A DNA stretch of 64,000 bases from contig CM076956.1 of assembly GCA_039566865.1 (NCBI GenBank), positions 5,777,511-5,841,510 on the forward strand. The letters run 5' to 3'. Under the pieces are notes generated by a model that worked only from the letters and a program-made list of their open reading frames with translations, did not search any database and was not told where the DNA came from. The stretch comes from Aurelia coerulea (Eukaryota > Cnidaria > Scyphozoa > Semaeostomeae > Ulmaridae). Shown here piece after piece: positions 1-64,000 of this stretch. Every line of letters starts with the position of its first letter. The stretch's first letter is position 1. The translations under genes were made by a program, and so were the position numbers.

Positions 1-198
1 CCGCAATCATGGCAACCTTACGAGCACGACGAAAGGGGTTTCAGGAATCGCACCAAGTTTAAAGTTGCATCGATGGTAACACAGCATTACGTGATTTCTA
101 TAGAATGAAATCGAGGGGTGACAAGGATCGGGAAACTGAGGCAACAGCTTTCAGCACCATTCAGAAAATGCACGCCATATCTCACCCAGAGAGTTATG

Positions 199-206
199 TA
201 TATAAG
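199..206 (+). promoter_or_regulatory. TATA box of IL-17-like gene 1
   Basis: TATATAAG lies 118 bases upstream of the predicted start codon at 317. It would place transcription start near 230 and give a 5' UTR of about 85 bases. Inferred from motif and position only. Confidence 0.5.
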
Positions 207-316
207 GCAGGTTTTAAGATGCAAAACATCATACAGTTTGAGCTTAGACAAGAACAAAGATACTCTCTTCAAACACAAAGAAACAAAGAGAAAAGGTAGA
301 ATAAACACCAAAGAAG

Positions 317-2725
317 ATGAATTCTCTATTTGGAACATTGTGCAAAGCTATGGTAAGTATATGCACCTAGACTTCCCTCTCATGTGAGGTACTTTTTAAT
401 AGTATGTAAGCGAAGCATGTCGTACATTAGGAACAGACAAAACAACTTCCACCATAGGCTTTTTTATCTATAGCTGCAAATCAACTCAATGATATTCGCT
501 GCCGTAGACAAATGCTTAAAGGGGCAGTACAAGATTTTTGTAAACATTCGGAAAGTGCGGGACAACCAGCGCACGTGACAAACGACTTGGGTTTTTAATG
601 GCAGCTAGTTTCATCGCAACTTCTACGTAAGTTTCATTGCAGTGTTTCCTTGTCTATCTATGTCTATGAAATGTGATGGAACTTTTGATACCCAATAAAA
701 CTTTCAAATATTCGGCGTTAGAAAAATAGAAGCAATCCTCCACCAAAGCTTCGATCACCAAGATTGTCGCAGATACTTTGGATTACTATTCTCTGTGCAA
801 AATCACCATTAGCTATGTCGTGTTTAGCCTGAACACATTCGACGATTTAACACGCAGCGCCACGCAGAGAGGACGGGTTATAGATTGTAAAAGTTCAGGC
901 GTTTGAAAAATCGTAGTACTTAGAGTATTGGATGGATTTGAATGAATTGGATGGATTTGAATGAATTGGATGGATTTGAATGAATCAAACTTCACTTGAA
1001 AGCAGAAAAACTGAATTATTTTGGAGATTTTTCTCGCATTCTTACTTATGATAAAAGAAAATGGATAAATTCGACTTTACGAAAATTGGTTTGTTGCAAA
1101 ATGGCTGAAAAAGGGCCTAAACACTCGATCAAATCATAAGCATTAAATGTACCTTGTATATGTATAAAGTATGCAATAAAAACAAGGTATATCTTGTAAA
1201 GATATAAAGTATGTAATAAAAACAAGGTGTATCTTGTATATTTATGAAGTATGTAATAAATAAAATCCATGTTCTAATGCAGTTAATATCACATCCTAGG
1301 TTTTGAGCCTAATCATGTCATCCTTGGTGGAACAAATCTCAGGATTTCCAATCATTCTACGAAGAAAATCTGCAACAAATGCAACGAGAATAATGAAAGT
1401 TTCCAGCACTGCAGAAATACAAAATGAGATCAATAAGACCTTTCCAAAAATGTTGTCATCCAGCCTAAACCCTTATGAGTATTTGAGACAACAAGGCCAT
1501 GGAAATGTTACCGGACTGGACATTCTGCCTCATCTTTTCTTGGATCAAATACCAGGTATGTTGAATTTTGGTACAATCGAAGTTTTTAAGCAGTAAGACC
1601 TTGTTATTTTATCCGTCAAAAATTTTATCGAGATATAATACAGATTAGTCTACCTAAAACTACTTGTTTGTTAGAGTAATCTACCTACTAAACATGACAT
1701 TGCAAGCAAAAGGCGCTTTGTTGCTTGACCATGGCTGACTGTACTTATTGCGACGAGTCCCAGTAATCGCCATTCAAAACGAGACTACTACACTCCGGCA
1801 GCCTTTCAATAGCGATAACTACGGCCATATAATCAGTCTAATGGCTGAAGTGAAACAGAATTTACGAATAAAAAGAAAATACAACAGGGGACTTGGTGGT
1901 TGCATGGCATGTAACTAAGACTTTATCATAGGTGTCCTTGATAAATTTTGATAAACTGTGACATTTGTTTTTATGAAAAATTAACAAACTCTGCAAGAAA
2001 ATTTTACAGTAAAAATTGCGCCAAGAGTTAAGAGACCTTACTACCAAGCCAAGAGTCAGCCTTCTTTAGAAAATGAATTTTCTCGCTAAATTGATACCTG
2101 AGATAAAGTGAATAACCAGAGTTAAAAGATTAGATCTCATGGGTCTATGAATAGCCTATCTTATTGGGTTGTTGGTGGCTCCAGTCCCCGTGCTGCCGAA
2201 CCTGTCACGTCGAGAGTCGACAACTCTCTGCAATTCCAGGCGAAAAGAACCACAAAGTGTGGTCACATCGAGAAGAAGGACCAGAACACTGCTTCGATAA
2301 GCTTAGCTTCACGGTGTCCTGAAAATTGCCTGCGAATGCTTGTTAGGAATACAGAAAAAATGCAGAAAAACTCAGATTAATCACGTTAAATAAGAAAGGA
2401 TCTCTCTCTCTCTCTCGTAGCACGAAGAACAAGACGCAGACGTAGTGTTAGTTATCAACAAGCAACATCACAACAAGACGATTCTTGTCCAGTTTCCTGG
2501 GTTGTCAACATGGAGGCAAATAGATTGCCTGTTCGTATCCAGAAAGCAATTTGCAATGGCCCTGGTACTTCATGTAAATCAAGCGAGGGACTCCCTTCAT
2601 GTGAAGAAGTAAAATTCCCTTTCACAGTTTCCAGATTTCTTGGCATGGATTCCAAGGGGGCACAAATATGGCAGACTCAAGAGCAGCTGATACCAGTAGC
2701 TTGTACATGTGCAGGTACCTTGTGA
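317..2725 (+). CDS. IL17-like: IL-17-like cytokine precursor, gene 1 (three exons)
   Basis: Predicted secreted cystine-knot cytokine of the interleukin-17 family. Coding exons are 317-352, 1300-1555 and 2421-2725; phases 0 and 1 match at both joins, donors are GTAAGT (353) and GTATGT (1556), acceptors end in TAG. The product is 198 aa. Exon 1 (12 codons) joined to the start of exon 2 gives a hydrophobic signal peptide. Exon 2 holds the propeptide with N-x-T/S sites. Exon 3 opens with a polybasic stretch RRTRRRRS, a likely furin site, then the IL-17 fold: CPVSW, a conserved R-L-P-x-R-I-Q-K-A-x-C segment, and a terminal VACTC, with six cysteines in all. It aligns along its length with the minus-strand gene at 14.8 kb. 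The signal peptide exon is inferred from phase and splice sites only. The intron 2 acceptor tract is a pure TC microsatellite (2401-2416). Confidence 0.88.
927..983. repeat. Minisatellite, 19-bp unit x 3
   Basis: Three head-to-tail copies of a unit reading ATTGGATGGATTTGAATGA, effectively identical, in intron 1 of IL-17-like gene 1. Confidence 0.85.
1149..1266. repeat. Minisatellite, about 41-bp unit x 3
   Basis: Nearly three copies of an AT-rich unit containing ACAAGGTATATCTTGTA and AAAGTATGTAATAAAA, in intron 1 and ending about 35 bases upstream of exon 2 of IL-17-like gene 1. Copies differ at a few bases. Confidence 0.8.
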
Positions 2726-3101
2726 AAAGTCTTTGAACTAAATTATATATCTAAAGAATAGTGTTTATAGTATAGTTTTTATATCTATGACAAGGAACGT
2801 TGAGCGTTCCTTTGACCTATTTTGAGCCATCTCGAAGCTTGGTTTATCTTAGCAGGGCTAAGGTCTTTTATATCTGTAAAGGAATCCATGAAAGTAATGA
2901 CCCCTCTGGTAGGGCTCTTCAAAAATTGCTATACCGTCTGTCTTAAAGCTCCAGCCGTTCCGCGAACTTAGACGCATGAAACAATTTGAAGCATAAACAT
3001 AGCAAAAGTAAACAGCTCCCGTTACAAAGCAAACATCTTCCATTTTCAAACTACACAATAAAACAAAGGCATCAAGTTTTTGAAAAGATTGCATAAACGG
3101 G
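2726..3101. other. 3' flank of IL-17-like gene 1
   Basis: AT-rich sequence following the stop codon, probably 3' UTR and flank. No further coding exon recognised; contains the AATAAA at 3057. Confidence 0.4.
3057..3062 (+). promoter_or_regulatory. Possible polyadenylation signal of IL-17-like gene 1
   Basis: AATAAA, about 330 bases after the stop codon and just before a MITE that begins at 3102. It is the first canonical hexamer I noticed downstream of the stop; such hexamers are common in AT-rich DNA, so support is weak. Confidence 0.3.
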
Positions 3102-3521
3102 TACAGTAAAAACCCGTACATACGAACCTAAGATTTTGAACTCAGCCTGTTTAGGTTCTTGTGCTATGAGGCACATCCAGTAATCAGGGTGTAGGTTCTT
3201 AACATAGGAAAATGTGTGAATCTAAATCTTTGCAAAATCTATTTACATTCTTGGCCCTATCCACTTCAACTCAAGCTTCCCCAGTTACCCCTGCAGGCCC
3301 TCCCTATCAGAGTTCTGTAAGGAATGTTTTGGAGTTCACAAAAGAGGTTGATTGGCAAACATATTGTATTTATTTCCCAATGGATGAATGAAACGCTTTA
3401 TTAAGAACCTAGTTAAGAAGAATCAGCCTGAAATGGTTCTTATTTATTGGGTACAAAATATAATATTTCAGGCTGTATGTCCTTAATAGATGAAGGTTCT
3501 TATGTGCGGGTTTTTACTGTA
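3102..3521. mobile_element. MITE with TACAGTAAAAACCCG terminal inverted repeats
   Basis: The left end TACAGTAAAAACCCG and the right end CGGGTTTTTACTGTA are inverted copies; both are followed inward by a 'tac/ata-t-a-c-g-aacc' style segment (GAACCT left, AGGTTCTTATG right). No coding content. Related ends with CGTATAAGAACCT occur at 14,668-14,813. Confidence 0.75.
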
Positions 3522-3884
3522 ATGCATCTTTCGTTTGATGACAATCGGTGATATCTTGATTACATTCAGAATCCAAGCCTCTTCTATTTTTCAACCAGTT
3601 CCGAGGTTGTGACGCTAATTCTATAGCGTTACAATTTGTGAAAAACCTGTGACAGATTACTGTAGGGAACAGTGCTATATAGCCAATTTGAATGTGTTGG
3701 TCCTTTTAAAATTCATTCTTACTGCCTAGTTTCATTATACAAAATCAATTGCCAAAATCGATTGGCGTATCAAAATAGCATCCATATATATATGTGTATA
3801 TATGTACCTCTCACTTCTTGACACAATATAGTTAGATATATTTATATTTATTGCATTAACTTGTAATAACATGATATGCTACAG

Positions 3885-4601
3885 ACCTTTTAGCTATTCT
3901 AAAAAGGAATCTGGATCGAACAATATTTTTATACATTCTGTATCGGGTGCCCAAAAATAAGTACTCCTGTTTAAAAAATCACCAAAAATTGATCATCGAG
4001 CCTTTCATAAATTTTCTTTTTGAATTGCTTTTTCAAAAACCCAAAAATATTCACTGATGATAAAAGGTCTGCTTTTGGCGTAGCAAGGTAGAAAAATTAC
4101 ACGTTCAAAAACCTTATTTTGAGCTATAGTTTTCAAGCAAAATACTCAATCTTGCCTTAGAGTCACATTTTTCAGATTTTTTATCATCATTGAAGTCTCC
4201 AATGATTTCTGTCATTTATGACAAAACTAAAAGTTTTACATGCACAAAGAAATTGATCTGGCAATCATCAGTGCTTTTTTGCAGTATGATTTAAAACCAG
4301 GTAGCCCTAAAAAGAGCTAAACTTGCTATTTTTTTAACTAATTACAAGATCAGCAATGTCTTGGAAAATAATTTGGTCCTTGATCTTTGATAAAAAAATA
4401 AAATTGAAGATCTGCTGTGTAATCAAATTTTGGTGATTTTTCAAACGGGGGTACTTTTTTGGGACACCCGGTAGAATTTTCGAATGTGCATAAAAATGAC
4501 AGAACCTCCACTGTTACTCAATCGAATCTCTCATATAAAAATGATAAATATCGCTCGATTCAGACTCTTTTTCGGAATAGCTAAAAGATTTATTAAGAGA
4601 T
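3885..4601. mobile_element. MITE family CTTTTAGCTATTC, interrupted by a second MITE
   Basis: Inverted ends read CTTTTAGCTATTCTAAAAAG on the left (near 3887) and CGGAATAGCTAAAAG on the right (near 4573). The copy is split by the TA-flanked MITE at 3943-4471. A second, uninterrupted copy lies at about 14,518-14,622. Confidence 0.6.
3943..4471. mobile_element. Tc1/mariner-type MITE, copy 1
   Basis: About 530 bp with inverted ends CGGGTGTCCCAAAAA and TTTTTTGGGACACCCGG, flanked by TA on each side, which is the Tc1/mariner target duplication. Interior is AT-rich and non-coding. Other copies lie at 10,677-11,221 and 34,969-35,514, with end fragments at 36,119-36,229, near 46,345 and near 59,112. 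Confidence 0.8.
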
Positions 4602-5764
4602 CTATAACGTCAAAGAGATAGGTTCATTACAAAGTCACAGTTATCGCTATTGAGAGATTGATGCAAACAATTCAATTGAAAGAAAATAAAAAAGGAAAGA
4701 AATGTTGTTGTCATTACGATAGCTGGGACAATGCAGTGAGTCTAGTTAAAAATATTGTAAAGTATTCATTATTTAACAGTAGCTGTAAGCAAAGATTGTG
4801 TACAACAACATGATGTGTATAAAAGATTATTGAACATTTATCTGCAGTGCAGGTCCTGAAATATATTTATTTATTATAAAACAACTGTTTTCAAAATCAT
4901 TTCGATTAATCTTTGAGTCCTATTCTTAAGTCGATCAATCACTAATCGAGCACAAAAATTGGTGGACAATTGTGATTGAAGATTCATGAAACTGAAGCAG
5001 CAATCACGAAACACACCTTGATAGTGAAAATAATTTTCATTATGGAACTGATAATTATTTCTTAATTTGAAGTGGATATAAGTCAAGCTGAAAATTCGAA
5101 AAATAACCACGATTTCAAAGTGCTCTCTCTGGGATTACGGCAGCTTACCTAAAGTTCTCGTACAGCAATTTATCTGAGAGAAATAGGAAACAGCATACAC
5201 CATTAATTTGGGAGTTTCGCCAAGATTCCATGCTAGCGCCTAAGCTTGTACGTTTTCTCACTACCAACGCAGCGATTTTGGCGTCCGTTGCTGGCGCAAA
5301 GATGTGGATTCGAATATTGTTCACATCTTTCTTCTCAACTTTGGCCTCAAGTTCTTGCAACTTCAAACAACAAAATCGCACCAGCCCCCCCCCCCTTTTC
5401 AAAGAGATCACATAGCATGACGTCATCCATATCCCTCACAGCAAATAGTGTAGGTGGGGGAAGCGACGCCGGCTTTCTGGATAAAGAGATGAACAAAGTC
5501 TGGATAGAACGTTGAATAAAGTCTTTGATTTGTATGTGATGTCATATAAATTATCTAACATCACGGAAGGAAGCGACCTTTTGCGTCAGTCCACCTTCAA
5601 GTTCCTTCAAACAAAATTTACGCACAAAGGGTATTTTACCCTCCTCTGCAGAAGTCACCGAGAGTACGACCAGTCTGGGTAGTTGATGTCATTTCCAATA
5701 AAGGGTCTGGAACACACAAACTGATGTCAGTTGACTGCGAGGACAACAGCTAAGCATACAAGTG
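4602..5764. other. Intergenic, no gene recognised
   Basis: AT-rich sequence with a C-rich run near 5387-5396. Overlapping short ORFs on both strands at 5145-5515 have no recognisable domain and look like chance. Confidence 0.4.
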
Positions 5765-6877
5765 AAATCTTTCAATAGGGCATAGGGAAACCCGCAAACC
5801 TTTCGATTTCACGCTAATTAGCCAATGATACCGTCGTATTCTAATCACATGACTGAAAATAAGGCTTTTGAGACAACTTTTCGAGTACCTTCACGAAAAT
5901 AAAAATGGATATTCGACTACTAAAGATGCAGAGCTGGTTTTACCACGAATCTATTCTACAGGCCCCACTCCATATTTATTTTTCTGCATTTGGTTAAAAT
6001 CTCATCAGGGATCGGCGTTACATCGAATTTCATTCCTTCGAAAATTGCCCTATGCTCGAGAATTTTTCAGGAACGCTTTAAATAAGATATAGCTCTCAAA
6101 TTTTCACATGTTAGGTGAATTATGTCCAGGAATAACATGGAAATATTTGTTTGTGTGATTATCGAAAATCATTTACGAATTAAAGCTATTTGCTACCAAG
6201 AAAGCTAATGGGCGTACCTTCACCCGCAACAGAATCCCAGTAATCGGCATTAAATCAGCCTCTTTCGCAGTAATAACCAGTGGATACATTTACCAATAAT
6301 ATCACTACAAATCCAACTTTTTTCCACCATTTTATCATTGATAATTTCAACAAAATGTGATAAAATTTGACAGCCTCTGCAGAAACCGTCCAACTGCCAT
6401 CGATTCAAAGTTTTCTTTCTGGAGCGGGTGAAGGTAGCAATTTCTTGGTAGCAAATAGCTTTAATTCGCAAATGATTTTCGATAATCACACAACCAAATA
6501 TTTTCATGTTATTCCTGGACATAATTCACGTAACATGTGAAATGTTGAAAGCTATATCTTATTTGTAGCGTTCCTGAAAAAGTCTCGAACATAGGCCAAT
6601 TTTTGAAGGAATGAAATTCGATGTAACGCCGATCCCTGATGAGATTTTAACCAAATGCAGAATAAAAAATATGGAGTGGGGCCTGTATAATCGATTCGTA
6701 GTAAAAGCAGCTCTGTATCTTTATCAGTCGAATATCCATTTTTATTTTCGTGAAAGTACTCGAAAAGTTGTCTCAAAAACCTTATTTTCAGTCATCAGAA
6801 TCCGACGATATCATTGGATAATGAGCGTGAAATCGGAAGGTTTGCGGGTTTCCCTATGCCCTGTTGAAAGATTTGAT
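5765..6877. mobile_element. Foldback element, about 1.1 kb
   Basis: Long inverted repeat. The left end AATAGGGCATAGGGAAACCC is matched by GGGTTTCCCTATGCCCTGTT at the right end, and arms of roughly 430 bp mirror each other, so the same 74-codon reading frame appears on + (5868-6092) and - (6552-6776). That ORF pair is a consequence of the inverted repeat, not two genes. A partial end of the same family (ACAGGGCATAGGGAAA) recurs at about 6991. Confidence 0.8.
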
Positions 6878-6989
6878 TTGTATGCTAATAGAACTGAAAA
6901 CATGGCCTACTTTTTGCATTTATCAAATTTAAGACCTCCCAAAGGAATAACACGTGCTACAGCATTTAAGAGCCATTGCTGTACGGCAG

Positions 6990-9434
6990 AAACAGGGCAT
7001 AGGGAAATTGGTCGCGATCTCAGGCTTGTTTTGAACGTTTCTTCAAGGGGCTTTCTCTTGAAAATCCCTTATAATTAATTTCCAAGCGGGGTGGCTGAGT
7101 GGCCGATTTCAGTTAGGTAAATTCTAAAACATACTTGAACATGTCCACTATTGAATAATATACTTGCCAATATTATTGCCCTTAACCCTATTTTGGTCAG
7201 GGGGATTTGCCCCCCCCCCCCCTCCCCCTAGTAGATTTCCTATAACTCTGCAACGCGGTAAAGTTTCATTGAAATAGTTTGACATATGAGGGGGAGGGAG
7301 ACATTTTTCCGGGACTGACCCTGTCAAAATCGCAAATTCTCGAATCACAATTTTCGCGAAAAAGGATGCAAAATTGCAGTATTTGGCAAATTTCTTCTGC
7401 ACCGCCATTCGATGTAGTATTTCATTATAATCCTCATGTTTGCATGGAAGTTGTGCTCGAAATTTGACTTATAACATTTTTCCTGATTTTGGCCAATTTT
7501 CTTGACAGCACAAAGAAAAATGCTGATATGAGCAATAATAAGGGCTAATTTGAATTAATCGTTAAAATTTTAATAAGTACATGCCTGGAGCTATTAGCAC
7601 ACCAAATTTGGTTGCTCTACCAATGACCAGTCAAGAGTTTGGTGACTTCTTTGCCTCCAGACCAAAATAGGACGTGTCCGATTGCCCGACCACTATAGGG
7701 GTTAAGCCAACAGGTTACCTCGTGAAAAATATCGAGCTTTTTATTATTCCCATTTTGGGTCCCAGCAATGAAAGTTGTCGACTTTTCACGATCAAAATAC
7801 TACACAGAGCACTTGTTTCCTGCAGTTCGCCAAGTTCTCTCTGGCCTCTTGTTGTTGTTGGTCTGCGTTTCATTACGGGAGAAAATAAGAGCATACAAAC
7901 AACACAACAACAGAGAAACTTCTTCGACGAAGTATGGGCACAACCACCTCAAAAAATTGGCGGGCAAGGATTCGATCTCTTACCATTGTACAGGTTGGCC
8001 GCAACACACAAGCACTGTCGGCTCCAATACACTGATAATGTGCCGAGACCCAACGGTCCTAACTTCAAATTTCACAGCCCTGTCAGTCTCATAACCAAGA
8101 CCATACAGCTTTGCCCAGACACGTCACGAAATTCCGGTTTCGATAAAGTAGGTGGGGCGGCCTAATGTTCTTAGAAATTACTTGGAACCGCCGAAACGAG
8201 AGTCCACATGATGGGTGGCTACAGCAACAATGCAGAAATCAGAGCTCTGCTGCTTATCAACGAAGACCTGCTAAATCTAAACCTGAGCATTACTCATGTC
8301 ACAGAGGGGGTATACCTCGGCTAATTGATTATATCACACGGGGGTCGTGTTATAGTAAAATTGAGCAAATAACAACTAGGATCTCTTTGGAAGATAGAGG
8401 CCCTGGTCAAGATCGATGCTTTGCGGCCCTCGGCTATTATCAAGATAATGTACGATTCCAGCGCTCTGGCTAGCTAACGGTTGGTTGGCGAAGCGGTAGT
8501 CTTGTACACGTAGGCTATAGTCTTGTGCTCCTTTCACGCACTCGACCCGAGTTAGAAACCTGGTCAGTTCCTTTTTATTATTTCTTTTTAAGTTTATGCT
8601 GGTTCTGCTAGTGCAATCTAGTATCAACATCATATTCGGAGGAATGGAAGCCGTTGATATCCTGTTTGAAAGAAACCACACAGGTCAATTCAAAAAATAA
8701 AGAACTACGAATAATACGATACCCTGGTGGTTTCAGAGTTCATAAACCGTTGCAATTCGTTCGTTCGATTCTCCATTTCATTAAAAATTCTTACTGTATG
8801 CTCTGAATTACTGTAACCCTTCTCCATCCCTTTTACTGCGAGCAGCCATATTAGTTCTGAACATCAGAAACTCAAGAACACAGGGTATCGAGGGCGAATT
8901 ATGCGCGCAAAGCATCGATGTTGACCAGGGCTCTTTAAATTGCGAGGGCATTTAGTATGGAGAAAACAATATGAATTACACTCATTTTTTATGAGAAAAG
9001 GTCTGGGGCTAGTGTGGTAGCTAGAAAAAGGTCTGGGGGTGGTAGCTCTTAAATGATCGACCGCTTGTGTGGATGTATTGTAGGGCGAGTAAACTGAAGT
9101 ATATTTCTGTTGATGTCATTTGGGAGGTCTTTATCACCATACGATAAAAATTACGTGAAAACTTCATTTGAAAGATCGATACATCCAAATGGTCGTAGTA
9201 ATGCAAAAACTCCCATTCTCATGTGTGTTGAGAACCAATAGCTGCTACCTTGAGCTGCTACGGGCCTGCAAAAGCATCTTAAAGTGCCATGTTCACCCAG
9301 GGTCCTCTGCAGGCACGCTACAACTTCAGATTGTCTGAAATCAAATTTGGCCTAAATCCTACTACAGATCCACAGTGTAGCAGTCGAATTGATAGAACAT
9401 TTCAACTGAAGTAAAACTTTGCTATCAGTTCAAC
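6990..9434. other. Intergenic, no gene recognised
   Basis: Contains a C-rich run at 7209-7226 and short overlapping ORFs on both strands (7674-8681) with no recognisable motif and no supporting splice pattern. Nothing functional seen. Confidence 0.4.
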
Positions 9435-10244
9435 TACACGTATTTTTTTATAAGAAACTAAGAATTTGGGCCAGTACTGAAAGTTTCTTAAAATCATCAG
9501 ATTTTCAGTACTCAGAGTTTCTTACGAGTTTCTTAGAGGTTCCATAACAATATTCATGTTCACTACCTGTGCCCTCGTGAACATTCCAAAACGATGTCTT
9601 TTAAGTCTTTCCAATGTTTAGACATTACACGTTTATTTTTATAAGAAACTTGTATCAGCACTTGGTACTAAAAGTTTCTTAATTTCGCATGAAAATTTCG
9701 GTGTTTTAGTAGTAAAAGTTTCTTAATTAGTTTCTTATTTTTTTGGGCCTAAAATTGCGGTATTGTTCGAAGTTGAGCCTTTTTCTCGAGAAAGGGCTTC
9801 CATTTTGCATTGACATTGTCATCAAAAAGAAGCCATGCACATCAAGGCAAAAAGTTACCAATTTTGCAGTTAAAAGTCAAGAAAAGACGAATGTACCTTT
9901 GTTAGAGAGACATAGAATAAGAGAGACATACAGAAATAAAGTTTTAGAGTTTCTTAACTGTTCTTGAGCGTAGTACTAGAGTTTCTTAAATTTTTGGTCA
10001 TCGTAGTACTAGTTTCTTATTAACCAGTTTCTTATAAAAAAAAAAAACGTGTACTCAAGTACCTTACGAGTAATATGATACAGGAAACAAGTGAAAGTAG
10101 AGTAAAAATATGTGAAAGATTTCCTTTACCAAAATACATAGTTTCTTAACTTAGATCTTCCCAGTACTGGAGTTTCTTAATTTTTTGGCGATTTGAGAGT
10201 TGAGTTTCTTATGGGCAGTTTCTTATAAAAAGAAAATACGTGTA
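9435..10244. mobile_element. TTTCTTATAAAAA / TACACGT-ended repeat cluster
   Basis: Dispersed repeat whose ends read ACACGTATTTTTTTATAAGA on the left and TATAAAAAGAAAATACGTGT on the right, with many internal AGTTTCTTA/TTTCTTAT motifs. Several partial units seem to be nested (ends near 9629 and 10,046). The same family recurs at 18,648-19,085, 20,113-20,490 and 27,299-27,690. Confidence 0.65.
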
Positions 10245-10585
10245 TTGCATTGTGGATCCATGGTTTCTGTAATATTGTAAATAGTCATGTGACCTTATTA
10301 TCCCGCTGATATTGTAGTTGTTGTTGTGTACATTGTCAGTGGAGTTGTGTTATGCTATTTGCGAAGACCGCTCGTTATTTGTGTCTCCCTGAGCTACCAA
10401 AAATATAACATTGGCGAAGAGGATGAAAAATCGATAAATAGGTGTGACGAAGAAGAGCACCAAGTGGAGCAGCAAGTGCCAGCACCAGTGATACAAATGG
10501 CACAATCCGTACAGTTTCCACTAGGCCAAACTTGATTTTCCGGCAGTCTGAAATTTCAGCGTGCCTTGAAGGGACACTGGGTGAC

Positions 10586-11336
10586 CATGGGTGGTTATAC
10601 ACCACAGTTGAGCTTGATTCCCACAGCTTTTTTTCTTTTTCGGAGGAAAACATTATTTACTACTACGGAGCAGCTACCGGGTGTCCCAAAAAAGTACCCC
10701 TCTTTGAAAAATCACCAAAAATTGATTATCAAACCTTTGATAAAATTTTCTTTTTTAGTTGTTTTGTCAAAGATCCAAAAATATTCATAGATGATAAAAT
10801 GTTTGATTTTGATACAGCAAAGTAGAAAAACTACACGTTGAAAACCCTTATTTTGAGCCATACTTTTTAAGCTAAATACTCCATCTTACCTTCAAGTCAG
10901 AATTTTCAGATTTTTTATCATCATTGAAGTCTCCAATGATAATGCGCATTTCTTTCTGTCATTTATGACCAAACTAGAAGCTTTACATGCACAATGAAAT
11001 TGATCTGGCAATCATCAGTGCTGTTTTGCAGCATGGTTCAAAACCAGGTAGCCCCAAAAAGAGCCACATTTGCCAATTTTGAAAGCAATTACAAAATCAG
11101 CTATGTCTGGGAATATAATTTGGTCCTTGATCTACTTGACAAAACAAGAAAATTGAAGATTGGTCGTGTAATCAAATTTTGGCGATTTTTCAAACGGGAG
11201 TACTTTTTTTGGAACACCCGGTAGCATAAGAGTTTCGTTATCTCATCTGCAGAACTATAGAAATTATTCCTTCGCAGGTACATATTAGTTGCAGCGCTCC
11301 TCCATAGAAGCAAACCAGCAGTGTCCAACTACCCAT
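10586..11336. mobile_element. hAT-type MITE (CATGGGT...ACCCAT) hosting a Tc1-type MITE
   Basis: Ends CATGGGTGGTTATACACC and CAGTGTCCAACTACCCAT are inverted copies. An exact 8-bp target duplication TGGGTGAC sits at 10,578-10,585 and 11,337-11,344, typical of hAT elements. The interior is interrupted by the TA-flanked MITE at 10,677-11,221. Other family members: 22,566-22,694, 25,578-25,854, 27,698-27,838, 31,634-31,804. Confidence 0.82.
10677..11221. mobile_element. Tc1/mariner-type MITE, copy 2 (nested)
   Basis: Starts CCGGGTGTCCCAAAAAAGTA and ends TACTTTTTTTGGAACACCCG plus G, with TA on both flanks. It closely resembles the copies at 3943 and 34,969 and lies inside a hAT-type MITE, so it inserted later. 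Confidence 0.85.
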
Positions 11337-11351
11337 TGGGTGACAATGGCT

Positions 11352-12097
11352 CTCAACCTCGTCCCAAGCGCGCGCCTTTTTGTCATATTATGTCCCAACC
11401 TCGTCCCAAGCGCCTTTTTGTCATATTATGTCCCAACCTCGTCCCTAGACTTATGACGATGAGTCCCTTGTATCCCTGCAGTACCTTGCTCACAGGGACT
11501 CATAATGAAACAGTTAAAAACCTGACCCTATCTTCTGCATTCGATTGATCGAATCTGGATCGAACGACTGCTTCGGCTCTGCTCAACGGTCACTCCTCAG
11601 AGAGGAAATGTGATAGAAACCACGGTAAGCAGACACTTAATCAACAAAACTTGGTATTTATCTGAAGAAGAAAGTTCACTTTACCTGGTGAGTGCAAAAT
11701 AAGTCTTCTAATGCTGCAATTTAAGACCTAAACATACCAGAGAAATCTTCAAGTACCTGCCGCAGCAACTTCCTTCAATTTAGTAAGCTGCGTCAATCGA
11801 ATTGAAGATTCGAAACTTATTGTTCTTCGCCAAATCTCGCATTCTGATTGGTATGCTAGGAATCCCAGCATATTAGGCCTAATAGGGTCAGGTTTTTCAG
11901 AGTAATATTACGAGTCTCTGTTGACTGAAGCGCCATCTTGAAGTCAAAGAGCACAAGGAAACAAGAGACTCATCGTCATAAGTCTACCTCGTCCCCAGGG
12001 CCTTTTCTCATATTGGGACAGAGACGAAAAGACAAAAGGCCCTGGGGAAGAGGTTGATTCTGTCCCAATATGAAAAAGGCCCTGCGGACGAGGTTGA
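11352..12097. mobile_element. CCTCGTCCC element with nested 541-bp element
   Basis: Outer sequence contains repeats of CAACCTCGTCCCAAGCGC with CCTTTTTGTCATATTATG (about 37-bp unit, 11,354-11,446) and an inverted part at 11,988-12,095 with GGGCCTTTTCTCATATTGGG. It is split by the element at 11,446-11,986. A fragment of the outer family occurs near 50,090 (CCTCGTCCCCGGAGCC). Confidence 0.6.
11446..11986. mobile_element. MITE with 9-bp target duplication (TAGACTTATGACGATGAG), copy 1
   Basis: 541 bp. The left end TAGACTTATGACGATGAGTC is inverted at the right end (GACTCATCGTCATAAGTCTA). The flanks CCTCGTCCC at 11,437-11,445 and 11,987-11,995 are an exact 9-bp target duplication, which points to a Mutator-like (MULE) mover. 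A closely similar copy with its own 9-bp duplication is at 59,362-59,913. Non-coding. Confidence 0.85.
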
Positions 12098-12550
12098 ATG
12101 GCTCTATAAACATTTCTGAAAGTCTTCACAACTTCTCGTTGTTTGCATCAGTGGGAGGTCCCCTGCATCTTCGAGAACATTTCACAGCAAACCATTTGAA
12201 ACAAACCCTCTGTATAGATAGTACCCATGTAACACAGTACAAGAAACACGCAAAAATATTCGTTGGATTTCCTAGATAGCATGAAAAGAGGTTCTTGAAT
12301 AACTTTTTCTAGCAATCACGCGTCTTACTTTATTGGTGATCAGAGTGTCAAGAAATGCAGTCTGAACATTTTTTTCTACTATTGCAGCAAAGGACAAGAA
12401 ATTTTACGAAGAAGCAAATCAGTAAATCAAATCAGCAAATCAATGAAATCGTTTTAATCAAATGATTTGATTCCAATGCCAGATTTTCTCAAGGTGTTAA
12501 AGATTCGAAGCGAAATTAAATTTTGACGATTGTGAAAGTTTTCGAAAGAC

Positions 12551-13014
12551 CATGGGCAATAATGCACCGTTGATGTGGCCTATATTATGATCAAAATTGT
12601 ATTTTTACTCACTGTGTTGTTTCTCTTCCACAAGATTGCAGGTAAAGAGCTTCTCGTCACAACAAGGAATCAAACGCCGCCAATATTCAAATTTCAAATA
12701 CAGTTGGAACGGTGGGAGCTCCTACACAGCGTTACGTCTCATTTCAAACTTCCCTTTAAATAGTGACTATTTAAAGGGAAGTTTGAAATGAGACGTATCG
12801 CTGCGTAGGAGCTCCAACCGTTTCAACTGTATTTGAATCTTGGCGATCTTGGCGGCATTTGATTTGATTCCTCGTTGTGACGAGAGAAGAACTAAGGAGT
12901 AGCAACATTATTAAGCGCTGTACTTGCAATCTTGTGGAAGAGAAACAACACAGTGAGTAAAAATACAATTTTGATCATAATATAGGCCACATCAACGGTG
13001 CATTATTGCCCATG
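12551..13014. mobile_element. Palindromic MITE (CATGGGCAATAATGCACCG), copy 1
   Basis: Left end CATGGGCAATAATGCACCGT and right end ACGGTGCATTATTGCCCATG are exact inverted copies, and the arms stay similar for roughly 200 bases (ATGTGGCCTATATTATGATC shared). It would fold into one long hairpin. The ORFs inside each arm are the same repeat read in both directions. Second copy at 40,722-41,120. Confidence 0.88.
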
Positions 13015-14517
13015 GAAAGACCTACACCTGGTATATCAACGCGTACTTTGAGGAAAATCAACTTTCAATTGGATAAAATTTTCTTATTTACATGCAAATT
13101 TTCTTGCCTGAGAGAACGGTCACTATGGATACATAATATGCAGCATGTGTTTTATACAGCATTACATCTTTTCCAGAACTTTAACAGTTGGACATCGATA
13201 AACAGAGCACGGTTATTTGTCGAGAATTAAAGTCACTGAGGCTCAATTGTTATACTTCTTGCCTTTGCGTCTCTAACGATTAAGTTGCCTTGTATTACAA
13301 AGCCAGATTTTTTAAAACGCCAAAAGAAGTTGCTTGAATAAAAGTCCACTGCGTAAAATAATCGAAGTGGTGTCCTTTAAAGCATGTTTAAAGATGAGAT
13401 CTCACAGAAATACATATTCGTTTCCATTCGAGATATAAATAAATAGATTACATTTGTGATATCTAAAGCTAACTATATACATCTTAAATGCATATTATAT
13501 TTGGCAGAATTGATAACATAAATACATATACTTTTTGAATTACCAAAACAATAATATTCCACACCAACTCTTCAAGAATACATTAAAAGAATCTCGTTTT
13601 CAATTTCATGTCAAATCTCGCTTTCGTGTTCAGTCCCGTGCGAACGTAACACCCTGGTTTTGGAGATATGGAGCTGTCACCTTTTACATCAGTATGATGC
13701 CACTTTTGCTGGTTCCAATGCATTTATAGTTTGCCTATGACAAAAAGCAATTTCGCAATTGCATTCCAAAGTTCATTGCAACACGTTACCACGAGATTGA
13801 ATAGGAGATCTTTTAATATTTCTATTCGAGTTAAATTAAAATCGCAGAATACTTAAATATTAAATAAATAATACGAGCATAAGCTTTGCTGTACAATGTC
13901 AAATATATTAAATATTGTTCTTCGTTCAGATTAGGGGCAACAGCCCTTGCCCATGGCAGAAATTTGGCACCAGGCCCTGCTTAGAGCAAATTAATAGAGG
14001 GGGCACAGCCCCCTTTAAATACGTCCATACTAAAAACTACCCTTTACAAAAGTTCCTATTTATGATTCATACGAAATACAAGCTGTATAAACGAACACGA
14101 AGGGATTTTGCATCTCCCAGTTAAGATTGAAAAAAGTGTGCAAAGCAAAAACACCTAAGTGGAAATTTCTCACTGAAAAACAAATATCTATATAAATTCC
14201 TCTCTGAATGAAAACCAGGTACATGCTACAAAATTCACTTCAAAGGTTACAGTTTTGTAAGGGTTTTGTACGATTATGGAAAAGTTTCTTTGGTTCCATT
14301 TCTTGTCTCGCAAAAATTTTGCACGAAAATTTAACAGTGAAATCTTAACCAACTTGAAAGCGTTGTTCCAAATGCAACGCATGTACAGGGCTTTTTCAGG
14401 TACCCCTCGTTACCTATTCTAACAATGATTATCAAATCTTGAGAACATAGGTACTATTTCATTTTTGCAATGCGAAATTTGTGCTTCGTGACTTTTATGA
14501 CGGACTATGATAAAAAT
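13015..14517. other. Intergenic, no gene recognised
   Basis: AT-rich, with short ORFs lacking recognisable domains. No splice-consistent exon or repeat end identified with confidence. Confidence 0.4.
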
Positions 14518-14813
14518 TTAAGCTATTCTGCAAAATAGTCTGGATCGAGCGACATCTTCGTGCATATTGTAAAAATCTATTGAATCTGGTAACGTGCAGA
14601 GACTATTGCAGAATAGCTAAAAGGCCTAATGCCTAGAAATATACTATGGACACATTCTACAAGCACCTGCGTATAAGAACCTAGTGGATTAAGAACTCAC
14701 AGACTGAAATAATCAATATAGACACCCATTTATAAGAACCTTTCCGTCGTATTCATTGTACAAGAACCCAGGCTGACTAGCAAAATTTTAGGCTCTTATA
14801 CGCAGGTACTGTA
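14518..14813. mobile_element. Two adjacent MITE copies
   Basis: 14,518-14,622 has inverted ends AAGCTATTCTGCAAAATAG and GCAGAATAGCTAAAAGG (family of 3885). 14,668-14,813 has inverted ends CACCTGCGTATAAGAACCTA and GGCTCTTATACGCAGGTACT. These lie directly beyond the 3' end of IL-17-like gene 2 and may contribute to its 3' UTR. Confidence 0.6.
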
Positions 14814-14845
14814 TATACTAAGAGAAAAAATGATTCGACAGTTCT

Positions 14846-17122
14846 CTATAAAGAAGAACAAGTGCATGCGACGGGCACATTTTGTCTCTCATACCTCCAA
14901 ACTTGCATACCAGTACTTGTCAATCCATGAAATCTAACAACCATATACTCATAGATGATTTCCTCGCACGCTGGTCTACCATCACTCGACAAACAAGTGG
15001 TTCCTTGTCCGTTGCATACAGCCTTTTGAATTCTTGCTGGCAGACGGTTGGCTTCAAAGTTAACCACCCATGACACGGGGCAAGATGGGGTGACACTCCT
15101 TACCTTTCTTCGCAGACGGGAGTCCCTCGTCATGACGATGTTGGACAGCATATCAGAATCTGAAGGCACGCCTTTTTCTTTGAAATAGTCAGGTGGCGTT
15201 GCTCCTGAAGTCAGAGCTTCTGGCACCGTTGCATTGACTATTTCCCTTAATTCTGCAACGCTTGATACGTAGAATTTCTTCCCAACTTCAAACTTCAGGT
15301 TCAAATCGGGCACTTGCATAGGGAATGAGGCTGCAATGCTGACAAGTGCGACTAAGGCAACCAAGATTTCTGCCTGCAAGTAAAGGAAACACAAAATGTT
15401 ATCAGTGAAAACCAAATTGTTGAAAAAGCTCTCCCTAAATCCTTACGAAATGGAGAAAACGTGAGAAAATAAGCTTCCTAAACTCACGATAGAAAGTATG
15501 ACCTTCTTGGCTGCACAGCTTGCATCCCCTGTGCAGAAAGCCTTCCTTAGGCCATAATTCTCGCGGTGCCTTGCACAAACTAGCTAATCTTGACAAAGCT
15601 CAGCGCACTCCGATCTGAGAAACTACAGAGGGGAACAGCGTGAGCTCAAAACGGCCTAAAGATACCCCCTGATAATCGTAAAGCAATAATTACATCATTG
15701 CTAGCGCTAATCAAAATAAATCTGATGAAATCTTTGTGGATAGAAAATTAGGTAAACTGCCAAAATAAACAACCGTTCTTGTTTTTGAGTTGATTCTGAA
15801 AATAATGACATTCTGACCTTCAGGGTTCACAGCACAAAGAATTTTGCAGTATCAGCAATGACATTTGGGTAGCAGAAACTTAGCCATTAAACAGTTTCTA
15901 ATGGGTATCTGGAACTTCGATCAATAAGCATCAAATGATAACTACAGAGCAAGCATCTCTCGAATGAAAGTCTTTCATTTCGATGTGTTATGCTAAAAAT
16001 TGCAGCAAATTATTCGTGCAGATAAAAGCTTCTAAATGCAAAAACTTTTTCTAGAGATTTCAATTTATTCTGCAAAGAATCGTGTCCAATAAAGCTCAAT
16101 AAAATAAACAGCTTGAAGAGTACTTTGGTAAACAAGTGACGTAAAGTAAACAAATTGTTGTTGTGTTGTGCAAACAAGCCAAGCACGTGTGTTGTGGAAA
16201 AGGGGTGGGGTCCTAACGAGAATCCATTACTTTGCATTTAACCCGTCTCGTGGGTTGTGATGCGTGGGAAATGGTTGATCGTTAACTCAGTTTTGCTCAT
16301 GCGATCCCGGAAATCATTCCTGACCCCTCTGTGGAACGATCAGTCATTTCATGACATGCAAAATGTAATTTTTTTACACAAAATGTGAATAATCGACCAC
16401 CTTTCTAATTTCTTTTCATTATCAAAATAATTTTCTCCTAACTTGAAATTTTGTCAGAATATGATGATTTCATGCCTTCATGAGGTCATCCTTCAGAACC
16501 GCAGAAACCAACTACAAATGCTTTTCACAGCACGCCTAGGCCAAGGTGACAATATCAAAATTGACCCAATTCACATACTTTTATGTTGTCAGGGACAAAT
16601 AGCTGTAAAAACTTAAATCGTAGCTCAGAAACCTAAGTAGGGAGAACTGACTGGACGAAAACATCGAAAAGGGCAACAATTTTTATACGGTTGCATGTTA
16701 CCTATGCATTTGGCCTGCAACTGTTATTGGACTAAGACTTTGGTTTAATACGACTGAAGTATATGAACTCTTCAAGTAAAATAGCATACCAAGAGCTAGA
16801 GGATTATCTTGTACGAAAAATTTGAATCGAGTAGTTTTTGAAACATTTCTAATGCAAGAAGAAACCTAGCCTTTGCAGAAAACAATCAGATTATGAATGA
16901 AGAAGGAGGAAGCTCTGTTTGAAGAAAACATCATCTTATTTGATCGATTTTGGGAAATCTATGTGAAAAATTCCAAACACCTTTGCAAAGAAAATTAACT
17001 GTAAAATCAGTTCAGATATATTTTCCTTAGCCTGCAACGTAATGTTAAAACAAAAAAGAAATTAGTGTGCACAACAAAAAATGAAGCATTAGTAGACTAT
17101 TTACCTGAAATTTGAATGCCAT
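14846..17122 (-). CDS. IL17-like: IL-17-like cytokine precursor, gene 2 (two exons)
   Basis: Second IL-17 family cytokine, 181 aa. Exon 1 is 17,105-17,122 (MAFKFQ) with a GTAA donor; exon 2 is 14,846-15,373 after a TTGCAG acceptor; the join is phase 0 as in gene 1. The joined N-terminus gives a classic signal peptide (MAFKFQAEILVALVALVSIA then ASFP). A propeptide follows with one N-A-T site and basic residues RLRRKVRS before the mature part. The mature domain keeps CPVSWVV, RLPARIQKAVC, a W in the second half and the terminal VPVACTC, with the same six cysteines as gene 1. Unlike gene 1 it has no intron before the mature domain, so the furin region and knot share one exon. A TATA box lies at 17,340. 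Confidence 0.92.
15374..17104 (-). other. Intron 1 of IL-17-like gene 2
   Basis: 1.7 kb between the six-codon first exon and the main exon. AT-rich, and I saw no MITE end, LINE fragment or ORF of interest in it, in contrast to nearly all other gene-free stretches of this window. Confidence 0.6.
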
Positions 17123-17339
17123 TGTAATTCTTGTAAACTTGAAGTATTTCTTGATAATTTCACAATTTGTTCTTTGCTTCGTACCAGACGATCTTTGAGT
17201 GATTCGTAGTAGTTTTCTTTTTGTTGGTGATGTAGTTCTTGTTTAGCTTAGTAGCTTTCTTGTCGTCCGTTCTTTTTAACCGTTTTATGCACTGCTCAAC
17301 AGTGGACTGTGTAATGAAATCTCCAGCCATCTTCATGTC

Positions 17340-17346
17340 TTTTATA
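17340..17346 (-). promoter_or_regulatory. TATA box of IL-17-like gene 2
   Basis: On the minus strand CTATAAAAG lies about 220 bases upstream of the start codon at 17,122, implying transcription start near 17,315 and a 5' UTR of about 190 bases. A 56-codon reading frame starting at an ATG near 17,330 would be largely 5' UTR. Motif-based inference. Confidence 0.5.
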
Positions 17347-17406
17347 GTATCTCGATGCCTTGGTTCAGAAACACTGTCTCTAAAGAGTGCTGAAACATGC
17401 GCCACT

Positions 17407-18054
17407 TTTGCTTCCTATCTAAAAATGACGTCACATACGTCAGAAAGATGCGCTTGCGCGATGAGGTAGTTGGAAATCGAAGACTAATTGAGCACGGGGG
17501 GTTGCTTCAGAGTAGCAATGTGTCACGCCAGATCAAGGAAGTTCCTAAAAGCTGCGGCTTTACTCATGCATATAGCCTGAAATATGATATTTGCCGTGCT
17601 GAATGAGAAACCGAGTTCATTGTTGTACATTGTAAGGAAACTCTTGAGGAGTTTATTCAGATATTTTTTGTTAAAACAAATTTGCTTTGAAGGGCGAAAG
17701 TAACTGTCAGGATACGAAAAATTCCGTTCAAATACAGCAGTCAGATATCACTGAATTATACACGATTGAGACAAGTAATGTAGAATTGCTCGATTACATC
17801 ATATGGTGCAATCTTTAGGCTGCCTCAGAATTTATTTTTCTTAGTGACAACTGAAAATCATCGAGGAGCATTTGTCGTGGGAATCGTCTTTGATAAAATT
17901 CTGAAATTAAGGATTAAATAATATTACGCCTTCGACATTTATCTGGATAGCTTAAAAGCCCCCAGACAAGGTGGGGGCAAACCATTGTTCATCTCAAGAA
18001 AATATCAACGTATTTCGTCACTTTCTTTTGAGATTTCATTAATAGGATTGTCTC
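17407..18054. other. Intergenic, upstream of IL-17-like gene 2
   Basis: No coding exon or repeat end recognised. It is the candidate upstream regulatory region of the minus-strand cytokine gene. Confidence 0.35.
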
Positions 18055-18100
18055 TAGACTGAGATCAGGCTCTCCACAAAATATCCCTGATCTCAGGCTA
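18055..18100. mobile_element. 46-bp palindromic micro-insertion with 9-bp target duplication
   Basis: The insert begins TAGACTGAGATCAGGCTC and ends CCTGATCTCAGGCTA, forming a near-perfect hairpin. GATTGTCTC flanks it exactly on both sides (18,046-18,054 and 18,101-18,109). Same family as 22,081, 52,857 and 54,242. Confidence 0.8.
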
Positions 18101-18647
18101 GATTGTCTCCCCACGTTGATTTTGCAATCAGTCAAGGCCCCTTCGAATTTCCACATTAAAACCATGCACCCACTATCAACGTCACAAGGACTACACAGGC
18201 CTGGAGCTGCAAAACCTTTGCATCAGACATATTACTAAATATTTAATTTCTTAATTCTGGAACACTCTATTTACCTTAGATAGATCGTTACAGCTATAGT
18301 CGTAATTTAGCGAAAATTCTAGATTCTATTGCTATTAGGAAAAGTGGCACTGAGTACTCTTCCATAGTAAAGGTACCTGGGGATGTGCCGCGACGAAGGG
18401 TATACTTTTTCGGACTTCTATAGTCTAGCCAAGGGTATACTTTTTTGCAATCTCGGCCTAGCAACGGTGTAGCCAAGGGTGTCATTTCTGACAATATTAG
18501 TCAAGCGAACGGGCATGATCTCATATTTGGTACAAATTTGAAAACATTGGTTCAGAGAATGGTCAAAATTGGTCTAATTTAACATTCATTTGAACATGTC
18601 CATTATTGAATAGATTACTTGCCAATATTATTGCTTTGACATACAGT

Positions 18648-19085
18648 AGTGTCCCGCATATAAGAAACAACTTTTTTGATTTCAGGTCTGATGCGTTTCT
18701 TATAAAATGAGATAAACGTGCAAATCAGGGTAAAGTTTCTTATTTACAAAAATCATATACTGATGAACCAGACATGATCTCTATTGATGATTATTATTTT
18801 GAATTGTATTGGTAAATTTTCACTTCCAGAAAATGCCAAACAGTTATTTCAGGAAGGTGCTTTTTGCATGCAAAATTATTTTTTTCATTTGAATAGGTGC
18901 AGTTCAATACAACTGGAAAGCTGAAAAATTCCAAGGTTTCAATCCATAGTTTTTAAATAAGAAAAAAGTATTTTTTCAGGCCTGAACAAATTTCTTATAA
19001 AATGGGGTATTATTTTGAAAATCAGGGTCTGTGTTTCTTAAATTTGTGTTTCTTATATGTGTTGTGTTTCGATTCTTATACTGTA
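18648..19085. mobile_element. TTTCTTATA repeat element
   Basis: Starts CAGTAGTGTCCCGCATATAA, ends with TTCTTATATGTGTTGTGTTT, and has GTTTCTTATAAAATG motifs inside. Same family as 9435-10,244. Non-coding. Confidence 0.55.
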
Positions 19086-20112
19086 CAGGGAGCAACTGCC
19101 TTGCAAGTGCTGCAATTGGTTTTTTTTTCAATCACCCGGCAGAAACTCGTTTCTTGATTCACTGTAGGCAGAGGGTAAATCTTAATTTCAACTCAAAACA
19201 ACCATAACGAAAGAAAGAAAGAAATTCTGTAGTATCTGATAGACGAGAAGGCCATTGAATGTTCAATTGTTCAGAGAACTGCTGGAAAGAGAAAGTAAGA
19301 GCTCTCTGAAAGTTAAATAATCACCCCTTTCATAGGCACAAGTAAATCCTCAAGGTTCTTTAGAATTTAGATTTCAGAGCTTATTTCTACGATTTCTTCG
19401 CTTTTGATGAGGCAAATAAATTTTATTTGGCTCTTTTGCGTGACAGTCTTGCAATGTACAACTTGGGTAAGGGTATAATGCAGACAAAGACAGAGAACTT
19501 GTACAAGTGCTTGCTCATAAACTGGAAAAAAGTAAGATTCTCCTTCTTTTCTAAAAATCAAACAACCCTTTGGGGTCAGTTACAGAAGCTTGTTGTATTA
19601 CAGTGAGTCCCTGCATTTAAGAAGCTGCTTTTTCGACGGCCAGGCTGAATTAGGTTCTTATCTAAAAGATACTTTGATTAACTTTAATTTATGAAGGTTC
19701 TAAAGTTTGTTATTCGAAGGGTGCCCTATGAAAACCTTTCAGGGGTCATCATAAGATTTTCAACCTTGTTGTTTTGGCAATGTTATTAATGATCAAGTAG
19801 CCAATTCTAAGCTTAGAATCTTGATAAAAATCTTGGCCATCAATTAGGAGGGGAGGAGATTCAAATTTTAACAGCCAACAGGGACAAAACTCGAATGAAT
19901 AGGACTGTTAAAAATCAATCTTATGAACCTTGTAATAAGTACAGAAGGGAGGAGATTTCAACAGCCAACAGGGACAAAACTCGAATTAATAGGACTGTCA
20001 AAAATCGATCTTATAAACCTTGTAATAAGCACATACATTTTCCATTAAACTGAAACAGATTCTTTATTACAAGGTGCATGAAAAACAGACTGTATGTTCT
20101 TATTTTTGTATT
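19086..20112. other. Intergenic with an imperfect local direct repeat
   Basis: Around 19,850-19,935 and 19,945-20,030 a stretch of roughly 85 bases with AACAGCCAACAGGGACAAAA, CTCGAAT and AATAGGACTGT is repeated head to tail with few changes. No gene recognised. Confidence 0.55.
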
Positions 20113-20490
20113 ACACACGTATTCTTTCATAAGAAACTGCTTGTAAGAAACTCAGCTCTCATATCGCCAAGCAATTAAGGAGCTCCAGTGCGGAGAAATA
20201 TGTTAATTTTGATAAAGGCAATCCTTGGCATATTTTTACTTTATTTTCACTTGTCTCCTGCATCAGGTTACTCGGAAAGTACCTGAGTAATGTCTAAACA
20301 TTGGAAAAGGCTTCAAAAACTAAATATTGAAATGTTCACGAGGATACAGGTAGTAAAAGTGAAGACTGTTATGGAATCCGATGGAACCTAGAAAAAACTC
20401 GTGAAAAAAACTCAGAGTACTCCAAATCTGATGATTTTAAGAAAATTTCAGTACTGGCTCCAATTCATAGTTCCTTATTAAAAAAAACTT
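20113..20490. mobile_element. TTTCTTATA repeat element
   Basis: Starts CACACGTATTCTTTCATAAG and ends near TATTAAAAAAAACTTGTATG; contains the same AAACTCAGAGTACTCC and GATGATTTTAAGAAA segments as the 9435 cluster in inverted order. Non-coding. Confidence 0.55.
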
Positions 20491-22080
20491 GTATGCGGGG
20501 ATTTACTGTATATTCAAACTTCATATTCTTTAGGTAGCGGCAAGGAAAGGCTAAATTAATGATAATCGAATTCTATCAAGAAGATAACCCCCCTGTTTGG
20601 CAAAAGATATTCCAAAATTATCCAAATTATGTCAGGGATCGAGAAAACTACAGCGGGAACATGGTGTAATAAACTAATGCTGAATATTTCCGCTATGCCG
20701 TCATGTTTCTTTTGAAAGCACTGGGGTAGGAGATTCGGTATTTCAACCATACAGGAACTGAAACGTCACAGCAGACAGCGGAGACAGTACAAACAAACAG
20801 ACAAACAGAGCAAGACGCGTTGGAAAAAGTAGTGTGTAAAAAACATCATTTCATGGAATGGAAACTTCAATGGGTGTGGAGAAACTACAAATTCAACTAG
20901 GAAACTAGTCGTACCAATTTAGCGCCTCCATTGAATCAGTAATATTTTGATAAAACATTGACCACGTGTATGACACGTGTTTCATCTCGAAAACTTCTAC
21001 AAATAAATGCAAAAATATTCAGAGAGATTGCACCATCAGTGAATTTCAAGCAAGACAATACCGTACATAACCTTTACAATATCAAGGGTTGGTTATTGGT
21101 AGACTCAATACTTGTCATTGTTTCGCTCTTTCACAGAAATGATACTGCTCCTACAACTACGACCAAGATAAAATAAGAGAACCATTCTCTCAGTTTATCC
21201 GTGGTTTATCTAAATAGTTCAGTTCTTTTATTTTATTCAGTATGATATCATATTGAGTTCTCTTATTCTCTTAGAACAGTTCTCTAATTCTATCTTGCTA
21301 TACGACTCGTTTCCCTTTCCCTGCGCTTCCAGAACTGAATTAGCCTCGTACTGATTCAATATGGCCTTCAATAAGCTTCAGCTAGGAGTGCTTAACGGTC
21401 AGCTAGCTGAATGAGGGGACCAACAGAAGCCTCGCTACACGACGAATTACAAATGTCTATTTTAGGCATTTCCTCTGACGTAGATTCATTTACCTTCCCG
21501 TTACGCTACATTCATCCTTTCTCTATGCGACCGACTGCCAGATTTACACAAAACTAGTGGCCTTTTTGTGGAGCCCCAATCTACGAAGGGCAAGATGCAT
21601 AGGCGTTGGAGGCAAGGGGGCTGGGGGCTACAGCCCCTGGAACGTTGGAAAAGTTTCCAAAATTGGCCGTAATTTGGCAGAAATGGGTCTTAATTCACGC
21701 AAAATGTTCATAAACGATGGATTCTTTATTGGGCAGCCCCCCAAATTTTACGCTTATGGCGAGATGTACATGTTGGGTGGCAACCATCAAAATTCGGAAT
21801 GAAAGGAATATATAGATCTTACAATACTAGATTCGAAAATGTAAAACAATTTTATAGGGAACAAGAATTAACAAGAAATGAAAAGAAGAGGGAAATGCGT
21901 ACGGGAAGGATGTTTCTTTAAATATCATTGGTCAGGAAACATTGGTTAGGTGGGAAGTAAACAATTGTGAATGCAGAAGGATATTAATAGAAAGATAGAT
22001 GGAAAAAAGCATGTTTCGAGGTCAAATTTTCGCTTCAGGGTAAGATACTCGGGTTTTGGTTTAAAGCCTGTAGAGCTTAC
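20491..22080. other. Intergenic, no gene recognised
   Basis: Short ORFs only (for example 20,958-21,176), none with a recognisable domain. Nothing functional identified. Confidence 0.35.
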
Positions 22081-22159
22081 TAGCCTGACATCAGGCTCTC
22101 CAAAAAATATTCTTTCCCTTCTCATTTTTTAATTTTTCGGTGAGCCTGATCTCAGGCTA
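22081..22159. mobile_element. 79-bp palindromic micro-insertion
   Basis: Begins TAGCCTGACATCAGGCTCTC and ends GAGCCTGATCTCAGGCTA. The flanks AGAGCTTAC and AGAGCTTGG agree at 7 of 9 positions, as expected for an old 9-bp target duplication. Related to the 46-bp insertion at 18,055. Confidence 0.65.
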
Positions 22160-22565
22160 AGAGCTTGGAATTCTATTGTTTCGTGACTTTTTATTTCTGT
22201 TTCATGAATTTTTATTGCAATGAAAATTCAGCCTCGATGCTGTGCTTTGTAATAAACAATAGAGAGAATTGTTTTGCATGAACCAATCAGCTTCATGACA
22301 TATGCCCTTCAAGGCCGATATTCCATTCAAGAAATTTCGGCGAAATGCAAAATATTTTTCATGACATCGACCATGTGATCTAACTGGGCATCCAGGGTAG
22401 TGATGACAAGGCTGCTAATTTGATTGGTTCGTCGCGTGTCCATTGGCAGCTTTCTCGAGCAATATTTCTCATTTCGCAGAATTTTTCTTCAATGGAATAT
22501 TTGACTTAACAAACATGTATTCTCAAAATACACATATTTTCTCATACGAAACTAAGAATATGACC

Positions 22566-22694
22566 ATGTGTGGTTAGACACCGCAGTTGTGTTTGGTTGC
22601 CACAGGTTTGTGAGCCTCCTCCGCAGAATGGTATGGATTTTGCTCCGCAGAAGCATACAAGCAGAAGCATAACTACAGTGTCTACCTACCCATG
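22566..22694. mobile_element. hAT-type MITE, short copy
   Basis: 129 bp with ends ATGTGTGGTTAGACACCGC and CAGTGTCTACCTACCCATG, flanked by the exact 8-bp duplication ATATGACC (22,558-22,565 and 22,695-22,702). Interior contains TCCTCCGCAGAA motifs shared with the other members. Confidence 0.8.
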
Positions 22695-22702
22695 ATATGA
22701 CC

Positions 22703-23579
22703 TGATACTAAGGTAGCCTGAGTTGAGGCTTATCAAACAAAGTATTAGATTTCCACTCTCCTTGTCTCCTCCGCAATTTTCGAATTATATTTTCGCATTC
22801 ATATTCTCGGTGAGGTCTATTCGGTTATCAGTTACCATGGTAACTATTTTTCACAAAAATCCATTATTTCTCAACAATTACTTTGCCTTAACCTTCCTCC
22901 CAACATCTATGTGAAATTAAAGCCTACAGTAAGTCGCATAGCTTTTCCCTGTGGAATGTTGTAGTATCGTGAAAATATTACAGTCTGGTCAGCTGGATTC
23001 ATGTTGTTGTTCTGTTAGTTGGTATAAATTAGCTGATTGTACTTATGTATCCAACGCTAAATAAAGTATAAAAGTACTCATGAAATCTCTTTCAGTTCTG
23101 CTAACGGAGATCGAAACTTTCTTCAAGCTAAATAATTCCTGTAGATACGTTTCTTGGAATAAACTGGCAATCAAGGATACGTGCGACAGACGACAGGATG
23201 AAACATTTTTTACTACAGAGAAGGATATTCCACCCATTATACCTCTACACTTCCTTCAAAGAAAATCTCCTCTTAATCCTGCTTCTCATGGGATGTTAAA
23301 CAAGGAAAATTTTCAATGGCCGCTCTGTCAGTTAGTTAGCTCTATTGACATTCTGCAAAACTGGAATATCATTTGTACACAACTGAAAACAGATTGGTGC
23401 GCGATGTTTAGCATAATTTAACATAATGAAGTATTCACATGGGTAAGATGAACACATCGCAGTTAAAAAACGGACACCCAGTCTTACTGGCCTGGCCTTA
23501 AAAACTCTAATAGAGACTATGGTGCATATGAGACATTCCGTTGTTGTTTTTGATAAACATTTTATAAGTATTTCGTTTC
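22703..23579. other. Unrecognised stretch with a 113-codon ORF (23,080-23,421, +)
   Basis: The ORF is the longest here but has no signal peptide, no recognisable domain and no clear splice partner. I do not call it a gene. Confidence 0.3.
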
Positions 23580-24060
23580 AGCCCTGCTAGCCAGGCTGAA
23601 AACTCAGCCCCCCTCTCCAGTCATCTCTTTGTGAAACTGAGTTTGCGATTAAATGAGAGATTTTCAGCCCAGGCTGAAAAGCCAGCCCGGGCTGGAATTT
23701 CAGCCCTCCTTGAGCTAGGCGGGCTGGGATTTCCAGCCCGGGTAAACGGGCTGAGATTTCTCATGTAATCGCAATTTTTTCCAGCCCGCACGCTCAGTTT
23801 GAATATAGTTTCGCGCCAAAAACGAGTACAGCGAATATTTTCAAAGGTGGAGTGGCAGATGGAAGCAGAGAACGTTCTCAGTGGAAAACTTGTGATTTTA
23901 AAGCAATTTTGAAGTTTTAAACCTCGAACAATTTTTGGCGCCATTTTTTTAGTTAATTTCAGCCCGGGCTGGCATCTTTCATACAATCGCACGCCAGTTT
24001 CACCTCGGCTACAGGGCTGAAATTCCAGCCCGGGCTGAAAACTCTCATACAATCGGCCCC
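23580..24060. mobile_element. Repeat element rich in CAGCCCGGGCTGG palindromes
   Basis: Contains many copies, in both directions, of TTTCAGCCCGGGCTG-like palindromes between ends near GCGATTAAATGAGAGATTTTC and CTCTCATACAATCGGCCCC. Local GC content is far above its surroundings. The 143-codon minus ORF over it is made of these repeats. Confidence 0.6.
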
Positions 24061-24870
24061 TAAATATTCATAAATTCCTTTGGCACATCAATTCTCCTAT
24101 TCTCCTCCATTTAAATCAGATCTTGTCTTCCATTTTCTCCTTTTTCAGCTCCATTCTTTTTCTGTCGTTCTCTCTATTCTTCTCTTTCCAGGTTCTCGCA
24201 CTTTCCAACTTAACTCCAAATTACCCTTCCCACCAAGATAGGCAAACAGACTATGATTTTGATTTCTTCAAGGCTGCATTACAAGCAACTTCATTCAATG
24301 ATTTTAGGTATGTTTTCAAGAATTTTGAAAAAAACCGTTCGCACGAAATCTCTTGTAACTTGAAAGCGCTACGACCGATTTTAACGATCTAAATTTCTGC
24401 ATTTACGTTGACACACTAGCTACGAAATAATCACCACTTTGAAGAAAATTGGCGAATAGTTATAGAGCTGCAAGCTCACAAAAAACGTCTGGATATCTTT
24501 GAAAACTCACCGAGGACATAAACTGCAAAAGTTTTCACATAAAAATACGTGCACTCTATACAACAACTGCATGGTTTTTTGGTTTTTTGTAAATCCTCCG
24601 CAAAGAGCATGTTGGTTTGATTTCCATCTATAAATATAATTAAATTTCCGTAGTTCTTGACAAATTTCTTGCCAAAATAAAATACATGAGGAATTAACTT
24701 TGTTTTGCTTCTCGTGAAATGTGGAAGAATTATTTCAGAGATAAGATGAGCAAAAATGGAGGCTTTGGGAACAGATCATGCTAGTGTCAATGTGTCAAAG
24801 CACATATCAGAAAACAAGTCCAAACATTTATATTTCAATCACAGATTCCCCTGTCTTCAAGCCCTGCCAT
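24061..24870. other. Intergenic, no gene recognised
   Basis: T-rich sequence with an 89-codon ORF starting at 24,123 that begins with a Phe/Ser/Leu-rich run; no domain or splice support, so left uncalled. Confidence 0.3.
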
Positions 24871-25290
24871 TACCGTAAAAGCTCTATTAAGCCCCCCCCC
24901 CCGGGGACCTTTTTAATTTCGGACACTCCAGGGAGGGGGGTTAAAAGAGACGGCTTATTAGAGGGGGGCATTTTTTCACAAATTCAAATGACAAAGATAT
25001 ATGTGATAGCTTTTCAGTTCTTTTACCCCATATTTTGCGGATTCAACATACAATTGTATAAGTCAAATAAATAAATTCGACACAGCTTTATCCCTGAGCA
25101 TATCGAACGTAACATGCAGACCTGTTTAGCTAAATAAATGGAAAATCTTTGGTAACGCGTAGAATTTGATGTAAGTTGGGGGGGGGCTTAATAGAGAGGA
25201 GAGACTTATTCAAAACTTTTGCTCAGAGGGGATGGGCTCATTAGAGAGGGGGGCTAAATAGAGAGGGGGCTACATAGAGCTTTTACGGTA
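24871..25290. mobile_element. MITE with TACCGTAAAAGCTCTATTAA ends
   Basis: Left end TACCGTAAAAGCTCTATTAA is inverted at the right end (ATAGAGCTTTTACGGTA). Subterminal C-rich and G-rich runs (CCCCCCCCCCGGGG, GGGGGGGCTTAATAGAG) mirror each other. Non-coding. Confidence 0.8.
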
Positions 25291-25577
25291 CTTTAGCATT
25301 TCAAAGAAGTTTGCAGGAAACCATACTTCAAAAACAAACCAAACCAGCCAAGAAAAATTCATATTTTTCCTTTGATAACACAGTTTTTATTAAAAACAGG
25401 GAACAAAAAGAGAAATCTGGATGGGATTCAGCTCAGTGCTGCAAACAATCTTCTAAAAAGCCTTCTATCACGAGAAACGCAACACATGAATTGAATAAAC
25501 TATAATGAAGGACCAAGAGATAACTCTGATATATTTGGTAATCAAAGAACTAACAGTTCAAAGACGTTATCTCGGAA

Positions 25578-25854
25578 CATGGGTAGTTAGACACTGCTGG
25601 TGTGCTTCTATGGAGAAGAGCTGGATAATATGTATCTGCGGGGGAAATTTTTTATAGTACTGCGGAGGAGATATCTGCGGGGGAAATTTTTTATAATACT
25701 GCGGAGGAGATATCTGCGGGGGAAATTTTATAGTACTGCGATTTTTGTTCTTTCGATATCTCCTCCGCAGTACTGCAAAAAAAATTTCCCCCGCAGATAC
25801 ATAATATCCAGCGCTCCTCCATAGAAGCACACCAGCAGTGTCTAACTACCCATG
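25578..25854. mobile_element. hAT-type MITE with internal minisatellite
   Basis: Ends ATGGGTAGTTAGACACTGC and GCAGTGTCTAACTACCCATG, with an 8-bp duplication CTCGGAAC on both sides. The centre (25,640-25,740) holds about three copies of a roughly 40-bp unit with GCGGGGGAAATTTTT and ACTGCGGAGGAGATATCT, and their inverse follows. Confidence 0.8.
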
Positions 25855-26790
25855 CTCGGAACAGCTGTGTTAGAGATCACGATGCATTTTCAAACAAAAA
25901 TTCTCTCGATGAATAAGCTCGTGGCCTTTCTATTTTTATAAGGAATCTTCTGCTTAAAGATCTGGAGAAAAACGAATGAATTGCATATCCCTGATACCAT
26001 AGATATACACAAATGCTGCAGAGGGCCTCTTCAAAATCAAACAGAAGAAGAGAAGACACCCTCGTTATTTCCTTTTTTCTCCTTCAAAAGGACTAAAAGA
26101 GAGACTTGTAGCAAATCAAGAGAAGACAATGCTCTGTACCACAGAGCTGCGAAAGAGCAGTTTCCTCCGCAGTTTCCTCCGCCATGCCACGGCGGAGATT
26201 TCTTTACAAACATGTTGAATTAACTAAGAGCACTGGACGATCATTTCAACCAACACAGAATGAGCATATCCCCCAGACTCAAGCGAAACAATTGCATGTT
26301 CCAAATATTTGGTTTCTTTACAATGCATTTCAGATTGACGAATTCTTTTTTTTCTGCGATTGATGTCTCATATTTCTTTGGGAATGTTGTCCACTGATCA
26401 TGCAAACTGACCAAAACGATATTCTTGCGGTATCAGCTGAAAGCTATATCATCAGCAGTACTGAACCTAGGAAGTCGAAACTGAGGTACTATCAGAGACG
26501 TAGGAACCAGGGACACTGGGGGCACGTACCACCCAAAATTTTTCAACAAACCAAAAATTGTCCTTTTCTGTTTCAGGAGGTGCTCCTTCAAGGCTGATGC
26601 AGACAGAATGTTGTTTTGGTTTCGTTACTATCTGGTTATGTTTGCTCCTGGTTTTGTTTTGTTGTGAAGAAAATTGGCATATATGAATCACGATTTACAC
26701 TATGATGTGCTGTGTATCACAGTCTTACCGTTTAAATCCAATGCCAATTTAAATCCAAGCGTTTGAAAATTATTTTACAAGGAACAGCCA
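25855..26790. other. Intergenic, no gene recognised
   Basis: Contains CCTCCGCAG motifs near 26,160-26,190 typical of the hAT-type MITEs but no clear pair of ends. No gene recognised. Confidence 0.35.
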
Positions 26791-26794
26791 CAAA

Positions 26795-27145
26795 AAGAAT
26801 ACCCGCAAAAACAACAAAAGCGTGGTCATTCCAAAAGTTAGGACAGAAACTGGACGTACAACCTTCGCGTTTCAAGGAGCAAAAATATTTAACAATCTAC
26901 CTAATAACTTACAAACTGAAACATCGTTGTTGAAATTTAAAGCATCCAGCAAGGACACAAACCTAGACTTTTAGCCATTTATCAGTTGTAATTTTAATCT
27001 TGTAATATAGAACTTTTCTTCTTGTAAATTTTCAACTTTATTCTTGTAGATATCAACTTTTATTTTGTAAAATACAGGTCTTTGATTGATAACAGTAATC
27101 TTATTTACTGAACAAATTAACCTGTATAAATATGAAAGATTATTA

Positions 27146-27176
<31 letters not shown>
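26795..27176 (+). mobile_element. Non-LTR retrotransposon 3' end fragment
   Basis: Codons 26,795-26,974 give the C-terminal tail of a LINE reverse transcriptase ORF: a basic start, VIPKVRTETGRTTFAFQGAK, then IFNNLPNNLQTE and a stop. This matches the conserved 'G-x-x-x-W/F-N-x-L-P' end of such ORFs. About 165 bases on, an (ATT)n run at 27,141-27,176 looks like the element's 3' tail. The 5' part is missing. Confidence 0.75.
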
Positions 27177-27298
27177 GCATATGAAAGTGCCCTTCTTGTG
27201 AAAAAATGTGCAAGTATAAGATGGTTCCTACGACCCTGGGTCCTGTAATAGATTGGGGGTAGATACTGCGTAGGTCTTGACGTTTACTGCTGATTAGT

Positions 27299-27690
27299 AC
27301 ACTTATTTTTTTTTATAAGAAACTAAGGTCCGGGGCTGGTAGGCAGTTTCTTAAATTTTTGGGCCATTTTGCTACAACAAGTTTCTTACGTGTTTCTTAT
27401 ATTTTTATTGCCGGAAGTTTAGAGTTGATTTTGTCTTGTCTAAAGGGCTCCCAAATTACTTAGTAAGTCTCTCAAAACGAGTAAATAACATGATTCGCAC
27501 TCAAAATAATGTCCAAACAGTTGCTTTAACTGCACAATGTCAAAATATTTTTGAGTGCGATAGGAAAATTAAAACTGAAAATTGCAGAAGTTTCTTAGCT
27601 TTTTTCAATTCAGGTAGGGTTGTTTCTTAGCTTTCGAAAAATTGAGCCTACCGTTTCTTATAAGCGGTTTCTTATAAAAAAAATGAGTGT
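27299..27690. mobile_element. TTTCTTATA repeat element
   Basis: Left end ACACTTATTTTTTTTTATAA, right end TTATAAAAAAAATGAGTGT, with TTTCTTA motifs throughout. Same family as 9435-10,244; it abuts a hAT-type MITE. Confidence 0.6.
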
Positions 27691-27697
27691 ATTGGAC

Positions 27698-27838
27698 CAT
27701 GGGTGATTAGACACCGCAGTTGTGCTTGATTGCCGCAGCGTTGTTCCTTTGCAGAGGAAAACAATTATTCCTCCACAGGTATATCATAATTGCAGCGCTC
27801 CCCCACAGAAGAACACCAGCAGTTTCTAACTACCCATG
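27698..27838. mobile_element. hAT-type MITE, short copy
   Basis: Ends CATGGGTGATTAGACACCGC and AGTTTCTAACTACCCATG with flanks ATTGGAC and ATTGGAA, a slightly decayed target duplication. Confidence 0.75.
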
Positions 27839-28451
27839 ATTGGAAGTGATGCTGAAACACACAATCAGAGAGATATTTCCATTCCGCAAACTTTTGGGTC
27901 CTGCAACATTTGCTTTGTGAGATACCGTAGCCGAGGGGTGTATCACTCTTCCAGAATGGCGTACGAGGTTTTTTTAAAACAATAGGATTTTCAGAGATAT
28001 TTTTGCAGATTTTGCTTGAAAACAAAAGAAATTTTTCCAAAGGTGTACGAGATCTGTATAGAGTGATACGCCCCTCGACCGTAGCAAAATGTCAAAATTT
28101 GGTGACGACAGTAGTTCTGCATAGGATTGTCGCATCCACCCAGCGAAATTGACCCAATACTGAAAGTTTCTAAAAAATTATCAGATTTTCAGCTTGGCAG
28201 CAAGCAATAAACAATGTCCCACTTGAGACAGAATGTAGTTTAGTTTCTTTCATGTCTTGTTGCTTTTCCTTTTATTATTCATATGTCGCCTTGGTTTTTT
28301 TGTGATACCAAGGAGCAGTCATAGTATTTTGCATCCAGTGGCATCGTCCTTGTAGTGTAGTGAAGTATTTTGTAAGTAGCGTAACTAGTAAATTTGTATT
28401 GGAAATTTTTATTGGAATGTAAAAAAGATAAATTAAACAATGTGATTTTCA

Positions 28452-28590
28452 AAGGGAATCTAAGCATATATAAGCCCTTGATAAAAATGGTTACGCGAAG
28501 ACAATAGGCCATCACACGTGCCGCACCATATTTGGGTAACTGATCGCAACAGGCTTGAGCCACTTTTATATGCTTACATTCCCTTCAAGC
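28452..28590. mobile_element. MITE fragment (GGGAATCTAAGCATATATAA)
   Basis: The stretch GGGAATCTAAGCATATATAA through CTTTTATATGCTTACATTCC is repeated in inverted orientation at 30,626-30,776. Ends are inverted copies of each other. Confidence 0.7.
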
Positions 28591-28662
28591 AGCATCTGGA
28601 CAAATCCCTGTGGCATCCAAGTTCATCAGCCTGTGATATCAGTAACTTTAGAAATTTGCCCC

Positions 28663-28989
28663 ACAGTCAAAACTAGTGGTATCTCCATAGAAATGTTCAA
28701 GACTCTAAATGGTCTGAATCCATCCTTCATGAAAGATATTTTTCAAGTTAGATCCTCTAATTATTCATCGCGAAATCCTAATAACCTTACTCATTACAGA
28801 CCAAACCAGGTTACTTTCGGTGCTCGCAGTCTCAAGTTCTTAGGACCGCAGATTTGGAATTGCTTACCAAATGAGCTAAAATCGGCTGAAAGCCTTAATA
28901 TTTTCAAAAGGTTAATATCACAATGGGATGGCCCCACGTGCAAATGCAACGCCTGTCGTTTTACTGTAAATAATGTACAAACCGTTTAA
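28663..28989 (+). mobile_element. Non-LTR retrotransposon reverse transcriptase C-terminus (remnant)
   Basis: About 109 codons ending in a stop at 28,987. The peptide shows the C-terminal LINE pattern: IEMFKTLNGLNPSFMKDIF, a RSSNYSSRNPNNL region, then FGARSLKFLGPQIWNCLPNE and a terminal C-x-C-x2-C motif (CKCNAC). The RT catalytic part is not next to it, since a MITE lies directly upstream. Confidence 0.8.
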
Positions 28990-30625
28990 AAAATGTATTT
29001 ATTTTAATTTAATTACTGTATCCATCGATTTTGATTAGTTTCCATGTACATATGTACATAGTAGACTAGATGATTTTTTTCAGGTTCCCCCCTGGCAAGA
29101 TCTACAAAAATACACCATTATCAAAGTACTGTAAGAAGCGGCAGTGTACTGCATTGTGGGCGGATCAGAGCTCACCATCAAAACAATCAAATACACCGTC
29201 TGAAAGCTTTCGTTCTCTGCAAGAGTAGCAACAATCAGCAAGCACACAAAACTGGCACCTTTGAGAGGAAACAATGCCAAATTCCTGTGGAATAACATAT
29301 GATCAAATGTCTGTTGGTCTCATAAAGCAACAGTTACTTCCTAATCCAGAAGAGGCACCAAAACGGAACGGACCAAGCGAAACCAAATTTCAGCGGAATT
29401 TCAGCACGTTAGAGTTTCGTTGACCTTTCTTCAGTTGAGGAAATAAAGTGAAAAAGTCGCACATAACGAAGAGCACTACGTGATGTGAGTTCAGAGCTTC
29501 AGAGCAGAGTTGCAAAAAGTCTTTCACCTTCCTCCAAACCTGGATTTTAAGGTCTGACCTTCCTCATTTCAAAGTTTTGTGAAAAAAGGGAAAAGAGCCT
29601 TTATGCATCAAGAAAGGTAAAGAATTGATCTTTCCATAATATATCAGGACCGTTGCATGTTTTATGAAATTTTGATGCAGTCTGGAAAGAAATTTAAAAG
29701 GTGGTTCGCACACCAAGTTAAAACTTTGACGATTATTGATGATTTTCTCAAGAATGTCAGTGAGTTGTGCAGTGGCGTAACCAGGGTAAATTAACCAGGA
29801 ACATTGGAATGAGGGGTCTTTATTCCTGGGAAAATTTTTAGGACACGTCTTTTACTTTGGCTTAGAACAGCCCTCCTAATCTCATGTTTGCCAGTGCTAG
29901 AGTCGCAACTTTGAAAAATTTGTAATAATTTAATGTAATTAACCACAATCTTCAGAAAAATTTCGAGTAATGCGAAAATGGAAAATTTTACAATTTTGTG
30001 ACATTTCTTCTATAAATTAACGTCAGTTGGAAAATTTTCGGACTTATCTTTTCAAATAACCTTCCTCAACTTTTGCTCAAAACTTCCTCCAAACCAGGTG
30101 TGTGGGTGTGTAGTGTTTTTGCATCTCTGCTTCAGAGCATTTAAGTCAGTGCGAAACTGGCGAAACCAACCATCTACTGACTATCAGTGAAGGAATACTG
30201 ATCAATCGATCAATCAATCAACCAATCAATTAACCATTGTGAATGTCCTAAATGTCCCAATATGGTGTATCGACGTTTGCCGAATCATACAATCATAAAT
30301 TATGCATTGATTAGAAATAATTACCAATCATTTCGAAGCAAAAAGGTTAACTTGGATGCAGAAATTTATTTCACTAAAATAGGTCGTGTCGTTCTAGGCC
30401 TATCTCTGCAAAACTTTAAGATTGTAGTATAGAGCCCATAGAGTATGGGGATACCAGCGGATTTTTTAATTTGTATCATTCATATCTTAGCTCACTTGTA
30501 TGATACAATTAAAAAATGCGCTGGTGTCTCCATACTCTATCATGGTCTATTGCAAATGGTCTATTGCTGGACCAGTATAGATTGCTATGTGTTGATTTTT
30601 TATTGGATAATATTATTTAATTCAT
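28990..30625. other. Intergenic, no gene recognised
   Basis: AT-rich with a short tandem ATCAATCA run near 30,200-30,230. No gene or clear transposon end found. Confidence 0.35.
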
Positions 30626-30776
30626 TAAAGGGAATGTAAGCATATAAAAGTGGCTCAAGCCACAATGCGGCCTGTTGACGTAGATCAGTTGCCCAAATAT
30701 GGTACGGCACGTGTCATAGCCTATTGCCTTTGATTGGCTACCTTTATCAAGGGCTTCTATATGCTTAGATTCCCTT
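30626..30776. mobile_element. MITE, inverted copy of the 28,452 element
   Basis: Starts AAAGGGAATGTAAGCATATA and ends ATATGCTTAGATTCCCTTTA. It resembles 28,452-28,590 in the opposite direction throughout. Confidence 0.7.
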
Positions 30777-30837
30777 TAGTTTGTCTCTATATCATTCACC
30801 CTCTTCGTCATCATCTTCTTGCTCACATTTGCTGGAG

Positions 30838-31130
30838 CACTGCTCGTGGATCTTTCAAAGGCTTTTACTTGTTTTAATTATGAGCTTCTGATTGCAAAAT
30901 TAAACTTATTGTTTTAGTCCAAGTGCATTGCGGTTGATTCATAGCTATCTCAATGAAAGGAAGCAGAGGGTAAAGATAAATGGGTCATTCAGTGCATGGA
31001 GAGAAAAAATGATAGGTGAGCCACAAGGTTCAGTCTTGGGGCCTCTTCTCTTTAATATATACCTCAATGATCTCTTCATGTTTGTGAAGGATGCTTAAAT
31101 ATGTAACTATGCAGATGACATCATCATCAT
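30838..31130 (+). pseudogene. Degenerate non-LTR retrotransposon reverse transcriptase
   Basis: Reads as broken RT: LLVDLSKAFTCFNYELLIAK (the catalytic D-x-x-K-A-F motif), then a frameshift, then a segment with RVKINGSFSAW, GEPQGSVLGPLLFNIYLNDL and, after an in-frame stop, YADD. These are RT motifs A, B and C. Stops and shifts show it is dead. Confidence 0.88.
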
Positions 31131-31633
31131 CATCATCTTCTCCGTCATGATAATAATAAAAATAATACAGGTCTGTCCTTGGGGAAGGTCTCGCTCACTG
31201 CTATCATCCTGTGGTTAAAAATTGGACAATATTTGATCGAAATTTTAGTCTCTTTAATCATTTACATAAACAGTTTTTCAGTAAAATTGCCTGTAAACTG
31301 ATTCCCAGGAAATATGCATTGTAATTAGTGGAGATGCTGCGAAGGCGCTGTAAACACTTGCGCCGTTTCATTTGTGTGCAATGGGTCCTTAACATGCCCT
31401 AGCACCCATGAACTTAAATCTATACATTGCATCATAGATCTTAGCTTATTATAGCTGCCTTACTTAGGATTACGAGGCGTTAACCTTCCTCTGCTCTCTA
31501 AACATAGAATTCATCCACACAAACCACAGATCAAAGAGCTGTGTGATCATTGTGGCTTTGCCTGTCAAATATAGCGGATCTATTTCCTGGCTGTCTGAAC
31601 CGTCATGTAGAAACGTATTCATTTCTATGCAAT

Positions 31634-31804
31634 CATGGGTAGCTAGACACTGCTGGTGTGCTTGTCTATGGTGAGCACAGCAACTGATGTGTACCTGCGG
31701 CGGAATAATCGCAAAAGCTCCTCCATAGTAGTAAACAATGCTTTCCTCCGCAAAAGAACAAAGACGTGGGAATCAAACACAACTGTGGCGTTCAACTACC
31801 CATG
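31634..31804. mobile_element. hAT-type MITE
   Basis: Ends CATGGGTAGCTAGACACTGC and GGCGTTCAACTACCCATG, with CCTCCGCAAAAG inside. No clear target duplication remains. Confidence 0.7.
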
Positions 31805-31854
31805 GTCCAATCTTTCAAAGCCTCAATAACTGTCTGGATAACTGCTCATTTCAA

Positions 31855-32377
31855 GCATAGGTTCCAAATCTTTAAAAAGGCTGGTGTAAAATTTAGTGAC
31901 CTATTTCTTTAAACTGAATGACTTCAAAGAAACTTTACCTATTTCTCTATAATTCTACCGTTGGACTTTTCTGAAATCTTTAATATTTTCAGAATTAGAG
32001 TGTTTTTCTTCTTTTTCAAGAATTCAAGAAAAAATTTCAAAAAAACTTAAAACCATCGTAATTTCTAAACCGTGTGACGCAACATGAAGTAATTTCGAAG
32101 AGAACTATTGTTTATGGATGCCTACAATATGGTATCAAGCAAAAGTCTGTCACTCATCTGGTTTATGATTTAGAAATTTGATGACGTCACATCCTAAAAT
32201 GAGCTGAAATGTAAAATGCCCTGTAATATTGAAAAATATTCAAATTTTCTGGAAAGTCCAACGGTAGAATTATAGATAAATATCTACATTTTCTTTCAAG
32301 CCATTCAATCAGAAGAAAGAGGTCATTGAATTTTACACCACCTGTTTACGCCGAGTTAAAGATTTGGAACCTATGCT
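31855..32377. mobile_element. MITE family AGCATAGGTTCCAAATCTTT, copy 1
   Basis: About 520 bp with inverted ends AGCATAGGTTCCAAATCTTT and AAAGATTTGGAACCTATGCT. The inner AATTCTACCGTTGGACTTTTC is mirrored by GAAAGTCCAACGGTAGAATT. Near-identical layout at 41,871-42,396; related, more diverged copies at 40,072-40,572 and about 35,672-36,116. Confidence 0.85.
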
Positions 32378-32656
32378 CTCATTTCACACCTTCAGCGCAC
32401 CCAAGCAGAAAGTTCTGCTCTCTCTGTTTATTTTGATTTGGTTGAATGCGCTCAGTTGTGAAATCCATCCTTCAGAGATGTAAATCGCTTTGCCTTTTCG
32501 GAGACCTGATTCTTTTGTTTACAAAATTCACCCCTGCTCTGCTCATAACCTTCTTTCAATCACTACGCTAAGTTCGTATAACATACTGCAAAGAGTCTGG
32601 GTCGAGCGACATTCTTCCTTGCGTTCCTTTATCAATCAAAACAATCAAGATTTCTT

Positions 32657-32877
32657 TTAAAGGGTCTGTTTCATCCAGCATGTCTTGCACGTGCCGTCTC
32701 TTGGTGGGCCTTTGTTGTCGCCATTTTCATGGCCCATGAAAATGGCAACAACAAAGGTGCACCAAGAGGTAGCCTGCGCGCAGTCTTTCTGTTGTGGTTC
32801 CACAACAGAAAGACTGCGCACAGTCTAACCAAGAGGCGGCACGTGCAAGGCATGCTGGATGAAACAGACCCTTTAAA
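32657..32877. mobile_element. Foldback element, 220 bp
   Basis: Left end TTTAAAGGGTCTGTTTCATC and right end GATGAAACAGACCCTTTAAA are exact inverted copies; GCACGTGCCG/CGGCACGTGC follow. An inner hairpin with CAGTCTTTCTGTTGTGG and its inverse lies at 32,779-32,817, so two palindromes are nested. Confidence 0.82.
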
Positions 32878-33634
32878 TTCAGCCAGCTGGATCTAATTTG
32901 TTTCAAATTAAACAATGTTAAAATCTGAAACAATGCAATCATGCTTGTTTTGATTGCCAAAGGAACGTAAGGCTTATGCAGTTCACGGAACTTTCAAATG
33001 TTCACAACAGTGATGGAAGCTCTGACGCAGCTCCATCATATCTTCCGACTAAAAATGCATGAAAGCGTGCACAACCCAGTCGACTGCACGAAGGCTAACC
33101 GTCAGACAACTCGAAAAATATCAAAAGTCAGGAAATGCTAGCAAACGGACAGAAACGGCCAGACAAGCCATCAGCATACAATGATTCACAAATGATGGAC
33201 TCATATGCGGTATTGACTTTTTGGTGATTCACAGAGATACAATGATAACAATTTATCGAAACTTCTTGCTATGCAAAATTTATACAATCGTTTCATGCAC
33301 TATTTATATCAACTTAAGACTATTCTGAGGACCTTAAGCCCTACTGCTTAGCTATCTTCGTTTGGTGATCGCATCGACCTAATGCAACATGATTCAGGAG
33401 TGATATGCGGGAATGAATTATCAGTGAATCGAATTACCGCAATGATGATCTATTGAAACCTCTTATCTTACGGTTGCTAGAACTGAGTTGATTCACTAAA
33501 CCATTCTCTCATTCACAAGCAAATTCTCGGCCACTTATATGTAGCTACAGAAAGCACACGCACAAAACTGTGGAGAGAGTGAATCTTTTTAAACTTGGAA
33601 TACTATCTTTTTCTTGAGGACATTTTCATTTCAT
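32878..33634. other. Intergenic, no gene recognised
   Basis: No coding exon or repeat end recognised. I searched this stretch specifically for missing ORC1 exons on the minus strand and saw none. Confidence 0.35.
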
Positions 33635-33706
33635 TTCATTTTAATTCTTTTAAGGAGGGTTGCCCTTCAACGAGTTGATTTTCAAGGGGCCCTCCGACAC
33701 TATGAA
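33635..33706 (-). mobile_element. LINE 3' UTR fragment
   Basis: Minus strand reads GGAGGGCCCCTTGAAAATCA then GAAGGGCAACCCTCCTTAAA, the same as the 3' UTR of the LINE fragment at 39,095-39,455. Confidence 0.6.
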
Positions 33707-33939
33707 GAATTTCCATATCTCTAACAATGTTCTCTTTTTACGTCATATCGATCCCTTGATTACCATAACAATCTTTCGGAATTGTCTGTTCTTTTGGTTA
33801 CTTTAGTGTTAGCCCTTCTGAATTTTTTACTTAAAAACGGGCAATGCTAAGAACCTTAAGCTTAATTTCATCTTTGTATTATTGCACTGCACGCAATGAG
33901 CATAATTTTTTGATTGCAAGAATCGAGTACTGTTGATGC

Positions 33940-34060
33940 AACAACTGGCCTAGCACCTAGCTATCTTTCCAATTTGTTCGCAAAAAAATCTAACCATAAT
34001 ATTGATATTAGCTTGAGAAATGGAGCCACTGATCTATGCATCTCTAAATCCCAAGAATGA
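33940..34060 (+). mobile_element. LINE ORF C-terminal fragment
   Basis: About 35 codons read GLAPSYLSNLFAKKSNHNID then ISLRNGATDLCISKSQ and a stop, the 'LAPxYLxxLF' pattern found near the C-terminus of non-LTR reverse transcriptase ORFs. Confidence 0.6.
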
Positions 34061-34968
34061 CAACTTGCAAAGGATAGAAAGCGATATCTTGTCGTGGCAC
34101 AAAAAGGTAGCTTGCCACTCTTTTGTTGAAATAATGTAAAATCTATTTTTGAAGCTTTGCTTCTGGTATATTGATATATTCCAGTTTAGCTGACATCGAT
34201 CTTATGTACACTCACTAGCGAATGATCTACGGAACTTAACTGACAGTTGACAGTTAAAAGCAATGTTTCGAAACTAGCCACTTTGCAAAATTGCCTGAAT
34301 CAAGAGTACACATTCTCAAGTATCTGCTCTCAGCACTATCACGGGGGTCATTTTCAATCGTGAAAATACTATATTCATGGATCACTCTCCATAGAAACCA
34401 TCGATAAAGCGTCAAAAGGGATTTTCTTGCTATTTCACAATTGCGATTTGTGAGATTTTTTGTGGTTTGGGACGTCATCACGAGAAGGGTATTTCCAATA
34501 GGAGGTTAAGGTTGGAGGTCAGGAGACCTGAGCTTTCATTTTTCAGCTCTTCAAAAATTCAAATTATCAACATATCACAGAAACAAACCAATTCCCGGCC
34601 TGAAACGGATAGAAGTCTTTCAAACTTGCAAATTTTCATTGACTTTGTCAGAATTCTAATAGATCGTCTGACTGTAAAAATTCAAATATATCAAAGCTGA
34701 TATTCTAAGATAGGTCTTTCGAATATTGTCTGAAATCTGTAATGTCACAGAAAACTTCCGCAGAAAATCGTTCAATAGAGTAATGGAGCTTTTCATTAAT
34801 TTCAACTGGGAAATTCTCCAGATCTTGCCGCTCCACACACGTAGGCCATCCCAAGGAGAATGAGTTATCATACAATTCCATCTAACTTTGTTTCATTTTA
34901 CCGTAACGTTATTACTGTCCTTTAAATCCATAAAATCAGTACTTACCGACAAAGGTTTCAGGAAGCTC

Positions 34969-35514
34969 CCGGGTGTCCCAAAAAAGTACTCATGTTTCAA
35001 AATCACCAAAAATTTATTATCAAACCTTTGATAAAATTTTCTTTTTGAGTTGTTTTGTCAAAGACCCAAAAATATTCATAGATGATAAAATGTTTGCTTT
35101 TGATGCAACAAGGTAGAACGATTACGCGTTGAAAAACCTTATTTTGAGCTATAGTTTTTAAGCAAAATAGTCAATCTTGCCTAAGAGTCAAAATTTTTAG
35201 ATTTTTTATCATCATTGACGTCTGCCATGATTTTGCGCATTTCTTTCTGTCATTTATGACCAAACTAGATGCTTTACATGCACAAAGAAATTGATCTGGC
35301 AATCATGAGTGGTTTTTTAAAGTATGGTTCAAAACCAGGTAGCCCTAAAAAGAGCTAAAGTTGCTACTTTTTAAGCCAATTACAAGATCAGCTATATATT
35401 GAAAAATAATTTGGTCTTTGATATACTTGACAAAAAAAGAAAATTGATTATCTGCCGTGAAATCAATTTTTGGTGATTTTTCAAACGGGAGTACTTTTTT
35501 TTATGGACACCCGG
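34969..35514. mobile_element. Tc1/mariner-type MITE, copy 3
   Basis: Starts CCGGGTGTCCCAAAAAAGTA, ends TTTTTATGGACACCCGG followed by TA. Same length and internal order as the copies at 3943 and 10,677. Confidence 0.85.
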
Positions 35515-35671
35515 TAGCATTACCGAAATTTTATCAATTCTCCTGCCTGAGAACATCGCAGACCTAAACTTATTCGGTTATCTCTTGCGTACTGTGAAAT
35601 ATCCGTTTGTAATATGCACTTTCAAAGTATATTTCCATATGGGCTTGGTGCGTGACTTCTAAACTAAGCGA

Positions 35672-36229
35672 ACATAGGGCTCAAATCTTTCCAATTTTTA
35701 AAAAGGTGAGTGCAGAATCCTATTACATTTTTCTTTGAATGGAATTATTTGAAAGGAATTCGAGGTACTTTACTGTAAATCTGCTATGAAAATGTGCTTG
35801 TATCTTAACTATCTTCAAAATGGAGGCGTTTTCAGTTTTTTTGAAAAGAATTCATGGAAAATTTTGAAAAAATTTAAATCATCCTAAATCCTAAATAAAT
35901 TGAGGAAAAATGATACAATCTTCAAGATAACCATAGTTTATGAAGGTCTACAATATGGTACCAAGAAAAAAATCTTTCACTCTTCTCGCTGACACCAGCT
36001 TTCTAAGTTGTGACGTCATCAAAATGCTAAATCATAAAGCAAAAAAGCTACAAATTTATGCTTTGCGTCATATTGTAGACCTCGATAAATTTTTGTTTTC
36101 TCGAGAGCAATGCCTGGAAACGTAATTCGGTCTTTGATCTACTTGACAAGAAAAGAGATTTGAAGATCAGCCTTGTAATGAAATTTTGGTGATTTTTCAA
36201 ACAGGAGTACTTTTGTTGGTAGACCCGGT
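35672..36229. mobile_element. Fused MITE fragments
   Basis: 35,672-36,116 is a truncated relative of the AGCATAGGTTCCAAATCTTT family (AGGGCTCAAATCTTTCCAAT at its left end). At about 36,117 it passes straight into the right-hand 110 bases of a Tc1-type MITE, which ends AGACCCGGTA. Confidence 0.6.
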
Positions 36230-36404
36230 ATAAAGTCCCTTTTAAGCATTCATTTCAAAGGGCAGATGCAACAGCCATCAGTGCAATCACTTTTTAAGAC
36301 TCGATACCTCTGCTCGCATTTCATAAGGACTGTCATACCTGTGTGTGTCATCCTATTTTTCTATTTTTTTTATTTCGAAAAAAATGCTTGATACAAATAG
36401 CTTC

Positions 36405-36645
36405 TAAATATATAAAACTAGACATAACATCAATCAGCGAGTGCTGCCGATTAGTATTTGTACCAAATGCGACTGTAGCGAGGTCAATTTTATAGAAATT
36501 AATTGAATGATTATCGCTAAGGAAACGTGTATTATGTTTGAATTTACAGTTGGGTAATGGTTTCTAGTTCCTGAGTCCAAGGCTCTTGGTTCCGTAGTTC
36601 TGCAGTCCATGGTTCCGTGGTCCGTAATATTGAGTTCTGCATTGT
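36405..36645. repeat. Direct repeat of ORC1 intron sequence, copy 1
   Basis: Contains GTATTTGTACCAAATGCGAC, GAGGTCAATTTTATAGAAAT and TCCATGGTTCCGTGGTCCGT. The same blocks in the same order occur at 37,590-37,880 in the intron just upstream of the last ORC1 exon found. Copy 2 has an extra piece of about 45 bases in the middle. Confidence 0.8.
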
Positions 36646-37061
36646 CAGAAATAAACCTTTGTCGTCCATTGACGTAGTTAGGTAGTTAAGTAGGTAGGAA
36701 GAACTCATTATCTTTTGTTGGAGAACTTTGTTGTTATGTTGTTTGTTGGATAAATGCTCACAAGCCGCGAGCCCGCGAACCGCAGCCGTGAGCTGGCCCG
36801 TCTACTACATAGTCTGACGACAGACAGACAGCAGGCAGACAGACGGCAGCCAGGCAGGCAGGCTTAATTTCGCTCACTGATTGAAGAAGAATAGTAAGGC
36901 TGCCTTCGGCAGCAATAAGAGAAGCTACGTCATACCTGCAGGTGATTACGCGAATCCAACGAGATTGGCGGCACTTACCTTGGCTACGCTATTGGCGATC
37001 AATCTCCAGTCATTCGCATGTGTGGCAGGACTCGATCCCATGCCACAATCTACCGCCTCTC
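36646..37061. other. Unrecognised stretch below the last ORC1 exon
   Basis: Has a CAGGCAGGCAGG tract near 36,840. On the minus strand there is a good donor (AAG|GTAAGTGCC, near 36,965) after an open stretch containing NDWRLIANS, which could be an exon of unknown identity; it does not match the ORC1 segment expected next. Confidence 0.3.
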
Positions 37062-37402
37062 AGGTCCCGTTCACACTGTTCTGTTTTTGTTAATATCCGT
37101 TTTTGTGGCATCCAAGCTACCCGTTCACATTGCTCCGTTTTTTTTTTTTACAAAAACGGAGGGGAAAACATCCGTTTTTGTCCGTTGACATTGATCCGCC
37201 TGATAACAAATACGGAGAGAAAAACCTCCGTTTTTGTGCGTTCATATTGCTCCGTTTTGTGAAATTTAGTGTTGAGTATTGGAGCGTTTTCAAAAACCTC
37301 CGTCTTTGTGCGTTCACATTGATCAAGTGCGTTAACACTTTCACAAAAACGGAGGTTTTTCTCTCCGTTTTCGTACAAAAACGGAGCAGTGTGAACGGGC
37401 CT
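37062..37402. mobile_element. MITE with CCCGTTCACA ends
   Basis: Left end GTCCCGTTCACACTG, right end CAGTGTGAACGGGC, with ACAAAAACGGAG and its inverse repeated throughout. A related element, more diverged, spans about 52,375-52,735 (GTTCACACTGC, AAAACGGAGAC). Confidence 0.7.
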
Positions 37403-37473
37403 CAGTTACCACAGCTGTGAAAAATTCATTAAAAGCTTTTGATAAGGTAAGAACAAAAAGTAAAGCGACTTAC

Positions 37474-40400
37474 CCGCCAAGATCAGATGTCAGCTTGTTT
37501 GCAATGAATGAGTAGATGTCGGTGAATTCTTGCTCACGGCATGGTAAGGATTCAGGCACGGCAGACACGTGTAATCTGAAAGATACAAATACCTCTAGAT
37601 ATAACAACAGTCAGCGAGTACTGCCGATTAGTATTTGTACCAAATGCGACTGTAGCGAGGTCAATTTTATAGAAATTAATTGAACGATTATTGCTAAGGA
37701 AAAGTGTATTATGAAAGTGTATTATGTTTGAATTTACAGTTGGGTAATGGTTCAAAAGGTATGTGATTTAGAATATTGAGTTACTCTCCTCCGCCGGTTT
37801 CTAGTTCCCGAGTCCAAGGCTCTTGGTTCCGTAGTTCTGTAGTCCATGGTTCCGTGGTCCGTAATATTGAGTTCTGCATATTTCTTTCTTCGTCCCCTGT
37901 GCTCTTAACGAAACCAGAACACAGGGGACTGAGAAACAAAAACAGCATAGGGGACAAAGAAAGACAATTTTAATTTCTGGTATTAACAATTATTTCCTTG
38001 TTTCCCTGTGGATGAAACTGTTATTGTACCGGGTGAAAAACAGCTCACAGAATTTCAAAGCAATAAGACGGAAGACTGTCTTAATGAGATTCAGTTAGAT
38101 TCCGAAAATTTGCCCAGCTTTAATCGGTCATTCCTTCCCGTGGATAGGAGAGATATTCTGCAGGAAGTCCCTTTCAAAAACCTGCAAAAACAACTATTAA
38201 AATTTTACCGGTTTGCTTTCCTAATGACAATGACACTTACATGCATTTTAAACTCTGCGCTAACCAGCAGCCTCTGCACAATAAAGCTATACTACAATGC
38301 ATTTTGTTCAATCCAATATTGCAATTCTAGAACGTCCATTTGTTTATGAGAACACACTTTTCTCTCTCATAACAAAATAAATCATTGCATCGAGTTCTAA
38401 CTGAACAGAGCTTTCAACATAGACAAAGTCGTAGAGTCCAAAAATCGATATTTCCCTTTCTCCAATTGTCGAAGAAACCTTTGCAACATGCATACCTTCC
38501 ACGTGCCGTCAACTTTGGTTGGAAAATGTTGTTTATTTTGTTTTGCAAAGGCTGCTGGTTAGCGCAGAGTCTTTAATGTGCGCAAGGCCTGTAACTGTAT
38601 GTGGCTCACTTACCTTTGCCTTGCTTGTTCCAAAGGTGTCTTTGGAGCTGCACATGGCATTTTTCTATCTGAGATCGATGGTGTCATCATACGTTTACCA
38701 ACACTGCGTGGCGTTCTATTTGGTGTTTTGGCCACTGCTGTGGACATCTTTCTGATATTTGCAGACTTTCTTCGAGCAGCTTGTTTTGAAGGCTTTCTCT
38801 TCGGAGTGAAGTCCTCAGCATCTAGCAAGAGTCCAATCAAAATGCAATGACAAAATCAAGATAAAGAAGCAAGAAGATCGAGTTTTCATGTAAAGGGGCT
38901 GGTTCGTGACACAGTAACAAACCTATAACCGTATAGACATGTGTCTGTTTTCTGCCTCTAATAAATGGATTTGGTAAATCCACTTTGAAGTGACGGCCGA
39001 GCCCTGCATTCAAACTCTCTCACTTCCAGAATTCTCATTCTTTTGGGATTTTTTTCTCTCGAAGTCTGCTCCTCAGTCTGATACATATTTCATATTTAAT
39101 TCTTTTAAGGACGGTTGCCCTTCAGCAGAAGCTGGTTTTCAAGGGGCCCTCCGATAAAAACAACAATTAAAATCTACTGAAACAAAGTACACAGCTATTA
39201 ATTAAATCAAACTATAAAACCTTATTTACGATATTCAAAACCTATGTACAACAATGTTTAAAATTTACAATCAAAATTAAAGAAAGAGATGCTAGGCTGC
39301 CTGCTTAGACTCAGCTGAGAATCTATTCCATAGTTTTGCACCTCTGTAGGAGAAACATCTCTGGCCATTATTTGACCTTTTCTTGGGTAACCTAAGGTCG
39401 GTTCCTGTATTACGAAGGCTGTAGGATGAACACTGCGAATTTCGTGTGCTCTATCGTTTTCAGAATGCGTATTCTTTTGGACTTTTTTCCTGCGATCTCT
39501 CCGATCTCTCCTGTTTCGGAATGAGCAATTTTTTTCTCAGTGAAGTCTGCCATTTTTAGAAGATTTCCGAGAATTCAGAAGCCCAAAAGATCACGACCGT
39601 AGATTAACTTGGAGCACAACTTTTCACCATATTTGATTCGGTGTTATAATATTTACGCAGGGTAAAACATTTAGTTTATGCTATTTAAAACATACCCTGT
39701 AGAAAACTTGTAAAAGAGAAAACTATCTAAATTTTACAAGTGACGTTTTTCCTATTCATAATAAATTAAAACTAAAAATTATAAAAAAACAACTGTCATT
39801 TTGCTAAAACGTTTCGATTAAAATCTTCTTCGGCAAATTAAAACTAATTAATATAAATATAAATACATATATACTGTATCGCTCTTGACGTTATCTTGGA
39901 GTAGGAAGATACAGGGTGATCTGGCCTCCACCAAGAACTGTACTTACCATTTTACAAAAACAATTTCGAGTCAAAAATAAAGCAATACATGGAAAAATAA
40001 CAACATACAAATGGTCAAATGAAAAGAAGGGGACTGGCAGTTCCATATCAAATCATGCAATGGGTCTAACCAACATAAGGCTCAAATCTTTAAAACGGTC
40101 GGTGTAAAATTCTATTGCAGTTTTCATTGAAATAAATGGCTTGGAACTTAGAGTTTTTTGCAGTAAATCTGCCGTGGCAATTTATTGATATCTTGATTAC
40201 TTTCAATATGGCGGCATTTATTAAAATTGAGGCTATGACGTCATCAAATTTCTAAATCCTACACTAGAAAAGCTGCAAATTTCTGCGTGCCATCATATTG
40301 TAGACCTTCATAAACTATGGTTTTCTTGAAGGTTATATAATGTTTCCTCTATTAGTTTAGGATTTGCGATTATTTAAATTTTTCCAAAATTTTCCATGAA

Positions 40401-43400
40401 TTTTTTCAAAAATAATCAAATTGCCGCCATTTTGAAAAAAAATCAAGACATCATAAAATTTCCACGGCAAAAAAGTACCATAAGTTCCTTTCGAGCCATC
40501 CAATTCAAAGAAAACTGCAATAGAATTTCACACCGATTTTTTTAAAGATTTGGAAGATTTGAGCCCTATGCTGGTCTAACCTCTTATAGAAAACTAAAGG
40601 AGGTAAAACAAGCATTCTAAATGACAAGTAATCTAAAACTAAGCTAAAGATTAAAACTAAAACTAAAAGAGGTAAAACAAATATTTTATAAAACAAGTGA
40701 TCTGAAAGAAAATTAAAAATTCACCGTTGATGTGGCCTATATTATGATCAAAATTGTATTTTTACTCACTGTGTTGTTTCTCTTCCACGGGATTGCGAGT
40801 AAAGCTTGATAATTCCAAATATGGTATGCGAAATTGGTCGAGCTGTCAACGAAACCCGGCTTTAGGAGCCGCCCGTCGTTGCGTACCCAGTTGTATTTAA
40901 AGGGAAGTTTGAAATGAGACGTATCGCTGCGTAGGAGCTCCAACAGTTTCAACCGTATGTGAATAATGGCAGCATTCGATTCCTTGCTGTGACAAGAGAA
41001 GAAGGAATAGCAACATTATCAAGCTTTACTCGCAATCCCGTGGAAGAGAAACAACACAGTGAGTAAAAATACAATTTTGATCATAATATAGGCCACATCA
41101 GCGGTGCATTATTGCCCATGTTAAGAGCGATGAACTAACGTACCTGATTCGTCTGGTTCTTCATCACTCATCACACAATGATTTTCTTTCATATGATCAC
41201 CCTCTGATTCTGATGATTCTGCTGCACTTGGTTTATAATCACCATCATCAGCCCCTTGATCATCATCTGAATCAGAAGATGGCATTTTCTTTTGCTTTGG
41301 TGCTGATTTAGATCTGCTTTCGGATTTTCTGCTTTTGAACGTCCCAATATTTGACGAAATTAGAATGTCTTTTGTTGGCTGTGTTCGTCTTCTCAATGTT
41401 TGGGTAGATGATCGCACTGTACCTTCAATGAGAATTCAAGATTTGATAAAAAGGACAGCTATGATCAACGGTTATCTTGGGACCTCTTTATATTAGGGAA
41501 ACCACTTCACCAGCCCCCAGGTGAGGTAAATTTCAGCCACTGTCTATATGAGAATTTTGGCCAACCGGTCAGCTCGCTGAGAGACGAGATGGAATAAAGT
41601 CTCACTTCCATGAAAAGTGAATCAATCAACGAATAACAATCAAGGAATAAACCAATTCACCTAACCATATCGATGGTCTTTCGTAAGCAAACAAAAGATG
41701 CATTAACCAATTGTGGAATGTTTTTTCAAAGATTTGATTCCTATGCTGCATACCATTATCACTCGGATGTTTATCCAACAAACAGGCCCCTTTAATTCAT
41801 TAATGCGTGTGAGTGCCACTTAAAAGCACAAAATATCATTACAAATTAGTTACTGATGCCTCTCCTGTACAGCATAGGTTCCAAATATCAAAAAAGGCTA
41901 GTGTAAAATTCAACGACCTATTTCTTTAAACTGAATGATTTCAAAGAAACTTTAACTATTTTTCTATAATTCTACCGTTGGACTTTTCTGAAATCTTCAA
42001 TATTTTCAGAATTAGAGTGTTCTTCTTCTTTGTCAAGAATTAAAAAGAAAATTTCCAAAAAAGCTTCAAACCATCGTAATTTCTAAACTGTTTGACGGAA
42101 TATGAAATAATTTTAAAGCAAACCATAGTTTATAAACGCCCACAATATGGTATCAAGCAAAAGTCTGTCACTCATCTGGTTTATGATTTAGAAATTTGAT
42201 GACGTCACATCTTCAAATGAGTTGAAATGTAAGATATGCTGTAATTTCGAAAAATATTCAAAATTTCTGGAAAGTCCAATGGTAGAATTATAGATAAGTA
42301 CCTAAAGTTTCTCTCAAGCCATTCAAACAGAAGAAATGGGTCATTAAATTTTGCACCCACCTTTTAACGCTGAGTTAAAGATTTGGAACCTATGTTCTCC
42401 TGTACAGAGAGTCCTATGCAGAGATTTTGATTCCTATGCAAAGCTTTTTGTAAATACTTTCAACATAAATAAAACGCAATAATTTTTTAAAATAATCAAG
42501 ATACCAGAGATTGCCAATAAAATCTTAACACGAAGTACCTGAAATTCCTTTCAAGCCATTAAATCGAACGAAAGTTGCATCAACCAATCGTCCAATGTTT
42601 TGAAAGATTTGATTCCTATGCTGCATATCAGACACCAGAATATTTTACTTCAAGAAAACTCAACCTCCTACATACAGGTAAGTACCGAAAGTCTCCCTAA
42701 AACACTTACCAACACTTGCAGTATTTCGTTTGGCTAAACGCAGACTTTTTGCCGATTTCGTGTTTGGTTCTTTTTTCATAGTTTGAATCATTTCACTGTC
42801 CATTCTGTAGTTTGGTTTTTCAACATCATGTGGAGAGGTTTTTGCCCCTGAGTCCTTTGTTGAACTACAAACTGCATCACATGACGTATTTCTATTATTG
42901 TTAGAATCCTTTGTTTGGGCTTTGTCTTCACTGGCCAATGAACTCTCATCATCTGATGATTCTTCAAAACCGTCTTCATCGCTATCTTTCATTAGCTCAC
43001 CAAGAGCTTCTGCTGCATCTGGTAGAAACAACGGTATTTTAACAGTAAATGGATAATAATCACCCCTCTTTAGGAAATCAGGAAAATGCTGGTAAGTGGT
43101 TTGTGTGAAACGAGAATTCAATTTTCTATTTTGGTCCGTGATATACTTGCCATTGACAATTATATCATATTTCTAAAACTGACGATTGTATTGAATTCAT
43201 AATTCAATAGCAAGTAAATCATGGACCAGAATCGACGATAGAATTCCTGTCCCCATGCAAACACTTACCAGCACTTTGCTTATTGTTGGGTCTGAAAGAA
43301 GAGTGATTATACTAAACAAACTTTTCATATAATTTAGCCTTTGACTGATAGATTAACATTTCAGCTTTGAACATCGGCAATATACATTTCATTCCACAGC

Positions 43401-46400
43401 CCACCAAACACTTCAACTTTTTTTTACTCATCCTATGCGCATACTAACCGGTTTTATGTTGTACAGGAAAACATAAAGCCCGAGGTCTTAAAAGTACAGA
43501 CCGAGCTTGCGAGGTCTGTTCAATAAGACCGAGGGCTTTATATTTTCCTGTACAACTACAAAACCGGTTAGTATGAGTTTTATTACCTGATAGCTTCTGA
43601 TTTAAATTTTGATTTATATGTAATTTAGTCAAACGCATTTTGTTACTGTCATGTCACTTAAGTTTATTGTAAATCTCACAGGCCTAAATCAGTTGCTGTG
43701 GTGACAAAAACGCGTCCTTGTATCGTATTATACAAGGCTACGGGACAACCTTGGGAAATGTGCGATTAACAAATGGGATTGGCGGGATTCTTGTATTGCC
43801 TCGTTTTTGAAACTTCAGTCAGGTAATAATGTACAATACAGATCAAGAGAATATTACTCTTTTTTACAAGTATACTTTAAATTTTGTCCAGCCTCAATAT
43901 TCTTAAGAAATTTTCGTTTTGAGCCTGAATATATTCTTAGAGTATTCTTATTTTTTTCAAATTTTCCAAAGGAAATAGCCGCCCTCGAATAGAAACGAAT
44001 CTTTTGAAAAAACGAGCTATGTCAGTCATGCGATTCTCTGTTATGAACATCGCAAAACAGGCAACTGCTGAAAAATGCGACACAAATATGCGAGCTGAGG
44101 CTGAGCAAGATAAGGCTCAAATCCTTACTGGTTGCCAGAGCATGCGGAAATCATCCAATTTCATGCTTGTCAGCCAATGAGATCACCGCTTTCTAGCCCC
44201 TGGAGACAAAATCGGTCGTTTGAGATAAATTTTCTAGTGCCCTCACTAAAACTGAAATGGATGCTAAAATACTTCAGTTATTTGCAATTTTTTTTAATAA
44301 ATCAGTTGTGGGGATGTCCGTCCAAAGTTGTTTACATGTTTAGGCACACAGCTTGTTTGGGGCCGGAGCTGTGTTCATTTTCCGGTCGAAGAATATTGAC
44401 CTTCGTTGAAATATCTATAGAAATCGATACAAATGAGACATACAGATAAGAATTTCAGCGATTATGCATACTGACCTGAGCAATAACCCAAACTCCTTCA
44501 CTGCTATCATATCTCAAAATTGGAGGCAATTTCTAATGATTTCGGGCAGAGATATCATTTGGGCCTAAGCTTGTCCTCGCTTAAAACCCATTCCATTGCA
44601 CTTAAAAAGTTATGGTAAAATTCTAGAGCTGAATAATGCACTTACCCATGACTCAGGCACCAGTTTGACTTCGTTTGCCTTTTTTACATTAGCAAATTTT
44701 TATAAGAAACGACCAGTTGTGGGCGAATTGCAAAAACTTTCCTCGGTCCATATTTTTCTCTGCACAGTCTATCCGCTTCAAACAACAAACAGTGAACTTT
44801 GTATCATAAAAGTCTTGCATCACAAAACATTCCTATAGAACGATTCCATGCACCTTAGCGAGGCACTCGTGAATCGTTTTCACGCATTTCGTTCTTTTCG
44901 TTCTCATTTCAATCAATGCAAAACATAAAAAGAAAAAAACATCATTTTGGGTTCGCTAAAAAAGATACCCAGTTTTGCTCTTTTGCTTGTTTGCATTGAC
45001 TGATTGAACCAAATGCGTGAAAACGATTCACGAGTGCCTCGCTAAGGTGCATGGAATCGTTCTATAGGAATGTTTTGTGATGCAAGACTTTTATGATACA
45101 AAGTTCACTGTTTGTTGTTTGAAGCGGATAGACTGTGCAGAGAAAAATATGGACCGAGAAAAGTTTTTGCAATTCGCCCACAACTGGTCGTTTCTTATAA
45201 AAATTTGCTAATGTAAAAAAGGCAAACGAAGTCAAACTGGTGCCTGAGTCATGGGTAAGTGCATTATTCAGCTCTAGAATTTTGCCATAACTTTTTAAGT
45301 GCAATGGAATGGGTTTTAAGCGAGGACAAGCTTAGGCCAAAATGATATCTCTGCCAGAAATCATTAGAAATTGCCTCCAATTTTGAGATATGATAGCAGT
45401 GAAGGAGTTTGGGTTATTGCTCAGGTCAGTATGCATAATTGCTGAAATTCTTTTCTGTGTATCTCATTTGTAGCGATTTCTATAGATATTTCAACGAAGG
45501 TAAATTTTCTTCGACCGGAAAATGAACGCAGCTCCGGCCCCAAACAAGCTATGTGCCTAAACATGTCAACAACTCTGGACGGACATCCCCACTACTGATT
45601 TATTAAAAAAAATTGCAAATAACTGAAGTATTTTAGCATCCATTTCAGTTTTAGTGAGGGTACTAGAAAATTTACCTCAAATGACCGATTTTGTCTCCAG
45701 GGGCTAGAAAGCGGTGATCTCATTGGCTGACAAGCATGAAATTGGATGACTTCCGCATGCTCTGGCAACCAGTAAGGATTTGAGCCTTATCTTAGGCTGA
45801 GCAATATTCTTATAATATTCTTAAAATTTTGATGATTCTGATCCTGAATACTCTTATAAACATTATTCTTATGAAAAGAAAAAAAATTGCTAATGCCAGA
45901 AGGTTTTTGAATTCTCAAAAATAATGATATCTTACGATAGAAAATTAACGTATGGAAAATACCTTCTTATTTGGGCTGGAATAAGATCTGCCAAAAAACT
46001 TGTTTCACTAAATTTTAAGTACTTACTAAATGCCTTTGCTCTTTGTGATACAATTTCTGTTGCCGTTGAAACATGCTTTTTGTTCTTTTTGCTGACAACA
46101 ATGTCTTTTCCTTGGTCTGGGATACTTGTACTTGCTTTCCTCTTTGACTTGACTGGTGCAGTTCCTTCAAAAAGAAGCACATAAAAATAAAACAAAAATA
46201 TCATTTTGGGCCTCACACAAAGGAAATAGATTTCTCAGCAGGCAATTTGTTATGGAGAAATACATACATCGTCTAATACAATTTAGCCTTTTGGCAATCG
46301 GTTAAAATAAAGTTTTTGAAAATTGGTTTATTCGTTATGGACATTTTGGGACACCCGGTAGATTTTCAGACAGATACTAAAGATTTTCAATCTCATGTCA

Positions 46401-49400
46401 ATAGATGTGCAGATGATATCTCTCACCCATGAGAAATTGCATTTTCTCTGTTGTTTTGAGCGAGGAGTCCTTTATCATTTGATCAAGCATTTTAGGCCTT
46501 TTTCAGTCATTTTGCAACCATCAAGTTTTTGTAAACTTGAATTAACCAATTTTTCCAGTGCTCGTAAGAAGGCGAGAAAAATCACAAAAATACTTCAATC
46601 TTTTGGCTGTCGAGCAAATATTGATTCATTCCAATCCATTCAGTACTCTTGATGCTATGAATTTTAAAAAGTGGGAACTTTTTTCTGGATCACCCAGTAC
46701 TTTATTCAATTCAGATTAAGATGTAAATATTTTACATTATTCAGTTTTTTACCTTCGTAATGATATGCAAATATTCAACAACAACAAGAATTTGAATGTG
46801 TAGGAGGGGTTTATAAAATGTGGAGCAGATTTTGTGTTACTTGGTAGATGGATTTGCTACACTTTCTGATAAAAAATGTTTATTTTATCACTTGCAAATA
46901 TTGTAACAAAAGTTATCAAAGCCAACAAAATTTTCTTTGTAACAAAAGTGATTTGGTCAATTTCCTTAGCAAAGATTGTCATGTGCAGTGAAGCACAACT
47001 TTTTGAGAAAAATTTTATCATGAGACTTTTACCATCGAATGTAACACATTAACAATTTTTTTGTCAAAAATTCGCAAAAATTATATATCTAAAAATACTT
47101 TCAAATAATTTTTACTTCCTTATTCTATTTTTACTTCCTTGTAACATACTGTTGGTACCAGAAGCATCAAGAGCGGAGTTTGGGGGGGGGTAATAAATCT
47201 GGGGCCCCAGCTTCAAAGGGGCCTGTAAAAAATCTGTACCTCACTATTGATTATTGCTAAAACTTCAAAGAAGAAAAACATACTGTAGTGTACACAAACC
47301 AATCACATCAGCCTTAAAGTCTTGAGACCTCCTCCTTCACTTTGTCATGTTTCATTCTGCTCTAGAACTTTCAGAGGAGTGCCATGATTTAGGAAAGGGT
47401 GACGGCTCTTGAGCCAAGGGCATGATGAATATTTTTGTAGACATGAAAGCTCTTGAAGGATTGTTTGAGTGAGTGCAAGCAAATTATTTATCAATACTTT
47501 TAATGTTGATAAGTGCAGCTTCTTTGCAAGACCTGGACATGAAATTCTGAACATTTTCCAAGAGCATTTTTTATAAAGGGTAGCTCCCTCATTTTCCAAG
47601 TGTCTCACAGAGGTGGTTTTGAAAAAGTTCATTGACACAACTTGGGTGTAGACCCTTGGAAAATGTGGTTTGGGACCCGAACTGGCCCTGGTTGGTACTG
47701 CAAAGGGATAAAGAACAAATATCTCAATGCATACCCTTTTCAGTTGGTGTCTCTCTAGCTGGTGCAACAGATCTACGACTTCTCGCAGGAGTTTTATCAG
47801 ATACCTTCTCTTCAAAGGCCTTCAAAACAGGGCACATTTCACCATTTCTCTTGAATCCAAATCTAACAAAATACTGTTTTTCAACCATATTCTTAGGTGG
47901 CTTATCCTTGATACCAATTTCATTAATAATGCAACGTGAATCAATAGTTTCAGCATCAATGTCTTCAATGCAACCAGCAAAGTAAGTTCCATCATTTTCA
48001 GGCAGTGGTTTGAATAGTTCTTTCTTGTGAAAGGAATGTGTTTTCATAAAATTTTTACATTTTGATGGAAGTTCATCAAAGCTAAAAAACCAACAAACTG
48101 TTGCCCTGCTTTGATCTTTCAGTCTTGGATGATTGTATAGTTTTCTGGTATTGCAAATATAAAATTCATTGTTCTCTCCTTTGATTGCCACATTGTCATT
48201 AAGATCAATGATCTGTCCATTGATTGAGCATGAACTGCAACAGAAAAAGGAACAAACTAAACCCTCCAAAACCAAGACAAAATGGGTTTGAGAAAGGATA
48301 GGCTGTATGGTTTGCAGGGATAGAATGGGTAGTGTTGCTTCCTGACCCTGAACTGATGAGTGGTTGTAGCTAGAGGAAAACTGTTAATAAAGATTTTAGC
48401 ACAAGTGTGTAAAGTATTTTGCCCTAATAAGGGTTTTTTACCAATATGTTTTACCCCCAAAAACTTATCAGTTTTACCCCAGCAGACCCTACACAGAAAA
48501 TTTTATATACCCTACCCTGAAAGATAAGTATGTTGCAAGACCTATGTTGCAAGATTCTAACCTCCAAGCAGCTGGATTACTGGTGCAAGCTAGCTATTGA
48601 GTACTTATAGATACGCTGCTTGAACCGGACAGCAACCTATAAGGTGCTAAAATTGAGAGGATTAAAACATGCCACTGTGGTCTAGTGGTTAAGGCGCTTG
48701 CCCGGAAAGCAGGAGATCCGTGGTTCGATTCCCGGTGGTGGTAAGTTTTAATTTTCTTGATTTTTCTGATAATCTAAAAATGTTTAAGTTTGCACCGAAA
48801 AAAGGAGAAATCCTGGTTGCTCGCTAGCTATTGAGTACCTACCCTAAAAGATATGTTCCTATGGAATTTAGGAAGTTGGGAATTGGCGCATGCCACCACA
48901 CTCATTTGACTACACAACAACAATTAAGGGCCATCGACTTTCGATTTTCGTATTTTTTTAAGGCATTTGGCCATTAAGGTCGGAACCCCCACCCCTTCCC
49001 CGTTAACGGCCTTCTACCAAAGTTTCTCCGACCGGCCTAAAATTTTAGGCCTAAGTAAGATGTTGGGAGCAGCAATATAGGTCTTGTAGAACTCAGCTGG
49101 ACTTCAACAGAAGATACGCCATAAATGAGGTAAAGTAAAACTGTTTTATTCTACATTTAGCATTATTTGTGAAGTTGTTTATCCACGTTTTTCAAACAAA
49201 TTCCCTTTCCGAGATTTCCGTACGATTTTCATTTTCTTAACGGCCTAAGGCAAAACCCCTTCTCTCCATAACGGCCAAATGCCGTTAAAAAATTCGAAAA
49301 TCGAAAGTTGATGGCCCCTTATATTTTGGATAATACATTCATACACGCGTACATTATCTATTTATCAATGCAGGTAATCTAAATGGCAGCTTTCACTGAT

Positions 49401-49843
49401 GTGGACCTGCTAATACAAAGTTTAAAAGGTTAAAAATCGACAAAGATTAATTAAATATCTAATTTACATCAATTGTTTCTTGATAGTTTAAATCTAAAAG
49501 TAGGTCAAATCTGTTTTAGTGTGTGGTATGGTTGATTCATGCTTGTCCAAAGAAAGGAAATACTGTTTAAAATATTGCTATTGTTTGATAATCTTCTTTC
49601 AAATGTTTCATAACGTTCTTGAGTCTTTATTGATGGAGGCAGTCTATTCGAGGATCCAGTCTAATCAAAGCAGTCTAATCAAATTTTGAGGATCCTAGGC
49701 CAAAAATAAATAGGTCAAGGTCTCTACTTTGAGGCCTAAACTTACTTGTAGAAACACTTCCCATTACTTTTCTCAACCACCTTACTGTTCCATTCGAATT
49801 TTACATCTTCATCTTCCGAACTGCTTTCGTCTTTGTCTGGCAT
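37474..49843 (-). CDS. ORC1: Origin recognition complex subunit 1, N-terminal half (seven exons)
   Basis: Largest subunit of the replication origin complex. Exons in coding order: 49,746-49,843; 47,735-48,234; 46,027-46,164; 42,710-43,018; 41,144-41,422 (or 41,416); 38,614-38,821; 37,474-37,575. All phases match (2,1,1,1,1,2) and donors are GTAAGT, GTATGC or GTACGT. They encode 544 codons. The start ATG at 49,843 has an upstream in-frame stop. Exon 2 is the BAH domain ([11 protein letters not shown], then DAETI and [11 protein letters not shown], as in vertebrate ORC1). Exons 3-5 are a Ser/Asp/Lys-rich disordered linker. The join of exons 6 and 7 reads [20 protein letters not shown] then EQEF, almost identical to human ORC1. 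Exon 7 ends in GG with a GTAAGT donor, just before the expected Walker A. No exon for Walker A/B, winged helix or stop was found at lower coordinates, so the gene is incomplete here. Confidence 0.93.
37590..37880. repeat. Direct repeat in ORC1 intron 6, copy 2
   Basis: Partner of 36,405-36,645. It starts next to the acceptor of ORC1 exon 7 (the GATACAAATA beside the exon is also present at the edge of copy 1), but copy 1 is not accompanied by a second copy of the exon. Confidence 0.75.
38008..38349 (+). other. Unexplained 113-codon ORF in ORC1 intron 6
   Basis: Plus-strand ORF antisense to ORC1. The first 70 codons are Glu/Asn/Gln-rich and hydrophilic, then a hydrophobic stretch follows. No family recognised and no splice partner identified; it may be chance or an old transposon piece. 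Confidence 0.25.
39095..39455 (-). mobile_element. LINE 3' end fragment in ORC1 intron
   Basis: The minus strand codes [20 protein letters not shown] then [20 protein letters not shown] and a stop at 39,292-39,294, the C-terminus of a LINE reverse transcriptase ORF. A 3' UTR follows with GGAGGGCCCCTTGAAAACC. It has the same orientation as ORC1. Confidence 0.8.
40072..40572. mobile_element. MITE with 9-bp target duplication
   Basis: Ends ATAAGGCTCAAATCTTTAAA and GATTTGAGCCCTATGCT are inverted copies. GGTCTAACC stands on both sides, a 9-bp duplication. A diverged member of the AGCATAGGTTCCAAATCTTT family, in ORC1 intron 5. Confidence 0.75.
40722..41120. mobile_element. Palindromic MITE, copy 2
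   Basis: Left CACCGTTGATGTGGCCTATA, right ATGCACCGC inverse and CATTATTGCCCATG end; about 400 bp palindrome like the copy at 12,551, lacking the first 13 bases on the left. It ends only 24 bases from the splice donor of ORC1 exon 5. Confidence 0.8.
41871..42396. mobile_element. MITE family AGCATAGGTTCCAAATCTTT, copy 2
   Basis: Ends AGCATAGGTTCCAAATAT and AGATTTGGAACCTATG, with the same inner AATTCTACCGTTGGACTTTT as copy 1 at 31,855. It sits in ORC1 intron 4. Confidence 0.82.
44109..45793. mobile_element. 1.7-kb foldback element, MULE-like, with 11-bp target duplication
   Basis: Two arms of about 840 bases are nearly identical inverted copies meeting near 44,951. The left end GATAAGGCTCAAATCCTTAC is matched by GTAAGGATTTGAGCCTTATC. 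AGGCTGAGCAA occurs exactly on both sides (44,098-44,108 and 45,794-45,804), an 11-bp duplication within the 8-11 range of MULEs. The same 80-codon ORF appears in each arm (+ 44,596-44,838, - 45,062-45,304) with one residue difference, because of the symmetry. It lies in ORC1 intron 3. Confidence 0.88.
46320..46700. repeat. Repeat fragment with a Tc1-type MITE end
   Basis: TTTTGGGACACCCGGTA at about 46,345 is the right end of the Tc1-type MITE family. The following CATTTTAGGCCTTTTTCAGTC and TTTGCAACC resemble, in inverse, the region 1075-1135. No gene. Confidence 0.45.
48671..48742 (+). tRNA. tRNA-like sequence (tRNA pseudogene or SINE head)
   Basis: Intact pol III box A (TGGTCTAGTGG) and box B (GGTTCGATTCC). 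The acceptor ends GCCACTG and TGGTGGT pair at all seven positions with wobbles, and the D and anticodon stems pair. Against a working tRNA: position 33 is C instead of U, and the T stem has two mismatches as if a base were inserted. Lies in ORC1 intron 1. Confidence 0.5.
48926..49320. mobile_element. MITE with AAGGGGCCATCAACTTTCGA-type ends
   Basis: The left end AAGGGCCATCGACTTTCGAT is inverted at the right end (ATCGAAAGTTGATGGCCCCT). Inner GGCATTTGGCCATTAA is mirrored by AACGGCCAAATGCCGTTAA. In ORC1 intron 1. Confidence 0.82.
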
Positions 49844-50409
49844 TTTCAATCAAATATGAAGAGATGAAACAGCACTCAAATTGCACTGTCTCTGTCTCTT
49901 GACTTAGGCCAAGTCATTTGAGGAAAGCTATCGAGTTGCGCACGCAGTTAAAGTTTTTCCCGCCATTTAAAGCACAGGGGACCGAGTATCTTGATTCTTC
50001 GCATCTTTGACGATAAGTCCCTTGTATCCCTGCGGTAAACCCTGCTCAACAGTGACTCAATCAAACAATCAATGCATTGATCATCAGCCTCGTCCCCGGA
50101 GCCTTTTGTCATACCGGGACGGAGACGAAAAGATCTAAATTAGATTAAAATTTTTTGTATCAAATTGAATTGGATATCATAAGCATAATTCGAGATTCAT
50201 ATCATTGTTTCAATCATGATGGGAATAATCATGATAATCATAACTTAATATCTTCTTATTGTTATAGCAACAAGAACGATAGAGATAATTTGATTTAATC
50301 ACATGATTTTTATTATTTGCATCAAAGTCCATCCATTTACCAAGTTCAAAGGCTATAGTTACTATAACAGCAAAGAAAAAGAGGGTTTACATAAAGGAGA
50401 ACCCGCAAC
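49844..50409. other. Region upstream of ORC1
   Basis: Probable ORC1 promoter side and 5' UTR on the minus strand. Near 49,995-50,060 is a fragment of the TAGACTTATGACGATGAGTC element family, and near 50,090 a CCTCGTCCC element fragment. No TATA box chosen. Confidence 0.4.
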
Positions 50410-51214
50410 ATCAGATTACCTTTTGTCAACAACTGTGGCTTCAAGGTCCAAAGGACACTGTAAGACATGCATTGTGTGAAGAACACCACAATCTGTTCGA
50501 TGTCACTTTACCATCACACACAACATAACACACTGTGACAAGACAGAGGACAATTCATTGGAGCTTGGACGTGAGCTGAGCTGTGAGACGGAAAAGGTAA
50601 GAGACTTTTATGCATTGCTTTAGAGCATAAGCCAATTTTCAAGGATATTGAATTATAGAATTACACTCATTTCTAAGGTCTGAGGCTCGTAGGTAGTTTC
50701 TTCAATTCTAAGACATTTTTACTTCCAAAAGTTTCAGATGAATTCCTATATTTCTAATGCCGGAAGTGTGGAATTACTTTACAGTAGTTACGTTTGACGT
50801 AAAAGACATGACCATACCGACCCATAACTCTGCCAAGTTTTAGGCTCATGTACCCCCATACATATCTGATATCTTTATCAATTTTCTGAACGTTTGTACC
50901 CCCTGTGTACCCCCATCTCTGTATAAAAATATCAATAATTTGTCCCAAAATTGTAGTTTATTTCAATTTTCAAAAAAAGCAACGCCCTTCCTTCCGCATA
51001 TGCAATGACATTTTGGTCCATTTTCATCTTGTTGGGTTGATCAACAAATGCTGTTTCATTTTGTATGCCTGTCATTCCAGCATAGATTTGGTTCTTTGTT
51101 ATTCTCTTCTCTGGGGTCGCCTTTACTCCAGACTTTATCCATCAGGATGCAATGTTTTTAATTTGAGATCTTTTGAGATTCTCTCTCTCGTGTCATGTAC
51201 AAGCTTTCGATTGA

Positions 51215-52080
51215 CAATAGACCATTCGCCAATTAGGAAAAAGGGATTGAGGCGAGCGCGGCCAATTCCGACAGCCCTAGTAACATCGGGGAATCCTCTC
51301 CACTTCAGAATATCTTATTCGATGTATTTCCCAAAATCGATTTGTAGAGTAGGGCACATAAACAAACGATCAGCTGATATGACCCCTTACTTCAAATGTA
51401 ATAAGTCCAGAACTTGGGAGAAAATTTTGAAAAATCAGCGAAAACTGGCCGATCGTCTTGGGCTGATTCTGAAGTGGATAAATCGAGAAACTGAAAACAA
51501 ACTTTTGGAGGACCTTATTTCAACCCTTTTTAAGGTATTTAATAATTAATCCAGGGTTAGCAAGTGCATTTAGTACGAAAGCGAGCACGATCCGTTTGGA
51601 TGGAAAAAGGGCCTAAGTGGAAATTTTCGGGATTTTCTCCACAGCTTTGAAAAAAGAAAGGCTCGTTATTCTGCGAATCTTAGAGATAAATTCGAGATTG
51701 ATGGTGTCTAAGTGAAGAATACGGTTTCTCGTCGATTTTTGACATGCCGAGGCCGTTTACCGCTCGCAAAACGGAGTTACGGCCCAAAAAGGGGTAGGCC
51801 AAAATTTTTCCCAATTTTCGCGGCCCTCGCGCTCCGCCCCTGGGAGCAATATTGAACCCCAAATTCGTGATAAGACTCACAAACGAGTTATCTCCTGTAA
51901 ATTTTTTTCTGTTTTCAAATTAGTTGAGTAACCATCGAGCATCGGCTCCAAATGCAGCTTCAGGTCAGAAAATCGGGCCGGGTCGGCTTGCCGATTATAC
52001 TGTAATGGAGAGGACTCCCCGGATTTCCGACTGTTACTAGGGCTGTCGGAATTTTTTCTTAATTGGCAAATGGTCTATTG
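51215..52080. mobile_element. TIR element inserted only in duplication unit 1
   Basis: Ends CAATAGACCATTCGCCAATT and AATTGGCAAATGGTCTATTG are inverted copies, with AATTCCGACAGCCCTAGTAA and its inverse inside. Unit 2 lacks this block. The 214-codon ORF at 50,905-51,549 crosses its left border and is therefore not a gene. Confidence 0.75.
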
Positions 52081-52235
52081 CGCTAAAGATGGCGGCGACG
52101 AATTCTTTACCAAGATGCACTGCGTCTGCGTTCTTTAATCGAATTCCTATAGAATCGTTAAAGAATCTTAACTAGAACGCAATGCATCTTGGTAAAAAAT
52201 TCCTCGCCGCCATCTTTAGCGCAATCGTCTATTGG
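52073..52235. mobile_element. Palindromic MITE, about 160 bp
   Basis: CTATTGCGCTAAAGATGGCG at the left is inverted at the right (CGCCATCTTTAGCGCAAT). ACCAAGATGCACTGCGT is likewise mirrored by ACGCAATGCATCTTGGT. It overlaps the right end of the preceding element and is absent from unit 2. Confidence 0.75.
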
Positions 52236-52856
52236 AGGTTGTGGTGAATTAAAGAAGGCATGGTGTACTTCATTTGAGATTTGATCATAGATAGTTTATG
52301 TCTTTATGGAGCCTGTGCCTGGTACAGGCACTGGGTACAGGTACCTCTAGCAAAAATTTGCTAAATGCTGTTGTCTGCTCCGTATTCATATGAAAACGGA
52401 TAAAAAAGTATCCGTTTATCGCAATGCGTTCACACTGCACCACCATGAAAACAGAGACTTTTGAAAACGCACTTTGAAAACGGAGACTTTTGAAAACGCA
52501 AAAACGCAGTGTGAACACCGAAAACGCAAAAACGGATAACGCTAACAACAACAACAACTTAACAACATACTTAGTGCACGTCATTTGAACAACTTCTCTC
52601 AACATTTCTGACTCATTCGAAAGTATAATGCTTTGTAATGCTTTTGCGCCTAAACCCCCAACTTCAAAGAGAGGCGGTGGTCTCGTTTTCATAGCAGTTT
52701 CTTTTTCATCCTGAGCGGAGCAATGTGAACGCTTCATCGTTTATGTTGCGCTTTCAAATTAACCCAGTGCAATATGAACAGGTAAAACGAAAGCGAAATC
52801 ACGAGGAAACAGGGAAACATGGGAGGAAGGAAAGAAGAGAGCAGCATGGAGTCCCC

Positions 52857-52903
52857 TAGCCTGTGTTCCAGACCACTTTCCAAGTGGTCTGGAACACAGG
52901 CTA
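52857..52903. mobile_element. 47-bp perfect hairpin insertion with 9-bp target duplication
   Basis: TAGCCTGTGTTCCAGACCAC, a short loop, and its inverse ending CAGGCTA. GGAGTCCCC is duplicated exactly at 52,848-52,856 and 52,904-52,912. The matching site at about 61,760 in unit 2 is uninterrupted (ATGGAGCTCCCCTTGCA), so this is an insertion that followed the duplication. Confidence 0.9.
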
Positions 52904-53058
52904 GGAGTCCCCTTGCACTCCCCAAATCTGGCGAAATTGGATTGTGGACCAAGTTTGCAAATTCCTACCTTGGGTACCAGAAACCCCCTCCCCCTCCCCT
53001 AAAGAGGGTCTGGGCCTCATCTGCGAATTCTGTTAAACTTTTTTATTTTTGCAGATCG

Positions 53059-56000
53059 ATGAAATTGGGATATTTCATAGCAGGCCTAGCCTGCCTGCTT
53101 CCTCTAGCCCTCGCAGAGGAGCACGATGGGCGAATAAGCTGCAGAGCAACACCAGCATTGAAAGCAGATGGAGAGGATTTAATAGGACGTGGTAATGTCA
53201 CAGTGTTGACATTGCTCAAATCCAGCTGATCCTACTGTCGACTGCAGGCGCGCCTTCTCATGAAAATGAAGGCTAAACTGCAGGCAATGTAAGTAAAAGT
53301 AAAAGCATATGTCATTTCGCGCTGTTTATCAAAGCCATGCCGCAATAAGAACCTGCAAAATAGAAGTTTATCAGCCTGGTTTCTATTTTGTGGGTTCTTT
53401 CTGTACATAGAGATGCATCATTCCCTCATTGCTAGGCCCGTGCGAAACAGGGGGCAAGGGAGCGCCCCCAATAATTTTGAAAACAATATTTTACATCACG
53501 TGAATTAATTAGATGTATTGTTCTCTGTTGTTTTGAGAACAAAAGCCTCCCAATCAGCAGATGCTTCCCTACTGCCCTGCTCATTACTCTCGCGAAATAA
53601 AAGTAAATGAACCGACTTACTCTCAGAGCTTAGCTGGGAAATTGGGGAAATCTAAATAAGGCCCGCCCATCACATTTATTTTACTCGATAGATAAAACAA
53701 AAAGGAACTATGATGTCCTAGCTGAATGACATTTCAGGATTTAACCACGTGATTAAGATAGTTTACGCCCCTTATGCTATGCTGAGAGTCATCCTAATTA
53801 GTGTAGACTTAGTGCCCCTTTAATAACTCAACAAAGTGAGACTCACAATGTAAATCATTCCAATTGTTATCAACATTTTACAACAACAACAACAACATCA
53901 CCTACTCTCAAGTACCGAATAAACGGGGGGGGGGTGAGAATAATCGGGGGGGTTGGAAATGGTTCAATATGATAATAATCGGGGGGGTTAGAACAATCGG
54001 GGGGGGTTGGAAAAATTGAGAATAGTCGTTTTTCGTTTTCTTAGTAAAACACGCATCTAACATGGGTACCACGTATGTAAAACACGTATGTAACACGGGT
54101 CAGACAAACAAAGGAGAATAAAGTTAATAAATATAGTAAGTACATTTGCTTAGCAGGAATTATTAAAAAAGTTATGTTCACTATTATTTCTATTTTTCAA
54201 GAATTAATAAAAGGGGGTTGGAATAAAAGTGGGGGGGTTGGTACCCTGGGTACCAGCCTCTCTGTTTTTATGTTAGAGAGGCTGGTACCCAGGGTAGGGG
54301 GTTGGAAAATTTTTCAAAAATTAATAAGCGGGGGGGACGATTATTCGGTACTTGAGAGTATGTTTGAGTCTATGAGTCTTTGCTACTCCGCAGTGGCTTG
54401 GTTGTGCGCAATTGTTCGTGCTGTAAAAAAGGAATGGAGTCAAAACATTGGGACAAGTAGAGGTAGCCGAACCAAATACTGTAAAACCAGTAATTAGGAT
54501 TTGATTCTGGAGAAAACCTATAATCTGTTTCCCGATATCTCCTAGCTATCCATGTATCTATCTATGTACCTATCTATGTTATAATGCAGAAAATGTCATG
54601 TCTACCTATTTATCTGCCTCTATAGGCACAAATTTGATTCCAGTCCGAAAAGAACCATTGACACCCAGGGTCCTTTGCGAGCTTGCTAAAATCAACATTG
54701 GCCTGAGCAGAAACCATGGATCCACACTGCAGTAGTTGAACCATGGTCAATAGAAGCAAGGTGGTTGAACTAATAGAAAAGTTAACCAAAATCAAACTAT
54801 TCTGGCAGTTGAATTACTGCAATCTGAATCCATGTTTTCTGGCAGAAAGCATACAAAGGACCCTGGGTCAAAAACTTTATTTCTTACTCGTCTATTGAAC
54901 TGAATGGCTTTACCTATTTATTTATTGAATTGAAGTGCTAGCTAAATTTAACACGAATTGTAATCAGTCCAAGCAGATTCGGTGATTTTAAGAGATCAAT
55001 GTTTTCATCTCATATCAGGAACATAACAGGAATTTCTTATGTTATTGTAAACTTGAAAAAAGCAGAAAAGTCCAAGCACCTCCTCGAGAACATAGTTGAC
55101 TTTAAAGTATATCAAGATAAAACTGGAGACATTTGGAAGATGTTGAATGGCAGCAAAGATGACTTCTACATCTACAATCGATGTGGCGTTTTGTCTGATT
55201 ATGTGCCAAAAAGCAAGAGTTATCTTGGAAAGAATTATGTCAAGTAAGTGTTCTCATAGTTACACCGAGTAATGAGTAAGAAAACGCATCCACTGTTGGA
55301 ACATTCTTGAAAATGCTCGTGAATAAAAAATATTCAATCGTTTTGTATGAGTAATTTTGCGTTATCGCAAATTTCACGTGACACCTAATTTGAAACAGAT
55401 TGATTCAAAAAATACATATTCTATGGCTTAACTGATGCTTGGATTTAATTTCTGGAATGATTTATAATCTACCTTGTACATCAACAAACTATCCTCTTTC
55501 AACAAGCCATGATGAACTGTGCACTGGACCGATTCCAAAGATCTAAGACTTCATATTTAGCTAAAATCCAGTATTAGATTCAAGGACTGTGCTTTGTCAA
55601 ATTGTACATTTTCTCTCGCAGGCAGGCACTCTTTAAAGCTTACATTGGAGGACATGGATGTGCAAAATGTGAAGCAGGTACGGAAAGGGAAATCAATCAT
55701 TTTCTGATTATTTCATTCTCAAAATAGCAGTTGCATCTTAGGCTTTTTAACCTTGATTGATTATCTTGGTCTCTTGTATCCTTGCGATGCACCTAGACTG
55801 ATTACCCAAGTCCTTTCTATTCTGGACTTACCCAAGTGACTTAGGCAAGTCCATTTCTATTCCTGCGATAAACCTCGCTCAACTTGCTCAACAACTGTTG
55901 ACCGAAGCGACATCATTAAGTCAATGAGAACGGGGAAACAAGGGATTCCACGTCATAAGTCTACGGAACACCTTGCTCATCAGGGACTCATAATGGACAA

Positions 56001-58102
56001 ATGAAAGCTAATTCTTAGCTATCTCCTTACAGAAACGAACTGCAGAAAAAACCATTCACCAAACTGTGTAACTGTTAATGAAAAAAAGTGTAGCATACGT
56101 AAATGTCAGGGGCGGATCCAACCTGGAAAGAGGGAGCCGAAAGTACCACAGAAAGTTTTTAGAATCACATTTGAAAACATTCTTTGGTTTTTCTACTAAA
56201 AAGGCCTTAATTTATCTGATTTATATGTTTCCTCCACATGCAGATCGAAACAGTTGAAAAAGAGTGCGTTTGGGTGAGGATAAGGGACGCTCTTCTCGCC
56301 AAAAAGGGGGCACCAAGCTGAGTTTGCATCCTGAAATGCCCACCCCTACATCCTCCACTCGTAAGTGTCGAATGAAGACTGAGTCTCAATGAAATTCCCC
56401 AAATCTTGTGAACTGAATGCTGTATCTCTTAACATTCATAGATGCACCGTACCACAAAATTTACAAGAAGCTGGTAGCTCCAACGAAAGCGGCATGCTTG
56501 AATACTGCTAAATATGATCAGCACTGCGGATATTGGGCTGGCAAAGACTTGTGCAAAAAAGGGAACAAATATTATGGCTTTATGACTGATCACTGCAGAA
56601 AAACATGCAAATTTTGTACAGGTATGAATAATGCTGTAGGGAGATCTGTTTGTTTTATGCTGCGGCCTATCCGGTTTGTATGCAAGTAGATAGTACCGGG
56701 GGTGAGTAAAATGTAAGTTAACACGTTTGGTTGGCTGTGGAATAACAAGTATTCGGCCGATATTCAATAATAACATGTTTGTCCATCAGCCAAAGGTTAA
56801 CTTAGATGTGAACATTTTTTTGGTAAAACGAGAATTCAACATTCATTTCTGGTCCATGATTTGCCATTGATATCTTAATTCAATACAATTGTCAGCTTCA
56901 GATAGACTGATTACGATGAGTCCCAGTGATCGCTATTCAAAACGAGACTATTACACCAGACCGAGACCGCTCATACTGGGACTCATATTATTACGGCAAT
57001 ATTTTTGGACTGACTTTTTTCACTTTTGAACGCCCTTTGGAACGAGGCTGCTATACACAGTCATGTACAAAGTATACAACAAAATACAACGCCATTAGAA
57101 TTTCTGCAAATTCGATTGATTGATGTTGACCAACGGAAACTCGAAGCTCAAAGCAGAGTTTCAGGGAGCTTGGCCGGACAGAACAAAGTCTTACGAACAA
57201 GAATATACCATGCGAAAACAGTTGGCGACAATATCAAATCTTGTACGCAGGTACTATTTTGCTGCTTTCGCTAAGCATTAACTGATTTATTGTGAAGTTT
57301 TCAAATCAATGTGTTTCATTTGAAAACTACAAATGTTTGTGCTTTTCTGCCTAGGCCCTTATCGAAACGAGGCAGTCATAGTCATTTCAAAATAATGGCG
57401 TTTGATTATGAGTCGTAGTTAGGAGCGTCCGGCAGTATTTCAATAGCGATAACTACGACCATATCATCAGTCTAAGCTTCAGAAGTAGATTGTACAGATT
57501 TTGGAACGTTTGAAATATTGTCATCTTTGTGACAAATCACAGGATATGAAAGTTGATTTGATCAGTGTCATTCAAAAATACTTAGAGCATGTTGCAGTTG
57601 CCCAACGTGATTCTGAAGTCACACAGGACTAAACTGCAGATAATAACTTTAAAAGAACTGGCAATACTTGACTGATTAACATCGCTGGCGGTTATTGGTT
57701 ATTGGAACAGATTTTTTAGATATAGCCGGCAGAGTGAAGTAAAATCAATCGAAATTTATTAAGTCTGGAAGATCAATATGTGGAGTTGCACTCTGCTTGA
57801 TAAAGGACTTGTTGTGGAGACGAGATACGCTTCCCCCGAGGAAACCCATGATTCCCCCGTGCAGTAGGTTAAAGCTCATGCGCAGTAGCACTTTGGGGTT
57901 GAAGCTCTGACGGCCGCATGCGCTTTAACCCACTGCACGGGGAACACGTTAGTTTCCTCGGACAAAGCGATCTCGTCTCCCCAACAAGGACTTTGTGAGA
58001 AGAGCATTTGCTATATTTCCAAGGCTAATGCATACCCGATATGTTAATGAAAAATTATCCTCTTTTCTAGATTCTGAAAACAAATTGAAGCAGATGTGGT
58101 AG
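53059..58102 (+). CDS. SELENOP-like: Selenoprotein P-like secreted protein with Sec and ShKT domain
   Basis: Predicted secreted thioredoxin-like selenoprotein, 240 aa. Coding exons: 53,059-53,288; 55,019-55,243; 55,622-55,677; 56,442-56,621; 58,071-58,102; phases 2,2,1,1 all match. The acceptor TTTTTGCAG at 53,054 implies a 5' UTR intron. Residues 1-19 are a signal peptide. TGA at 53,227-53,229 (residue 57) lies in S-S-U-S-Y-C, the U-x-x-C redox motif of selenoprotein P; reading stays open after it up to a perfect donor. Exon 2 reads NITGISYVIVN, then VYQDKTGDIWKMLNGSKDDF and YNRCG, matching the selenoprotein P thioredoxin-like domain. Exon 3 adds C-A-K-C. Exon 4 is a ShKT domain with Cys 189, 199, 208, 222, 226 and 229. 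The short last exon (stop TAG 58,100) is the least certain; unspliced, the frame would stop at 56,689. There is no long Sec-rich tail. A SECIS candidate follows at 58,207. Confidence 0.85.
53227..53229 (+). other. In-frame UGA read as selenocysteine (Sec57)
   Basis: TGA within TCCAGCTGATCCTACTGT. The codon aligns exactly with the TGT (Cys59) at 62,093-62,095 in the tandem copy and with the first Sec of vertebrate selenoprotein P (U-Y-L-C). Downstream codons remain conserved between the copies, which argues against a plain nonsense mutation. Confidence 0.85.
53903..54360. mobile_element. MITE with TACTCTCAAGTACCGAATAA ends in SELENOP-like intron 1
   Basis: Left TACTCTCAAGTACCGAATAA, right TTATTCGGTACTTGAGAGTA, exact inverse. 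Interior has G-rich GGGGGGGTTGG units. It is itself interrupted by the hairpin at 54,242-54,296. Confidence 0.85.
54242..54296. mobile_element. 55-bp hairpin insertion with 9-bp target duplication
   Basis: Begins TACCCTGGGTACCAGCCTCT and ends AGAGGCTGGTACCCAGGGTA. GGGGGTTGG flanks it on both sides (54,233-54,241 and 54,297-54,305). It is nested in the MITE at 53,903-54,360. Confidence 0.82.
56442..56621 (+). other. ShKT-domain exon of the SELENOP-like gene
   Basis: Sixty residues of exon 4 with six cysteines spaced C-x9-C-x8-C-x13-C-x3-C-x2-C, the ShKT pattern, including the aromatic and glycine positions (CGYWAGKDLC). ShKT domains are common as extra modules in cnidarian and nematode secreted proteins; nothing here marks it as a toxin. 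Confidence 0.88.
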
Positions 58103-58206
58103 ATGCAGAGGAGGACAGGATCTTTATTTCATTCTTCTTTCAGAAGGTCTTATAGTTTACGTCAAAGTCGTTGAATCTTAGCTCAGTAAAAAATATGCAT
58201 GTCTCA

Positions 58207-58266
58207 TTGGTACTCATGATAAACCCTAGTTAAATCAGTCTAGTGTTTTGAAATACTCTGTACTGA
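58207..58266 (+). promoter_or_regulatory. SECIS element candidate in the 3' UTR
   Basis: Helix I: TTGGTAC (58,207-58,213) pairs with GTACTGA (58,260-58,266). The non-Watson-Crick core is ATGA (58,216) opposite TGAA (58,249). Helix II: AAACCCTAG (58,221-58,229) pairs with CTAGTGTTT (58,240-58,248) with one mismatch. The apical loop TTAAATCAGT carries AAA, 12 bases after the UGA of the core. This is the eukaryotic SECIS layout and it lies 105 bases after the stop codon of a gene with an in-frame UGA. Confidence 0.78.
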
Positions 58267-59110
58267 CCACGGGCTATAGGAAACTCTGAAGCAGAAACGT
58301 AGATACATCGAGACAATCATAATTTAAGTTTTCTCTCTGTCTCTGCCTATCCTGTGAAGGCCCTATTTTCATCCCCGCGCAAATTGACGTGATCTTGAGG
58401 GCCCTGGGGCAATTATGTCAGTCAGACGAGAACTCCTTGAATTTGCAGCGCGTCGGGATTAGAAGTCAGGAACGAAGTAAACCGCAAGTCTCTATGACCA
58501 TATTTCTAATTCAGAGTTTTCCTGCAGCCCGTGCAATGAGGTGTGTATGTTTCTATTCGTAAGAAAACTCCGTACATGGTGCTGTCTGTATACTACTAAG
58601 TACATAAAGTTTTATGGAATTACTTGTACTTATGATGGACTTTTGTTGAAAGTTGTAACGAATGTCTTGATAATTTGCCGTACAAAGATGTTGTTCTATT
58701 GACATATAATATACTATTGATATACATACAGCTATTCGTACAAACTCAAATGTTGCTTTGCTTGTTTCAAAGTCTACTGATGGAAATTCCTATTTTGGTC
58801 TGTATCAAAGTGACTAAAATGCTATGCCTTCCCTTGATCTTTGCCATGCTTGAGTGAAGCCGTCGCCAATTTCAGTTCTTAATTTCGATGTGCTTCAGGA
58901 ACTTGCCTAGACCAAAAGGTTGAAAAGGCCAAAGCTCTGGTTTGCAGGTTGACGCAAATTTGAGCTTTCAAGATTGATATTTCTGCTCTCAAAGCACCAA
59001 TATCTACAAACGAGGTATCTATGTTCAAGTTAACTATCGAGGAGCATTTTGAGATTACCCATAATGAAAGCTCAATTCACATCGCTGGAGTCGACCAAAT
59101 CTGTTTAGTT
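58267..59110. other. Flank 3' of the SELENOP-like gene
   Basis: Probably the rest of the 3' UTR and intergenic sequence. No gene recognised. A Tc1-type MITE right end (TTTTTTGGGACACCCGG) ends it at about 59,127. Confidence 0.4.
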
Positions 59111-59145
59111 TTTTTGGGACACCCGGTTCAATCATGGGTATTGTG

Positions 59146-60207
59146 GACACGATTTGTGTCGATCGTGTCCACAATACCTGGCCTAAATGTTACTAAATGA
59201 ATGAATGTAGTTCGTTACCTTGCTCGTCTTCATTTCATGAGAATCTTTGCTCTCTTGCCTCGGCAGCCTTTCTTGCTTACTCAAGTTCATAACGGCCTAA
59301 GGTTTTTGAACAGTGCCGCGCTCTAAACTAGTTCCCAGATCGCCGCTGCCCTGGAACGACCTAGACTTATGACGATGAGTCCCTTGTATCCCTGCGGTAC
59401 CTTGCTCACAGGGACTCATAATGAAACAGTTAAAAACCTGACCCTATCTTCAGCATTCGATTGATCGAATCTGGATCGAACGACTGCTTCGGCTCTGTTC
59501 AACGGTCACTCCTCAGAAAGGAAATGCGATAGAAACCACGGGAAGCAGACTCTTAATTAACGAAACTTGGTATTCATCTGAAGAAGAAAGTTCACTTTAC
59601 CTGGTGAGTGCAAAATAAGTCTTTTAATGCTGCAATTTCCATGTTTTTAAGACCAAAACATTGCAGAGAAATCTTCAAGTACCTGCTGCAGCAACTTCCT
59701 TCAAATTTAGTAAGCTGCGTCAATCGAATCGAAGGTTCGAAACTTATTGTTCTTCGCCAAATCTCGCATTCTGATTGGTATGCTAGGAATCCCAGCATAT
59801 TAGGCCTAATAGGGTCAGGTTTTTCAGAGTAATATTATGAGTCTCTGTTGACTGAAGCGCCATCTTGAAGTCAAAGAGCACAAGGAAACAAGAGACTCAT
59901 CGTCATAAGTCTAGGAACGACCTCGCTGTAAACTAGTTCCCAGATCGCCGCTGCCCTGGAACGATGAGTCGTTCCAGGGCAGCGGCGATCTGGGAACTAG
60001 TTTAGAGCGCGGCACTGTTCAAAAACCTTAGGCCGTTATGAACTTGAGTAAGCAAGAAAGGCTGCCGAGGCAAGAGAGCAAAGATACTCATGAAATGAAG
60101 ACGAGCAAGGTAACGAACTACATTCATTCATTTAGTAACATCTAGGCCAGGTATTGTGGACACGATCGACACAAATCGTGTCCACAATACCCATGGTTCA
60201 ATTCTAC
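59146..60207. mobile_element. Foldback element with a nested MITE
   Basis: Left ATGGGTATTGTGGACACGAT and right ATCGTGTCCACAATACCCAT are inverted. Each end also contains its own small hairpin around GTGTCGATCGTGTCCAC. Flanks GGTTCAATC and GGTTCAATT suggest a 9-bp duplication with one change. The arms share AGTTCATAACGGCCTAAGG and GATCGCCGCTGCCCTGGAAC and their inverses. It is split by the element at 59,362-59,913. Confidence 0.82.
59362..59913. mobile_element. MITE with 9-bp target duplication (TAGACTTATGACGATGAG), copy 2
   Basis: 552 bp, ends TAGACTTATGACGATGAGTC and GACTCATCGTCATAAGTCTA, exact 9-bp duplication GGAACGACC at 59,353-59,361 and 59,914-59,922. Closely similar to the copy at 11,446-11,986 over its whole length. 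Confidence 0.88.
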
Positions 60208-60526
60208 AGTTTAAATAAGAAGTTATGCGGAACCTTTTGGGAAAATTAACCAATAAAATGTTGAGGTACTGGTACCCAGGTTATCTGATTGTGGGCTGAT
60301 CGATAATCGAATGACAGGGTGGCGTTTTACAGCGAAATGATACAAATTTTGAAATCAGAAATTAAAGTATGACACATCAACAAATCATGTAATGGTATCT
60401 GGGATTCAGGAAAGCATTTTGCCAAATTTCATATTGACTGAGTGCAGGTGAGGCAGGTGAGATAGGTGAAGGTGAAGGTGAAGTTGCGTTTTTCAGCGCC
60501 AAGCGCTGGGATCGCAGAAATAGAGC

Positions 60527-60600
60527 AGACCCTAATCGAGTCCGCGACCCCTGTTCTGGCTGCAAAGTCAGAGGATTACACCACTGCGCCACAACACCTT
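60527..60600 (-). repeat. tRNA-derived SINE head
   Basis: Minus strand has an intact box A (TGGCGCAGTGG) and a decayed box B (GGACTCGATTAG), framed by GGTGTTG at the start. Next to it, on the tail side, lies a TTCACCTTCACC-type short repeat (60,460-60,482). It looks like a SINE remnant rather than a working tRNA. Confidence 0.5.
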
Positions 60601-60609
60601 CGGCGCAAG

Positions 60610-61914
60610 TAGGGTTAAAGAACTTTGGCTTCAAGGGCTCTGCAGGACATGGATTGTGTAAACAATCAACCATCTGTTTTATATCGCTTTACCTATCACA
60701 GCACTTGACAAACGATGAACACAATTCATTGTAGCTGGGACGTGAGCTGAAATGGAAAGGTAAGAAATTTTTACACATTCTTTCAGAGCATAAGCTACTT
60801 TTCAAGGATGTTGAATTGTAGAATTATACTTATTTCTTCAAAAAACTAAGGTCGGAGGCTGGTAAGTAGTTTCTGAAATTCTAGGACAGTTTTACTACCA
60901 AAAGTTCATATGAATTTCTTGTATTTCTGATGCCGGAAGTGTAGAGTTACTTTTTACAGTAGTTACGTTTGATATAAAATAGACAAGACATGAAATACCG
61001 ACCAATAACTCTACCAAATTTTGTACTCATGTACACCAATATTTTTATCAATTTTGGCTCCGAACGCATGTACCCCCATCTCTCTGCACAAAAATTTAAT
61101 AATTGGACTTGTACTCAAATCGTGTATGACGTTTTGGTTCATTTTCGTATTGTTGGGTTGATCTACAAATGCTGTTTCATTTTGCATGCCTGTCATTCCA
61201 GCATATATTTGGTTCTTTGTTTTGTTACTCTCTGGTTTGCCTTCACCCCTGACTTTATCCTGTCAGTATTCGAGTGTTTCTGAACTTCGAGCCTTCGAGC
61301 CTCGAGCCTTGTGTTTCGAGCCTTGTGTTTCGAGCCTTTGAGCCTTCGAACCTTGTGTTGCAAGCCTCGTTTTATATCATGGGCCAACAGACCTCGATCT
61401 TTTAACTTTGTCTTAGTATACCCGTATTTTCTGTGAGAAACTTAGGCCCGGGGTTGGCAGTCAGTTTCTTGAATTTTAGGCCATTTTTGATACTGTCAGT
61501 ATTCCCTCTTATCGTCTGCAATCTTTGTAGTTTGAGAGTCTCTCTCTCTCATCCCTCATGTCATGTAAGTTTCAATTGGAGGACGGTGAATAACGTAGGC
61601 ATGGTGTTAGGTGTACATCAGTTGATCATAGATTGTTTATGAAGTAGGGGCCTGTGCCTGGTACCTCTTGCAAAAATTTGCTCATGACTTTGTCTAATAA
61701 TTGTAGCGAAATCATAAGGCAACATGGAAACATTGGAGGAAAGAAAGAAGAGAGCAGCATGGAGCTCCCCTTGCATTCCCAAATCTGGCAAAGTGATTGG
61801 GTTGTGGACCTAGTTTGTAAATTTTTACCTTGGGTACCACTGCCAGAATCCCCCCCCCCCAAAGAGGGCCTGGGCCTCATCTGCAAATTCTTTTCAACTT
61901 GTTTATTTTTGCAG
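60610..61914. repeat. Left part of the tandem segmental duplication, unit 2
   Basis: Matches 50,410-53,054 in blocks (GGCTTCAAGG, GTACCCCCATCTCTC, TGTTGGGTTGATC, GAGAGCAGCATGGAG, CAAATCTGGC) and lacks the 51,215-52,235 and 52,857-52,903 insertions. It leads straight into exon 1 of the second SELENOP-like gene. Confidence 0.8.
61286..61372. repeat. Minisatellite of CGAGCCTTGTGTTT units
   Basis: Five to six imperfect copies of a roughly 15-bp unit (TTCGAGCCT plus TGTGT). It is present in unit 2 only; the corresponding place in unit 1 (about 51,155) lacks it. Confidence 0.75.
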
Positions 61915-61918
61915 ATCA

Positions 61919-63490
61919 ATGAAGCTGGGATATTTCATAGCAGGCCTAGCCTGCCTGCTTCCTCTAGCCCTCGCAGAGGAGCACGATGGGCGAATAAGAT
62001 GCAGAGCAACACCAGCACTGAAGGCGGATGGAGAGGATCCAGTCGCAAAAGCACGTGGTGATGTCATAGTTTTGGCATTGCTCACATCAAGCTGTTCCTA
62101 CTGTCAACTGCAGGCGCGCCTTCTCATGAAAATGAAGGCTAAACTGCAGGCAATGTAAGTAAAAGCGCATTTCATACGCTGTTCATCAAAGTGTATTGTT
62201 TTTTCATGTCAGAGTCTTTGCACCTCCGCAGTGGCTTGGTTGTAGAAAAGGAATGGAGTGAAAACATTGGGACAAGCCCGAGGAGGGGTGAGGGGTACTT
62301 CACATATTTTGGGTATTGGGACGTGCCATCGGGAAGGGTATCGATTTTCGGGATTTTGGCAAAAGTAACGGTATCGATTTTCACGATTTTCGTATAAGGA
62401 ACGGTATCGATTTTTGCGACTTTGGTATAAGTATAAGGTCGGATATACATTTTTGGAAAAATGGTATAAGGTCGAGTATACTATACTTTTTCGGAAAATT
62501 GGTGTAAGGTCGGGTATACTTTTTCGGAAAATTGGTATAAGGAACGGGTATGTCTTTGAAGCTTTAATGGCACGTCCCCTACCAAAACCTGGTCAAGAAC
62601 CCCACCGGGGGGACAAGTAGAGGAAGTAGCCTGACCAAATACTGCAAAACAAGTGTTTATGATTTGATTCTGGTCAGTGTGAGCGATGTCTCCTAGCTTG
62701 AATCTATCTACTGTGTGTTATAATGCAGAAAATGTCATGTCTACCACTTTATTTGCCTTTAAAGGCACAAATTTGATTTCAATCTGAGCAGAACCATTGA
62801 CACCCAGGATTCTTTGCGAATATGCTAAAATTTCAGACTTTCTTAAATCAAATTTGGCCTAAGCGGAAACCATGAATTGACACTGCAGTAATTGATTTAA
62901 TAGAAAAGTCAACCAATTCTGGCATCGGCGTAGGGGGAAATAAAATTTGGGGGGGCTGCCCGATAAAAAATCCATTGTTTAAGAAAATTTTGCCCGACTT
63001 AAGGCGGATTTCTGCCCGATTATGGCTGATCTTTGCAAAATTTTCCGACGCTGGGGGGGCTGAAGCCCCCCTTTGCCCCCTGTCTCCTACGCCTATGTAT
63101 TCTGGCAGTTGAATTACTGCAATGTGAATCCATTTTTCTGGCTAGGCCAAATTTGATTTTTAGACCGTTTGAAATAGCAGAAAGCACGCAAAGGACCCCG
63201 GATGACTATGGCTCTTTCAGAGCAATCTGCAATTTTAAGAGATCAATATTTTCATCTCATTTCAGGAACATAACAGGAGTTTCTTTCATTATTGTCAACT
63301 CGAAAGAGGCAGACATGTCCAAACACATCTTCGACAAACTAGTTGACTTTAAGGTTTATCAAGATAAAACTGGAAACATTTCGAAGGTGTTGAATGGCAG
63401 TAGAGATGACTTCTACATCTTCAACCGCTGTGGTATTTTGTCTGATTATGTGCCAGGAAGCAAGAGTTATCTTAGAAAGAATTATGTCCA
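61919..63490 (+). CDS. SELENOP-like: Selenoprotein P-like paralogue with Cys in place of Sec (partial)
   Basis: Tandem copy of the gene at 53,059. Exons seen: 61,919-62,154 and 63,266-63,490, with the same splice phases (2,2) and the same 225-base exon 2. The acceptor TTTTTGCAG precedes the start codon as in copy 1. The first 25 residues, a signal peptide, are identical to copy 1 (MKLGYFIAGLACLLPLALAE). The redox motif is C-S-Y-C, with Cys59 coded by TGT at 62,093. Exon 2 keeps VYQDKTGNISKVLNGSRDDF and FNRCG. Exons 3-5 (C-x-x-C, ShKT, last exon) are not in the window; the last 500 bases hold a foldback element. As a Cys form it would not need a SECIS. Likely a secreted thioredoxin-like protein. 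Confidence 0.87.
62330..62560. repeat. Degenerate tandem repeat in intron 1 of the Cys paralogue
   Basis: Repeated GGTATCGATTTTCG and GGTATAAGGTCGGGTATAC units in several diverged copies. The short ORFs here are made of this repeat. A similar motif, GAAGGGTATACTTTTT, occurs near 18,397 and 18,432. Confidence 0.7.
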
Positions 63491-63683
63491 GTAAGTGTTC
63501 TTATAGTTATACCGAGTGAGCGTAAGAAAACGTACCCACTGTAACAAGGGCAGATTTTGTAATACAATAACACGAGTTGCTTTTGTTGACACCTCAATTC
63601 AAAGCGATTAGCGATCACAGACAAAGGAAATTCTCTCAACCAGTAATTCAAAACAAACAAAGCCGCAAAAGTTTCTCTGAAAC

Positions 63684-64000
63684 CCGGGTAGCTAGCTCGC
63701 TCGCTGTGCATTCCAGAAATTATTTATAAGGGCAAACATGAGCATAGATCGAAAGAAGAAGGATATACCTACACATCTGCCGCGGGCATTTTATTTCTTT
63801 GGTCCAGGAGCTGAGCAGTAAATGTTTTGATAACACCCTAAAAAATAAGAGAATTGAATCGCCTCCTAGACAGCTTTTGAACCAAACAAATAAAATGCCC
63901 GCGGCAGATGTGCAGATGCATCCTTCTTCTTTCGATCTATGCTCATGTTTGCCCTTAAAAACAGTTTCTGGAATGCACAACGAGCGAGCTAGCTACCTGG
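63684..64000. mobile_element. Foldback element reaching the window end
   Basis: The left arm starts GGGTAGCTAGCTCGCTCG and the right arm ends CGAGCGAGCTAGCTACC. AGCATAGATCGAAAGAAGAA is mirrored by TTCTTCTTTCGATCTATGCT, and CACATCTGCCGCGGGCATTT by AAATGCCCGCGGCAGATGTG. It lies in intron 2 of the Cys paralogue and has no counterpart at this place in copy 1. Confidence 0.85.

Follow-up and report, generated by a model that had tools for sequence, protein, structure and literature searches.

Organization of the tandem pair

Two selenoprotein P (SelP)-like genes lie in tandem on the forward strand of the window, the stretch of 64,000 nucleotides analysed here. They differ in the codon for the first position of their redox motif, which is TGA in gene 1 (U-S-Y-C, if read as selenocysteine, Sec) and TGT in gene 2 (C-S-Y-C). 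A first-pass annotation of this DNA had placed both codons, as well as the two start codons (ATG at 53059 and 61919), exactly where they are found (Table 1).

Table 1. Coordinates of the two SelP-like genes and of the candidate SECIS element in the window
Feature	Positions	Strand	Remarks
Gene 1, whole	53059-58102	+	Five predicted coding exons, 240 amino acids
Gene 1 exon 1	53059-53288	+	U-S-Y-C motif, preceded by a presumed signal peptide; phase 2 GT donor at the 3′ border
Gene 1 TGA	53227-53229	+	Codon 57, in frame, predicted selenocysteine
Gene 1 exon 2	55019-55243	+	AG/GT borders, phase 2 to 2
Gene 1 exon 3	55622-55677	+	Ends in C-A-K-C-E-A; within the SelP_N match
Gene 1 exon 4	56442-56621	+	ShK domain, six cysteines
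Gene 1 exon 5	58071-58102	+	Predicted terminal exon; ten codons and a TAG stop; acceptor and phase fit
Candidate SECIS	58209-58264	+	Predicted 3′UTR of gene 1; Rfam RF00031 (SECIS_1) and pattern scan
Gene 2 exon 1	61919-62154	+	Presumed signal peptide and C-S-Y-C
Gene 2 TGT	62093-62095	+	Codon 59, displaced by an upstream insertion of two residues; Cys codon matching the TGA of gene 1
Gene 2 exon 2	63266-63490	+	Last exon found before the window end at 64000

The predicted introns of gene 1 have GT/AG borders throughout and compatible phases, and its reading frame runs open before and after the TGA across the five predicted exons. Analysis of predicted exons 2-5 revealed no further in-frame TGA after codon 57. 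The signal peptide was judged by eye from a hydrophobic stretch ending in A-L-A before E20. Exon 5, as predicted here, is the least certain exon of the gene. Neither AATAAA nor ATTAAA was found downstream of gene 1 between 58100 and 60252.

The first-pass annotation, which is silent on exons 3-5 and the ShK domain of gene 1, had described the same exon borders and phases in both genes. This could be followed over the two comparable exons, with a phase 2 GT donor after exon 1 and an exon 2 of 225 nt. For gene 2, tblastn detected no counterparts of exons 3-5 before the window end, and its remaining matches to SelP in the window, outside the two genes (E 5.6 to 9.7), did not exceed chance.

Between the genes, the segment 59127-60201 carries inverted terminal arms of 234 nt, 98% complementary and 607 nt apart, and looks like a non-autonomous DNA transposon. 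Another inverted repeat (63684-64000; arms of 130 nt, 90% complementary, 57 nt apart) lies just 3′ of gene 2 exon 2. The 34 Rfam matches obtained in 52000-64000, mostly to microRNA families and below gathering scores, were treated as palindromes: several lie on inverted repeats (52069-52233, 59921-60012 and the repeat 3′ of gene 2), and others are palindromic by eye. Two palindromic stretches with Rfam microRNA matches below gathering scores, 57810-57986 in gene 1 intron 4 and 52848-52912, are absent from the inverted-repeat list, which covers arms of 40 nt or more.

Elsewhere in the window, a tRNA-Ser (GGA) gene was found at 48670-48744 on the plus strand, and two ORFs match the interleukin-17 domain, one at 14849-15442 on the minus strand (E 3e-08) and one at 2390-2722 on the plus strand (E 1.1e-06), the latter also with a Spaetzle match below cut-off. 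Of the 27 stop-to-stop ORFs of at least 110 amino acids, 20 were scanned, and apart from these two none gave a Pfam match at E up to 0.01. The gene content suggests an animal, and the two interleukin-17 ORFs, together with the ShK domain, would be compatible with a cnidarian.

Domain composition and family assignment

Both proteins match the Pfam SelP_N domain (PF04592), gene 1 with an E value of 2.7e-24 over residues 27-175 and the gene 2 fragment, comprising the first 153 residues, with an E value of 1.6e-20 over residues 26-142, which places the homology of the pair far above chance. Over the shared first part, the scores are 77.4 bits for gene 1 and 73.9 bits for gene 2, a difference that is not telling. 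Gene 1 further carries a C-terminal ShK domain (PF01549; E 1.2e-05, 26.2 bits versus a cut-off of 20.9, residues 196-229), with six cysteines in this region at positions 189, 199, 208, 222, 226, and 229. Pfam matches to AhpC-TSA were weak and below cut-off.

Sequence searches of the PDB returned nothing meaningful for gene 1, whose single match had an E value of 0.99, and no match at E up to 0.01 for the human domain. A profile built from the two copies gave three weak matches (E 0.66 to 0.82), two of which are thioredoxins. Among viral contigs, 88 stretches fitted the search pattern for relatives and none was confirmed; the same held for 216 stretches in prokaryote genome contigs.

The designation "selenoprotein P-like" in the first-pass annotation thus applies to both genes as regards SelP_N. 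However, gene 1 does not count as a typical SELENOP of the selenium-carrier kind, since it has a single Sec codon, neither a Sec-rich tail nor a His-rich stretch (at most one His per 10 residues in the predicted protein), and an ShK domain at its C-terminus.

A candidate SECIS element and the reading of the TGA codon

In fish SelP, as described in PMC6301783, the N-terminal Sec lies in a UxxC motif encoded by the first coding exon. Of the two genes, only gene 1 has such a U-x-x-C, its TGA lying in exon 1; gene 2 has CxxC.

A candidate SECIS element, with its core ATGA at 58216, AAA at the apex, and a 3′ TGAA, begins 107 nt beyond the predicted stop of gene 1. If exon 4 is read unspliced, the frame would end at a stop in intron 4, which also lies upstream of the candidate, so that the placement of the candidate is independent of exon 5. 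Its RF00031 score is 17.2 bits, well short of the gathering score of 35, and its E value, computed over 4227 families in 731 bases (58070-58800), is 2.7, which by division corresponds to about 6e-4 for SECIS_1 as a single family. No SECIS family reached its gathering score in the whole 64-kb window, and none was retrieved at E 10 in 52000-64000, a search too strict even for this candidate.

A scan with a SECIS pattern, designed when the candidate was already known and not involved in its Rfam score, gave two full matches on the plus strand (58216, and 55319 in gene 1 intron 2) and none on the minus strand. From 60 random sequences of 64 kb, generated under a first-order model, the expected number of full matches is 0.0009 per 700 nt and 0.08 per 64-kb strand; given the two matches on the plus strand, this expectation is probably too low. 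The fold of the candidate is not unusually stable, with z values of 0.1, 0.5, and 0.8 for three cuts, each against 300 simple shuffles, and free folding produced the SECIS shape from the shortest cut only, the two longer cuts folding otherwise.

The UxxC site, the open frame, and the SECIS_1 match point toward a reading of the gene 1 TGA as Sec. The Sec/Cys exchange between tandem SelP-like paralogues, the central claim of the first-pass annotation, is supported by SelP_N in both copies and by a TGA at the Sec site of the family, together with a SECIS match that stays below threshold. A sequencing or assembly error, for which a single base would suffice, could also have turned a TGT into this TGA. 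Yet gene 1 possesses a SECIS candidate too, and at a known Sec site (PMC6301783) a TGA is expected rather than odd; we give such an error hardly any credit.

Divergence of the two copies

Gene 1 and gene 2 are the products of a tandem duplication. Their proteins are identical at 79.7% of 153 aligned positions, Sec being entered as Cys. Comparison of 52000-58900 with 60200-64000 by blastn revealed nine segments, 68-96% identical, one of which lies in opposite orientation; two cover the shared exons, and the others correspond to upstream or intron 1 DNA. Exon 1 together with about 155 bp upstream shows 87% aligned identity between the copies, three segments farther upstream show 73, 89, and 96%, and the intron 1 patches range from 68 to 96%.

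Over the 153 aligned codons of the two shared exons, Ks is 0.213 (0.169 in exon 1 and 0.275 in exon 2) and Ka is 0.093, giving a Ka/Ks of 0.43. The excess of silent changes, which counts in favor of the model proposed below, was evaluated by Fisher tests on rounded counts and has a p value of 0.007 for the whole and 0.025 for the part before the exchanged codon. After this codon, Ka/Ks is 0.52 and the excess is not significant (p 0.074).

The two genes are genuine paralogues that have diverged to a moderate degree. The first-pass annotation had called them a recent tandem pair that catches the switch in progress: the tandem duplication stands on blastn and homology, "recent" has to be qualified in view of Ks, and a switch in progress does not agree with paralogues as diverged as these. 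A haplotype duplication posing as a tandem pair also appears unlikely, since the Ks seems too high for two alleles.

The absence of significant constraint after the TGA, taken alone, would suit a gene 1 that is a decaying copy, whose TGA arose as a plain nonsense mutation; a single TGA is also what such a mutation looks like, and the SECIS candidate scores under the Rfam cut-off. Against decay, the sole internal stop sits exactly on the Sec codon of the family, the SECIS match is in the expected place, and no damage is seen in any of the five predicted exons, at their splice sites, or among the six cysteines of the ShK domain. We therefore regard decay as a very doubtful account of gene 1, and retain a TGA that is probably read as Sec.

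Direction of the exchange

The pair itself cannot settle which state is ancestral. In thioredoxin and AhpC-type relatives, Cys is the usual residue, which would count for a Cys ancestor in this lineage, with gene 1 having gained Sec through a TGT to TGA change and a SECIS element. The weak AhpC-TSA matches below cut-off lean the same way, as do the columns in which gene 2 carries the human residue. The latter were obtained by an outgroup comparison with one human sequence, in which 12 of the 29 differing columns are informative: gene 1 matches the human residue in 8 of the 12 and gene 2 in 4. With a p value of 0.39, this comparison does not decide the direction, and the larger share siding with gene 1 is a non-significant argument against a Cys ancestor.

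A Cys ancestor would moreover require a new SECIS element besides the codon change, and the SelP genes described in PMC3473315 and PMC6301783 have Sec at this site. N-terminal Sec is present in fish SelPa and SelPb (PMC6301783), and the three N-domain repeats of amphioxus SelP all carry it (PMC3473315). Since published SelP genes carry Sec at the N-terminal site, we favor Sec as the ancestral state, with a probable change from Sec to Cys (TGA to TGT) in gene 2, and consider the reverse direction unlikely.

Proposed activities of the two proteins

Gene 1 probably encodes a secreted, thioredoxin-like selenoprotein with a single Sec, and gene 2 would be its tandem copy, in which Sec was replaced by Cys. 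In this model, the SelP N-terminal thioredoxin-like domain of the gene 1 product would hold the only Sec, in its U-x-x-C motif, and would be followed by the C-terminal ShK domain. The UGA would be decoded as Sec by means of a single SECIS element, whose core follows some 665 nt later in the mRNA. The protein would most likely act as an extracellular redox enzyme whose UxxC motif forms a selenenylsulfide, rather than carry selenium in bulk, given the single Sec and the lack of a Sec-rich tail and of a His-rich stretch. The ShK domain may place the protein or bind a partner.

In gene 2, the change from TGA to TGT would give a C-x-x-C motif that needs neither selenium nor a SECIS element. If the 3′ half beyond the window is intact, its product would act as a Cys version of this enzyme, independent of selenium supply. 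As a tentative history, we propose that a SelP lineage without the Sec-rich tail, whether lost or never acquired, joined an ShK domain and then split into Sec and Cys forms of a secreted enzyme.

If this is true, Sec-based and Cys-based forms of the active site coexist in one animal. Such a tandem pair, whose proteins also differ at about 30 other aligned positions, would allow a direct comparison of Sec and Cys in one animal and would bear on the long-standing question of why some proteins keep selenocysteine where cysteine seems enough. A single-Sec form with an ShK tail also bears on the origin of the selenium carrier SELENOP from a plain redox protein.

Comparison with known selenoproteins

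Among six invertebrates surveyed in PMC3473315, SelP was reported in just two, amphioxus with four genes and Lottia with one, and so not in Nematostella. Among four corals, PMC11639872 describes SelP_N as restricted to Seriatopora and Favites; as the list given there includes fungal-like genes, this coral SelP_N is possibly contamination. No ShK-tailed SelP was found among the matches listed from open-licence papers, which weakly suggests that a single-Sec SelP ending in ShK is a new architecture.

Gene 1 shares with SELENOP and SelPa the SelP_N domain, the UxxC motif in the first coding exon, and a presumed signal peptide. It differs from them in its C-terminal ShK domain, in having neither a Sec-rich tail nor a His-rich stretch, and in the one SECIS candidate found, versus usually two elements in vertebrate SelP (PMC3316567); for salmonid SelPa2, just one SECIS was predicted (PMC6301783). 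SelPb of fishes and other vertebrates has in common with gene 1 a single N-terminal Sec, as in zebrafish SelPb; its description in PMC6301783 is of a Sec form and mentions no ShK domain.

The amphioxus SelP cluster (Bf.SelP_a, 3NSelP) also consists of tandem invertebrate genes, one copy of which is without C-terminal Sec (PMC3473315). Unlike gene 1 and gene 2, the amphioxus copies vary in domain number and in the Sec codons of the tail, not in N-terminal Sec versus Cys, and two SECIS elements are described for them (PMC3473315).

A parallel for the exchange itself is offered by the mammalian duplicates GPx3, GPx5, and GPx6, in which Sec was replaced by Cys after tandem duplication, GPx5 having arisen in this way from GPx3 (PMC3316567); these belong to a selenoprotein family other than SelP. 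In vertebrate selenoproteins as a whole, 12 conversions to Cys were counted (PMC3316567). The Sec/Cys switch is thus known in other selenoprotein families, and is found here in an unusual SelP-like gene that ends in an ShK domain.
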